A stretch of 38,090 nucleotides of DNA from an uncultured Desulfocapsa sp. (lineage in GTDB: Bacteria > Desulfobacterota > Desulfobulbia > Desulfobulbales > Desulfocapsaceae). The notes under the pieces are model-generated. The model ran no database searches and was not told the DNA's origin. It saw nothing but the letters and a program-made list of their open reading frames with translations. The stretch's first letter is position 1, and every line of letters starts with the position of its first letter. Shown here piece by piece: positions 1-38,090 of this stretch. The position numbers and the translations under genes are program-made. The stretch is from assembly GCA_947311475.1 (NCBI GenBank), contig CAMZLK010000124.1, positions 1 to 38,090 of the forward strand, written 5' to 3'.

Positions 1-126
1 ACGTGATTCCAGACTCATTTGACCACCCTTTTCAAGTCGTTGGATTGTGCGTACGCTGATTCCGCTACACTCTGCAAGTTGCTCCTGGCTCCATGCCCGC
101 TGTAAACGTAATTTCTTGATATCCAT
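1..126 (-). CDS. XRE-family HTH transcriptional regulator, 3' part cut by window edge
   Basis: Reading the minus strand from the ATG at 126 gives 42 codons running off the left edge. The peptide begins MDIKKLRLQRAWSQEQLAE and continues with SVRTIQRLEKG, the usual helix-turn-helix of XRE/Cro proteins (SQEQLAE first helix, GISVRTIQRLE recognition helix). A GGAG box lies about 8 bases before the ATG. The pattern LRxxRxWSQEQLAxxSGxSVRTIQRxE is common in small regulators that carry a C-terminal membrane (2TM) segment, but that part is outside the window. It is probably autoregulated through the palindrome at 154-169. The family call is secure for the N-terminus; total length and C-terminal domain are unknown. 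Confidence 0.8.
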   Translation of the reverse strand, partial: MDIKKLRLQRAWSQEQLAECSGISVRTIQRLEKGGQMSLESR

Positions 127-153
127 AATAACTCCTGATTTTAAGTTGTTATT

Positions 154-169
154 TGTATACCAGTATACA
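154..169. promoter_or_regulatory. Perfect inverted repeat, candidate operator of the XRE gene
   Basis: TGTATAC-CA-GTATACA is a perfect 7-bp inverted repeat with a 2-base centre. It lies 28 bases upstream of the start codon of the minus-strand XRE gene, where its promoter should be. XRE repressors typically bind such palindromes and repress themselves. The function is inferred; the symmetry is seen. Confidence 0.5.
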
Positions 170-564
170 TTGTTTAAGGAGTTTGAACACGACATCTCTA
201 TGACATTAATGAGCCAACACTTCTTATCGTGTTGTATTTTTGTAGTATATTTCGAGGGTTGAACAATTTGGCGGGTTACTTATGTTGCCTTGTCGGTAGT
301 GTGTTATGTCAGCATATTTTATTTGATACCCTCTCATGGGATTGATTTTGTGTGTGAAATGCATTTAACTGGATTATGTGCATGCCGAATATGTAAATTG
401 TTTTTTTAAGCAAGCTTTATGGAAGTTGGATCATTGCTGATATCCTGTTTCTTGATAGCATCTGTTTTTTGAGTGATATCCGGTTAGAAATCGTGTGTCA
501 TGGATGGAACAGGTTGTCAAGATAACCTTTTTTGTGGTGATATCAGGAAACTGGAGAATAACTT
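170..564. other. AT-rich intergenic stretch without a recognisable gene
   Basis: About 395 bases between the XRE regulator and the cassette boundary. I see no ORF with a credible start and family match. A short imperfect hairpin (GGTTGTC / GATAACC) lies near 510-530. GTTATGT at 303-309 is identical to the last seven bases of the attC at 1301-1307, but no folded attC-like repeat surrounds it. Confidence 0.4.
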
Positions 565-571
565 GTTAGCC
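565..571 (+). other. Cassette 5' core site (attC-type R half, GTTAGCC)
   Basis: GTTAGCC lies 15 bases upstream of the ATG at 587, the usual place for the core site at the left end of an integron cassette. It is the exact reverse complement of the R'' box GGCTAAC at 1227-1233. In known cassettes the last six bases of the free attC move to the left end on integration, so this match between left core and R'' is expected only of a true cassette. It deviates from GTTRRRY at the sixth base. Confidence 0.55.
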
Positions 572-1301
572 AATAAAGAGTAACTAATGGAACAATTCCT
601 TATAGCGTTGCTGATAGCTCTGATAGGTACATACATTGCGTATCTTCTGACGAAATCATATGGCCGTTGGAAAGAGAAGAAAATGCGTTTATCTGAATTT
701 TCGGAAAAATTACAACACACATTGCCGGAAATCAGAAAAGGCGTACTGGAAGCTTATCTTTTTAGCAGTGATTTAAGTGAGTACGTCTCGGTGTTGAAAA
801 AGAACGAGTTAAAATTGGGATACAAGTTTTTGCCAGACAATGTAAAAGCACATATAGAAAAAACATCCGATTCGTTAAGCGATTTTGTCAAAGAATTTAG
901 ACTGCTGAGTAATCACTTATACCCTTACTTTGAAGGTATGAAAAACCGAAGAGGGCAAGGTTTTGAAAATATCAATACCATTGTCGCCACGAAACTGATC
1001 TGCATGGAACAAAAAGAACTACCAAGAGATAAAACGGTAATCAATTTTCCACGAGATACGAGAGGTCATTTTTCCCAAGTACAGTGTCAACCTGATCAGG
1101 TAGCGGAAATATGGAATTTGGGGCAAGAGGGAAATGGCGAGCAATTTCAATACATAAGAACAACAATCCTAGACCATATTGACGAATTAGAAAAGATGTT
1201 AGAAAAGCTCCATCGTGTATGGTAATGGCTAACAATGCCATAAACTCGGACGCCAAAATGTTGCGCTGCGCTCCACATTTTGGCTCCGGTTATGGCTAGC
1301 G
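566..1301 (+). mobile_element. Integron-like gene cassette (one ORF plus attC), no integrase nearby
   Basis: The segment runs from the base after G565 to G1301, the positions where an integron integrase would cut. It holds a single ORF (587-1225) that fills it, with its stop codon one base before the attC R'' box. Short leader, one gene and a terminal attC is the standard cassette plan. No tyrosine recombinase is present in the 38-kb window, so this would be a solitary or integrase-less cassette, or the edge of an array extending left. The boundaries are inferred from the core sites. Confidence 0.6.
587..1225 (+). CDS. Hypothetical membrane-anchored protein, cassette-borne
   Basis: 212 residues. 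The N-terminus (about residues 4-24, MEQFLIALLIALIGTYIAYL) is a single hydrophobic helix, followed by a basic stretch (GRWKEKKMR) that suggests the rest stays in the cytoplasm. The remaining ~185 residues are charged and mostly helical, with no motif I recognise. The C-terminal segment (IRTTILDHIDELEKMLEKLHRVW) looks amphipathic or coiled coil. The start is supported by its distance from the 5' core site; the ribosome binding site (AAAGAG) is weak, which is common in cassettes. The stop is directly followed by an attC. Its function is unknown; many cassettes carry such small unique proteins, some in phage defence, but nothing in the sequence shows that here. Confidence 0.65.
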   Translation: MEQFLIALLIALIGTYIAYLLTKSYGRWKEKKMRLSEFSEKLQHTLPEIRKGVLEAYLFSSDLSEYVSVLKKNELKLGYKFLPDNVKAHIEKTSDSLSDFVKEFRLLSNHLYPYFEGMKNRRGQGFENINTIVATKLICMEQKELPRDKTVINFPRDTRGHFSQVQCQPDQVAEIWNLGQEGNGEQFQYIRTTILDHIDELEKMLEKLHRVW

Positions 1302-1307
1302 TTATGT
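1227..1307 (+). other. attC recombination site of an integron cassette
   Basis: 81 bases with the layout of an attC. R'' is GGCTAAC at 1227-1233 and R' is GTTATGT at 1301-1307. Between them is a long imperfect stem: GCCATAA (1237-1243) pairs with TTATGGC (1290-1296), CGGA (1247-1250) with TCCG (1285-1288), and GCCAAAATGT (1252-1261) with ACATTTTGGC (1275-1284), leaving unpaired bases such as C1251 and a 13-base loop. Unpaired bases on one arm are what the integrase reads in folded bottom-strand attC sites. R' does not match R'' fully, as expected because its last six bases belong to whatever follows. Confidence 0.75.
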
Positions 1308-1316
1308 CTCCCTAAG

Positions 1317-1356
1317 GTACAATTTGACGCACCAGTAAAAGTACGTTATTGTGTAC
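1317..1356. promoter_or_regulatory. Phased GTAC motifs upstream of a Phd/YefM antitoxin
   Basis: GTAC occurs at 1317-1320, 1341-1344 and 1353-1356, with GCAC at 1329-1332 filling the missing step, so four sites fall on an exact 12-base period just upstream of the antitoxin gene. The operator of E. coli yefM-yoeB contains TGTACA palindromes one helical turn or so apart. This is a likely autoregulatory operator; the spacing is seen, the function is inferred. Confidence 0.45.
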
Positions 1357-1383
1357 GCAGAATGATAACTTTGAGGTGACATC

Positions 1384-1665
1384 ATGCCAAGACTTAGAAT
1401 TGACCAAGATATACGATCCATGTCTGAATTCAGAACGGGAATTGCTTCTTTTCTGAAACAAGTTCACGACACCAAAAGACCTCTCATAATTACTCAGCAT
1501 GGGAAAGGAGCTGCGGTTCTATTAGATGTTGGGGAATATGAATCAATGCAAGAAAAAATTGAATTGCTTAAAGATATTCAAATCTCTGTCAGCCAAATTG
1601 AAAATGGAGAGGGCATAGAGCACCAAAATGCCAAAGAAATGATCCTTAAAAGTGTTTCGGCATGA
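1384..1665 (+). CDS. Type II antitoxin, Phd/YefM family
   Basis: 93 residues. The N-terminal half has the Phd/YefM plan: a short strand, then SMSEFRTGIASFLKQVHDTKRPLIITQHGKG followed by AAVLLDVGEYESM (position ~45-58), the region that dimerises and binds operator DNA. The C-terminal tail is acidic to neutral and should wrap the toxin. A GAGGTGAC box precedes the ATG. The gene overlaps the downstream toxin by four bases (ATGATAA-type junction), so the two are translated together. Placed directly after an attC, it could be the next cassette of an array; toxin-antitoxin pairs are frequent in cassette arrays. Phased GTAC sites upstream suggest autorepression. Confidence 0.85.
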   Translation: MPRLRIDQDIRSMSEFRTGIASFLKQVHDTKRPLIITQHGKGAAVLLDVGEYESMQEKIELLKDIQISVSQIENGEGIEHQNAKEMILKSVSA

Positions 1666-1970
1666 TAATTATATGGTCTCCTTTGGCAGTGGAGAGAACC
1701 TCTGAAATTGCTGGTTATATCACAATTGACAACCCATCTGCTGCGAAATCGTGGGTGGAAAAGGTATTTGAGAAAGTTGACTTGTTGAAATTATCGCCTG
1801 AAATGGGTCGGGAGGTTCCAGAAATTTCGAGAAAGGAGATTAGAGAAATTATCTTTGCTAACTATCGCATTATTTACCGAATTGAAAAAACAAAATTATC
1901 TATTCTCACTGTCCGTCATGGCAAACAGATATTGCCAGTTGATGAAATATTGGAGACAGATTTACAATGA
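1662..1970 (+). CDS. Type II toxin, ParE/RelE superfamily
   Basis: 102 residues. It starts MIIIWSPLAVERTSEIAGYI, the first strand and long helix of the ParE/RelE fold. The middle holds KVDLLKLSPEMGREVPEI and the C-terminal strands carry REIIFANYRIIYRI and LTVRHGKQILP, the conserved RELxxxNYRxxYxx and VxHxRQxL patterns of the family. ParE members inhibit gyrase and RelE members cut mRNA; sequence alone does not settle which applies, although the pairing with a Phd-type antitoxin occurs with both. It overlaps the antitoxin by four bases. No attC could be found downstream, so cassette status is unproven. Confidence 0.85.
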   Translation: MIIIWSPLAVERTSEIAGYITIDNPSAAKSWVEKVFEKVDLLKLSPEMGREVPEISRKEIREIIFANYRIIYRIEKTKLSILTVRHGKQILPVDEILETDLQ

Positions 1971-1974
1971 ACCT

Positions 1975-2009
1975 GGAAAAAGGGGAAAAAGGGGACAGAT
2001 TTATTTTTC
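1975..2009 (+). repeat. Degenerate GGGGACAG-type repeat half
   Basis: An AAAAAGGGGACAGATTTATTTTT-like segment follows the toxin stop codon. It shares the GGGGACAGA core of the palindromes at 33927, 34378 and 35154 but has no inverted partner here. It is probably an eroded or partial member of that REP-like family. Confidence 0.45.
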
Positions 2010-2096
2010 GGACAATGCGATGGGGCGCATACTGCATAACTTTTCTGGCTGTATGAGGCATGAATAAAATCCCTCAACCAGGCAAAAAATAATAAC

Positions 2097-2208
2097 TAAC
2101 GCAGATGAACTGCAAGTAAGTGTCTTGGTGATATAACGTAACAATATGATTGCGATTGACTCTCCTCAGTTTCGTGTTTTTTATTGCAGAAATCATGAAG
2201 TAAGGCAT
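2097..2208 (+). repeat. Copy A of ~110-bp intergenic repeat family
   Basis: It begins TAACGCAGATGAACTGCAAG and ends TTATTGCAGAAATCATGAAG followed by TAAGGCA. It is closely similar to copy D at 7261-7373 and related to the copies at 6074-6182, 6183-6294, 18198-18305 and 26172-26261. The 5' end forms a small hairpin, GCAG-ATGAA-CTGC. It holds no ORF. Confidence 0.75.
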
Positions 2209-2228
2209 TGAAAAATAAATCCCCTATT

Positions 2229-2362
2229 CTCGAGCAGTCCCTGTTCGAGTACCTTGAAAGGTTCCGCTAAAGGCTACATTTATTAAGGTACTTGAGCAGA
2301 AGTCGTCCTAATACCGGATACCCGCAAAAAAAAGTACGATCTGGATTAGGCCGATTCTGCTC
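2229..2362 (+). promoter_or_regulatory. Structured leader upstream of the octaheme cytochrome
   Basis: Three nested or consecutive inverted repeats lie between repeat A and the cytochrome start. CTCGAGCAG (2229-2237) pairs with CTGTTCGAG (2241-2249) with one wobble. GAGTACCTT near 2247-2255 can pair alternatively with AAGGTACTT (2285-2293). A long imperfect hairpin spans 2294-2362: GAGCAGAA with TTCTGCTC, TCG with CGA, then CCTAAT with ATTAGG. Mutually exclusive pairings and a 38-base gap to the start codon suggest a cis-acting RNA. It matches no riboswitch class I know. Confidence 0.45.
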
Positions 2363-2399
2363 AGTGCGACGTTACATACTTTACCTTGGGAGAGGAAAA

Positions 2400-4178
2400 A
2401 TGATTATTCGATCGTTTGCATGGCAGTTACTTACCGCAGTATTACTGACAACAGGGATTATCTGGCTACCTCCTTTAGCGTGGAGTTCGGAATCTGCCTC
2501 ATCTGTAGAAACCTTACCCGTTGCTTCAGGAAAAGCCCCAACAGTAAGCAGTGGTCAAAAATATTTTGAAGGTGCGACATATGCAGGTTCAGAATCGTGT
2601 AAGAGTTGTCACGAAAAGGCTTATACCAGCTGGAAAAATTCATGGCACAGTAAGGCTAATCGTCCTGTTCGTCCTGAGATAATGGACCCAAATTTTGATA
2701 ATGTCGAGTTGAAATTTACAAAGCCTAAAAAACTCATGGATGCCAAAGGAAAAGCTGTGAAAGACAAGGTAACTGTTTCCATGCGTCTGCATCGTGAAGA
2801 TGATAAGTTTCTTTTTACAATAATTGATAGTAGTAATCCCAAAAATAACCAGACACATGAGGTTGCATTTGTTCGTGGTGGTAACTGGGAGCAGCACTAT
2901 TATGCAAAAGTTGGTGATAATCTTTTTCCTACTCCTATGCGTTGGGTAGTTGCCGATAAAGCATGGCGAAAAAAGGGATATAATCCAGGGTACTGGTGGG
3001 TTTACAAAGACGGACAGGCTGTGCCGCGTACACCCGATGAGTTTCTTGATATAAATTACCGCTCAGTCGAAGTGAAATGTGCTGGATGCCATCAGCTTGG
3101 ATATGTGCCCGCATATGATAAAGAAACAAAATTATGGAACGGAACCAGAGTCGAATATGGTGTTACGTGCGAACATTGCCATGGACCGGGAAGTCTCCAT
3201 AACGAGCAAGCCAGAAAAGCTGAGAAAGATGGTGTTAAACTTGAGAATACAGCGATTATAAACCCGGTAACGGATCTGACGTCTCTACAACAGATTCAGC
3301 TTTGTGCAACATGTCATATTCGGGGGAATAACAGTGCGTCCATGAAGAAGTTCGGCAAGAAGAAGAGTTTCGGTTTTCAGCTTGGTTTTCTTCCTGGAGA
3401 TCAGGATCTGCACGATCGGTTTGTACCATGGACATATTTTGGTGAAGGCAAGATTAAAAGTTTTTGGCCTAATAATCAAAATCGCAAAAACCGTCAGCAA
3501 TACCTGGACTTAGTGCAGAGTAAGCACTTTACAGAGGGCATAACCTGTAATACCTGTCATTCCACTTGCAGTGCAACAGCTAATCGTGATCTCAGGATGA
3601 AAAAAGAGGATATTTGTAATAATTGTCATAATGAAAGCGGGAGAGCAAAACGACCCAATATGGAGATGTTTATGGGTTCCACAATGCAAATGGCTGGTGT
3701 GACATGTGTGAATTGCCACATGCCTCTTGTTGTGTATGGCTCTGCCGGTACCGACAAAGTAAAACAGCATTGGGATCGTCGTTCTCATACCTTTAACTCC
3801 ATTAACCCCGAGCATAAAGATCGTTGGGGGATGCGGGTGGCCTGTGATCAATGTCATGTAAAACCTGAAAAAGGTGAGATTTCCCGTGTTATTAAAGCTT
3901 ATGCTATTCAGTCCAATGAACAAAGTCATCAATTATTAAAAGGACATCAAACAGCAATTCGCGAAAAAATTACCACTGCTCAGGAAGCCATTGCGGCTGC
4001 CGAAAAAGCACTTATTGGAAGTAAAGTAGGTGCTGCACAAGGTAAACTTGCTCAAGCACGGCAAAAGGTCTCCTTTGTAGTGCTCGATGGCAGTTGGGGC
4101 TTTCATAACTTCACCAAGGCAAATGCTATGCTTGATGAGGCCATTGGTCTTGCTTCTGCTGTGAAGAAGGCAAACTGA
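2400..4178 (+). CDS. Periplasmic octaheme c-type cytochrome (cytochrome c554-like)
   Basis: 592 residues from the ATG at 2400, chosen because GGGAGAGGAAAA lies directly before it and a signal peptide follows (IIRSFAWQLLTAVLLTTGII, cleavage near AWSSES). An in-frame start 36 codons earlier would bury the signal. Eight CXXCH heme sites are visible: CKSCH, CAGCH, CEHCH, CATCH, CNTCH, CNNCH, CVNCH and CDQCH. The first (YAGSESCKSCHEKAYTSW) and the CEHCHGPGSLH block are typical of cytochrome c554-type proteins; the C-terminal helical tail (HNFTKANAMLDEAIGLA) resembles the helices that end NrfA and hydroxylamine-oxidoreductase-like cytochromes. It should carry electrons in the periplasm; the donor and acceptor are unknown. 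No membrane anchor is seen after the signal. A weak hairpin terminator follows. Confidence 0.85.
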   Translation: MIIRSFAWQLLTAVLLTTGIIWLPPLAWSSESASSVETLPVASGKAPTVSSGQKYFEGATYAGSESCKSCHEKAYTSWKNSWHSKANRPVRPEIMDPNFDNVELKFTKPKKLMDAKGKAVKDKVTVSMRLHREDDKFLFTIIDSSNPKNNQTHEVAFVRGGNWEQHYYAKVGDNLFPTPMRWVVADKAWRKKGYNPGYWWVYKDGQAVPRTPDEFLDINYRSVEVKCAGCHQLGYVPAYDKETKLWNGTRVEYGVTCEHCHGPGSLHNEQARKAEKDGVKLENTAIINPVTDLTSLQQIQLCATCHIRGNNSASMKKFGKKKSFGFQLGFLPGDQDLHDRFVPWTYFGEGKIKSFWPNNQNRKNRQQYLDLVQSKHFTEGITCNTCHSTCSATANRDLRMKKEDICNNCHNESGRAKRPNMEMFMGSTMQMAGVTCVNCHMPLVVYGSAGTDKVKQHWDRRSHTFNSINPEHKDRWGMRVACDQCHVKPEKGEISRVIKAYAIQSNEQSHQLLKGHQTAIREKITTAQEAIAAAEKALIGSKVGAAQGKLAQARQKVSFVVLDGSWGFHNFTKANAMLDEAIGLASAVKKAN

Positions 4179-4203
4179 TAAAAGGGTCAGTGTGATTCTA
4201 CGG

Positions 4204-4240
4204 CTTATCGTTCCGGCGTTCAATATGTCGGAATGATAAG
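4204..4240. terminator. Hairpin between convergent genes
   Basis: CTTATCGTTCCG (4204-4215) pairs with CGGAATGATAAG (4229-4240), 11 of 12 positions. It lies 25 bases after the cytochrome stop and faces the end of the fumarase gene. The T-run is poor, so termination is inferred from position. Confidence 0.45.
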
Positions 4241-4348
4241 GTGTTTGTGCTTATCAGAAGATTATGTTGGAGTACTTTTGTATGATCTCCAAATTTTAGA
4301 CAGAAAATGTATACATGCAAATCTGGTAATTATGGGTGATCGGCAGTT

Positions 4349-5872
4349 TTAATCAAGCTTCCTGTAGTCCCGGATTTTTTGGCTCCAGAGTGCAGGTCCG
4401 GTTTTGTGAATAGATTCACCTCGACTGTCAACGGCAACAGTTACCGGCATGTCTTCCACCTTAAATTCATAAATTGCCTCCATCCCCAGGTCTTCAAAGG
4501 CGACCACACGAGCCTTCTTGATTGCCTTTGAAACAAGGTATGCTGCCCCACCCACGGCCATAAGATAAACAGCCCCATGTTCACGGATGGACTCAATGGT
4601 GGCATCTCCCCTTTCTGATTTGCCGATCATTCCAATAAGTCCAGTTTGGTTGAGCATCATATCCGTATATTTATCCATACGGGTGGATGTGGTGGGGCCG
4701 GCAGGTCCTACAGCTTCACCGTTCACAGGATCAACAGGGCCCACGTAATAGATAAATTTTCCCTTGAAGTCAACGCCCTCCGGAAAAGGCTTTCCATCTT
4801 GCAGAAAAGATTGAATTCTTCGATGTGCGGCATCACGGCCTGTGAGGATTGTACCATTTAAAAGCAGCGTCTCACCTGTTTTCCATGATGCAATTTCCTT
4901 TTTAGTGATTCCATTTAGCTGTACACGTTTGACACTCTCACCAACCTCCCATTCAATTTGCGGCCAATCTTCAATGCGTGGCGGCGTAAAATGAGCAGGG
5001 CCGGTTCCATCAAGTGTAAAATGGATATGGCGGGTTGCGGCGCAGTTGGGAATCATGGCAACGGGTAGGGATGCCGCATGGGTAGGGCAATCAAGAATTT
5101 TCACATCAAGAGCTGTGGTGAGCCCACCGAGGCCCTGGGCCCCGATTCCAAGATTGTTTACCTTTTCATAAATCTCAAGCCGTAATTCTTCTTTTCTATT
5201 CTTCGGTCCATTTTGAAGGAGATCCTGAATATTTATAGGTTCCATTAGAGACTCTTTGGCCAGAACCATGGCTTTGTCAACAGTACCACCAATGCCGATA
5301 CCAAGGATACCGGGAGGGCACCAGCCAGCCCCCATTTTGGGGACTGTGCGGATAACCCAGTCAACAATGGAATCGCTGGGATTCAGTGCAACAAACTTAC
5401 TTTTATTCTCAGAGCCACCACCTTTGGCCGCTATGCGAATATCAATTGTAGATCCTGCCACCAGCTCTGTATAGATAACTGCAGGAGTATTGTCCCTGGT
5501 GTTTACTCTTTGGCCGGCAGGATCTGCCACAACTGAGGCACGTAAAGGGTTGTCCGGATGGCTGTATGCCTGTCGTACTCCCTCATCTACCATTTCCTGG
5601 ATGCTTTGTTTTGTGTCAAACTGACATTCTATACCGATTTGCAGGAATACGGTGACGATTCCTGTATCCTGACAGATTGGGCGCTGTCCCATGGCCGCCA
5701 TGCGTGAATTAATAAGGATCTGGGCCATGGCGTCTTTTGCTGCCTGGCTTTTTTCCCGTTCATAGGCCCTTGCCATGGCTTGGATAAAATCACGGGGATG
5801 GGTGTAGGAAATGTATTGCAGGCTTTCTGCTATTGAAGTTATGAAATCCTGGCTATTGATGAGTGCGGTCAT
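4349..5872 (-). CDS. fum: Fumarate hydratase, class I (iron-sulfur, single chain)
   Basis: 507 residues, the length of single-chain class I fumarases that fuse the alpha and beta halves. Three cysteines expected to bind the [4Fe-4S] cluster are present: C67 (GQRPICQDTG), C185 (GAGWCPPG) and C277 (IPNCAATR), with spacings of 118 and 92, close to characterised class I enzymes. Other family blocks are AAKGGGSENKSKF, GAQGLGGLTTALDVK and YVGPVDPVNGEAVGPAGPTT in the C-terminal half. It interconverts fumarate and (S)-malate in the cytoplasm, in an oxygen-sensitive form suited to an anaerobe. The ATG at 5872 has a CCCGGAG box eight bases upstream. The upstream region holds symmetric GTTTAC/GTAAAC motifs. 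A tartrate dehydratase is the main alternative but less likely for the fused form. Confidence 0.93.
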   Translation of the reverse strand: MTALINSQDFITSIAESLQYISYTHPRDFIQAMARAYEREKSQAAKDAMAQILINSRMAAMGQRPICQDTGIVTVFLQIGIECQFDTKQSIQEMVDEGVRQAYSHPDNPLRASVVADPAGQRVNTRDNTPAVIYTELVAGSTIDIRIAAKGGGSENKSKFVALNPSDSIVDWVIRTVPKMGAGWCPPGILGIGIGGTVDKAMVLAKESLMEPINIQDLLQNGPKNRKEELRLEIYEKVNNLGIGAQGLGGLTTALDVKILDCPTHAASLPVAMIPNCAATRHIHFTLDGTGPAHFTPPRIEDWPQIEWEVGESVKRVQLNGITKKEIASWKTGETLLLNGTILTGRDAAHRRIQSFLQDGKPFPEGVDFKGKFIYYVGPVDPVNGEAVGPAGPTTSTRMDKYTDMMLNQTGLIGMIGKSERGDATIESIREHGAVYLMAVGGAAYLVSKAIKKARVVAFEDLGMEAIYEFKVEDMPVTVAVDSRGESIHKTGPALWSQKIRDYRKLD

Positions 5873-5894
5873 AAGGGGTGCTCCGGGTTAGTTT

Positions 5895-5964
5895 GTTTAC
5901 AAAATGTTGTAGGTTTACAACAAACATAGTTCTAAGAGGAAAGTAAACTGTAAAAATTGTAAAC
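5895..5964. promoter_or_regulatory. Symmetric GTTTAC/GTAAAC motif cluster upstream of fumarase
   Basis: GTTTAC occurs at 5895-5900 and 5913-5918, and its reverse complement GTAAAC at 5943-5948 and 5959-5964. A further inverted repeat, GTTGTA-GGTT-TACAAC, covers 5906-5921. The cluster lies 23-92 bases upstream of the fumarase start on the minus strand. A multi-site operator is likely; the regulator is unknown. Confidence 0.4.
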
Positions 5965-6041
5965 GATGCATATTGTACAAACTGGAAGATTCGTAAGCGG
6001 GATGTAACCAGCCATTCTGAGGGATAAAGGTACAACCACCG

Positions 6042-6070
6042 GCAAGTTCCTGGCGGGCGGAGGAACTTGC
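6042..6070. other. Perfect 9-bp hairpin beside the repeat pair
   Basis: GCAAGTTCC (6042-6050) and GGAACTTGC (6062-6070) are perfect inverted repeats around an 11-base G-rich loop. On the plus strand it is followed by GTTTT and then by repeat B1. It could be a weak terminator for plus-strand transcription or a structure belonging to the repeat; no plus-strand gene precedes it. Confidence 0.35.
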
Positions 6071-6073
6071 GTT

Positions 6074-6182
6074 TTAGTGCCTTACTCCTGAAGAGCTGTA
6101 ACAAAAAATAAGAAAACCCAAAGTGTTTCAAACTCAAATTATTAGCATAAGCACCAAGGCACTTACTTGCGGTTTATCCGCG
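6074..6182 (-). repeat. Copy B1 of ~110-bp intergenic repeat family
   Basis: First unit of a tandem pair with a 109-base period. In minus orientation it begins CGCGGATAAACCGCAAGTAA and ends GGAGTAAGGCACTAA. The terminal hairpin is GCGG-ATAAA-CCGC where most copies have GCAG and CTGC: both arms changed together and pairing is kept. Confidence 0.75.
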
Positions 6183-6294
6183 TTAGTGCCTTACTCCTGA
6201 AGAGCTGTAATAAAAAACAAGAAAACCCAAAGTGTTTCAAACTCAAATTATTGGCATAGGCACCAAGGCACTTACTTGCAGTTCACCTGCGTTA
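6183..6294 (-). repeat. Copy B2 of ~110-bp intergenic repeat family
   Basis: Second unit of the tandem pair, about 92% identical to B1 by eye. In minus orientation it begins TAACGCAGGTGAACTGCAAG. It ends eight bases from the stop codon of the MinD-like ATPase at 6302, so it forms the 3' untranslated region of that operon. Confidence 0.75.
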
Positions 6295-6301
6295 CATCCC
6301 T

Positions 6302-7210
6302 TTAAATGGAAACAGGTCCATCGAGTGATGTTTTATCATCAAGCGAATCTATTTTTTGCTGTAACTTTTCCCAGATATCCCGGATTGATAAAGAGGCGGG
6401 GCTTGTGTTGCTGCTGGTTACAGCTACACCCTGGAGCTGGCAGTCGATGACTTCCCTGTCAAAGGGGATTTTTCCTAGAAGCTTCACACCTCTTGTCGTG
6501 CAGGCGGTTTCAATTTTATCACTCATTTCAGGATGCAGATCCCATTTATTTATACAGATGAGTGCCGGAATCTTAAAGTGATCGGTGAGATCAAGAATTC
6601 GCTCAAGATCGTGCTGTCCGGATAATGTTGGCTCTGTGATTACAACAGCAAGATCTACGTTTGATAGGGAGGCAATGACCGGGCAGCCAACTCCCGGGGC
6701 TCCGTCAATCAGGATAAGCTCAGTTGAAGTCTCTTCTGCAAGTTCTCTTGCTTTATTTTTAATAAAAGAGACCAGCTTTCCTGAATTTTCTTCTCCTGCA
6801 AAGAGTTGTGCATGGACAAGTGTCCCATAGTCCGTGTCTGCCACATACCAGGAACCGCAGTGGTTTTCATCGAGAATGATACATTCTTCCGGGCAAAAGT
6901 GGGCGCAAACGCCGCAACCTTCACAATTTATCTCGGAAATGACGGCAGTATCCTCCATGGTGACTGAATCGAATTGGCAGAGTTCAGCGCACATTCCACA
7001 GCTACTGCATTTGTCTGCGTCAACTCGTGCTTTAACACCTGATTTGAACTCGTGTTCTTCGGTCGGGCGCGGAGTGAGAAGAAGATGGAGGTCGGAAGCA
7101 TCCACGTCGCAATCCACCAGGATTTTATTTTCTGCCAAATGGGCAAAGGATCCGACAATACTTGTTTTACCCGTGCCTCCTTTACCACTAACTATTAGTA
7201 TTTCTTTCAT
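6302..7210 (-). CDS. MinD-superfamily P-loop ATPase with inserted ferredoxin domain (orp-type)
   Basis: 302 residues. The deviant Walker A of the MinD/Mrp family, GKGGTGKT, lies at 9-16. A two-cluster ferredoxin domain is inserted at about 62-115: C68, C71, C74, C78 (CSSCGMCAELC) and C96, C99, C102, C106 (CEGCGVCAHFC), predicted to bind two [4Fe-4S] clusters. The ATPase fold resumes with ELILIDGAPGVGCPVIASL and VITEPTLSGQHDLERIL. Such paired ATPases accompany the orange protein (a Mo-Cu cluster protein) of Desulfovibrio. It is third in a minus-strand operon after 8664-8197 and 8171-7320. The 109-base gap to the second gene holds repeat D. A role in metal-cluster assembly or cell division is inferred from context. 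Confidence 0.85.
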   Translation of the reverse strand: MKEILIVSGKGGTGKTSIVGSFAHLAENKILVDCDVDASDLHLLLTPRPTEEHEFKSGVKARVDADKCSSCGMCAELCQFDSVTMEDTAVISEINCEGCGVCAHFCPEECIILDENHCGSWYVADTDYGTLVHAQLFAGEENSGKLVSFIKNKARELAEETSTELILIDGAPGVGCPVIASLSNVDLAVVITEPTLSGQHDLERILDLTDHFKIPALICINKWDLHPEMSDKIETACTTRGVKLLGKIPFDREVIDCQLQGVAVTSSNTSPASLSIRDIWEKLQQKIDSLDDKTSLDGPVSI

Positions 7211-7260
7211 AGCTTCACCGTTATTTTTCGATTTCTAAGGCGAGTTGAGACAGCATGTTG

Positions 7261-7373
7261 CTAACGCAGGTGAACTGCAAGTAAGTTCTTGGTGGTATAA
7301 CATGATAATATGATTGCAATTACCCCTCCCCAGTTTCTTGTTTTATATTGCAGAAATCATGAAGTAAGGCACT
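7261..7373 (+). repeat. Copy D of ~110-bp intergenic repeat family, overlapping a gene end
   Basis: It begins CTAACGCAGGTGAACTGCAA and ends GAAGTAAGGCACT, closest to copy A. It lies inside the orp-like operon, and 54 of its bases are read as the last 17 codons plus stop of the ATPase gene 7320-8171. The terminal hairpin is GCAG-GTGAA-CTGC. Confidence 0.75.
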
Positions 7374-8171
7374 AAAAACTGCGCGGAACTCTGGTACTGT
7401 TTCCACAAGAGTTTTTCCTCGTGCGTATCCTTCGGCGATGTCACGTTGAAATGGGATTTCAAGGAGCACTGGAATATTTTCAGCTTCACAATAGTTTTTT
7501 ACACCCTTATTTCCAAGATCAGATCGGTTAATGATAACACCAGCGGGTATCTTGAAATTGTTTAGAACTGTTACGGCAAGCTTTAAGTCATGGAGGCCAA
7601 ATGGAGTTGGCTCGGTAACAAGTATTACATAATCAGCGTCACCGATACTTTCAACAAAAGGACATGAAGTACCGGGGGGAGCATCAATTATGACCAGCTT
7701 TTCAGGATCAGCTTTTTGTTTTACCGCTTTTAAGAGTGGAACTCCCATGGCCTCTCCAATGCGGACACGGCCGTGGACAAAATGGATATCGCCTGCCATA
7801 CCAGATTCCAGAAGCCCGATTTCTCTCTTTTCCCTGATGAGTGCATCTTCTTCACAAACCAGAAAACAGCCCAGGCAGGAGTGACACATTTCCGGAAACA
7901 GCATTACGTTTTCGCCAAATTGAACAATTGCATTAAAACTGCAAATATCCCGGCATTTTCCACAGGCAGTACAGCGCGACTCATCAAGCTTTGGGATAGT
8001 TACAAAACAGGTTTCGCTGAAATCAAATTCAGGTTTTAGAAATATATGTCCGTTTGGCTCTTCTACATCACAGTCAAGGTATTGAGTCGCTGTATCTGCG
8101 CTTAGAGCAAGGCTGGTGGAAATTGTTGTTTTTCCCGTGCCCCCTTTGCCGCTGGCAACCGCTATCTGCAT
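7320..8171 (-). CDS. MinD-superfamily P-loop ATPase with inserted ferredoxin domain, second paralogue
   Basis: 283 residues with the same plan as its neighbour at 6302-7210. GKGGTGKT lies at 8-15, then two cysteine clusters, CTACGKCRDIC (C67-C77) and CHSCLGCFLVC (about 96-106), then KLVIIDAPPGTSCPFVES and VTEPTPFGLHDLKLAV. The A-to-P change in the DAPPGTSC motif is typical of one of the two orp/NifB-associated paralogues. A GGAG box lies about ten bases before the ATG. The C-terminal segment ALLHDFCNIKQETGEG and the stop codon are supplied by repeat D, so the original 3' end was probably replaced. It likely forms a heterodimer or alternates with the other ATPase. Confidence 0.85.
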   Translation of the reverse strand: MQIAVASGKGGTGKTTISTSLALSADTATQYLDCDVEEPNGHIFLKPEFDFSETCFVTIPKLDESRCTACGKCRDICSFNAIVQFGENVMLFPEMCHSCLGCFLVCEEDALIREKREIGLLESGMAGDIHFVHGRVRIGEAMGVPLLKAVKQKADPEKLVIIDAPPGTSCPFVESIGDADYVILVTEPTPFGLHDLKLAVTVLNNFKIPAGVIINRSDLGNKGVKNYCEAENIPVLLEIPFQRDIAEGYARGKTLVETVPEFRAVFSALLHDFCNIKQETGEG

Positions 8172-8196
8172 GGTATTTTTCTCCGTATTCTTTTAT

Positions 8197-8664
8197 TTAT
8201 CTGCGACATTGACCGCGGCCTTGTCCTTTACCCTGTCCCCGGCCCTGGCCATTGCCACATCCGCAACCTCGGCCTTGACTCCGACCACCATTTTGAGTGG
8301 GGGGCTGTGTTTGTCTCTGACTTGCCTCTTGTGGGGAAACTCTCGCAGTTCCTGTGTATTGATTAATGGCATCAAGTATGCTGCCGCTGACATCATTTAC
8401 TGCCTTTACACCGGCTTTTTCAAGTACAGGTAAAGCTTTGGGGCCGACTCTACCGGTGAGGAGTGCTTCCACTCCTTTGTCTGCAACTTGCGCTGCTGCT
8501 GAAATTCCGGCACCGTGGGCTGCTTCTTTTCCTGCGGTGTTATTAATTGTTTCAATTAACTGCTTGGTGTCGGTGTCTACAATCAGGAACCATGCTGCCC
8601 GTCCAAAACGGGGGTCAACCGTTGAATCCAAGGTGTTTCCTGTTGCTGTTATTGCAATTTTCAT
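8197..8664 (-). CDS. NifX/NafY-like (dinitrogenase iron-molybdenum cofactor family) protein with Gly/Gln/Arg/Cys-rich tail
   Basis: 155 residues from the ATG at 8664, chosen over one four codons earlier because GGAGAC lies six bases before it. Residues 1-105 match the NifB/NifX/NafY cofactor-binding fold: MKIAITATGNTLDSTVDPRFGRA, then the DTDT..IETINN block, GAGISAAAQVADKGVEALLTG and VGPKALPVLEKAGVKAV. This is the family of the Desulfovibrio orange protein. The tail after ~130 is low-complexity (GRGCGCGNGQGRGQGKGQGR) with three cysteines, a possible extra metal or nucleic-acid contact not in the core fold. First gene of the operon with two ferredoxin-ATPases. A Mo/Cu or Fe-S cluster carrier role is inferred. 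Confidence 0.85.
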   Translation of the reverse strand: MKIAITATGNTLDSTVDPRFGRAAWFLIVDTDTKQLIETINNTAGKEAAHGAGISAAAQVADKGVEALLTGRVGPKALPVLEKAGVKAVNDVSGSILDAINQYTGTARVSPQEASQRQTQPPTQNGGRSQGRGCGCGNGQGRGQGKGQGRGQCRR

Positions 8665-8710
8665 AATTGTCTCCATTTAAATTTTGCACCTGTTGACACA
8701 CTTTGTTATG

Positions 8711-8735
8711 TGCCATTACACAAAACATAATGGCA
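8711..8735. promoter_or_regulatory. Inverted repeat upstream of the orp-like operon
   Basis: TGCCATTA (8711-8718) and TAATGGCA (8728-8735) are perfect inverted repeats with a 9-base spacer, 47 bases upstream of the operon's first start codon. The elements CATTACACAAAA and CATTATGCACAAAA also repeat directly through this stretch. It could be an operator; as the upstream gene on the same strand ends at 8829, a role in termination is possible but there is no T-run. Confidence 0.4.
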
Positions 8736-8828
8736 TTATGCACAAAATCAAGGGCGGATGGAAAATGCTTTCAAATAAAATAAGAGCTGGGAGTTTGCAG
8801 TTATTTCCGGACGGCTCCTTACTGCTAA

Positions 8829-9629
8829 TCAGCGAATAATTGTTCTTGGTTTGTGGTACCCGGATGGGGCAGTGGTGTTTGGCATCAGGATGCCTTCCTG
8901 GCCAATGATGGTTCCCGGGTTGGTAACCGAGTTGCAACCGGTTTGTGCTCCATCACCAAGTATGGCGCCAAATTTTCGTCGTCCAGTATCGACCAGTCCA
9001 TTTTCTGTCCGAATAGAAACATTTCCGCCCAAAAATTTGAGATTGGCAAATTTTGTTCCGGCACCGAGATTGGCGTCCTGGCCAAGGATGGAATCACCAA
9101 GATAGGCAAAATGACCTGCCTTGGCGTCATTTAAGAAAATAGAATGTTTCACTTCAGTGGTGTGTCCTACAACGCATCTTTTTCCTGTGAGACAGTATCC
9201 ACGAAGGTATGCCCCTTGTCGGACTTCTGTGCACTCGCCGATAATCGCAGGTGATTTGATCAGTGCTCCACCTTCCACCAGTGCTCCTTCACCGATGTCG
9301 ATTCTGTCACCAAAAAGAATTGCACCTGCCATGATAATTGCGGCGCCTGTCAGTTCGGAATTGCCTTTACGTATTAATAGATTACCTTTGGTCGTGTCTC
9401 CATGTTTAACTGTGTATCCCACTGCGGAAAAAATTTGTCCCTGATGGAGAATGACAGCTTGTTGAAGAGGGACACCGTCCTGAATCAGTTCGGAATTAAA
9501 TTTTGGATACTCGTGGTTGTCCATATAATTTTTTAGATTGTTCAATGCTTCCCACACTGGTTTGTTATTATCAAAAAGAGTAGCATGGGGGTAATCTGAC
9601 AGGTCAAAAAAAGATTTTGTAGTAAGCAT
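8829..9629 (-). CDS. Left-handed beta-helix (hexapeptide) protein, GlmU C-terminal-like
   Basis: 266 residues. After an ~80-residue helical N-terminus (KSFFDLSDYPHATLF, then NNLKNYMDN) the rest shows hexapeptide repeats: GAAIIMAGAILFGDRIDIGEGALVEGGALI, SPAIIGECTEVRQGAYLRG, CVVGHTTEVKHS, then LGDSILGQDANLGAGTKFANL and GRRKFGAILGDGAQTGCNSV. The last blocks resemble the acyl-transfer end of GlmU and sugar-nucleotidyltransferases (LGAGT..NL, GxxIGDxxxxGxNS), but there is no nucleotidyltransferase domain. It probably transfers an acetyl or acyl group to a sugar nucleotide, or is a relative without that activity. An AAGGAAAT box precedes the ATG. It is divergent from lon. Confidence 0.75.
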   Translation of the reverse strand: MLTTKSFFDLSDYPHATLFDNNKPVWEALNNLKNYMDNHEYPKFNSELIQDGVPLQQAVILHQGQIFSAVGYTVKHGDTTKGNLLIRKGNSELTGAAIIMAGAILFGDRIDIGEGALVEGGALIKSPAIIGECTEVRQGAYLRGYCLTGKRCVVGHTTEVKHSIFLNDAKAGHFAYLGDSILGQDANLGAGTKFANLKFLGGNVSIRTENGLVDTGRRKFGAILGDGAQTGCNSVTNPGTIIGQEGILMPNTTAPSGYHKPRTIIR

Positions 9630-9739
9630 TATTTCCTTCTTGCTGAGAGGATAGGGTAACTAACGGACAGTGTTGATGAATATTGAAACAGTATGGAGTA
9701 AAACTGTGAAATATTCAAGAAAAAATGAATGAAGAGTTA

Positions 9740-9793
9740 TCACAGACGAATGCTGGCTTGACTTCAATATGTCCAGTGTTTACGTTTCTGTGA
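9740..9793. promoter_or_regulatory. Candidate lon promoter region
   Basis: TTGACT at 9758-9763 is a plausible -35 for lon; the -10 is poor (TACGTT at a 17-base spacing). TCACAGA (9740-9746) and TCTGTGA (9787-9793) are inverted repeats bracketing it. No CIRCE element is seen. Weak evidence. Confidence 0.25.
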
Positions 9794-9844
9794 CTATTAT
9801 AAGTATATATAAATAATTCTCTTCTTGATTTCAGGAGGTTTTTT

Positions 9845-12247
9845 GTGGATTTTAATGATTCCTTATCCATAGGCATGGACGATTTTACGGACCATGAAGA
9901 TATGGTTATACCACCCGAATTGCCGATGATGGCAGTCCGGGATGTTGTTGTTTTTAATTATATGATTATTCCGCTTTTTGTAGGACGTCCCAGTTCTGTT
10001 GAGGCAGTAAATGCTGCACTTGAAGGAGATAAGCTCCTCATGCTTCTCACCCAGAAAGACGCCACCCGCGACAATCCGGAGCCGGAAGATCTCTATAAAA
10101 CAGGCATGGTGTGCATGGTTATGCGTACCTTGAAACTTCCTGACGGGAGATTGAAAGTGCTTGTACAGGCTGTATCCAAGGCAAAAGTGAAAAAATATTC
10201 ACAGACGGAGCCTTATTGTCTGGTTAAGATTAAGACCCTTATAGAAGAAGAAGCAGACGTAACTGATGTGGCCACTGAAGCGCTCATGCGCACGGTGCGG
10301 GAACAGACAGAAAAGATTATGTCGCTTCGCGGTATTCTCTCGGCTGATTTGATGATGATCATCAACAATATTGAAGAACCCGGACGATTGGCTGATCTTG
10401 TTGGCTCGAATCTACGTTTGAAAATAACAGAATCACAGGCCATCCTTGAAGAATTAAATCCAGTAAAACGCTTGCAGCTTGTCAATGACTTGCTGACTAA
10501 AGAGCTGGAAGTCTCAACGGTTCAGGCCAAAATTCAATCGGATGCCAAGGAAGAAATGAGCAAATCGCAGCGCGAATATTATTTGCGTGAACAGCTCCAT
10601 GCGCTGCAAAAGGAACTTGGTGATGTTGATGAACGTGGTCAGGAAATTGATGACCTGCTACGTAAGCTCAAAAAGACCAAGATGCCGAAATCAGTACGTA
10701 AAGAGGCCAAAAAACAGGTTAATCGTATGGAGATGATGCACCCTGATTCCTCTGAGGCAACCATCATCCGTACCTATATTGATTGGATTCTTGATGTTCC
10801 CTGGAAAAAAGGAACCAAAGATAAGCTGGATCTTGTGGCTGCAAAAAAAGTACTCGATAACGACCACTTTGGTTTGGATAAAATTAAAGAGCGGATTCTT
10901 GAATACCTTGCTGTACGCAAATTAAATCCCGATACCAAAGGGCCGATCCTGTGTTTTATCGGGCCACCAGGTGTTGGAAAAACATCTCTTGGGCAATCCA
11001 TTGCAAGGGCAATGGGAAGAAAGTTTTATCGTCTTTCCCTTGGTGGAATGCGTGATGAGGCGGAAATTCGTGGACATCGGCGGACATATATTGGTGCTAT
11101 GCCTGGTAGAATTATTCAAGGCTTAAAAACAGTTAATTCAAATAATCCCCTTTTCATGATGGATGAGGTCGATAAAATCGGCTCAGACTATCGTGGTGAT
11201 CCTTCTTCTGCTCTTTTGGAGGTGCTTGACCCTGAACAAAATTTTGAATTTACCGATCACTATATGAATATGCCCTTTGATCTTTCCAAGGTCATGTTTA
11301 TAACCACAGCCAACAGATACGATACCATTCCAGGGCCGCTGCTGGACAGGATGGAAATCATAGAACTTTCAGGGTATACGCTGGAAGAGAAGGTGGTTAT
11401 TGCCAATAAGTATCTGTTACCCCGCCAGGTTAAAGAGAATGGTATTAAACCCCGGCATCTAAAGTTTGCAGATGGCGCACTTGCATATATTGTCAGCCAT
11501 TATACCCATGAAGCGGGTTTACGAAATCTTGAGCGTGAAATCGGTAAGATTTGCCGTAAGGTCGCAAGAAAAATTGCAGAAGGCGGTAAGGGGCCATATT
11601 CCATAAGCCGTAATACCCTTGACCGTTACCTTGGTCCTCCTAAAACCATACCAGAGTCAGAACTTGAGCAGTTATACCAACCCGGTTTAGTTACAGGTCT
11701 TGCCTGGACTGAGGTGGGGGGTGAAATTCTGACCATTGAGGTAAACATCATGCCTGGTAAAGGTAAGATGACACTCACAGGACAGCTTGGTGATGTGATG
11801 AAAGAGTCCGTACAGGCTGCTCTAACGTATTGTCGAAGCCGTTGTGATGAGCTTGGTGTGAAAGAGGACTATTTCGATAGTCATGACATGCATGTTCATG
11901 TGCCTGCAGGCGCTATCCCAAAAGATGGACCTTCTGCTGGAATCACTATGGCTACGGCTATTTACTCTGCTATTACCGGAAAAAAGGTAACCAAAAAACT
12001 GGCAATGACAGGAGAAGTGACATTGCGAGGCAGAGTGCTGCCCATTGGTGGATTGAAAGAAAAAGCACTGGCTGCAGTTCGAGCCGACCTAAACCAGGTA
12101 ATTATTCCTGCGCAGAATGAAAAGGATCTGGTTGAAATTCCGCCGGAGATACGGAAAAAAATGACATTTTATCCCGTAAAAGATATGGATGAGGTGGTTG
12201 CGATTGCCTTTAACGGCGAAAATAAGAAGAAGTTGAAGAAGAAATAG
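9845..12247 (+). CDS. lon: ATP-dependent protease Lon
   Basis: 800 residues, the usual length of LonA. It starts with GTG at 9845, decided by an AGGAGG box at 9833-9838 six bases upstream. The N-terminal substrate-binding domain (about 25-220) starts at [20 protein letters not shown]. The coiled-coil linker contains [20 protein letters not shown]. Walker [10 protein letters not shown] is at 373-381 and Walker B is [11 protein letters not shown]. The protease domain has the Ser-Lys dyad: S697 in [10 protein letters not shown] and K740 in GLKEK, 43 residues apart as in E. coli Lon (679/722). It degrades misfolded and regulatory proteins, including antitoxins, which matters in a window with five toxin-antitoxin loci. 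The C-terminus is lysine-rich (ENKKKLKKK). mltG follows 10 bases later. Confidence 0.96.
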
Positions 12248-12257
12248 TCAGGTAGTG

Positions 12258-13325
12258 ATGGTAGCAGAAGATCAGAATTCCTGCGGTGGTACCACTGAAA
12301 AAAAGGTCATCCTTGTGTTGGCCATCTCTCTTTTTGCTGTTTTGCTGTGCCTTGCAGGCTGGTTTTTACAGTTTACGACTCAGGTAGCAGCAGGAAATAA
12401 GAGTGAATCGGAGGTTGTTATTGTCCCCAAGGGAGCCTCTGTGAAGGAAATAAACACCATTTTAGCAGGATCAGGTCTTGTGAAAGATGATGTGCGTTTT
12501 CTTTTTCTTGCGCGCTATCTTGGGCTTGCTTCCAGGTTGCAGGCAGGCGAGTTTGCTTTGCATCGTGGTCAGACACCTCAGGAACTACTTAAAGAACTGG
12601 CCACTGCAAAACCTATTCAGCACGCTGTTATCATTCGGGAAGGATTGAATATTGCTGAGATTGCAAGGGTCTTTGCGGATGGTGGCTGGTGTGATGCAGA
12701 AGACTTTATTCACCTGGCAGAAGATCCCGTTTTTTTGAAAAGTTTAGGGCTTGGCTCACGTAAAAGTCTGGAAGGGTATTTGTACCCGGATACCTATCAT
12801 CTGACTCGGAAAGGACACACGACAGCTGATCTCATTCGCATGCAGGTGCGTCATTTTTTCACAGTATGGACAGAGATTAAGGCAGTCGCACCCCTTGATT
12901 TATCTCCCTATGAAGTCCTTATCCTGGCTTCCATGGTTGAAAAAGAGACGGCAAAAGCTGAAGAACGCCCACTTATTGCCGGCGTCTTTTTTAATCGTCT
13001 GAAAAAAGGTATGCGTATGCAGTCTGACCCCACAGTTGTATACGGAGTTGAGAATTATTCCGGTAAAATTACTCGAAAGCTCCTGCGAACCCCAACTCCC
13101 TACAATACTTATACCCTGAAACGATTGCCCGTTGGTCCCATCAGTAATCCCGGCAAAGCTGCGTTGTTAGCTGTTTTACATCCAACGAAGAGCAGGTTTT
13201 ATTATTTTGTCTCTCAAAATGATGGGAGCCACAAGTTTTCAGCGACTCTTCGGGAACACAATCGGGCGGTGAATAAATACCAGCGATCAAGGAAAAAGAA
13301 GGTGACAGAAGGTTCAAGGCTGTAG
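12258..13325 (+). CDS. mltG: Endolytic murein transglycosylase MltG (YceG-like)
   Basis: 355 residues from the ATG at 12258; a GTG at 12255 is equally placed relative to the weak AGG box. One transmembrane helix at about 17-38 (KKVILVLAISLFAVLLCLAG) anchors it in the inner membrane. A LysM-like region follows (VPKGASVKEINTILAGSGL). The catalytic domain carries the glutamate motif SMVEKETAKAEER (E228), then VFFNRLKKGMRMQSDPTVVYG and TPYNTYTLKRLPVGPISNPG, all conserved in YceG. It cuts nascent glycan strands and sets their length. It is probably co-transcribed with lon. Its last 12 bases overlap the convergent HD-GYP gene. Confidence 0.94.
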   Translation: MVAEDQNSCGGTTEKKVILVLAISLFAVLLCLAGWFLQFTTQVAAGNKSESEVVIVPKGASVKEINTILAGSGLVKDDVRFLFLARYLGLASRLQAGEFALHRGQTPQELLKELATAKPIQHAVIIREGLNIAEIARVFADGGWCDAEDFIHLAEDPVFLKSLGLGSRKSLEGYLYPDTYHLTRKGHTTADLIRMQVRHFFTVWTEIKAVAPLDLSPYEVLILASMVEKETAKAEERPLIAGVFFNRLKKGMRMQSDPTVVYGVENYSGKITRKLLRTPTPYNTYTLKRLPVGPISNPGKAALLAVLHPTKSRFYYFVSQNDGSHKFSATLREHNRAVNKYQRSRKKKVTEGSRL

Positions 13326-14525
13326 ATCCTGTTTTCTTGCAAGAAGTGCAATGAAATTGTCGACAAGAAAGGGGTTAAAGCTCGTTCCTTTCTTTTTGAC
13401 CAGTAGATCATGAATGAACTTTGCAGAGTTGGGCCTGCGGAAAGGTCTTGAGCACCGCATGGCGTCATAAGTGTCTGCAATGGATATCATCTGACTTACG
13501 ATATTTGTGTGCCATGTTTTCCCAATGCTTGGGTATCCTCCACCATCAAAATGGATATGATGTTCAAGGGCTGCAAGAAATGCCAGTTTGGGCGCGTCAG
13601 CTATACCCAATAGATACCCGGCCCCTTTGGCAGGATGACCTGTAATCACTTTTTGCTCATCCTTATCCAGTGGACCTGGTTTGTTCAGGATTTCTTCTGG
13701 GATAAACGTTTTTCCTATGTCGTATAGTGTCGCAGTTATCCCAATGTCATACAGATACTTTTCTGTAAATCCCAACGATTCTGCCTGGGCGAGTGTCAGG
13801 ATACAAACATTTATTACATGGGTAAAAGTGTATTCGTCACTTGTTTTTAATGTGGTGAGCAAGGAAAGCGGGTTCAGGTTTCTGGAAAATAGATCCACAA
13901 AAGAGGACATGCCTTCCTGTACTCCGCGGAGGTCGGCATTCTGGTTTTTTCTAATTGAAAAGTAGAGTTCCTGTGCCATTGTCAATTGTTTATCCGACAG
14001 GGCGTTCAGCTTAATAATGAGTTCCTGGTTCTTCTCGTTTGTTCTGATGTCAGGACTACTCAAAAAGAGAGGATCCTCTGGTGAAAGAGTGTCTCGTGGT
14101 CCTTCGTTTAGTTTAAGTTTCCCAAAAACAATACCCGGACAGTCTTTAACTGTTGTGATTTCTGGCGAAGAGAGGTCTTTGAGAAAACGGGTCAACTCTA
14201 TCTTTGTGACTTGATGGTTAAAAGTAAGATGGCTGATATTCTTTTCCTGCAGAACCATAATGAAGAGGGAAAAATATTCTGATTCCTCAAAGCGGATGGC
14301 CTTATTATTGATAATTAAGTCATTATCAATAATAAGGATATTTAATTCTTTAGTGGCTCTCAGGGTCTTTTTGAGGCTGATAAAGGCCTTGTCGATCATT
14401 TCTCTGGTCTGCGGGTGGTCGATGGAATATAGACGTGTGTTGCTGATGACAATTCTAAGCAGATAAAGGGTGTTGAATGTGTGTTGATGGATCCGGTTTT
14501 GTTGGTTGATACCAGGAGGTCTCAT
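13314..14525 (-). CDS. HD-GYP-type protein with degenerate HD motif (YD)
   Basis: 403 residues. The N-terminal ~125 residues (YSIDHPQTREMIDKAFISLK...) resemble the start of the neighbouring HEAT-like protein. The C-terminal HD-GYP domain (about 225-400) has H236 (FTHVINV), TGHPAKGAGYL (H297), EHHIHFDGGGYP with GYP at 330-332, and SIADTYDAM. The signature that normally reads LxHDIGK reads LYDIGK (Y268-D269), so the metal-binding histidine of the HD pair is missing, and HHE is HHI. Phosphodiesterase activity against c-di-GMP is therefore doubtful; a binding or scaffold role is possible. Third gene of a minus-strand cluster with a GGDEF-PilZ protein; 22 bases separate it from the HEAT gene. Its end overlaps mltG by 12 bases. 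Confidence 0.85.
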   Translation of the reverse strand: MRPPGINQQNRIHQHTFNTLYLLRIVISNTRLYSIDHPQTREMIDKAFISLKKTLRATKELNILIIDNDLIINNKAIRFEESEYFSLFIMVLQEKNISHLTFNHQVTKIELTRFLKDLSSPEITTVKDCPGIVFGKLKLNEGPRDTLSPEDPLFLSSPDIRTNEKNQELIIKLNALSDKQLTMAQELYFSIRKNQNADLRGVQEGMSSFVDLFSRNLNPLSLLTTLKTSDEYTFTHVINVCILTLAQAESLGFTEKYLYDIGITATLYDIGKTFIPEEILNKPGPLDKDEQKVITGHPAKGAGYLLGIADAPKLAFLAALEHHIHFDGGGYPSIGKTWHTNIVSQMISIADTYDAMRCSRPFRRPNSAKFIHDLLVKKKGTSFNPFLVDNFIALLARKQDLQP

Positions 14526-14547
14526 GATGTTTCGATTTCTTGGCTCT

Positions 14548-16722
14548 TTATTGTCCCAAAAGGAGAGAATTACATATTTTGTGAATCTCCTTATCTTTTA
14601 GCTTCAATCCCCTTCTAACTAATTTTATTCTATCTTTATTTCCATACCCTTTTAACGAATAAAAGAGAATCCTTTTCATTGTTAAGAGCTGTTCCCTGTG
14701 GAACGGCCATTTTGTAAAGGCAATTTTTTCAAGACAGGGTAATGCCCTTGGATCACCGATGTGGCTGAGTATAAGAAAGAGTTTCCTGTTTCGTTCAATG
14801 GCGGATTGTTTTACAAACTGATATTCGAGAAGATTGAGAAGTCCCTGGGTACAGGCCGGCGGATTGTGTCTGTTGCAGAGTTCAATTGCTGCGTTAACTG
14901 TAATTTCATTTTTTGATTCCAACATGGAGATAAGGGTGGCGATACCTTCTTTATCATTTATTGGAAGCAACAAATCGAGCACTTGAATACGAATATCAGC
15001 ATCTTCATGGGAGAGCAGAGGATGCAGGAGGCGGACTGTTCCCTGGAGCCCCAGATATTCAACCAGAATAAGGAATCGACGGGTTTTGACTGTTGTTGTT
15101 TCGGGAAGAATCGTGAATATTTTTGTGAGCGTTTCGAGTCTGAATGATTTAAAGACAGCCACCAAAGGATTATTAAGTGAAGGCTTAGGAGTCATACAGA
15201 ATATCTTGAGGAGTTTTTCGAGGATATGAGGACAGAAAAGGGACAAAAAATCCACTGCATCCCGTAAATTTTTTTCCGGGAGTTCGGGGAGGATGGAGTA
15301 GGTGTAGTTGAGGAAATCTGGGTGTGTAAATTCCTGCAGACATTTAGATGCAACTCTTCTGGAGCGTTGCTGCTTTTTGTCTTTTGCCTGTTGCCATAGG
15401 GTTTTGCAGGTAAACTGCAGAAGAGCAAAGGCTCCCTTGTCTGGAAGTAACAGAGCTATTTCCATGAGCCTTGCGGCTAATTCGGCATATTCTTCTTCAT
15501 CAGCAGATTGCTTCATGAGGATAAGTGTGGCACAGACAATTTGTTTATCTAAAGAATCATCTTCCAGACTTGCCAGGTGTTTATCCAGGTCGAACCCTGC
15601 TGGAGCTTTTGAGGGTTGTTTTGCTTCTGCAAGCTTTTGAAGTGAGTTCTGGTAGTTTGGACTAACATGTTTGCTGTGGTCTTCAGGCTCCATAAGGTTA
15701 CTTGTTTTCTTCTGTCTGGCAATGGAGGCCTGGGTGGAAGGGGACGGTTTTGCTCGTATTTGGGAAAGCTTTTTGATGAGGTTTAGAAGCGCGGGGGAGA
15801 CATGTACATTCTTTCTGTTTATCTGCTGCAGCATTTCCAGCACAATGGAATGAGAAAAGGTACTGAGTGTTTTCTCAGGGTTGCTCTGTGCCATGTTTTG
15901 GTCACATTTCTTAAGGGTCATATTGAGAAATTGTTTCCGCAGCTCCGGATTTAAAGACTCTAAAATCCGGCTGAATTCCTTTCCACCCGGGGCAGATACT
16001 GAGCTGTTCTGTTCGTGGGGCTGCCGCAGCATTTGATCGAGTAAGGTTGAAAACAGATTGAGAAATTCCGGGTGGTTCTTCGCATGCTTATTGATGGCTG
16101 CTGCCAGCACTTCCGGGGCAATATTTTGTGTCTCTTCACCAGGTTTTGTATTGCCTCCCAGATATCCCAGTATTCCTCTGGTTAGTTTCTGGGTAAATGC
16201 CAGCCATGTGAGTGGGGCTGAATCATCATTTTCCAGGTCTGCACTGGTGTTGTCTGTACGATCAAAATAGTCATAGTTTATTATTTCGATGTCAATGTGA
16301 GGGATGCTGAGAGACGAAAGCTCCTGCTGCAGGGTTTTACCGGCCTGGTTCTGTTCAGGAAGGACTCCCACAGTTTTAAGAAATAGAAAGAGGGAATGTT
16401 GACCGACACCGGAAGAAAAGTTAATGGAAGCAATTTCATGCCGGCTGAGAATTGTTGCAAAGGCTGAACAGGCTGGTGAATCTTCCCCTAAAATGTAGTC
16501 TTCAAAAGTGATAACATTTCTGGCAATACCAAACAGGATGCTTCGTTTTGTATTAAGCATTCTGTTAAGTGACTGGTATGCAAGGAGGAGTCTGCTTTTT
16601 ACCAATGAATGGCCAGCAGGATAGAGTTGGATATTTTTAAGAGCTAGATGAAGTGATGTCAGTAACTCCGTGAGCTGTTTGGTTTCTTTCGTTTGTAGAG
16701 GATGCTTGTTTTTTGTATCCAC
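14548..16722 (-). CDS. HEAT-repeat-like protein sharing its N-terminal domain with the adjacent HD-GYP protein
   Basis: 724 residues, GTG start. Residues ~15-120 (ALKNIQLYPAGHSLVKSRLL, then LFGIARNVITFEDYIL and HEIASINFSSGVGQHSLFLF) follow the same pattern as residues 20-120 of the HD-GYP protein: a YPxxHP-like start, a hydrophobic strand pair, and a SInF/SHLTF block. The middle is helical and polar with few landmarks. The C-terminal third (about 540-720) reads as HEAT-like helical pairs: LLHPLLSHEDADIRIQVLDL, NEITVNAAIELCNRHN, RALPCLEKIAF. No catalytic motif is seen. It probably acts as a scaffold for its neighbours in c-di-GMP signalling. It lies 38 bases after the GGDEF gene in one likely operon. 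Confidence 0.65.
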   Translation of the reverse strand: MDTKNKHPLQTKETKQLTELLTSLHLALKNIQLYPAGHSLVKSRLLLAYQSLNRMLNTKRSILFGIARNVITFEDYILGEDSPACSAFATILSRHEIASINFSSGVGQHSLFLFLKTVGVLPEQNQAGKTLQQELSSLSIPHIDIEIINYDYFDRTDNTSADLENDDSAPLTWLAFTQKLTRGILGYLGGNTKPGEETQNIAPEVLAAAINKHAKNHPEFLNLFSTLLDQMLRQPHEQNSSVSAPGGKEFSRILESLNPELRKQFLNMTLKKCDQNMAQSNPEKTLSTFSHSIVLEMLQQINRKNVHVSPALLNLIKKLSQIRAKPSPSTQASIARQKKTSNLMEPEDHSKHVSPNYQNSLQKLAEAKQPSKAPAGFDLDKHLASLEDDSLDKQIVCATLILMKQSADEEEYAELAARLMEIALLLPDKGAFALLQFTCKTLWQQAKDKKQQRSRRVASKCLQEFTHPDFLNYTYSILPELPEKNLRDAVDFLSLFCPHILEKLLKIFCMTPKPSLNNPLVAVFKSFRLETLTKIFTILPETTTVKTRRFLILVEYLGLQGTVRLLHPLLSHEDADIRIQVLDLLLPINDKEGIATLISMLESKNEITVNAAIELCNRHNPPACTQGLLNLLEYQFVKQSAIERNRKLFLILSHIGDPRALPCLEKIAFTKWPFHREQLLTMKRILFYSLKGYGNKDRIKLVRRGLKLKDKEIHKICNSLLLGQ

Positions 16723-16760
16723 AACTAGCTCGCATGGTAGAAGGCTTAGCCGCAGGGCAA

Positions 16761-17948
16761 TCAGGCTAGTTGTTGCAGAACGTACTCTGCTATTGTTTCG
16801 GTGGATTTTACAGAGGAATTGAGGCTTAGAAAGCTGAGGCCAATATCATAAAGATTTGTGTCAAATTTTTCCACCCGAACGACTGATCCTATAACGGTCA
16901 TGCTGGTTTTGTCCTGAAGAGGGATTAGCAGTTCAATCCGTGTGCCTATATCGAAGCTGCTACTGCAAGTAATGAGGATTCCTCCTTCACTGATGTTGTT
17001 ACATTTACTGGAGTCTTCAGTCTCTTCAATTGAAAGGGATCGTATCTTCACATCACGTTTGAGTTCTATTCTGGTAAAAGTCCTTTTTTCTTCTGAAAAC
17101 AGGCTGATTGCATGTTTGCCACGACTTTTTGCCTGATACAGGGCCCGATCAGCGCAATCTGTCAGCCCTTTAGAGGTTTCGCTATCCAGTGGAAAAGAAG
17201 CAAGCCCAGCACTGCATGAGACAGGGACATCTGTACCTTTTATGTTGATAGTGAGCTTGTTAATACGGTCATGGAGTTTCTTTCCGACAAGCAGCCCCAT
17301 AAATTTATTGGTTTCAGGAAGTAAAATAACGAATTCATCTCCACCAAACCGACATGCGATATCTTCTTTACGTTTTGAGTGAGAAAAAATTTCTCCCACT
17401 TGTTTTAATGCCTCGTCTCCAGCAAGGTGACCATATTCGTCATTTATATTTTTGAAATTATCAAGGTCAAAAAAGATCAGGGTAGTGTTGCGTTTATGCC
17501 TTTTTGCCCGTGAAATTTCCTGCTCAAAAAGATTCTGAAAGGCACCTCGACTGAGAAGTCCAGTGAGGAAATCCTGGTGAGCTGATTTAAGAGTTTCTTC
17601 GAAACGAGCAAATTCAATCAGTTTAGGGTTATCGAGTCTTGGTTGAATGGTGCTGAAATAATCACAGGCTGCAGTTGTCAGTCCCACTGGACGGACAAGT
17701 TTGTTTTGTAAAGATTTTGCGTGTGTAACTATGGCATCCCAGTGCTCACAGGCGTTGTCCTGGGTGAATTTCAGTTGAACGAGACTATACAGAATGATCT
17801 TGCATGATTCTTTTTTATTTTCAGTTAAAAAATCTTTTAACTGTTCGCATTGAGTTGTGAAGTCTCCGGGCGCACTGCTCAGTGCATTGAGAATGTTTTG
17901 CTGAAGGATTTGTATCTCTGATGGAGATGTCGGGTCTTTGGGAGTCAT
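16761..17948 (-). CDS. Diguanylate cyclase with C-terminal PilZ domain
   Basis: 395 residues. The N-terminal ~120 residues are helical and unassigned. The GGDEF domain begins at DFLTGLLSRGAF (127) with FFDLDNFKNINDEYGHLAGD (159-178); the active-site motif GGDEF is intact at 202-206. The product-inhibition I-site RxxD (R193-D196, RKED) precedes it by the standard five residues. A PilZ domain follows from ~287: RTFTR (289-293) fits RxxxR and NISEGG (318-323) fits (D/N)xSxxG, so c-di-GMP can both be made and bound. No signal or membrane segment: cytoplasmic. First gene of the cluster, preceded by three tandem 10-bp repeats that duplicate its ribosome binding site. Intact motifs make cyclase activity likely. 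Confidence 0.9.
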   Translation of the reverse strand: MTPKDPTSPSEIQILQQNILNALSSAPGDFTTQCEQLKDFLTENKKESCKIILYSLVQLKFTQDNACEHWDAIVTHAKSLQNKLVRPVGLTTAACDYFSTIQPRLDNPKLIEFARFEETLKSAHQDFLTGLLSRGAFQNLFEQEISRAKRHKRNTTLIFFDLDNFKNINDEYGHLAGDEALKQVGEIFSHSKRKEDIACRFGGDEFVILLPETNKFMGLLVGKKLHDRINKLTINIKGTDVPVSCSAGLASFPLDSETSKGLTDCADRALYQAKSRGKHAISLFSEEKRTFTRIELKRDVKIRSLSIEETEDSSKCNNISEGGILITCSSSFDIGTRIELLIPLQDKTSMTVIGSVVRVEKFDTNLYDIGLSFLSLNSSVKSTETIAEYVLQQLA

Positions 17949-17951
17949 GCT

Positions 17952-17988
17952 TACTTTTTCCTACTTTTTCCTACTTTTTCCTACTTTT
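17952..17988 (-). repeat. Tandem 10-bp repeat covering the ribosome binding site of the GGDEF gene
   Basis: On the minus strand AGTAGGAAAA is repeated three times, with a further partial copy, directly before AGTAAGCATG. Each unit contains an AGGA-like ribosome binding sequence. The number of units could change by slippage and alter translation of the cyclase. Confidence 0.7.
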
Positions 17989-18015
17989 GAAGATATACTG
18001 CCGGATCCTTGTTTC

Positions 18016-18039
18016 AAAAGAATAATAATTAATTCTTTT
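18016..18039. promoter_or_regulatory. Palindrome between the c-di-GMP cluster and nadE
   Basis: AAAAGAAT (18016-18023) and ATTCTTTT (18032-18039) are perfect inverted repeats with an 8-base AT centre, 68 bases upstream of the GGDEF start on the minus strand. It is a candidate operator. The rest of 18040-18197 holds nothing else recognisable. Confidence 0.35.
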
Positions 18040-18197
18040 ACCAATTATTACTGAAAAATGAAATGAAAATGCAACTTATTCGTTAGGTGTATTGTTGTAA
18101 CTTGTTTGTATTTAATGGAATAGAGTGATTGGGTCAAATGCTTTGCTGCAGGAATTCTCTAATTACTATTTATAAGAATGGGCTAATGTGGTATTTT

Positions 18198-18305
18198 GTC
18201 TTACTCCATAATTCCTGCAATAAAAAACAAGAATATGTGAAAATTGAATAATATTAGAGTGTTACATGTGGCATCAAGGTGCTTACTTGCAGCTTACCTA
18301 CGTTA
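18198..18305 (-). repeat. Copy E of ~110-bp intergenic repeat family
   Basis: In minus orientation it begins TAACGTAGGTAAGCTGCAAG and ends TTATGGAGTAAGAC. It is the most divergent long copy in its middle. The end hairpin is GTAG-GTAAG-CTGC, where one G-C pair has become a T-G wobble on the same strand. Confidence 0.7.
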
Positions 18306-18400
18306 AGAGAACTGTTTCGGGGCTTGGGTGTCAATACATAATGTGATAACAAGAGCTGTAGGATGCAAATTTTAATGAATATATTTTGTTTTGAGGACCT

Positions 18401-20047
18401 ATGAAGATAGCTTTAGTCCAGATTAATCCAGTTATAGGTGATTTTTCTTATAACTGTCAGAAAATCCTTGATGCTTGTCTTGACGCGGTTCAAAAAGAGT
18501 GCTCCCTTGTTGTTTTTCCTGAACTTGCATTGTCTGGCTACCCTCCCTGTGACTTACTGGAACATCCTGCTTTTCTTGACGCACACGACCAGGCTCTCTT
18601 GGAACTTTGTAGTAATTTACCCGATATTGATGTCATAATTGGTTGCATCGAGCAACAAAATGCTAAGAAGAGTGGGAAAAAGGTATATAACAGTGCTTTT
18701 GTGATTCAAAAAGGTCATATTGCTCATCGAATTCAAAAACAGTTGTTACCCACCTATGATGTTTTTGATGAAAAACGCTGGTTTGAGCCGGGAGAGGCTC
18801 CGGAAATCATACACTGCAACGGGTTGCGTCTGGGAATAACTATTTGTGAAGATATCTGGCATTCTGAAATTGGTGAATATGATTCTGATCCTGTAGAAAC
18901 GCTCTTTTCCGATAATGGTGAAATTGATTGTCTGATAAATATTTCAGCTTCTCCATTTCAACGGAATAAAGAGGCTGTCCGGCATCGTCTGTTTCGGAAT
19001 ATTTGCACAAAACATCAAGTCCCTTTACTTTATGTAAATCAGGTAGGAGGACAGGATTCTCTTCTCTTTGACGGGCGCAGCCTGCTCATGGATGCGCAAG
19101 GAAAAGTACGGGCAAAGTCCCTTGGTTTTTTAGAAGATGTTCTTGTTATCGACAGTGATGATTGGAGTGGAGAACTTCATGAGGCTGCAAAGGAGGCAAG
19201 TCTTCCTGCAGTGTGTGATGCTCTCATCATGGGGATCCGTGATTATGTCGGGAAATGCGGTTTTAAGTCTGTGGTGATTGGACTTTCCGGTGGCATTGAT
19301 TCCGCCCTTACGGCAGCCCTTGCAGTCAAAGCACTTGGAGCCGGGAATGTTTTCGGGGTGGCTCTTCCATCCCCATACAGCTCAGAGGATTCCATGGAAG
19401 ATGCAGTGGAATTGGCCGGAAATCTGGGTTGCAACTTTGAAGTAATTCCAATCAGCAACCTTTTTGAATCGTTTAAGAAGAGTTTAAAACCCTTATTTGG
19501 GGATTCGCCATCTAATCCATCGGATCTTACAGAACAAAATCTTCAGGCACGTATCCGTGGAAATCTGCTCATGGCTCTGTCCAATAGATTTGGTCATCTG
19601 CTCCTTTCCACTGGCAATAAAAGTGAAATGGCAGTGGGCTACTGCACATTATATGGCGATATGAACGGAGGGTTGGCGGTTATTTCAGATGTACCCAAGC
19701 AACTTGTTTATGAATTATCACGTTATATTAACAGGGATAAGGAGATTATTCCCCTTCGTACGATCACCAAAGCTCCAACGGCAGAACTCAAACCAGACCA
19801 GTGTGATCAGGATGATCTTCCCGATTATGAAATTCTGGATCAGATTCTTGAGATGCATCTTGAGGGACATCTTGGAGTGGAAGAGATCAGCAGTCGTGGT
19901 TTTTCAAAAGAACTGGTTACAGATGTTTTGCACCGGGTACGTATAAATGAATATAAGCGTAAGCAGGCACCCATGGGTCTAAGGGTGACCAGTAAAGCTT
20001 TTGGCTACGGAAGACGATATCCCAATGTACAGAATTTTCAGGGCTGA
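18401..20047 (+). CDS. nadE: Glutamine-dependent NAD+ synthetase
   Basis: 548 residues, the two-domain glutamine-using form. The N-terminal nitrilase-type glutaminase domain shows the Glu-Lys-Cys triad: E41 (FPELALSGYPP), K113 (IQKQLLPTYDVFDE) and C149 (LGITICEDIW). The C-terminal synthetase domain has the ATP-pyrophosphatase loop SGGIDS at 296-301 (GLSGGIDSALTA), then STGNKSEMAVGYCTLYGDMNGGLAVI and FSKELV..VLHRVRINEYKR. It makes NAD+ from nicotinate adenine dinucleotide, ATP and glutamine-derived ammonia. A GAGG box lies six bases before the ATG. The next gene starts four bases after the stop, suggesting co-transcription with a cytochrome. Confidence 0.96.
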   Translation: MKIALVQINPVIGDFSYNCQKILDACLDAVQKECSLVVFPELALSGYPPCDLLEHPAFLDAHDQALLELCSNLPDIDVIIGCIEQQNAKKSGKKVYNSAFVIQKGHIAHRIQKQLLPTYDVFDEKRWFEPGEAPEIIHCNGLRLGITICEDIWHSEIGEYDSDPVETLFSDNGEIDCLINISASPFQRNKEAVRHRLFRNICTKHQVPLLYVNQVGGQDSLLFDGRSLLMDAQGKVRAKSLGFLEDVLVIDSDDWSGELHEAAKEASLPAVCDALIMGIRDYVGKCGFKSVVIGLSGGIDSALTAALAVKALGAGNVFGVALPSPYSSEDSMEDAVELAGNLGCNFEVIPISNLFESFKKSLKPLFGDSPSNPSDLTEQNLQARIRGNLLMALSNRFGHLLLSTGNKSEMAVGYCTLYGDMNGGLAVISDVPKQLVYELSRYINRDKEIIPLRTITKAPTAELKPDQCDQDDLPDYEILDQILEMHLEGHLGVEEISSRGFSKELVTDVLHRVRINEYKRKQAPMGLRVTSKAFGYGRRYPNVQNFQG

Positions 20048-20050
20048 TTG

Positions 20051-21850
20051 ATGGTCAATAAAAAAATGGCTAGCGGGAGCTGGACACCAGGAAAACAGCT
20101 GTTCCTGCTTTTGCTTCTTATTGTCGTGGGCATACTGATTACTCGTGAATTATTAACTGATCGTCCTGATCAGGTGCATATTACCACCAGTGGTCGTATT
20201 GATATGTGTCTTTCGTGCCATAAAGATGAGAAGCTTGATCCTGCCCACGATCCACGGGTGATTGGATGTGCCTCTTGCCATCTTGGTGATCCGCTGGCCA
20301 TTGATAAAGAAACAGCTCATAAAGGAATTGTTCTCAATCCAGGCGATTTGCGGGTAGTAGAAAAAACCTGTGGGATTGAAGGCTGCCATCCAACAGATGT
20401 GAAGAAGGTGATGAACTCTCTTATGGCCACCAATCGCGGAATTATCGGAACGCTTCTGTTTTATTGGGGAGAAACCGATTCGCAGGATACAGATCTTACT
20501 GTGAAACAGCTTATAGATAGTGGTGAAAGCTCCCTTGCATTGGATTATTTCAGGAAGTTATGTGCAACCTGTCATCTCTGGAAACAAAAAAATGATTTAC
20601 CCGGTGCACCTGATTTTTTCAATGAAAAAGGAGGGGGCTGTTCGGCTTGTCACTACCTTTTACCCAAAGGCACAGAGCGACAGGGTGTGGCAGGTTTTGG
20701 TGATGAAACAGAAGCTAAGGAGAAGAAAGTTCATCCTCTGATTATAAAAAAAGTGGAAGAAGAAAACTGTATTCGTTGTCACAATCGTTCGGGGCGTATC
20801 GGGATTTCCTACACCGGTATTTTTGAGTCTGAAGGCTACGGTACTCCCTACGAACATGGTGGCATGAGCTCAAAGCAGTTGCCGGGACAGCGGTTTTATC
20901 TTGAGATTGCTGAAGATATCCATCACCAAAAAGAGATGGCCTGCATTGATTGCCATACCCGTAATGAGATCATGGGAGATGGCACCAGTTATGCGCACTA
21001 CGAAGAACAGCTGGAGATTTCTTGTGAAATGTGCCATTCGGAACGTCCCGGTGTTACACGCAAAGGTGATTCTGTCACAAATATTTCTAAAAAAGATGGC
21101 AGGTATCAGTTGACGGGACGGGTAAATGACAAAATATATCCTCTCGCGCCACCCAAAAAAGGTGTTTGTGATTTTAAGGGGCATAAACGGGTAACCTGTG
21201 AAGCCTGTCATTCCACGTGGGTTCCACAGTGTTACGGTTGTCATGCTAAACGCGATGAGACACAAAAACACCTGGATAAACTCTCTTTGGAAGAAACTGC
21301 CGGTATGTGGGAAGAGGGCAGATCCTATATTCGCTATGAAAAGCCAATGCTGGCAGTGTGGAAAGACGAGGTGGTTATTGTCACACCCGGTTGTCAGGAT
21401 ATTGTGACTTTAATTGATAAAGATGGAAATGTGGAAGGTGGTTTTAATCGTTTTACCATGGCTGCCATCAATCCTCATACCACACAGGCCAAGGGCAGGA
21501 GTTGTGAGGATTGCCATCAATCAACCAAGACTGTGGGGCTGGGCGAGGGCACTGTTTCTGTTGATGAAGACGGTGTGTGGTCATTTACTCCACTTGATCA
21601 GGGTGTGGATACAATTGATGGGCAAACAGTAGCTTTTGATGCCTTTGTAAATATCGAAGGTGAGGCCTTGCAGCATGGCTCGAGGGCTGACTTACGTCCC
21701 TTTAATAAGGAAGAGCTACAAAGTATTCTGCGAGTGGGGCAATGTGTAAGTTGTCATGATAAAATTGAAGATCCCATATGGAAGAACTATACTAAAATTA
21801 CAACCTGTTCTCGGCTGGATAAGAAGTGGTTGCCAACATATAATAAGTGA
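20051..21850 (+). CDS. Membrane-anchored multiheme cytochrome c, 12 candidate heme sites
   Basis: 599 residues from the ATG at 20051 (an AGGG box lies eight bases upstream; a TTG three bases earlier is less likely). An uncleaved N-terminal helix (about 16-34, LFLLLLLIVVGILI) should anchor the protein with its heme domain in the periplasm. Eleven CXXCH motifs are seen: CLSCH, CASCH, CATCH, CSACH, CIRCH, CIDCH, CEMCH, CEACH, CYGCH, CEDCH and CVSCH. A twelfth site, CGIEGCH, has four residues between the cysteines, an unusual CX4CH of the kind known in some deltaproteobacterial cytochromes c3. An apparent electron conduit between the quinone pool and periplasmic carriers; partners are not in the window. 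The ~115-residue stretch without hemes (from about 410) is unassigned. Confidence 0.85.
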   Translation: MVNKKMASGSWTPGKQLFLLLLLIVVGILITRELLTDRPDQVHITTSGRIDMCLSCHKDEKLDPAHDPRVIGCASCHLGDPLAIDKETAHKGIVLNPGDLRVVEKTCGIEGCHPTDVKKVMNSLMATNRGIIGTLLFYWGETDSQDTDLTVKQLIDSGESSLALDYFRKLCATCHLWKQKNDLPGAPDFFNEKGGGCSACHYLLPKGTERQGVAGFGDETEAKEKKVHPLIIKKVEEENCIRCHNRSGRIGISYTGIFESEGYGTPYEHGGMSSKQLPGQRFYLEIAEDIHHQKEMACIDCHTRNEIMGDGTSYAHYEEQLEISCEMCHSERPGVTRKGDSVTNISKKDGRYQLTGRVNDKIYPLAPPKKGVCDFKGHKRVTCEACHSTWVPQCYGCHAKRDETQKHLDKLSLEETAGMWEEGRSYIRYEKPMLAVWKDEVVIVTPGCQDIVTLIDKDGNVEGGFNRFTMAAINPHTTQAKGRSCEDCHQSTKTVGLGEGTVSVDEDGVWSFTPLDQGVDTIDGQTVAFDAFVNIEGEALQHGSRADLRPFNKEELQSILRVGQCVSCHDKIEDPIWKNYTKITTCSRLDKKWLPTYNK

Positions 21851-21914
21851 GGCTGGATTGTTTACCTGTTTTAACTGCTGTTTTCAAATAAGGCACTAAC
21901 AAACCGGAGGAATT

Positions 21915-23009
21915 GTGCACCAGAAAAAAAAGTTTCGTGATGCTGTTTTCGTCGTCACTGAGGAACGATCTTGTCCTATTTATAATAAAGGTGAAGAATT
22001 TGGAGTTGACGGACATTGCGCTTTTGTCCCTGAGGCCAAACCGGTATGTATGATTCTTACCGCCAAACTTATCGAGATAACAACAGCACAAGATAGCTTT
22101 GAAAGGTTTGGTCAACTTGGCACACAAAAAGCAAAATTCAAATGTGCTGGTTGCACCGGCATAATAGGATTTGAATATAAAAAGAAAAAAGATTTTTCAA
22201 CTTTGCAGATGAAGCTTCTTTCCGAGGCTGAAGAACGCAGACGAAAAAAACATCTGGATAAATTCTATGGCAAGCTTCGTAATTTCCAGCTTTTCGAATC
22301 ACTTGATGACGGTGCTTTGTACGATCTAGCTGAGCTTATGGAATTAAAAACGTACCCTAAGGATAAGATTGTTATTAAACAGGGAGATCCCGGTGTGAAT
22401 CTGTTTGTTTTACTATCCGGGAAAGTAGGGGTTATTGGAGACGATGGTGCCCGCCTTGCTGAAATGGGAAAAGGAGATATTTTTGGTGAGATGAGCCTTC
22501 TTTCTGGTGAGCCAGTATCTTTTTCCATACATTCCCTCGATGAAACAGAAGCGGCACTCTTGAGTATTAAAAACTTCAAATTCGTTCTGAAAAAGTACCC
22601 CGTATTACAGTTATTTCTTTTGAAAATGCTTGTCGATCGGGCTCAAACCATGGCCCTACGTTCCGGCAACATAACATCCGGTATGTCGGGAGCGCTTGAA
22701 GAAATCGGAATAGTAGAGCTTTTTCAGCTGATTAACAGCAGTCAAAAAACAGGAAAGATTGAATTGATCCTTGATGATGCCAAAGCAATTGTTCAATTTA
22801 GTGACGGAGAATTTATAGAGGTTCGGTATAAAGATTTAATAGACAAAGAAGCTCTTTTTGCTTTGCTTGCAAAGAAAAGTGGTCACTTCAGTTATACCAA
22901 GGGTATTTCTCTTGAGCTTGAAAATGCGCAGCCATTTGGCGGTTTCATGGGGCTGATCATGGAAGGAGTACAGCACGTCGATGAGCAGGAGCATGGTCAG
23001 GAATCCTGA
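21915..23009 (+). CDS. Cyclic-nucleotide-binding-domain protein with N-terminal Cys-rich region and C-terminal DUF4388
   Basis: 364 residues, GTG start decided by GGAGG four bases upstream. The N-terminal ~90 residues have four or five cysteines (RSCPIY, DGHC, KPVCM, KFKCAGCTG), a small TIGR04076-like region that may bind metal. A cNMP-binding beta-roll covers about 118-230: LFESLDDGALYDLAEL, VIKQGDPGVNLFVLLSGKV, and GKGDIFGEMSLLSGEPVSFSI; the arginine usual in cAMP-specific pockets is not evident. The C-terminal ~90 residues (SGALEEIGIVELFQLINSSQ, KTGKIELIL, GEFIEVRYKDLID) match DUF4388. No DNA-binding domain is seen, so it is a signalling rather than a transcription protein. It follows the cytochrome by 64 bases. 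Confidence 0.8.
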   Translation: MHQKKKFRDAVFVVTEERSCPIYNKGEEFGVDGHCAFVPEAKPVCMILTAKLIEITTAQDSFERFGQLGTQKAKFKCAGCTGIIGFEYKKKKDFSTLQMKLLSEAEERRRKKHLDKFYGKLRNFQLFESLDDGALYDLAELMELKTYPKDKIVIKQGDPGVNLFVLLSGKVGVIGDDGARLAEMGKGDIFGEMSLLSGEPVSFSIHSLDETEAALLSIKNFKFVLKKYPVLQLFLLKMLVDRAQTMALRSGNITSGMSGALEEIGIVELFQLINSSQKTGKIELILDDAKAIVQFSDGEFIEVRYKDLIDKEALFALLAKKSGHFSYTKGISLELENAQPFGGFMGLIMEGVQHVDEQEHGQES

Positions 23010-23110
23010 AAAGGCACTGCACATCCTACTGAGATTGGTAAACAGCTGGTCAGCCAGTACTCTGTTCAGCAATTCTTTTGGAGACTATTGCAGCTTTCAT
23101 CATTGTGATA

Positions 23111-23884
23111 CTAGAGAACCCGCATAACAAGACTGCCAACACCTTGTTCTACGAGAGAGAGCTTTTTGGCCAGTCCATAGGATAGATCCACATCTCGTCC
23201 TGCAATATAGGGACCACGGTCTGTGACCACTGCCAGAACACTTTCTCCGGTTTTCGTATTCTTTAATTCCACCCTTGTGCCCAAGGGCATCTCTTTATGG
23301 GCAATGGTTGCGGCGTTCATATCGTAGATATCGCCATTAGCCATGGGTTTCCCATGGAAATCACTTCCATACCAGCTTGCAACGACAGCCTCTTCGCCTG
23401 TGCTTTCAGGGAGATGAATTTTTATTTTTTGCCCGATTTGTAATGATCTGGGATCGCTGATACCATTGTCTGTCATGATGTCTTCAATGTGAACATGGTA
23501 TTCTTTGACAGCCAAGCCCCAAAGGGTTTCCCCGGATTTAAGAGTATGCTCTATTACATTCCCTTGCTGATTCTTTTGGTTTGTGGAGTTTTGCTCCTCC
23601 ACTTGTTGTTCATTTGAGAACAAAATCTTACTGTTAGTTTGTGGAATGGAAATGGGGCGAGCAGTGGCTGTTTCAGGGCGTTGCTGTTCTTCCGCCTTCT
23701 CTAGCAATTGTTCAAAGGATTTATCCACTTGGAGCGTGGCCCCTTCCTTTAAAAACCAATTCCCGTTTTTGTTGGACCGACCGATTGCATTGGGATTATT
23801 TTTACGTAGAGCTTCCCAGTTTGTATTTAATTGCCGGGTAACTCCTGCGATGGTATCGCCTTTCTGTACATGATATTCTGTCAT
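23111..23884 (-). CDS. LysM-LysM-RlpA (double-psi beta-barrel) protein lacking a signal peptide
   Basis: 257 residues from the ATG at 23884, supported by AGGAGG seven bases upstream; a longer ORF start 22 codons earlier has no such box. LysM 1 is YHVQKGDTIAGVTRQLNTNW (about 4-52), LysM 2 is HTLKSGETLWGLAVKEYHV (about 112-160). The C-terminal RlpA domain (about 167-257) begins VASWYGSDFHGKPMANG and contains TIAHKEMPLGTRV and VVTDRGPYIAGRDVDLS, with the His and Asp that act in P. aeruginosa RlpA. RlpA proteins are usually lipoproteins that cut denuded glycan. No signal or lipobox is present with either start, so export by a non-Sec route, a cytoplasmic role or a mis-called start must be considered. 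Confidence 0.8.
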   Translation of the reverse strand: MTEYHVQKGDTIAGVTRQLNTNWEALRKNNPNAIGRSNKNGNWFLKEGATLQVDKSFEQLLEKAEEQQRPETATARPISIPQTNSKILFSNEQQVEEQNSTNQKNQQGNVIEHTLKSGETLWGLAVKEYHVHIEDIMTDNGISDPRSLQIGQKIKIHLPESTGEEAVVASWYGSDFHGKPMANGDIYDMNAATIAHKEMPLGTRVELKNTKTGESVLAVVTDRGPYIAGRDVDLSYGLAKKLSLVEQGVGSLVMRVL

Positions 23885-24192
23885 TATTGACCTCCTGAGC
23901 TTATTTATAGCAAATTTTAGGCCACCCTGTGTATCGTGCTGTAGTGACAATGATTATTGTTTCGCCTTTCATTCCAACTTTCCCTTATTGATCTTCATCG
24001 TCATAATTCTGACTTTTATTGAGAACTATTTTTCTTTCAATTTAAAGGCTAATACATATACAATGAATAAATGAGGGTACGTCGATGGAAGAGTGTCGTC
24101 GCAGAGTTGAAATGAATCATAATACCAGGGGGATATGGTGGTGGCGAATGTAAAACAACTACTGGGTAATCTTCTTCATATTGAGGATCTCG
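23885..24192. other. Divergent intergenic region between rlpA-like gene and chemoreceptor
   Basis: About 308 bases. It should hold promoters for both genes. CATATACAAT near 24053 is a possible -10 for the plus-strand gene. The CAGGGGGATATGG stretch at 24126-24138 looks like a ribosome binding site for a spurious ORF in another frame. No conserved RNA or repeat was seen. Confidence 0.3.
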
Positions 24193-26174
24193 ATGTGGAC
24201 CAAAAAACTCAGAGTCCTGATCATACTTTTTCTTTCCATCCTTACCATTATGGTTCTCTATACCTCTTATACTGTATATCAGCAGAAGGGGTACGGCCTT
24301 GTTATCAATATTGCCGGTCGACAACGGATGCTTAGCCAGAAATTTACTAAAGAGTTTTATCTTTCCCAGTTACAGCAGGGAGCCAAAAAAGCATTCAACC
24401 CGTCAATGATGGCAAAGAGTGCAAAGTTGTTTGATGTGTCTCTTGCTGCCTTGCAAAACGGTGGAACAACATATAAGGATCTGGGAATGACCAAAGCAGT
24501 GAAATTGTCAGCAGCAGGGACGGATGCAGTAAAGAAACAGCTGGACAAGGTGGAAACTTTGTGGCAGCAACTGCTGATAAAAGTGGATGCCGTGAAAGGA
24601 AAAAGTTGCCCCCCCCCCCTGAACTTCTGCGGGAAATCAACAAACTCAGTGTGTCCACATTAAAAGCCATGAATAAGGCTATTGGTATGCTTGCTGATAA
24701 CTCTGCCGCAAAGGTGAGTACTATGCAGGTTGTTGAAATTCTGCTGTGGATTTTTGCTGTCTTTCTTTCTTTACTGGTTGGCTCAGTGATTATCTCTTCC
24801 ATCACGCATCCCCTTGAAGAAGTTGTTGCGACAACGAAAAAGATCAGATCCGGTGATCTCAGAGGCACTCTTGTACTGGAGACCTTAAACAATGATGAAC
24901 TTGGCGCCCTGCAGTAAAATGTTGATAATATGCGCGGCGTGTTAAGCAGAGTAATTAACACTGTTCAACAAAATAGCAGACAGATGTCGGTATCGTCGGG
25001 ACAAGTGGCCATTATATCCAAAGAAATATCAGAGTCAAGCAGCAGGGAGCAGGAAAGCTCCGATCAGGTACTGCAGGCCATAGAGTCTTTGCAGCAAATC
25101 GCTCAGACAGTGGATACCCATATTGAGGAGGCACAGCTCAATGTGGATAAAACTGTACAGCAGGCCCGGGAAGGAGTCGATGTTGTTACTCAGAATATAG
25201 AGGAGCTCGCCGAAACAGTAAGTAGTGTAAATACAACGGCGGAGCAGATGGCAACCCTGAAACAGGCAACCATGCGGATTCACAAAATCATTGAGTCCAT
25301 TGAGAACATTGCTTCACAAACTGATCTGCTGGCACTTAACGCCACCATTGAAGCGGCGCGGGCAGGTGAGGCCGGAAAGGGGTCTGCTGTGGTTGCCAGC
25401 GAAATCAAGGAGCTCTCCAGACAAACCGCTGATTCCACAACTGAGATCACAAACCTTATTGATAGTCTTACTGAGCAGGTGGATAATTCCGTGGATTCCA
25501 TGCAACAGGTGGTAGAAAAAGTACATAATGCACAACAGCAATCAAAACAAACGGTTCTGGCTTTCGAATCGATGAAAGATGGTGTGGGCAGTGCCACGGA
25601 AAGTACCGGGCACATTGCAGAATATAATCATCAACAGTCAGAGCAGTTGACTCAGTTGCATGAGCGGTTGTACGAACTCTTTGATGTACTGAAACGTTCC
25701 ACAAACAAGACTCAGGAGACAACACTGGTTGCCAATGATCTGCACCTTGTTTCTGAGCGACTCAACGTGACATTGAGTGGCTTTGTTACAGCCCCCGAAG
25801 CATCTATCGAACGTTCCGGATCCGAGAAGCGGGAAACACCACGAATCGAGAATCGCATCAGGGTAACTGTCAATCTGGAACAGGGTGGTTTACAGATAAA
25901 TGGTATGACTCAGGACATCAGCATGGGAGGAATAAATCTGAAGTGTTCTCAGAAATTGCAGAAAAACACTTCTCTGCCCATCATCATTCATCTACCATTG
26001 GATGAGCGGGGAGAGACTGTGGAAATGTTACATCTCACCGGGCGGATTGTTCGTGAAGAGAAAAAACAGGGCTTTTACCATTATGGTATTCAATTCTCCA
26101 CGTTGAACAGTGAACAAAAACAATCATTGCAGACTATCTTCGATTTTTTCTGTAAACAGCACAGCTATGCCTGA
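24193..26174 (+). pseudogene. PilJ-type methyl-accepting chemotaxis protein with C-terminal PilZ domain, broken
   Basis: Start at ATG 24193 after TGAGGA. It reads through a membrane helix (LRVLIILFLSILTIMVL) and a PilJ-type sensor (INIAGRQRMLSQKFTKEF). Near residue 140 the frame is lost in a run of 11 C (24609-24619); one added C or two fewer restore it. In the new frame a second membrane helix (EILLWIFAVFLSLLVGSVI) and HAMP region follow, interrupted by an in-frame TAA at 24915 between GALQ and NVDNM. From 24918 onward the frame is open: signalling tip [20 protein letters not shown] and [16 protein letters not shown], then a PilZ domain with RETPR and DISMGG. It would join chemosensing or pilus control to c-di-GMP. 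Two lesions suggest a decaying gene; the downstream 414 codons could still be made from ATG 24930. Confidence 0.8.
24609..24619 (+). repeat. Homopolymeric C11 tract at a frameshift
   Basis: Eleven consecutive C within the coding part of the chemoreceptor gene, exactly where the reading frame changes. Such tracts slip readily and are used as phase switches in several bacteria; sequencing error is the other explanation. Confidence 0.8.
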
Positions 26175-26261
26175 GGCAGATACACTGCAAGGAAGTGTCT
26201 CGAAGGTCTCTTTTCATCCGTCATCTGTTTTTTATTGCAGGAATCATGGCGTAAGGCACTG
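26172..26261 (+). repeat. Copy F of ~110-bp intergenic repeat family (short)
   Basis: It starts at the stop codon of the chemoreceptor (GAGGCAGATACACTGCAAGG) and ends TTATTGCAGGAATCATGGCG then TAAGGCACT. It is about 20 bases shorter than other copies, missing part of the middle. The end hairpin GCAG-ATACA-CTGC is kept. Confidence 0.65.
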
Positions 26262-26303
26262 TCTCTATTCTGGTACCTCCACCACGTCCTGGCGGATATG
26301 ATT

Positions 26304-26539
26304 TTATTCATCTTCTTCAGTTCCAATATATTCCCACATCTCATTTTGATGTAGCCAAATTGGGTCGGCATTTTGCTCAATAAATTCACCAACACTTATT
26401 CCGTCAATGGTGGGCGGTCTTTTTACTCTGACCTGCTTTCCATTCATGAAAACCCACATATATTTTTTTGCCTTTCTGCTTTTGCCTCTTTTCTAGCACG
26501 TTTTTGTGCGGCAGTGAGTTTCTTTTTTACCTTTGCCAT
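26304..26539 (-). pseudogene. Frameshifted small gene downstream of the PIN/antitoxin pair
   Basis: From ATG 26539 the minus strand encodes MAKVKKKLTAAQKRARKEAK and soon reaches a stop. Shifting frame in the A7 run (around 26461-26467) continues as KYMWVFMNGKQVRVKRPP, then TIDGISVGEFIEQNADPIWL, then HQNEMWEYIGTEEDE and a stop at 26304. The joined product would be about 78 residues with a basic N-terminus and acidic C-terminus. It starts two bases after the antitoxin stop, so it belongs to the same operon. I do not recognise the function. The second part could start at its own ATG (MWVFMNG). Decay or a sequencing indel are both possible. Confidence 0.6.
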
Positions 26540-26541
26540 TG

Positions 26542-26787
26542 TTACTTAATTGCCACATCATTTTTGTCTAGCGGATTGTTTCGACCAATTTTTAATAAAG
26601 CATGGTCAAACGTATCTCTATTACCTTTTAATACGCGACTTTCGAGATATTCCTGAGTTCTTAATGCTGACATCTTCTCAGCAAGAGCTGTGGATATAAA
26701 TTGGTTGATAGAAATACCTTCTTCTTTTGATATTTCTTTTACTTCTTTGTGAAGAAAATTAGGTAATCTTAAGCTTACAGTACTCAT
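26542..26787 (-). CDS. Ribbon-helix-helix/HicB-like antitoxin
   Basis: 81 residues from ATG 26787 (GAGAAGG nine bases upstream). It starts MSTVSLRLPNFLHKEVKEIS, then EEGISINQFISTALAEKM: a strand followed by two helices, the layout of ribbon-helix-helix DNA-binding antitoxins. The tail (YLESRVLKGNRDTFDHALLK) should bind the toxin. The ATG overlaps the stop codon of the PIN toxin gene (ATGA), so here the toxin is translated first, the reverse of most PIN modules. A small broken gene follows two bases later. Confidence 0.8.
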   Translation of the reverse strand: MSTVSLRLPNFLHKEVKEISKEEGISINQFISTALAEKMSALRTQEYLESRVLKGNRDTFDHALLKIGRNNPLDKNDVAIK

Positions 26788-27209
26788 AATAGCCTTCTCT
26801 CTTTTAGAAACTCCCAAGGAGTTACGGCGTTTATGCCAAATTCGGAGATGTTTTTAAAATCTTTTTTGTTGAATGTAATTATATGCTGGCTTCTTGCCTT
26901 AACAGCTAGTTCCAGCACCAAATCATCTTTTGGGTATTTAAGGAATGGTCGCCATAGATAATTAATTTTGTGTCTATTGGAAGAAAAACAAACATAGTCA
27001 AGAATGTCATTTAAGTCTGATACTGTGAGATTGGTTTGATTTAGGAACCTATGGGCTACAGATTCATATTCCATTATTAATGGCACAGAAATGTTTGTTT
27101 CGAATTCGTTTTTACCAGCAAGACTAAGCAGGTAAAAAGAAGCTCCTGTATCATTTCTAAGTGCTGAAATAAAAATATTAGTATCGATGACAATTTGAAT
27201 CTTTTTCAT
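26784..27209 (-). CDS. PIN-domain toxin (COG1569-type)
   Basis: 141 residues. The N-terminus IQIVIDTNIFISALRNDTGA carries the first PIN acidic residue (D9 in IDTN). VPLIMEYESVA supplies the second glutamate region, and YPKDDLVLELAVKARSQHIITFNKKDF the conserved DDLVLELA and TxNxKDF of the family. The ending FGINAVTPWEFLKE is typical of the group annotated as putative toxin component, PIN family. It would be an RNase held by the antitoxin coded just downstream (4-base overlap). No clear ribosome binding site is seen upstream of the ATG. It is the first gene of a minus-strand operon of three. Confidence 0.85.
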   Translation of the reverse strand: MKKIQIVIDTNIFISALRNDTGASFYLLSLAGKNEFETNISVPLIMEYESVAHRFLNQTNLTVSDLNDILDYVCFSSNRHKINYLWRPFLKYPKDDLVLELAVKARSQHIITFNKKDFKNISEFGINAVTPWEFLKERRLL

Positions 27210-27265
27210 TTTGATACTGTATATAACGTCCTATGTGATGTCAAATGCTGTTTTTTATAAATAGC

Positions 27266-27297
27266 AAAATAGGGGACAGAGCACCACTTTTTAAGTG
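27266..27297 (+). repeat. Partial GGGGACAGA-type repeat
   Basis: AAAATAGGGGACAGAGCACCACTTTTT has the left arm of the REP-like palindromes but no right arm; instead a small hairpin CACTT-TTT-AAGTG ends it. The rest of 27298-27571 holds only a low-quality ORF (27312-27563, 83 codons, no ribosome binding site) that I do not support. Confidence 0.5.
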
Positions 27298-27571
27298 CCA
27301 ATAATTCGTTTATGTCAGAAAAGTCTCAAGGAGAAAGCCCAATCTCAGCCTCTGGCAGGGATGGTAAGTCGGGAAAACTGTGTGAAAAGAAGAGCTCAAT
27401 TGATATGATTTGCTCTGTCCAAAAAAAACCTTCCCATGATAGGATAAATAAAGTAATATGTGTAGTTTTCTTTGTTTTTGGCTTTATGGGTGTTTTTCAC
27501 AGAATACTTCACTTTCTGTTTTTGTTTAATCAGGAAGTCATAAAGCTATTTTGTTGTGTTTGACTTGTAGG

Positions 27572-27608
27572 TAAGGAGTTGCAGAGTGCTGTGGCTCCTT
27601 ATTTTTTT
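27572..27608 (+). terminator. Hairpin with T-run upstream of EF-G (terminator or attenuator)
   Basis: TAAGGAG (27572-27578) pairs with CTCCTTA (27595-27601), with a CA/TG pairing possible inside, followed by seven T. It lies 75 bases upstream of the EF-G start with no convincing plus-strand gene before it, so it may be an attenuator in the EF-G leader. Confidence 0.5.
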
Positions 27609-27624
27609 ATTTCATATTAAGTTC

Positions 27625-27655
27625 GTCCATGGCGGACTGAGCCGGGTTCCCCGGC
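27625..27655 (+). promoter_or_regulatory. Two GC-rich hairpins in the EF-G leader
   Basis: GTCC (27625-27628) pairs with GGAC (27634-27637), and GCCGGG (27641-27646) with CCCGGC (27650-27655). They sit between the T-run hairpin and the EF-G ribosome binding site (AGAGGG, about 27671-27676). This is a leader fold of possible regulatory value. Confidence 0.4.
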
Positions 27656-27683
27656 AGGAAGAATCTGGTAGAGGGTAGCAGAC

Positions 27684-29768
27684 ATGAGTGTAGATTTAAG
27701 CAATGTGCGAAATATCGGGATTAGTGCCCATATTGACTCAGGGAAAACAACCTTGACCGAGCGCATCCTGTTTTATACTGACAGGATCCATGCCATCCAT
27801 GATGTTCGTGGAAAAGACGGCGTCGGTGCAAAAATGGATTCCATGGAACTTGAAAGGGAACGTGGTATCACAATTCAGTCGGCTGCAACCTACTGTAACT
27901 GGAAGGGGAACGATATTAATATCATCGATACTCCCGGCCATGTTGATTTTACCGTGGAAGTTGAGCGTGCCCTTCGTGTTCTTGACGGTGCTGTTCTTAT
28001 CCTTTGCTCTGTTGGTGGCGTTCAGTCGCAGTCCATCACAGTAAACAGGCAGATGGATCGCTATAATGTTCCCCGTATTTCGTTTATTAACAAGTGCGAT
28101 CGTACCGGTGCCAACCCCGAGCGGGTCACAGGACAACTACAGGATAAACTGGGATTGAATGCACACATGCTTCAGCTTCCCATTGGTCTTGAAAATGATC
28201 TCGAAGGTATTGTTGATCTTGTTACCATGAAGGCCATATATTTTGATGGTGATAATGGCGAGATTATCCGTGAAGAAGAGATTCCTGCTGAGCTTAAAGA
28301 TGCAGCCGATGAAAAACGTGAAGAGCTGCTTGATGCCGTCTCCATGTTTTCCGATGAACTGATGGAAGCAATGCTTGAAGAGACTGAGATTAGTACAGAC
28401 ATGGTAAGAGAGGCTGTCCGGGCAGGTACTCTTGCACTGGAATTCTCTCCGGTTTTTATTGGTTCTGCCTATAAAAATAAAGCTGTTCAGCCCCTCTTGG
28501 ATGCCGTTGAGTATTATCTTCCCTGTCCCACTGATGTCGAAAACCTTGGTCTTGATCTTGATAAAGATGAAGAGGAATTTCCCGTAAGTAATAATGATGA
28601 TGATCCTCTCATTATGCTTGCTTTTAAACTGGAAGATGGCCGCTACGGCCAGCTCACCTACGTTCGGACATACCAGGGCAGATTGAATAAAGGTGATACC
28701 GTTTTTAATACCCGTACCGGAAAGAAGGTGAAGGTCGGGCGCCTGGTTCGTATGCATTCCGACGAAATGGAAGAGATCGATTCCTGCGGATCCGGTGATA
28801 TCGTGGCTCTGTTTGGTGTGGACTGTGCTTCCGGTGATACCTTCACCGATGGTAAGCTCACCTGTTCCATGAGCTCCATGCATATTCCTGAACCTGTTAT
28901 TTCACTTGCGATCATTCCAAGCGATAACAAAGCTCAGATTAATATGTCCAAAGCTCTCAATCGTTTCACCAAAGAGGATCCCACATTCAAGACCTTTGTT
29001 GATCATGAGACCAATGAAACAATTATCTCAGGAATGGGTGAGTTGCACTTGGAAGTGTATGTTGAGCGTATGAAGCGTGAATATGGTGCCGAAGTGGAAG
29101 TTGGTGCTCCTCAGGTTGCATATCGTGAGACAATTTCCCAGCGTGCAGAGTTTAATTACACCCATAAAAAGCAGACCGGTGGTTCCGGTCAGTTTGGTCG
29201 GGTTGCCGGCTATATGGAACCCCTTGAAGAAGGTGAGTATGAATTTGAAGATAAGATCGTGGGTGGTTCCATTCCCCGTGAGTTTATCTCATCTTGCGAC
29301 AAAGGTTTTCAGAAGAGTCTGGCAAAGGGAACCCTTTGCGGGTCGCCTGTTACCGGTGTCCGCTGCGTTATTAATGATGGTTCATTTCATGCAGTGGATT
29401 CCTCTGATGTTGCCTTCCAGCTTGCAGCTGTTGGTGCATTCAAGGAAGGCTATATAAAAGCCAAGCCTGCCATTATGGAACCGATTATGAAAGTGGCCGT
29501 CGAAGGGCCTTCAGAGTTTCAGGGCGCGGTTATGGGCAGTATCAACCAGCGTCGTGGTATGATTATCGGTACAACTGAGGAAGGAACCTACACAGTGGTT
29601 GAAGCAGAGGTTCCCCTGTCTGAGATGTTTGGCTACTCCACATCACTCCGCTCTCTCACCCAGGGTAAAGCTGAGTTTACCATGGAATTTGCAAGCTTTA
29701 AGCCTGTTCCCAAGAGCGTTAGCGAAGAGCTGATCAAAAAATTTCAGGACGAGAAAAAGGAAAAATAG
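27684..29768 (+). CDS. fusA: Elongation factor G, mitochondrial/spd-like type
   Basis: 694 residues, full length. GTPase motifs: G1 AHIDSGKT (15-22), switch I region [14 protein letters not shown] (57-70), G3 DTPGH (82-86), G4 NKCD (136-139). Domains II-V follow with [31 protein letters not shown] and [19 protein letters not shown]. The [19 protein letters not shown] stretch and [13 protein letters not shown] are closer to mitochondrial EF-G1 and the spd EF-G group of spirochaetes, planctomycetes and delta-proteobacteria than to canonical bacterial EF-G (which reads HExxATMDWMxQExERG). It drives translocation or ribosome recycling; bacteria with spd types usually have a division of labour with a second EF-G. 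It stands apart from str-operon genes here. Confidence 0.92.
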
Positions 29769-29814
29769 AGTTTTCTTTTTTGAATCTTGATACAATGAAA
29801 ATGATTTTTGTTTC

Positions 29815-29830
29815 AGGCAGTGTTCTGCCT
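29815..29830 (+). other. Hairpin between EF-G and the ATPase gene
   Basis: AGGCAG-TGTT-CTGCCT is a perfect 6-bp stem with a tetraloop, 46 bases after the EF-G stop. No T-run follows, so it is more likely an mRNA processing or stability element than a terminator. A second short pairing (GCCT/AGGC) lies just after it. Confidence 0.4.
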
Positions 29831-29884
29831 GTCCAGGTGAGCCTTTAGGCTTTCCGCAAACAACATATAAAAGAGGTGTTTACC

Positions 29885-30598
29885 ATGGGAAAAGAAGACC
29901 TGGTATCAAACAATCCATTACGGGCTCTTGGTTTTGAAAAAGACGAGGCTGCTGATACTCGTCGTATTGGTCTGGTTATGGCTCGTGCCGGTTTAGGAAA
30001 AACAGCAATTCTTGTTCAGATTGCTATGGATTCCATGCTCCGCGATAACAAGATTTTGCACGTGGCCATCGGTGAAGGTGTCGATAAAACCAGAACCTGG
30101 TATGATGATATTCTTACTCTGACTAATGATGAGGAGAAGCTTGATAACTTTCAGCAGGTGGTCGATGAAATCATGCAGAATCGTATGATCATGACCTTTA
30201 AAGAAAACAGCTTCAGTCTTGCAACACTTGAAGAACGCATGGAAGATCTTTCTTCTCAGGGAATCTTTAAGGCTGATTGTCTTGTTATTGACGGATTTGA
30301 TTTTAGCGACTCCGATCGCACTAAAGCTCTTGCAGAGTTGAAAACATTTATGGAGAGTAACAATCTCAAAATGATCTGGTTCTCTGCAACCTGCCACCGT
30401 GACGATGAGAGGGTAAGTGCCAATGGTGTTCCTGCGCCTTGCCATGATTTTGATGACGTGTTTGATACTGTACTGCTTATCTCCCCTGAAGGAGGAAACA
30501 TCAATCTGAAGACGCTGAAGTGTTCCAAAGCTTGTGCTGTGGATGCTGGAAAATCTTTGATTCTTGATCCCGCAACCATGTTGATAAAAAAAGCCTGA
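29885..30598 (+). CDS. Conserved P-loop ATPase of unknown function (RecA/DnaB-like core)
   Basis: 237 residues from ATG 29885, with AAGAGGTG eight bases upstream. Walker A is ARAGLGKT (33-40), followed by AILVQIAMDSMLRDNKILHV. A Walker B-like strand is ADCLVIDGFDF (about 137-147); MIWFSATCH (about 165) resembles the sensor strand of RecA-fold ATPases. The C-terminal part (FDDVFDTVLLISPEGGNINL) is conserved-looking beta structure. No DNA-binding, helicase or membrane motif is seen, so it is a bare core. It lies downstream of EF-G and ends at a strong terminator, suggesting one transcript. I cannot name the function. Confidence 0.6.
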   Translation: MGKEDLVSNNPLRALGFEKDEAADTRRIGLVMARAGLGKTAILVQIAMDSMLRDNKILHVAIGEGVDKTRTWYDDILTLTNDEEKLDNFQQVVDEIMQNRMIMTFKENSFSLATLEERMEDLSSQGIFKADCLVIDGFDFSDSDRTKALAELKTFMESNNLKMIWFSATCHRDDERVSANGVPAPCHDFDDVFDTVLLISPEGGNINLKTLKCSKACAVDAGKSLILDPATMLIKKA

Positions 30599-30634
30599 GT
30601 TGTACGAAGCAGTATAGCTTTCTTCATGAAGTGT

Positions 30635-30673
30635 AAAGCGGGTATTTCCTATTTGGAAATACCCGCTTTTTTT
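30635..30673 (+). terminator. Rho-independent terminator after the EF-G/ATPase unit
   Basis: AAAGCGGGTATTTCC (30635-30649) and GGAAATACCCGCTTT (30655-30669) form a perfect 15-bp stem with a 5-base loop, followed by a run of T. It is the strongest terminator in the window. Confidence 0.93.
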
Positions 30674-30703
30674 GTTTAATCTCTCTATTTGGATTTTATC
30701 TTT

Positions 30704-31474
30704 ATGCAATTTCGCCCCTGTATAGATCTTCACAATGGTAAAGTAAAACAGATTGTTGGTTCAACCTTAAATGACGACAATCCGGAAAGGTTGAAAACAA
30801 ATTTTACAGCCGGGCAACCATCATCCTGGTTTGCAGGACTCTACAAACGAGATAATCTTACCGGCGGTCATATTATAAAACTTGGTCCTGGAAATGATGA
30901 AGCAGCGAGAGAAGCGCTGGGTGCATGGCCTGGTGGCATGCAGATCGGCGGTGGTGTCACAGCTGAAAACGGCAAAGAATGGCTCGATGCTGGAGCTTCC
31001 CACGTAATTGTGACATCATACGTGTTTTCCGGAGGACAAGTTGATTATAATCGATTGAAAATGCTGGTACAGGCGGTGGGTAAACAGAACCTTGTTCTTG
31101 ATCTCAGCTGTAGAAAGCGAGGGGAGGACTACTATATAGTTACTGACCGCTGGCAGAAATTTACTGAGGTGATTATCAGCCCTGCCATACTGGAAGAATT
31201 TGCAAAACTTTGTGATGAATTCCTTATTCATGCTGCAGATGTTGAAGGTCAGTGTAACGGAATTGAGCTGGAACTGGTTAAACGGCTCGCTGATTGGAGC
31301 CCGATCCCCACCACCTATGCAGGAGGAATCAAAAATATTGATGATATGCGGTTGATCCGTGAGCTTGGTGAAAACCGTCTACATGCAACTGTGGGCAGCG
31401 CATTGGATATTTTTGGTGGTTCTACCATGACATATGAAGAGGCGGTGCTATTTCATAAAACCCCCTGTTCATGA
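30704..31474 (+). CDS. hisA: ProFAR isomerase HisA, eukaryotic type
   Basis: 256 residues from ATG 30704 (a TTG 15 bases earlier starts the longest ORF but adds nothing family-like). MQFRPCIDLHNGKVKQIVGS is the N-terminus of the eukaryotic (yeast HIS6-like) HisA group rather than of the usual bacterial HisA (xIPAIDLxxGxxVRL). The two catalytic aspartates of the beta-alpha barrel appear in CIDLHNG and LVLDLSCRK. GGMQIGGGVTAENGKEWLDAG and YAGGIKNIDDMRLI are phosphate-binding loops. It isomerises ProFAR to PRFAR in histidine synthesis. No other his gene is near. It starts 31 bases after the terminator and overlaps the next ORF by four bases. Confidence 0.88.
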   Translation: MQFRPCIDLHNGKVKQIVGSTLNDDNPERLKTNFTAGQPSSWFAGLYKRDNLTGGHIIKLGPGNDEAAREALGAWPGGMQIGGGVTAENGKEWLDAGASHVIVTSYVFSGGQVDYNRLKMLVQAVGKQNLVLDLSCRKRGEDYYIVTDRWQKFTEVIISPAILEEFAKLCDEFLIHAADVEGQCNGIELELVKRLADWSPIPTTYAGGIKNIDDMRLIRELGENRLHATVGSALDIFGGSTMTYEEAVLFHKTPCS

Positions 31475-31656
31475 TGACTTCCGATAAACAGCGCGAAGAT
31501 GACAATGGCCTGGTGGAGTTAAAGATCACAATCCCCAAAGATCTTTATCGTGCCTATCAGCGCTGTTCCTGGATTATTACCCATGAAACGGGAAGGGATC
31601 AGCTGGATATAATGGAGGAGATGGTTCTTGATTTTCTGGTGAAAAATGAATGTTGA
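31471..31656 (+). CDS. Small hypothetical protein coupled to hisA
   Basis: 61 residues. The start codon overlaps the hisA stop (ATGA), with a second ATG directly after. The sequence VELKITIPKDLYRAYQRCSWIITH then QLDIMEEMVLDFLVKNE resembles a ribbon-helix-helix start (strand then two helices), but no partner is coded next to it. Function unknown. The overlap argues that it is translated, by coupling, since it has no ribosome binding site of its own. Confidence 0.55.
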   Translation: MMTSDKQREDDNGLVELKITIPKDLYRAYQRCSWIITHETGRDQLDIMEEMVLDFLVKNEC

Positions 31657-31670
31657 GAATAGCTTTTTAT

Positions 31671-31697
31671 TGATGAGTTCGTAAAAACTCTTCATCA
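31671..31697 (+). terminator. Imperfect hairpin after the hisA unit
   Basis: TGATGAGTT (31671-31679) pairs with AACTC-TT-CATCA (31685-31697) with a 2-base bulge. It is followed by CTTTGTTGC, a poor T-run. Probably a weak terminator. The remaining bases to 31835 hold no gene. Confidence 0.4.
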
Positions 31698-31835
31698 TCT
31701 TTGTTGCTGTAAAAATAAACGCTCCAATAAAAGCATTGATTTCATGGCTGAATTCATATTAACATACTTCGTTTACTCTGTTTAAGAACCTCATGCCTGT
31801 TTCCTTTTCACAGCTTATCAAGTTGTCAGGATCCT

Positions 31836-33212
31836 ATGAAAAAAAAGCTTCTCGTAATCGAAGACGAAAAATCAGTGGCTAAACAGCTTCGCTGGGGGCT
31901 TAGCGAAGAGTATGAAATAACAATTGCCTCCAACGCCTCCCAGGCCAGGCCCTTTCTTATCTCGGGCGTTTTTCCTGTGGTAACCTTAGACCTTGGTTTA
32001 CCGCCAAGTCCAGATACACCTGAACAGGGTTTTAAGCTTCTCGAAGATATCGCTGTTATCTCTCCACACACCAGGGTTATCGTAATTACTGGCAATACAG
32101 AGGAGGAAAATGCGATCCAGGCAATTGCTCTTGGTGCCGTTGATTTTATTGAAAAACCCATCAATTTAAAGTTGTTGAAAATTATTCTTTCCCGTGCCTT
32201 CAAGATTTCAGAATTGGCACAGGCCAAGCGACAACTTCAAAAAGAAAACAAACAGACCGGGGCATTGGCTGGTATGCTCGGCGTCTCTTCAGTCATGAAC
32301 AAGGTTTTTGATCGTCTGCGGCAGGCCAGTAAAACGGACTATCCAATATTGATAACCGGCAATACGGGTACCGGGAAAGAACTAGCGGCCCACGCCGTGC
32401 ATAGCCTGAGCCAAAGGGCTTCGCAAAATCTGGTTATCGTTAATTGTGGAGCAATTCCTGAAAATTTATTGGAAAGTGAGCTCTTTGGTCATGAAAAAGG
32501 GGCATTTACTGGCGCGAGCTCGCGTCAAATCGGGAAATTTGAACAAGCCCAGCATGGGACGCTCTTTTTAGATGAAATCGGTGAACTCCCTCTGTTGCTG
32601 CAGGTCAAACTTTTGCGTGTTTTACAGGAATCAACCATTCAACGGCTGGGCGGGACAAAGACCATTTCGCTGGATGTTCGGGTTATTGCAGCAACAAATA
32701 ATAATCTGGAGGATAGTATTGAAAACGGAAGCTTTCGGGAAGATCTTTTCTATCGTTTAAACGTTGTGCCCTTGAAATTGCCGGATTTGCGTGAGCGACC
32801 GGAGGATATATTGCTGCTTGCCCATTACTTTCTGCAGGAAGAATCCCAAAAATTAAAAAGAGGCCAGATGTCCTTTTTGTCAACGGCTCTCACAGCCCTT
32901 GCCGCCTATGACTGGCCGGGCAATGTTCGTGAACTCCAGAACCGTATCCGCAGGGCCCTTGGGACTACTTTTGGTAAAAATATCAGTGAAGTGGACTTAG
33001 GGCTTGAAGAAATTTCACATGATCGCCAGGAGGAACAGGAGCAGAAGGTTCTGACTCTAAAAGAGGCACGTGCAGGAGCCGAAAAAACTGCGGTGTACAG
33101 GGCGTTGTCTCTTACTGGCAATAATATAAGTCAGGCAGCCAAACTTCTTGAGGTGAGCCGTCCTACTTTGCATGATCTAATGAAAAAACTTGAGATTAGC
33201 ATACAAAAATGA
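31836..33212 (+). CDS. prsR: PEP-CTERM-box response regulator, NtrC-type sigma-54 activator
   Basis: 458 residues. The receiver domain (1-120) has the acidic pair E9-D10, phospho-acceptor D52 in VVTLDLGLPP and K107 in EKPIN. VVTLDLGLPPSPDTPEQGF and VIVITGNTEEENAIQAIALG are characteristic of the PrsR group tied to PEP-CTERM systems. The AAA+ domain has Walker A GNTGTGKE (175-182), the sigma-54 contact loop GAFTGA (222-227) and GTLFLDEIGEL. A Fis-type helix-turn-helix ends the protein (NNISQAAKLLEVSRPTLHDL). It should activate sigma-54 promoters of PEP-CTERM genes; a sigma-54 promoter and boxes lie 4 kb downstream. The partner kinase PrsK is not in the window. It overlaps the next gene by four bases. 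Confidence 0.92.
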   Translation: MKKKLLVIEDEKSVAKQLRWGLSEEYEITIASNASQARPFLISGVFPVVTLDLGLPPSPDTPEQGFKLLEDIAVISPHTRVIVITGNTEEENAIQAIALGAVDFIEKPINLKLLKIILSRAFKISELAQAKRQLQKENKQTGALAGMLGVSSVMNKVFDRLRQASKTDYPILITGNTGTGKELAAHAVHSLSQRASQNLVIVNCGAIPENLLESELFGHEKGAFTGASSRQIGKFEQAQHGTLFLDEIGELPLLLQVKLLRVLQESTIQRLGGTKTISLDVRVIAATNNNLEDSIENGSFREDLFYRLNVVPLKLPDLRERPEDILLLAHYFLQEESQKLKRGQMSFLSTALTALAAYDWPGNVRELQNRIRRALGTTFGKNISEVDLGLEEISHDRQEEQEQKVLTLKEARAGAEKTAVYRALSLTGNNISQAAKLLEVSRPTLHDLMKKLEISIQK

Positions 33213-33892
33213 GCGTTTCAAAAAGATCAATTAAAGAGTTGCTGGAAAAACCATGGTTGCCGTATGTCGTACCCTTTGTTCTGTTTTTATTGTTCACAGA
33301 ACCTGCCAGGTACTTTCCTTCTCTGGTTCCTTTTTTATATGTTGCCAAAACCGTTGTTGTCGGAGGAATTCTCTGGTTTTGGAGACATAGGTATGCGGAA
33401 GATTTTTCATCAGGGCTAACGTTCAGTGAATTTGTACTTGCCGCTTTTTGTGGTCTGCTTGTGCTTGTTCTCTGGATTGCACCTGAAGGATATTTTTATC
33501 AGTTTGATCCCAGGACTGGTTTTAATCCATATGCACTAACGGGAACAAAAGGGGCAGCATTTGGATTGATTGCTGTGCGCCTGATGGGGGCCTCGATTGT
33601 AGTCCCGATAATGGAAGAATTATTTTGGCGTTCTTTTTTGATGCGCTATCTGATTGATGTTGATTTCCGTTCAATCGCCATGGGTGCATTTACCTGGTTG
33701 TCGTTTCTTGGAGTTGCTGTTTTGTTTGGTCTGGAACATCACCGGATTGTTGTGGGTATTATTGCCGGATTGCTTTATGGGCTGTTGCTGGTTTATCAAA
33801 AGAAGTTGAGAGGTGTTGTTGTGGCCCATGCTGTTACTAATTTCGGCTTGGGTGTTTATGTTATTGCTACTGGTAATTGGGCTTTTTGGTAG
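33209..33892 (+). CDS. Exosortase-associated CAAX-protease-like membrane protein (CPBP family)
   Basis: 227 residues with about six hydrophobic helices. The family motifs are EELFWRSF (E136, E137, R141), GLEHHRIVVGIIAG (H177, H178) and AHAVTN (H207), the putative metal or catalytic residues of CPBP/Abi intramembrane proteases. The close association with a PrsR regulator, and the start EKPWLPYVVPFVLFLLFTEP, point to the PEP-CTERM-linked CAAX-protease-related group. It may process or release exosortase substrates; the substrate is unknown. It is translated from an ATG overlapping the prsR stop. No exosortase is coded in the window. A PEP-CTERM box follows three bases after its stop. Confidence 0.85.
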   Translation: MSVSKRSIKELLEKPWLPYVVPFVLFLLFTEPARYFPSLVPFLYVAKTVVVGGILWFWRHRYAEDFSSGLTFSEFVLAAFCGLLVLVLWIAPEGYFYQFDPRTGFNPYALTGTKGAAFGLIAVRLMGASIVVPIMEELFWRSFLMRYLIDVDFRSIAMGAFTWLSFLGVAVLFGLEHHRIVVGIIAGLLYGLLLVYQKKLRGVVVAHAVTNFGLGVYVIATGNWAFW

Positions 33893-33894
33893 GT

Positions 33895-33911
33895 TGTAAA
33901 CTATTCCGACA
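33895..33911 (+). promoter_or_regulatory. PEP-CTERM box 1 (orphan)
   Basis: TGTAAACTATTCCGACA is the same 17-base motif as at 36036 and 36191. It lies three bases after the CAAX gene stop. No PEP-CTERM gene follows; instead a palindromic repeat and toxin-antitoxin genes begin within 20 bases. Confidence 0.65.
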
Positions 33912-33926
33912 TCTTGTTGGGGAAAA

Positions 33927-33997
33927 GGGAAAATAGGGGACAGACCACGTTTTACGTTTTTGAAAAACGTAAAACGTGGTCTGTCCCCTATTTTCCC
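33927..33997. repeat. 71-bp perfect palindrome, GGGGACAGACC (REP-like) family
   Basis: A 35-base arm (33927-33961), one central base and a perfect 35-base complementary arm (33963-33997). Each arm reads GGGAAAATAGGGGACAGACC outward to inward and continues with ACGTTTTACG. It is flanked by a further partial direct copy (ATTTTCCCTATTTTCC). Elements of this kind are associated with REP-associated tyrosine transposases; none is coded here. It interrupts a PIN toxin gene. Confidence 0.85.
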
Positions 33998-34066
33998 TAT
34001 TTTCCTACTGAGTGGTTCAAGACAATAATAGGCCGCGAGGACACTGGTATCGATATAATACATCAA
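33998..34066 (-). pseudogene. PIN-domain toxin truncated by the palindromic repeat
   Basis: On the minus strand MMYYIDTSVLAAYYCLEPLS (from 34066) is the first ~20 residues of a VapC/PIN toxin, with the first catalytic aspartate in YIDTSVLAAYY. After AGG at 34003 the sequence changes to the GGGAAAATAGGGG repeat and no PIN sequence resumes on the far side. The reading frame stays open through the palindrome but codes for repeat-derived and antisense sequence. The toxin is therefore lost, leaving the antitoxin 34063-34296 without its partner. Confidence 0.8.
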
Positions 34067-34296
34067 TACCGCTCCTTATCACGGGCTCCTAGAATAACTG
34101 AACTGAGATTTTCTCCTGACAAAGAAATTGTTCTCCTGAATTCTTTTAAACTTGGCAGGTTACAACCTGTTTCCGATGATACAAGCCGGGCTACCTTTTT
34201 GCCGCGTCGTATAAGAAGAATATCTTGTCCCTGTTCAACTTTATTAAGCAATTGACTGAAATTACATCTTGCTTCTTTTACATTTATCTTGAGCAT
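34063..34296 (-). CDS. Phd/YefM-family antitoxin, now without an intact toxin
   Basis: 77 residues: MLKINVKEARCNFSQLLNKV, then EQGQDILLIRRGKKVARLVS, the DNA-binding and dimer part of Phd/YefM antitoxins. The tail (LKEFRRTISLSGENLSSVIL) is the toxin-binding part and ends RDKERY. Its end overlaps the start of the truncated PIN gene by four bases. GTAC motifs upstream suggest self-repression. Kept intact although the toxin is gone, it may act as an antidote to related toxins or simply be a recent relic. Confidence 0.85.
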   Translation of the reverse strand: MLKINVKEARCNFSQLLNKVEQGQDILLIRRGKKVARLVSSETGCNLPSLKEFRRTISLSGENLSSVILGARDKERY

Positions 34297-34332
34297 AGTT
34301 TCTCCCTCATTTACTAATGATGCCTAACTTGC

Positions 34333-34358
34333 GTACTCTTTGAGAGTACTCACCGTAC
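34333..34358. promoter_or_regulatory. Inverted GTAC motifs upstream of the orphan antitoxin
   Basis: GTACTC-TTT-GAGAGTAC (34333-34349) is an imperfect inverted repeat, and another GTAC is at 34355-34358. It lies 37-62 bases upstream of the antitoxin start on the minus strand. It is similar in kind to the TGTACA sites of other Phd/YefM modules in this window. Confidence 0.45.
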
Positions 34359-34377
34359 AATGGAAAGTCAACCTTGG

Positions 34378-34445
34378 GAAATAGGGGACAGACCACGTTT
34401 TACGGTTTTGAAAAACCGCAAAACGTGGTCTGTCCCCTATTTTCC
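34378..34445. repeat. GGGGACAGACC palindrome, near-perfect copy
   Basis: Arms GGAAATAGGGGACAGACCAC... and its complement ending GTGGTCTGTCCCCTATTTTC meet at a G/A-rich centre (34411-34416). One internal mismatch (TTACGG against CCGCAA) separates it from a perfect palindrome. It sits between two divergently oriented toxin-antitoxin modules. Confidence 0.85.
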
Positions 34446-34462
34446 TGCTTTTTTTCCGCAAC

Positions 34463-34491
34463 TTGACAATAAAAAGCTTTGAATGTATCCT
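34463..34491 (+). promoter_or_regulatory. Sigma-70-type promoter of the VapBC module
   Basis: TTGACA (34463-34468) and TATCCT (34486-34491) with a 17-base spacer, 37 bases before the antitoxin start. The -35 is a perfect consensus. Confidence 0.6.
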
Positions 34492-34506
34492 AAAAAGCAA
34501 ATACAT
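34483..34506. promoter_or_regulatory. Inverted repeat overlapping the VapBC promoter
   Basis: ATGTAT (34483-34488) and ATACAT (34501-34506) are inverted around 12 bases and overlap the -10, where an antitoxin-toxin repressor complex would bind. Confidence 0.45.
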
Positions 34507-34527
34507 AGAATATATTTGGAGGTAATT

Positions 34528-34752
34528 ATGGCTCAACTACATTGTTATGTACCGGATGAAGTCGCTAAGCTCTTTCAGCAAAAAGCAAAACATGTTCACC
34601 TGTCAGTATCTAAGTACTTGGCTACTCTAGTGAAAAATGAGATTTGTACTACATGGCCTGATAACTACTTTGACCTTTTTGGATCCTGGGAAGGGGCCCC
34701 CCTTGAACGTCCAGAGCAGGGTGAGTATGAGCAGCGCCAGGAGTTTAAGTAG
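34528..34752 (+). CDS. VapB-like antitoxin
   Basis: 74 residues from ATG 34528, chosen for the GGAGG seven bases upstream. MAQLHCYVPDEVAKLFQQKA and VHLSVSKYLATLVKNEI form a strand and two helices like ribbon-helix-helix proteins. The acidic, tryptophan- and proline-containing tail (YFDLFGSWEGAPLERPEQGE) is like toxin-inserting tails of VapB antitoxins. It is directly followed by the toxin (TAGATG). Confidence 0.8.
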   Translation: MAQLHCYVPDEVAKLFQQKAKHVHLSVSKYLATLVKNEICTTWPDNYFDLFGSWEGAPLERPEQGEYEQRQEFK

Positions 34753-35151
34753 ATGTTCTTGCTCGACAGCAATGTTTGTATTCATCTACTCAATGAAAAA
34801 CACATTGGAATAGAGCGAAACTTTCGCGCACATTCTCCATCGGAAATCGCCTTATGCAGTATTGTTAAAGCAGAATTGCTATTTGGGGCAAGGCACAGCC
34901 AGCGAGTAAGTGCAAATCTACTCCGTTTAAAACAATTTTTTGCACCACTTGCGAGTTTACCATTCGATGATCGCTGTGCAGAAGAATACGCTCAAATACG
35001 AGTAGATCTAACTGTTCAAGGGAAAATAATTGGCCCAAATGATATGCTGATTGCAGCTATTGCCAAAGCAAATAATGTAACCCTTGTAACTCACAATATT
35101 GGTGAATTTAGTCGAATTTCCGGTATGCAAATTGAAGACTGGGAAAATTGA
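34753..35151 (+). CDS. vapC: VapC-type PIN toxin
   Basis: 132 residues with all PIN acidic residues: D5 (MFLLDSNVCI), E41 (VKAELLFGARHS) and D97 (GPNDMLIAA). The end VTHNIGEFSRISGMQIEDW matches the TxNxxEFxRVxGLxxxxW signature of VapC (the FitB/VapC group that cuts initiator tRNA or rRNA). Its start abuts the antitoxin stop. The palindromic repeat begins two bases after its stop, so the repeat may also shape the transcript end. It appears intact. Confidence 0.93.
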   Translation: MFLLDSNVCIHLLNEKHIGIERNFRAHSPSEIALCSIVKAELLFGARHSQRVSANLLRLKQFFAPLASLPFDDRCAEEYAQIRVDLTVQGKIIGPNDMLIAAIAKANNVTLVTHNIGEFSRISGMQIEDWEN

Positions 35152-35153
35152 GA

Positions 35154-35214
35154 GGGAAATAGGGGACAGACCACGTTTTTGCGTTTTTAAAAACGTGGTC
35201 TGTCCCCTATTTCC
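35154..35214. repeat. GGGGACAGACC palindrome with shortened centre
   Basis: GGGAAATAGGGGACAGACCA... and its complement ...TGGTCTGTCCCCTATTTCCC are joined by a short, partly unpaired centre (GCGTTT). It is followed by two more ATTTCCCC repeats to about 35235. It separates the convergent VapC and PIN genes. Confidence 0.85.
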
Positions 35215-35237
35215 CCTATTTCCCCGCTATTTTCCTA

Positions 35238-35657
35238 CTATTTCCCCAAATATTCACATTGAAGACCCGACTGCATGGCAGCGTCTAATTGTCTTTTATC
35301 CGAAGTAATAAAGAGATCTGCCTTCCACTCAAGGGCACAAGCAATATGTAAAGCATCCCTTGCCCGCAATACATTCATTTCTAAAAGTTTAACTGACTGT
35401 GCAACAGCAGCAGGGGTGACTTGAAGGATAGTTGCGTCACGGACATCATCAAGCAATTGTCTTTTAGACATTTGGTATTCTTTGTCGGTAAATGCTTGCT
35501 CCCGTAGACGTCGGTTTAGGGCGGAAATGATTTCCGGAACTACAATAATGCAGAGAGCCAGCTCTGAAGCGTGTTGCAGAAGTATATCCAGTTTGTTGCT
35601 TCCAGTTTCCTGAATGTATCTTTTGGCAAAAGAGGAAGAGTCAATGGCCAATCTCAT
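35238..35657 (-). CDS. PIN-domain toxin of a Phd/PIN module
   Basis: 139 residues. Catalytic acids are D6 (LAIDSSSFAKRY), E42 (VVPEIISALNRR) and the aspartate of RARDALHIACAL, followed by ADLFITSDKRQLDAA, the last PIN acid region. The order and spacing fit intact VapC-type RNases. It overlaps the antitoxin gene by four bases (ATGA). Its stop lies next to the repeated CCCCTATTT tract, so the 3' end of the transcript runs into the repeat. Confidence 0.9.
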   Translation of the reverse strand: MRLAIDSSSFAKRYIQETGSNKLDILLQHASELALCIIVVPEIISALNRRLREQAFTDKEYQMSKRQLLDDVRDATILQVTPAAVAQSVKLLEMNVLRARDALHIACALEWKADLFITSDKRQLDAAMQSGLQCEYLGK

Positions 35658-35887
35658 TGCTTTTCTTTGCGTTCATTCAGGATAGCAGAAGACAGGTTGC
35701 TCCCTTGAATTTTTAATTGAATTCCAGGCTTTTTCCATGAGGGGGTACGTCTGATTTCGTCAGTAAAGGGTATTATCTCTGCGACAGGCTTTCCACGGCG
35801 TAAAAGTACAAGTGTCTCTCCATGTTCTACTTCTGTAATAAAACCTGAAGCTTTTTTGCGGAAATCAGTGAAGGTGATTGTTTTCAT
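35654..35887 (-). CDS. Phd/YefM-family antitoxin
   Basis: 77 residues: MKTITFTDFRKKASGFITEV, then EHGETLVLLRRGKPVAEIIP, the standard Phd/YefM N-terminal domain. The tail PSWKKPGIQLKIQGSNLSSA is close in pattern to the tail of the orphan antitoxin at 34063 (SLKEF...LSGENLSSVIL), so the two modules are related. A GGAGAC box precedes the ATG. Two TGTACA palindromes lie directly upstream. Confidence 0.88.
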   Translation of the reverse strand: MKTITFTDFRKKASGFITEVEHGETLVLLRRGKPVAEIIPFTDEIRRTPSWKKPGIQLKIQGSNLSSAILNERKEKQ

Positions 35888-35904
35888 GGTTGTGTCTCCT
35901 TGTG

Positions 35905-35922
35905 TGTACAGTTAGGTGTACA
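35905..35922. promoter_or_regulatory. Paired TGTACA operator of YefM type
   Basis: TGTACA at 35905-35910 and 35917-35922, centre to centre 12 bases, 18-35 bases upstream of the antitoxin start. TGTACA is the core of the yefM-yoeB operator palindromes in E. coli. Autoregulation by the antitoxin-toxin complex is likely. Confidence 0.65.
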
Positions 35923-36035
35923 TGTGTTTTGTTTGTTTGTCAAGACATATGCAGATGCTTGTTTGTGTCCTCTATTGTTCCGGTTGTTCCTCAAATGATT
36001 GATTGTATGTTATATTTTGAAGGCTTTGAAAAAAG

Positions 36036-36052
36036 TGTAAAATAATCTGACA
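36036..36052 (+). promoter_or_regulatory. PEP-CTERM box 2
   Basis: TGTAAAATAATCTGACA, 14 of 17 bases identical to box 3. It lies about 320 bases upstream of the sigma-54 promoter, in the position of a distant enhancer for the PrsR-type activator. Confidence 0.65.
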
Positions 36053-36190
36053 GCTAACTGCCGGATATTTTCTGTTTTCCCCATATGTTTTCTTGTTTTG
36101 CTGGGTTTGAGTGGGGCTAAATTGGAATTCACTGGTAAAATATATGTTATTACAGCTTGTTATGGTGGTTATTGTCGGGCGTAGTAGATT

Positions 36191-36207
36191 TGTAAAGAAA
36201 TCCGACA
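36191..36207 (+). promoter_or_regulatory. PEP-CTERM box 3
   Basis: TGTAAAGAAATCCGACA, about 165 bases upstream of the -24 element. Together with boxes 1 and 2 the consensus is TGTAAANWAWTCYGACA. The intervening 36053-36190 and 36208-36371 hold no gene. Confidence 0.7.
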
Positions 36208-36371
36208 CTGTGTTTTCTGTTTAATTCTTTTGTGTGCTTACAGTTGTTATGTCTTGGGATAGGTTAAATAATTATCGTGGGGAAGGATTGTTTGAGGTTT
36301 GTGTGATTTTGGTATGTTGGTGTTGTTTTCGCTGTAGTCTGTCCTTCAATGCACCCAACTGGCTGTGAATG

Positions 36372-36387
36372 TGGCCTGATGTTTGCA
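36372..36387 (+). promoter_or_regulatory. Sigma-54 promoter of the PEP-CTERM genes
   Basis: TGGCCTGATGTTTGCA has GG at 36373-36374 and GC at 36385-36386, the -24/-12 pair with the required ten bases between. It lies 55 bases before the start of the first PEP-CTERM gene and downstream of two activator boxes, exactly the arrangement a PrsR-type regulator needs. Confidence 0.75.
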
Positions 36388-36442
36388 TTGAATATCATAG
36401 TAAAAATCGATTCACTAATGATAAAAAATAAGGAGAGTAGAA

Positions 36443-37090
36443 ATGAAAAAAATTATTATAACTACAGTGTGTGCTGCATGCTTAAGTTTTGCCAGTTCTG
36501 CAATGGCAACATCAATTTTTTATGAGGCAACGGATGTAACTGGTGTTGGATCGGTAACATATGGTACTTTCTTAAATCCTAACGACGCTCCTGTCTTCTC
36601 ATTTACTGGGACTAACGGTAATGTGGATTATGATTTCAGTGCTTTTTCACCAGGAGAATACACATTAAGTGTTACTCTTGAAGGCTTTTGGGCTGATTTT
36701 AATGAAGATAACAATGTGGATTTTACGTTACCCAGTGGCACCTTAACCAGCAATCCCTTTGACCTTACCACATTACCATCTGCCAGTGGAACCGTCGGGC
36801 AGTTGACGTGGAATGTTGACCTTAATAGCGGCGGTTCGGTTTCGTATGATTTTGGTACCACCGGCACTTATACAAATGCTGGTGTTAATGCCATACTCGG
36901 AGGTTTAGATATCCTATATAGTGAGGATCATCTTGCAAATGGCGGTATGGATGCAAATATGGGCTGGGATACGCTGAGAGTTGAATTAAACAGCACCGCT
37001 CCTGTCCCCGAGCCTGCGACAATGTTTCTTTTCGGAACGGGCCTCCTTGGTCTGGTAGGTTATAATCGTAAACGCTCCGATAAAGCTTAA
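36443..37090 (+). CDS. PEP-CTERM-anchored secreted protein 1
   Basis: 215 residues. Signal peptide 1-22 (MKKIIITTVCAACLSFASSA, cut near AMA-TS). The mature part is acidic, rich in Thr, Gly, Asn and Asp, and likely all beta. The C-terminal sorting tail is VPEPATMFLFGTGLLGL followed by GYNRKR, the PEP motif, hydrophobic helix and basic end that exosortase recognises. It is exported, cut and released or anchored at the outer surface, as in floc or biofilm matrix proteins. An AGGAGAG box precedes the ATG. It is under the sigma-54 promoter at 36372. No exosortase is in the window. Confidence 0.92.
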   Translation: MKKIIITTVCAACLSFASSAMATSIFYEATDVTGVGSVTYGTFLNPNDAPVFSFTGTNGNVDYDFSAFSPGEYTLSVTLEGFWADFNEDNNVDFTLPSGTLTSNPFDLTTLPSASGTVGQLTWNVDLNSGGSVSYDFGTTGTYTNAGVNAILGGLDILYSEDHLANGGMDANMGWDTLRVELNSTAPVPEPATMFLFGTGLLGLVGYNRKRSDKA

Positions 37091-37097
37091 CCGCGGA

Positions 37098-37122
37098 ATA
37101 AACGGGGTCTGTCCCCCTTTTG
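37098..37122 (+). repeat. Partial GGGTCTGTCCCC repeat between the PEP-CTERM genes
   Basis: AACGGGGTCTGTCCCCCTTT contains the right-arm core (GTCTGTCCCC) of the palindrome family without its left arm. It lies eight bases after the first PEP-CTERM stop. Confidence 0.5.
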
Positions 37123-37167
37123 CTTTCTTTTGCTTTAAACATTTTAAACAATTAAAAGGAGAAAAAA

Positions 37168-37818
37168 ATGAAGAAAATGTATGTTACAATTGCCGTATGC
37201 TCTATGTCATTGTTATTTGCGTCGATTTCTACAGCAGCTGTGTTGATGATAAATGATAGGACAACATTTGAAGCTCTTGGTGTTATTGATTATAATAATG
37301 GTTTCGATAGTTTTGGATCAGGGTTTTCATTTCCAGGTGATCCTTGGACTAGCCAAGGTGTTACATATACCAGTTCTCAGAATCTTATAATAGGAGCGAG
37401 TACTGGCTATTCTTCTGATGGTACTCCAATGATGGCAAACAATCATTGGAATCCAGTCACTGGCGATATTGATGCTTTAGCAGGTTATGATCTCTTCGGA
37501 TTTGATGCAGGTTGGATGTCCGGAGATGACCAGGGTACACTGATGTCCATTATGACTAATCTGGGTAACTATTCATTTAATGTAGATTTAAATGAAGCTA
37601 CCCATACTGATTTTTTCGGATTTGTGGCTGATGGTGGGGAATATATGACTGGATTTAATATCAAGACCACATATCATTATGCATTAGCTGGTATGGATAA
37701 CGTTACCGTTGGACATCAAGGCAATGCACCTGTTCCTGAACCTGCTACTATGCTACTTATGGGTACTGGTCTTTTGGGTTTGATGGGTTACAATCGTAAG
37801 CGTTTCAATAAAAAATAA
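37168..37818 (+). CDS. PEP-CTERM-anchored secreted protein 2
   Basis: 216 residues. Signal peptide about 1-24 (MKKMYVTIAVCSMSLLFASI, cut near TAA). The mature domain contains FEALGVIDYNNGFDSFGSGF and DIDALAGYDLFGFDAGW, Gly/Asp/Thr-rich and probably a beta sandwich. The end is VPEPATMLLMGTGLLGL then GYNRKR, almost the same tail as protein 1, while the mature domains look unrelated. AAAAGGAG precedes the ATG. With only 77 bases between the genes and no own box, it is probably co-transcribed from the sigma-54 promoter. A strong terminator follows. Confidence 0.92.
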   Translation: MKKMYVTIAVCSMSLLFASISTAAVLMINDRTTFEALGVIDYNNGFDSFGSGFSFPGDPWTSQGVTYTSSQNLIIGASTGYSSDGTPMMANNHWNPVTGDIDALAGYDLFGFDAGWMSGDDQGTLMSIMTNLGNYSFNVDLNEATHTDFFGFVADGGEYMTGFNIKTTYHYALAGMDNVTVGHQGNAPVPEPATMLLMGTGLLGLMGYNRKRFNKK

Positions 37819-37845
37819 TGAAATAGTTTTAGCTGCCAAGAATGT

Positions 37846-37882
37846 AAAAAGCCCTCAGAATTGAAATCTGAGGGCTTTTTTT
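37846..37882 (+). terminator. Rho-independent terminator after the PEP-CTERM genes
   Basis: AAAAAGCCCTCAGA (37846-37859) pairs with TCTGAGGGCTTTTT (37867-37880) around a 7-base loop, ending in a T-run. Confidence 0.93.
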
Positions 37883-37896
37883 ATAGGAACCCTGTA

Positions 37897-37960
37897 ACAA
37901 TAGGGGACAGACCCCAATTAAATATGAGGTTTTTCAATAATAGGGGACGGACCACGGTTT
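37897..37960 (+). repeat. Two left-arm fragments of the GGGGACAGACC family
   Basis: CAATAGGGGACAGACCCC (from 37899) and AATAGGGGACGGACCACGGT (from 37939), 40 bases apart and in the same orientation. Neither has its inverted partner. The second ends seven bases before the stop of the PIN fragment. Confidence 0.55.
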
Positions 37961-37966
37961 AATTCG

Positions 37967-38090
37967 TTATGGATACAGCATTTCAGGTGATTGGCATATT
38001 ATTAAATTATCAATGTCTGAAAAGTGTTTGTCATATGTAAATATTGTGAAACCATGTTGGATGGAAGTGGCTGCTATCCAGAGATCATTA
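37967..38090 (-). CDS. PIN-domain (VapC-type) protein, C-terminal 40 residues only
   Basis: Minus-strand reading from 38089: NDLWIAATSIQHGFTIFTYD followed by KHFSDIDNLIICQ and ending MLYP. ND-WIAA is the third acidic motif of VapC (usually PNDxxIAA) and TYDKHFSDI the fourth (TxDxxFxxI). The 5' part lies beyond the right edge. It is the sixth PIN or toxin gene of the window and shows that the toxin-antitoxin accumulation continues past 38 kb. Confidence 0.8.
   Translation of the reverse strand, partial: NDLWIAATSIQHGFTIFTYDKHFSDIDNLIICQSPEMLYP

Follow-up and report, generated by a model that had tools for sequence, protein, structure and literature searches.

Integrons are bacterial platforms for gene capture. 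Clusters of attC sites with no accompanying integron integrase (CALINs) have been described, with single-attC cases accepted as possible true positives among them, and attI sites outside class 1 are undetected by the standard program and poorly described (PMC9024848). Sedentary chromosomal integrons with an inactivated intI also occur, for example in Xanthomonas (PMC12444791). The delta-attI gene cassettes belong to class 1 and 2 integrons (PMC12901181), and the experimental insertion of cassettes at attG sites (Loot et al. 2024) enters here through its citation in PMC11023631 and its discussion in PMC12901181.

The locus detailed here is part of a 38,090-nucleotide stretch from an uncultured Desulfocapsa sp. 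(the window), which is one complete contig (C124) of a 3.16-Mb draft genome that is 95.6 per cent complete. Positions 420–2092 of the window very probably represent a decayed integron that retains an attI site and two cassettes and has lost its integrase.

The cassettes

Cassette 1 extends from 566 to 1301 on the forward strand, as placed by its core, R'' and R' positions. The insertion core GTTAGCC (565–571) combines the G of attI with the TTAGCC of the cassette and is the exact reverse complement of R'' (GGCTAAC, 1227–1233). R'' and R' (GTTATGT, 1301–1307), with 81 bp between their outer ends, delimit a forward-strand attC at 1227–1307 of which the bottom strand folds. As single-stranded DNA this strand reaches −21.1 kcal/mol against −10.2 ± 2.1 for shuffled sequences (z −5.25), a value equalled by none of 200 shuffles, and the unpaired bases of the fold are mostly confined to one arm. 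By its attC fold, with R''/R' and L''/L' complementarity, and its core/R'' complementarity, 565–1307 is an integron gene cassette. The first 31 bases of attC occur once in the genome, and a scan against Rfam at gathering thresholds gave no match. An earlier note on this DNA had bounded the open reading frame by GTTAGCC on the left and an 81-bp attC on the right, with letters and coordinates that are all correct, and had pointed out both the unpaired bases on one arm and a left core that complements R'' rather than R'. Its proposal that the cassette was inserted by way of a cut circular intermediate is accepted here as the standard asymmetric integron reaction.

The open frame of cassette 1 (P0001, 587–1225, forward strand) encodes 212 amino acids with an N-terminal hydrophobic helix, and is an orphan that probably carries a membrane anchor, much as the earlier note's unknown membrane protein would have it. 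No homologue was found in 258 genomes of the order, GTDB, viral contigs or plasmids, no match was returned by PADLOC, and nothing in Pfam rose above threshold (best VTT, 18.9 bits against a cut-off of 33.9). An AlphaFold2 model from single-sequence input had a pLDDT of 42 and was set aside. By analogy with its counterparts at homologous attI sites, our best guess, a weak one, is that P0001 may be an accessory or defence gene. Its expression would be driven by a promoter within attI or close to it; a promoter scan returned 7 sites against 6.1 expected from shuffling.

The cassette is not solitary, as had been claimed, because a Phd/ParE cassette (1302–2092, forward strand, the right boundary being putative) follows it and is 71 per cent identical to a cassette at G101:C48. 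Its genes encode a Phd/YefM antitoxin (1384–1665; PF02604, 72.9 bits) and a ParE toxin (1662–1970; PF05016, 68 bits), both on the forward strand, and the adjacency of these families predicts a toxin–antitoxin system. Homology between G101:C48 and the window starts at 1299; in G101:C48 the pair begins at a core GTTATGC, is preceded by an attC with a z of −8.9 and sits between attC-like sites. The check for homologues beside other attC sites, which the earlier note had proposed for its open frame, applied to this neighbouring pair only. A copy in G098 has its 5' end in common with cassette 2, and G114 has the genes in common. The 3' end is less clear. A possible degenerate attC (2034–2092, forward strand) folds weakly (z −1.9) and has an R'' of GCATAAC against the expected ACATAAC, no R' was found, and the right half of attI, GTTAAYATTGCCA, which would be expected after cassette 2, is absent. 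The 3' end of the cassette was probably broken by a repeat at 2097. This dispersed repeat of ∼115 bp (2097–2215) has ∼20 copies in the genome, one of them at window positions 7261–7378, occurs in relatives as well and holds AAGTAAGGCACTA near its right end. At 1975–2007 there is also a AAAGGGGACAGATTTATTTTT-type stretch, REP-type-like, with 88 per cent identity over 33 bp in G099:C3.

The attI site and integron integrases

To the left of the cassettes lies an element at 430–567 (forward strand) that was delimited by BLAST and by a model (R1), contains three GATATC-containing repeats and ends in TAACTTG|TT. Window positions 420–567 align with four sites of the same genus (three in G111 and one in G101) at 72–77 per cent identity, among them G111:C147 (E = 1e-21, 77 per cent), where the alignment stops at 567. 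All four alignments break off at 567–568, beyond which gene content differs between the homologous loci; further sites were recovered via short matches. The point G|TT is where integron recombination crosses over. The coincidence of the end of homology with this point leads us to read the left flank as an attI site rather than anonymous DNA, an assignment made on sequence homology. Insertion of the cassette at a plain genomic site was dropped as a candidate when this homology emerged. Model R1, built on nine attI sequences of which the window is one, scores the window attI at 96 bits. The sequence AACTTGTTAGCC occurs exactly only in the core region of the window and at the attI of contig C119 of the same genome.

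The attI type of the window directly adjoins IntI genes at C119, G114:C1, L148 and L152, so that attI beside a divergent intI is the arrangement of the family, of which the window copy displays the cassette side only. A possible remnant of an intI start is present on the minus strand at 420–434, where MIQLP is followed by a stop; cognate integrases start with MIQIP, MLKIP or MIKLP at a similar distance from the core. The match is short and positional, and it is suggestive only of five surviving intI codons, which could have arisen by chance.

No intI was found in window positions 1–2400, which do not amount to a complete integron. The contig starts only ∼430 bp left of attI, and the statement that no integrase is near depends on this limited room together with synteny to G116. 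The 5' end of a gene for an HTH (XRE-type) regulator (1–126, minus strand), truncated by the contig end, is a chromosomal neighbour outside the integron, and its region is 82 per cent identical over 137 bp to G116:C59:24293-24429. That contig aligns to window positions 2–138 and again from 4367 onward, with nothing between, and the region from attI to the probable cytochrome gene is therefore an insertion relative to G116 or a loss in G116. In G116 the locus is occupied by ∼440 bp of other DNA and is thus no clean empty site. The region absent from G116 includes a long open reading frame with CxxCH motifs (2292–4178), a probable multihaem cytochrome c.

The earlier note's description of the cassette as integrase-less stands for the window; other contigs of the genome do encode integron integrases. 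Its account of an integron cassette is in this sense partly supported, being mostly right and incomplete on attI, cassette 2 and these integrases. Contig C39 encodes an intact IntI (388 bits, exceeding the TIGR02249 cut-off), C119 has a frameshifted IntI beside an attI of the window type, and fragments of a third, shorter IntI type are present at contig ends. The attI of C39 (AAAAAAG|TTCGCT) is unlike that of the window, and its IntI need not serve the window attI. The C39 locus has a cassette of its own (L002 80-1160), with a core GTTCGCT that matches R'' AGCGAAC. An intact IntI of 471 amino acids accompanies a window-type attI in G114:C1; the leading cassette there pairs a GTTGGGC core with an R'' of GCCCAAC.

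A dispersed family of attI sites

Model R1 matched in nine of 20 genomes of the genus (E ≤ 0.01) and in 36 of 93 genomes of the family (E ≤ 1e-6), with a maximum of eight sites in one genome. The attI core pattern returned 89 stretches in GTDB, mostly in Desulfobacterota with several in Planctomycetota. Eighty-one GTDB attI sites were re-found (chance expectation ∼1–3 by our own estimate), some of which are loci of the genus set, so that the two sets overlap. In 395 genomes of the phylum the core pattern had seven matches and a reversed-pattern control none. Of 76 homologous attI sites, 25 showed an exact core/R'' match together with a hairpin; in 20 permutations of the cores the mean number was 0.7 and the highest 2. 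The right half GTTAAYATTGCCA follows the cassette at six loci.

Integrase genes near attI were sought with a profile of 18 IntIs (17 open frames and C119) at the 59 GTDB sites with at least 1.7 kb of left flank. Three sites have a full-length intI, at one of which (L145) the N-terminus is in a separate frame, six have a remnant, and 50 have no adjacent intI, two of these having a non-adjacent match. Two attI copies in G111 (C17 and C22) are 99.3 per cent identical over 138 bp and have unrelated sequence to either side; between L179 and L182 of JAQUKQ, 260 bp are 100 per cent identical. Ordinary decay accounts for the lost intI, but not by itself for many near-identical short units. A pattern search for an empty attI, in which the core is joined to the right half (2 mismatches), gave no clear case; its matches were mostly a separate dispersed repeat. 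One idea, which derives from two loci (L031 and L033), is that the attI unit might itself be mobile, as a cassette without an ORF set between GTTAAYATTGCCA repeats.

Several further observations concern the surroundings of these sites. ATGGTTAAYATTGCCA is a dispersed repeat in genomes of the family (L031 1667, minus strand; L033 1484, plus strand; L250, L256 and L259). At two loci it adjoins the attI unit on the left, and by its likeness to the attI right half, direct repeats may bracket the unit. At L160 one contig has a pair of equally oriented attI cores 2.2 kb apart. At G111:C22 3734 (L056) an IS91-like insertion, made up of a tyrosine recombinase and a zinc-ribbon transposase, is situated directly at the attI core GTTGAAC, and the insert is not a cassette.

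A scan covered 38 open reading frames, including that of G111:C22, which is the source of a Phage_integrase match. The first open reading frames after attI sites of this family encode three TIR proteins, a caspase-like protein, a NACHT/KAP-type NTPase, a DUF3800 protein and others, and many have no assigned family. The TIR, caspase-like and NACHT/KAP cassettes make attI sites places to seek defence genes as well.

Origin of the locus and comparison with described systems

The view that the window holds a decayed integron builds on attI homology that runs to the crossover, the core/R'' match, the attC fold, the toxin–antitoxin pair as a cassette elsewhere and a contig without integrase. An integrase of the C119 type would once have been encoded on the minus strand to the left of attI, starting at the MIQLP remnant, and circular cassettes would have been inserted at TAACTTG|TT. 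The Phd/ParE cassette would have arrived earlier and the P0001 cassette later, in front of it, an order read from position, the most recent cassette being the one placed beside attI. After that the gene for the integrase would have been lost, presumably by deletion rather than replacement, leaving attI and two cassettes where the relative G116 has none. The window attC may still be recombinable in trans by the intact IntI of C39, the attI of which differs. Several points count against this history: the five codons may be chance, GTTAAYATTGCCA is absent, the second attC folds weakly, the G116 site is not clean, and the left 430 bp stop at the contig edge, so that the region beyond is unseen.

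There is some reason to think that attI was instead copied here alone, as a short unit, with an IntI from another locus supplying cassettes in trans. The 50 of 59 sites without an adjacent intI and the six with no more than a remnant speak for such copying, as do the near-identical copies in G111 and JAQUKQ, the unrelated flanks in G111, the cassettes with matching cores at such sites and the up to eight sites per genome. Against it, what looks like an intI start with five codons survives in the window, clear intI remnants persist at G111 C147, G101 C48, G101 C49 and G100 C101 as decay predicts, and no intact IntI with a window-type attI was found in G111, the genome with the most sites; we regard this origin as unlikely for the window. 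A wider proposal, that the integron of Desulfobacterota and some Planctomycetota consists of distributed attI acceptors with single cassettes and an integrase acting in trans, is likewise a doubtful one at present. Insertion at a non-classical genomic site (attG), with a left flank of plain chromosome, has the precedent of insertion outside attI (Loot et al. 2024, as cited in PMC11023631) and the absence of the locus in G116 in its favor, yet is contradicted by a left flank that is a ∼138-bp element common to intI-adjacent attI sites, and we consider it very improbable. Least credible of all is that the features arose by chance, or that the hairpin is an ordinary terminator next to an orphan gene. 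Hairpins are common, the open frame is an orphan and Rfam is silent, but this reading is contradicted by a core that matches R'' exactly, by attI homology that is accurate to the base, by the second cassette and by the 25 matching sites against 0.7 under permutation.

A sequence-defined attI family would allow integrase-less integrons to be found by way of their attI, even those with a single cassette, which searches for attC pass over. Solo attI sites pose the question of whether they are leftovers of decayed integrons or acceptors used in trans; if the distributed proposal were true, each cassette would gain a genomic context of its own instead of a place in an array queue, and an integrase encoded elsewhere would serve all. 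In the open-access literature searched for orphan, solo or ectopic attI sites no such family was found, and the numerous integrase-less attI sites provisionally look new.

Among known systems, CALINs resemble this locus in having attC cassettes with no intI nearby, and differ in that the window retains a recognisable attI. Their definition asks for no fewer than two attC sites and no intI; the window, with one certain attC and a second that is at best degenerate, would fall under this default threshold of two. Insertion at attG likewise places a cassette away from a complete integron, but its target is a degenerate genomic site, whereas that in the window is a conserved attI. In delta-attI cassettes attI sequence is also found away from its usual place, as fragments downstream of the open reading frame and inside arrays (PMC12901181); the attI of the window, in contrast, is ∼138 bp long and upstream, with no integrase. 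The likeness to Xanthomonas is an intI that is broken or lost and cassettes that are frozen in place. Xanthomonas, however, has one ancestral intI locus beside ilvD with CALINs elsewhere (PMC12444791), whereas the attI family reported here comprises many homologous sites scattered over unrelated loci, most of them lacking intI.

Follow-up and report, generated by a model that had tools for sequence, protein, structure and literature searches.

The window, meaning the whole stretch of 38,090 nucleotides analysed here, is one of the 220 contigs into which a 3.16 Mb genome (G000) is assembled. It carries what is very probably, judging from comparison with related copies, a membrane chemoreceptor gene of the PilJ-sensor/HAMP/MCP/PilZ type that was broken recently (Table 1). 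The PilJ half lies in a frame that is open from 24181 to 24663, the HAMP half is read in a different frame, and the MCP signalling and PilZ domains share a single open frame whose sense codons span 24918-26171 and whose first ATG is at 24930. In the translation, a hydrophobic stretch flanks the PilJ domain on each side, and the PilZ part contains RETPR and DISMGG, which fit RxxxR and DxSxxG, the c-di-GMP-binding motifs of PilZ. The presence of an MCP signalling domain together with a C-terminal PilZ domain identifies the ancestral product as a PilZ-containing chemoreceptor. The frame from sensor to PilZ, continuous in the related genome G004, is interrupted here by two frame changes and one stop. 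Other c-di-GMP-related genes of the window encode a GGDEF-PilZ protein (16761-17948) and, close by, proteins with an HD domain (13314-14525) and with HEAT repeats (14548-16722), and two neighbouring genes at 36443-37818 carry PEP-CTERM sorting motifs.

Table 1. Features of the broken receptor gene in the window and of the che operon in the same genome.
Feature	Position	Strand	Evidence
Native-like start and conserved cytoplasmic N-tail (MVVANVKQLLGNLLHIEDLDVD)	24135..24200	+	Alignment with G004, G003 and G017
Lesion 1: one base more than in relatives, frame shifted before TM1	24196..24207	+	DNA alignment with three relatives
TM1 and PilJ-type sensor domain, read in the first-half frame	24193..24608	+	Pfam PilJ, E 2.4e-14
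Lesion 2: C11 run where the frame changes; relatives are about 5 bases shorter here	24609..24619	+	
Remainder of the sensor region, TM2 and HAMP	24620..24914	+	Pfam HAMP, E 2.2e-6
Lesion 3: in-frame TAA where HAMP meets MCP	24915..24917	+	Relatives carry T, T, H or S
MCP signalling domain and C-terminal PilZ, open for 418 codons before the stop	24918..26174	+	Pfam MCPsignal, 1.1e-34; PilZ, 4.8e-14
Dismantled che operon, on a contig other than that of the window	L061:8376-11677 (G000:C56)		Comparison with G004

Alignment with three relatives, G004, G003 and G017, places a native-like start at the ATG at 24135, which AGGGGG precedes by a short distance. The conserved N-tail beginning there ('...LLHIEDL') is read in the frame of the downstream half and not in that of the PilJ half. 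The first-pass annotation had the protein start at 24193, a position that instead coincides with a further lesion, since the window is one base longer than all three relatives at about 24201 in the DNA alignment. The PilJ stretch, from about 24201 to the C run, is therefore read in a frame that differs from those at both ends. The stop codon that the same annotation had located between HAMP and the signalling part is indeed present and in frame. The CAA that it implies for an intact gene finds no counterpart in the relatives, as G004, G003, G008 and G017 carry T, T, H and S, respectively, and not Q. In addition, the hairpin motif reads GKGSAVVA in the window and GKGFAVVA in the other aligned copies, an F-to-S change. 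Measured against an intact copy, the gene carries three disabling lesions that are independent of one another, as would be expected of a pseudogene.

The C11 tract had previously been interpreted as a sign of phase variation, with one added C, or two fewer, restoring the frame. The two halves are separated in frame exactly at this tract, which is long and rare: 0.02 such runs are expected by chance in the window, and 2 of 100 window shuffles contain one. These properties would suit a contingency switch, in which slippage turns the receptor on and off across the population. However, no length of the C run by itself yields the full protein, because lesions 1 and 3 persist at any tract length, barring a start at 24193 combined with readthrough of the stop. 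The tract is also missing from the corresponding, shorter stretch of all three aligned relatives, and the kinase pathway through which a switched receptor would act is lost. Moreover, 7 of 8 other interior C9/G9 runs examined in the genome sit within long open frames and not at breaks; these eight were drawn from 100 of 111 listed places, leaving out three very long C runs, of which one measures 28 bases (G000:C112:493-520) and two stand at contig starts (C127:1-24 and C135:1-61). These three are probably assembly or library artefacts. On these sequence comparisons, simple phase variation is unsupported and a contingency switch very improbable. The tract is most likely one scar among several, with no on/off function, and the run probably expanded by slippage once reading frame had ceased to matter. 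The idea of a programmed frameshift at this site was likewise set aside, since the aligned relatives have neither the run nor the frame change, and lesion 1 precedes the run.

Damage extends to the chemotaxis genes of the same genome, for which the che operon of G004 served as the reference. The only cheA found in the genome has a good start, followed by a frame break after about residue 94 and the absence of residues 385-687 (about 300 codons), so that no working CheA partner for the receptor was found. Further along, cheB ends after 53 residues, with 91% identity up to that point, and cheR, present in 16 of 20 genomes of the genus, gave no match in this genome. Both cheW (94% identical) and the next response-regulator gene of the operon are whole. 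A cheY-like gene, encoding a single receiver domain in G004, contains one in-frame stop (L071:3150-3518) and lies beside lesion-free flagellar genes. The genome holds two MCPsignal genes, both broken; the one other than the receptor described here (L067:253-972, G000:C21) is cut in its hairpin and adjoins an inverted repeat. Among the other 19 genomes of the genus, 16 have 7-19 such genes and three (G001, G005 and G012) have 0 or 1, and chemotaxis may have been lost more than once in the genus.

The flagellar genes provided a control. From 28 G004 open reading frames aligned to two contig stretches, 25 sense flagellar-cluster genes were kept, leaving out two antisense frames overlapping other genes and the cheY-like gene. 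Over the part that aligned, all 25, two of which were covered only partly, were free of stops and frame breaks; apparent stops in a FliI-like and an 832-residue frame lie upstream of the first Met and are no lesions. As the flagellar genes are clean and the che genes damaged, the damage is specific to chemotaxis, which argues against assembly noise. An intact gene that merely appears broken through assembly or consensus errors is accordingly quite improbable. Long C runs are error-prone, and long poly-C stands at contig starts in this assembly, but three separate lesions in one gene contrast with the clean control, and the hundreds of codons gone from cheA, cheB and cheR are no consensus error. 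Given the large operon damage on another contig and the clean flagellar control, the gene as a whole is unlikely to owe its state to assembly error, and a single-base error at the C run or the TAA is possible. Chemotaxis thus appears, from these genes, to be in the process of recent loss, with the examined motor genes retained. A literature search on the loss of chemotaxis gave no papers.

The receptor gene occurs in 8 of 93 genomes of the family (E 1e-60), that of the window included. The copy in G004 is intact, with an open frame of 688 codons, and that in G003 is broken by a TAA in TM2. In G017, the gene is found on two contigs (L077 and L033), and on both of them the HAMP/MCP junction is followed by one and the same inverted repeat of 18 bases and by a 10-base duplication; the receptor gene there appears to be interrupted by an element bearing 18-base inverted repeats. 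The copy in G033, a one-contig genome, has a frame break at a C7 run between MCP and PilZ (L036:2387-2393), which represents either an error of sequencing or another case in this gene family of a break at a C run. A second copy from the genus of G033, in G064, reaches the contig end before PilZ, and the G008 copy is split over two contigs. In G089, the gene lies on L079 (contig CAMZKN010000098.1 of the uncultured Desulfobulbaceae bacterium isolate RB_MAG_00004), where 117 unrelated bases at the contig start, possibly a contig-end artefact, precede MCP-PilZ. Two weak matches from the contig scan (L080 and L081) were dropped. The MCP-PilZ part of L079 (118-1241) is 90% identical in DNA to the window gene, whereas its neighbour genes match one contig of the window's genome at 69-75% only, which suggests that the receptor gene was transferred between genera. 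Taken across these genomes, the gene is patchy and often lost, even alongside a long open CheA frame, as in G003 and G017.

The timing of the damage can be approached through sequence divergence. The N-half of the window gene is 63.2% identical to that of G003, and the G003 N-half is in turn 60.5% identical to that of G004 and 57.7% to that of G017, a comparison that leaves out G008, which was in the wrong frame; no excess divergence of the broken N-half over the N-halves of the relatives was seen. For MCP-PilZ, 375 codons compared with L079 gave a dS of 0.42, a dN of 0.035, and a dN/dS of 0.084. When changes in this part were polarised, 10 nonsynonymous and 29 synonymous changes fell on the window branch and 14 and 33 on the L079 branch, with 6 and 19 not assigned, and there was no sign of relaxation of MCP-PilZ on the window branch. 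The low dN/dS is compatible with either recent death or continued use, and both halves seem to have been under selection until recently.

Continued use would mean that the sensor half is dead and that a soluble MCP-PilZ protein is made from an internal start, through which c-di-GMP would act, in the cytoplasm, on a chemosensory array or some other target. The 418 open codons and the low dN/dS relative to a close copy that also lacks the sensor part, at a contig start, are consistent with such a protein, as is the position of the lesions: all six found in four broken copies (G000, G003, G017 and G089) fall in the first 301 of 676 codons. The probability of this clustering is 0.008 if lesions are uniform, 0.034 with the G033 break included, and 0.04-0.13 when counting is by genome, for a boundary chosen post hoc. 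Because this boundary was picked after the data had been seen, and because the copies were found by queries containing MCP-PilZ, which favours copies with a whole C-half, the clustering is given little weight. Against separate use of MCP-PilZ, the genome has a crippled CheA and has lost CheR and CheB, no clear ribosome-binding site is read before the ATG at 24930, and the hairpin carries the F-to-S change at a conserved residue. Since the N-half is equally undiverged, recency explains the conservation of the C-half, and a functional soluble product is unlikely. A wider version of this idea is also doubtful: that in a Desulfobulbaceae-like group the sensor of the PilZ-chemoreceptor was severed repeatedly and independently, and that the soluble MCP-PilZ part was retained and passed from genus to genus as a module in its own right that responds to c-di-GMP. 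The severing events behind that reading are the frameshifts and stop in the window, the stop in G003, the insertion element in G017, and the junction in G089.

Decay of the receptor after the loss of chemotaxis is the preferred explanation, with a probability of about 0.83: the pathway was dismantled, and the receptor, released from selection, gathered lesions. By analogy with known chemoreceptors, the sensor in working relatives would detect a signal from outside, CheA would be under the control of the MCP rod, and PilZ would add a c-di-GMP input. In this lineage, deletions and point lesions have dismantled the pathway, and pathway loss presumably came first, thereby freeing the receptor from selection. 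The receptor would then have taken on an extra base close to its start, a frame change at a lengthened C run, a stop, and the hairpin change. The decay is ascribed to pathway loss because most chemotaxis genes were recently lost. The first-pass annotation had taken the nonsense codon as a sign of decay, and this is borne out by the three lesions in the receptor together with those in cheA, cheB, cheR, the cheY-like gene, and the only other MCP gene. Two observations run counter to this account. The MCP-PilZ part, with its low dN/dS, is free of stops and frameshifts; and G003 and G017, despite their open CheA frames, have broken copies of this gene as well, so pathway loss does not account for every broken copy. 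The locus is a case of ordinary gene decay in an informative context.

PilJ proper works with type IV pili. The window gene shares the N-terminal PilJ domain with PilJ-type methyl-accepting proteins and differs from them in having PilZ fused at its end. Chemoreceptors with an MCP signalling domain followed by a C-terminal PilZ domain include Tlp1 and Aer of Azospirillum brasilense, of which Tlp1 is membrane anchored with a periplasmic sensor (PMC6406031); Cbp1 of Azorhizobium caulinodans is likewise described as PilZ-ended (PMC6454048). The window gene has the same MCP and C-terminal PilZ order, and its sensor is PilJ-type, whereas that of Aer is PAS. Unlike all three, it is broken in three places and its partner kinase is damaged. 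A further point of comparison is tlpB of Helicobacter pylori, where a variable G-repeat in the mRNA leader, targeted by an sRNA, is reported to be tied to chemoreceptor expression (PMC8295292). In both cases a long G/C run is tied to a chemoreceptor gene, but the run in the window is part of the coding sequence, in a gene that bears further lesions, and not of a leader.

The locus and its genome offer a clean snapshot of a motile lineage losing chemotaxis, in which the kinase, methylation, and receptor genes break and the compared flagellar genes stay intact. Should the retained MCP-PilZ parts turn out to be expressed, they would show that a chemoreceptor can lose its external sensor and still keep its input from c-di-GMP.
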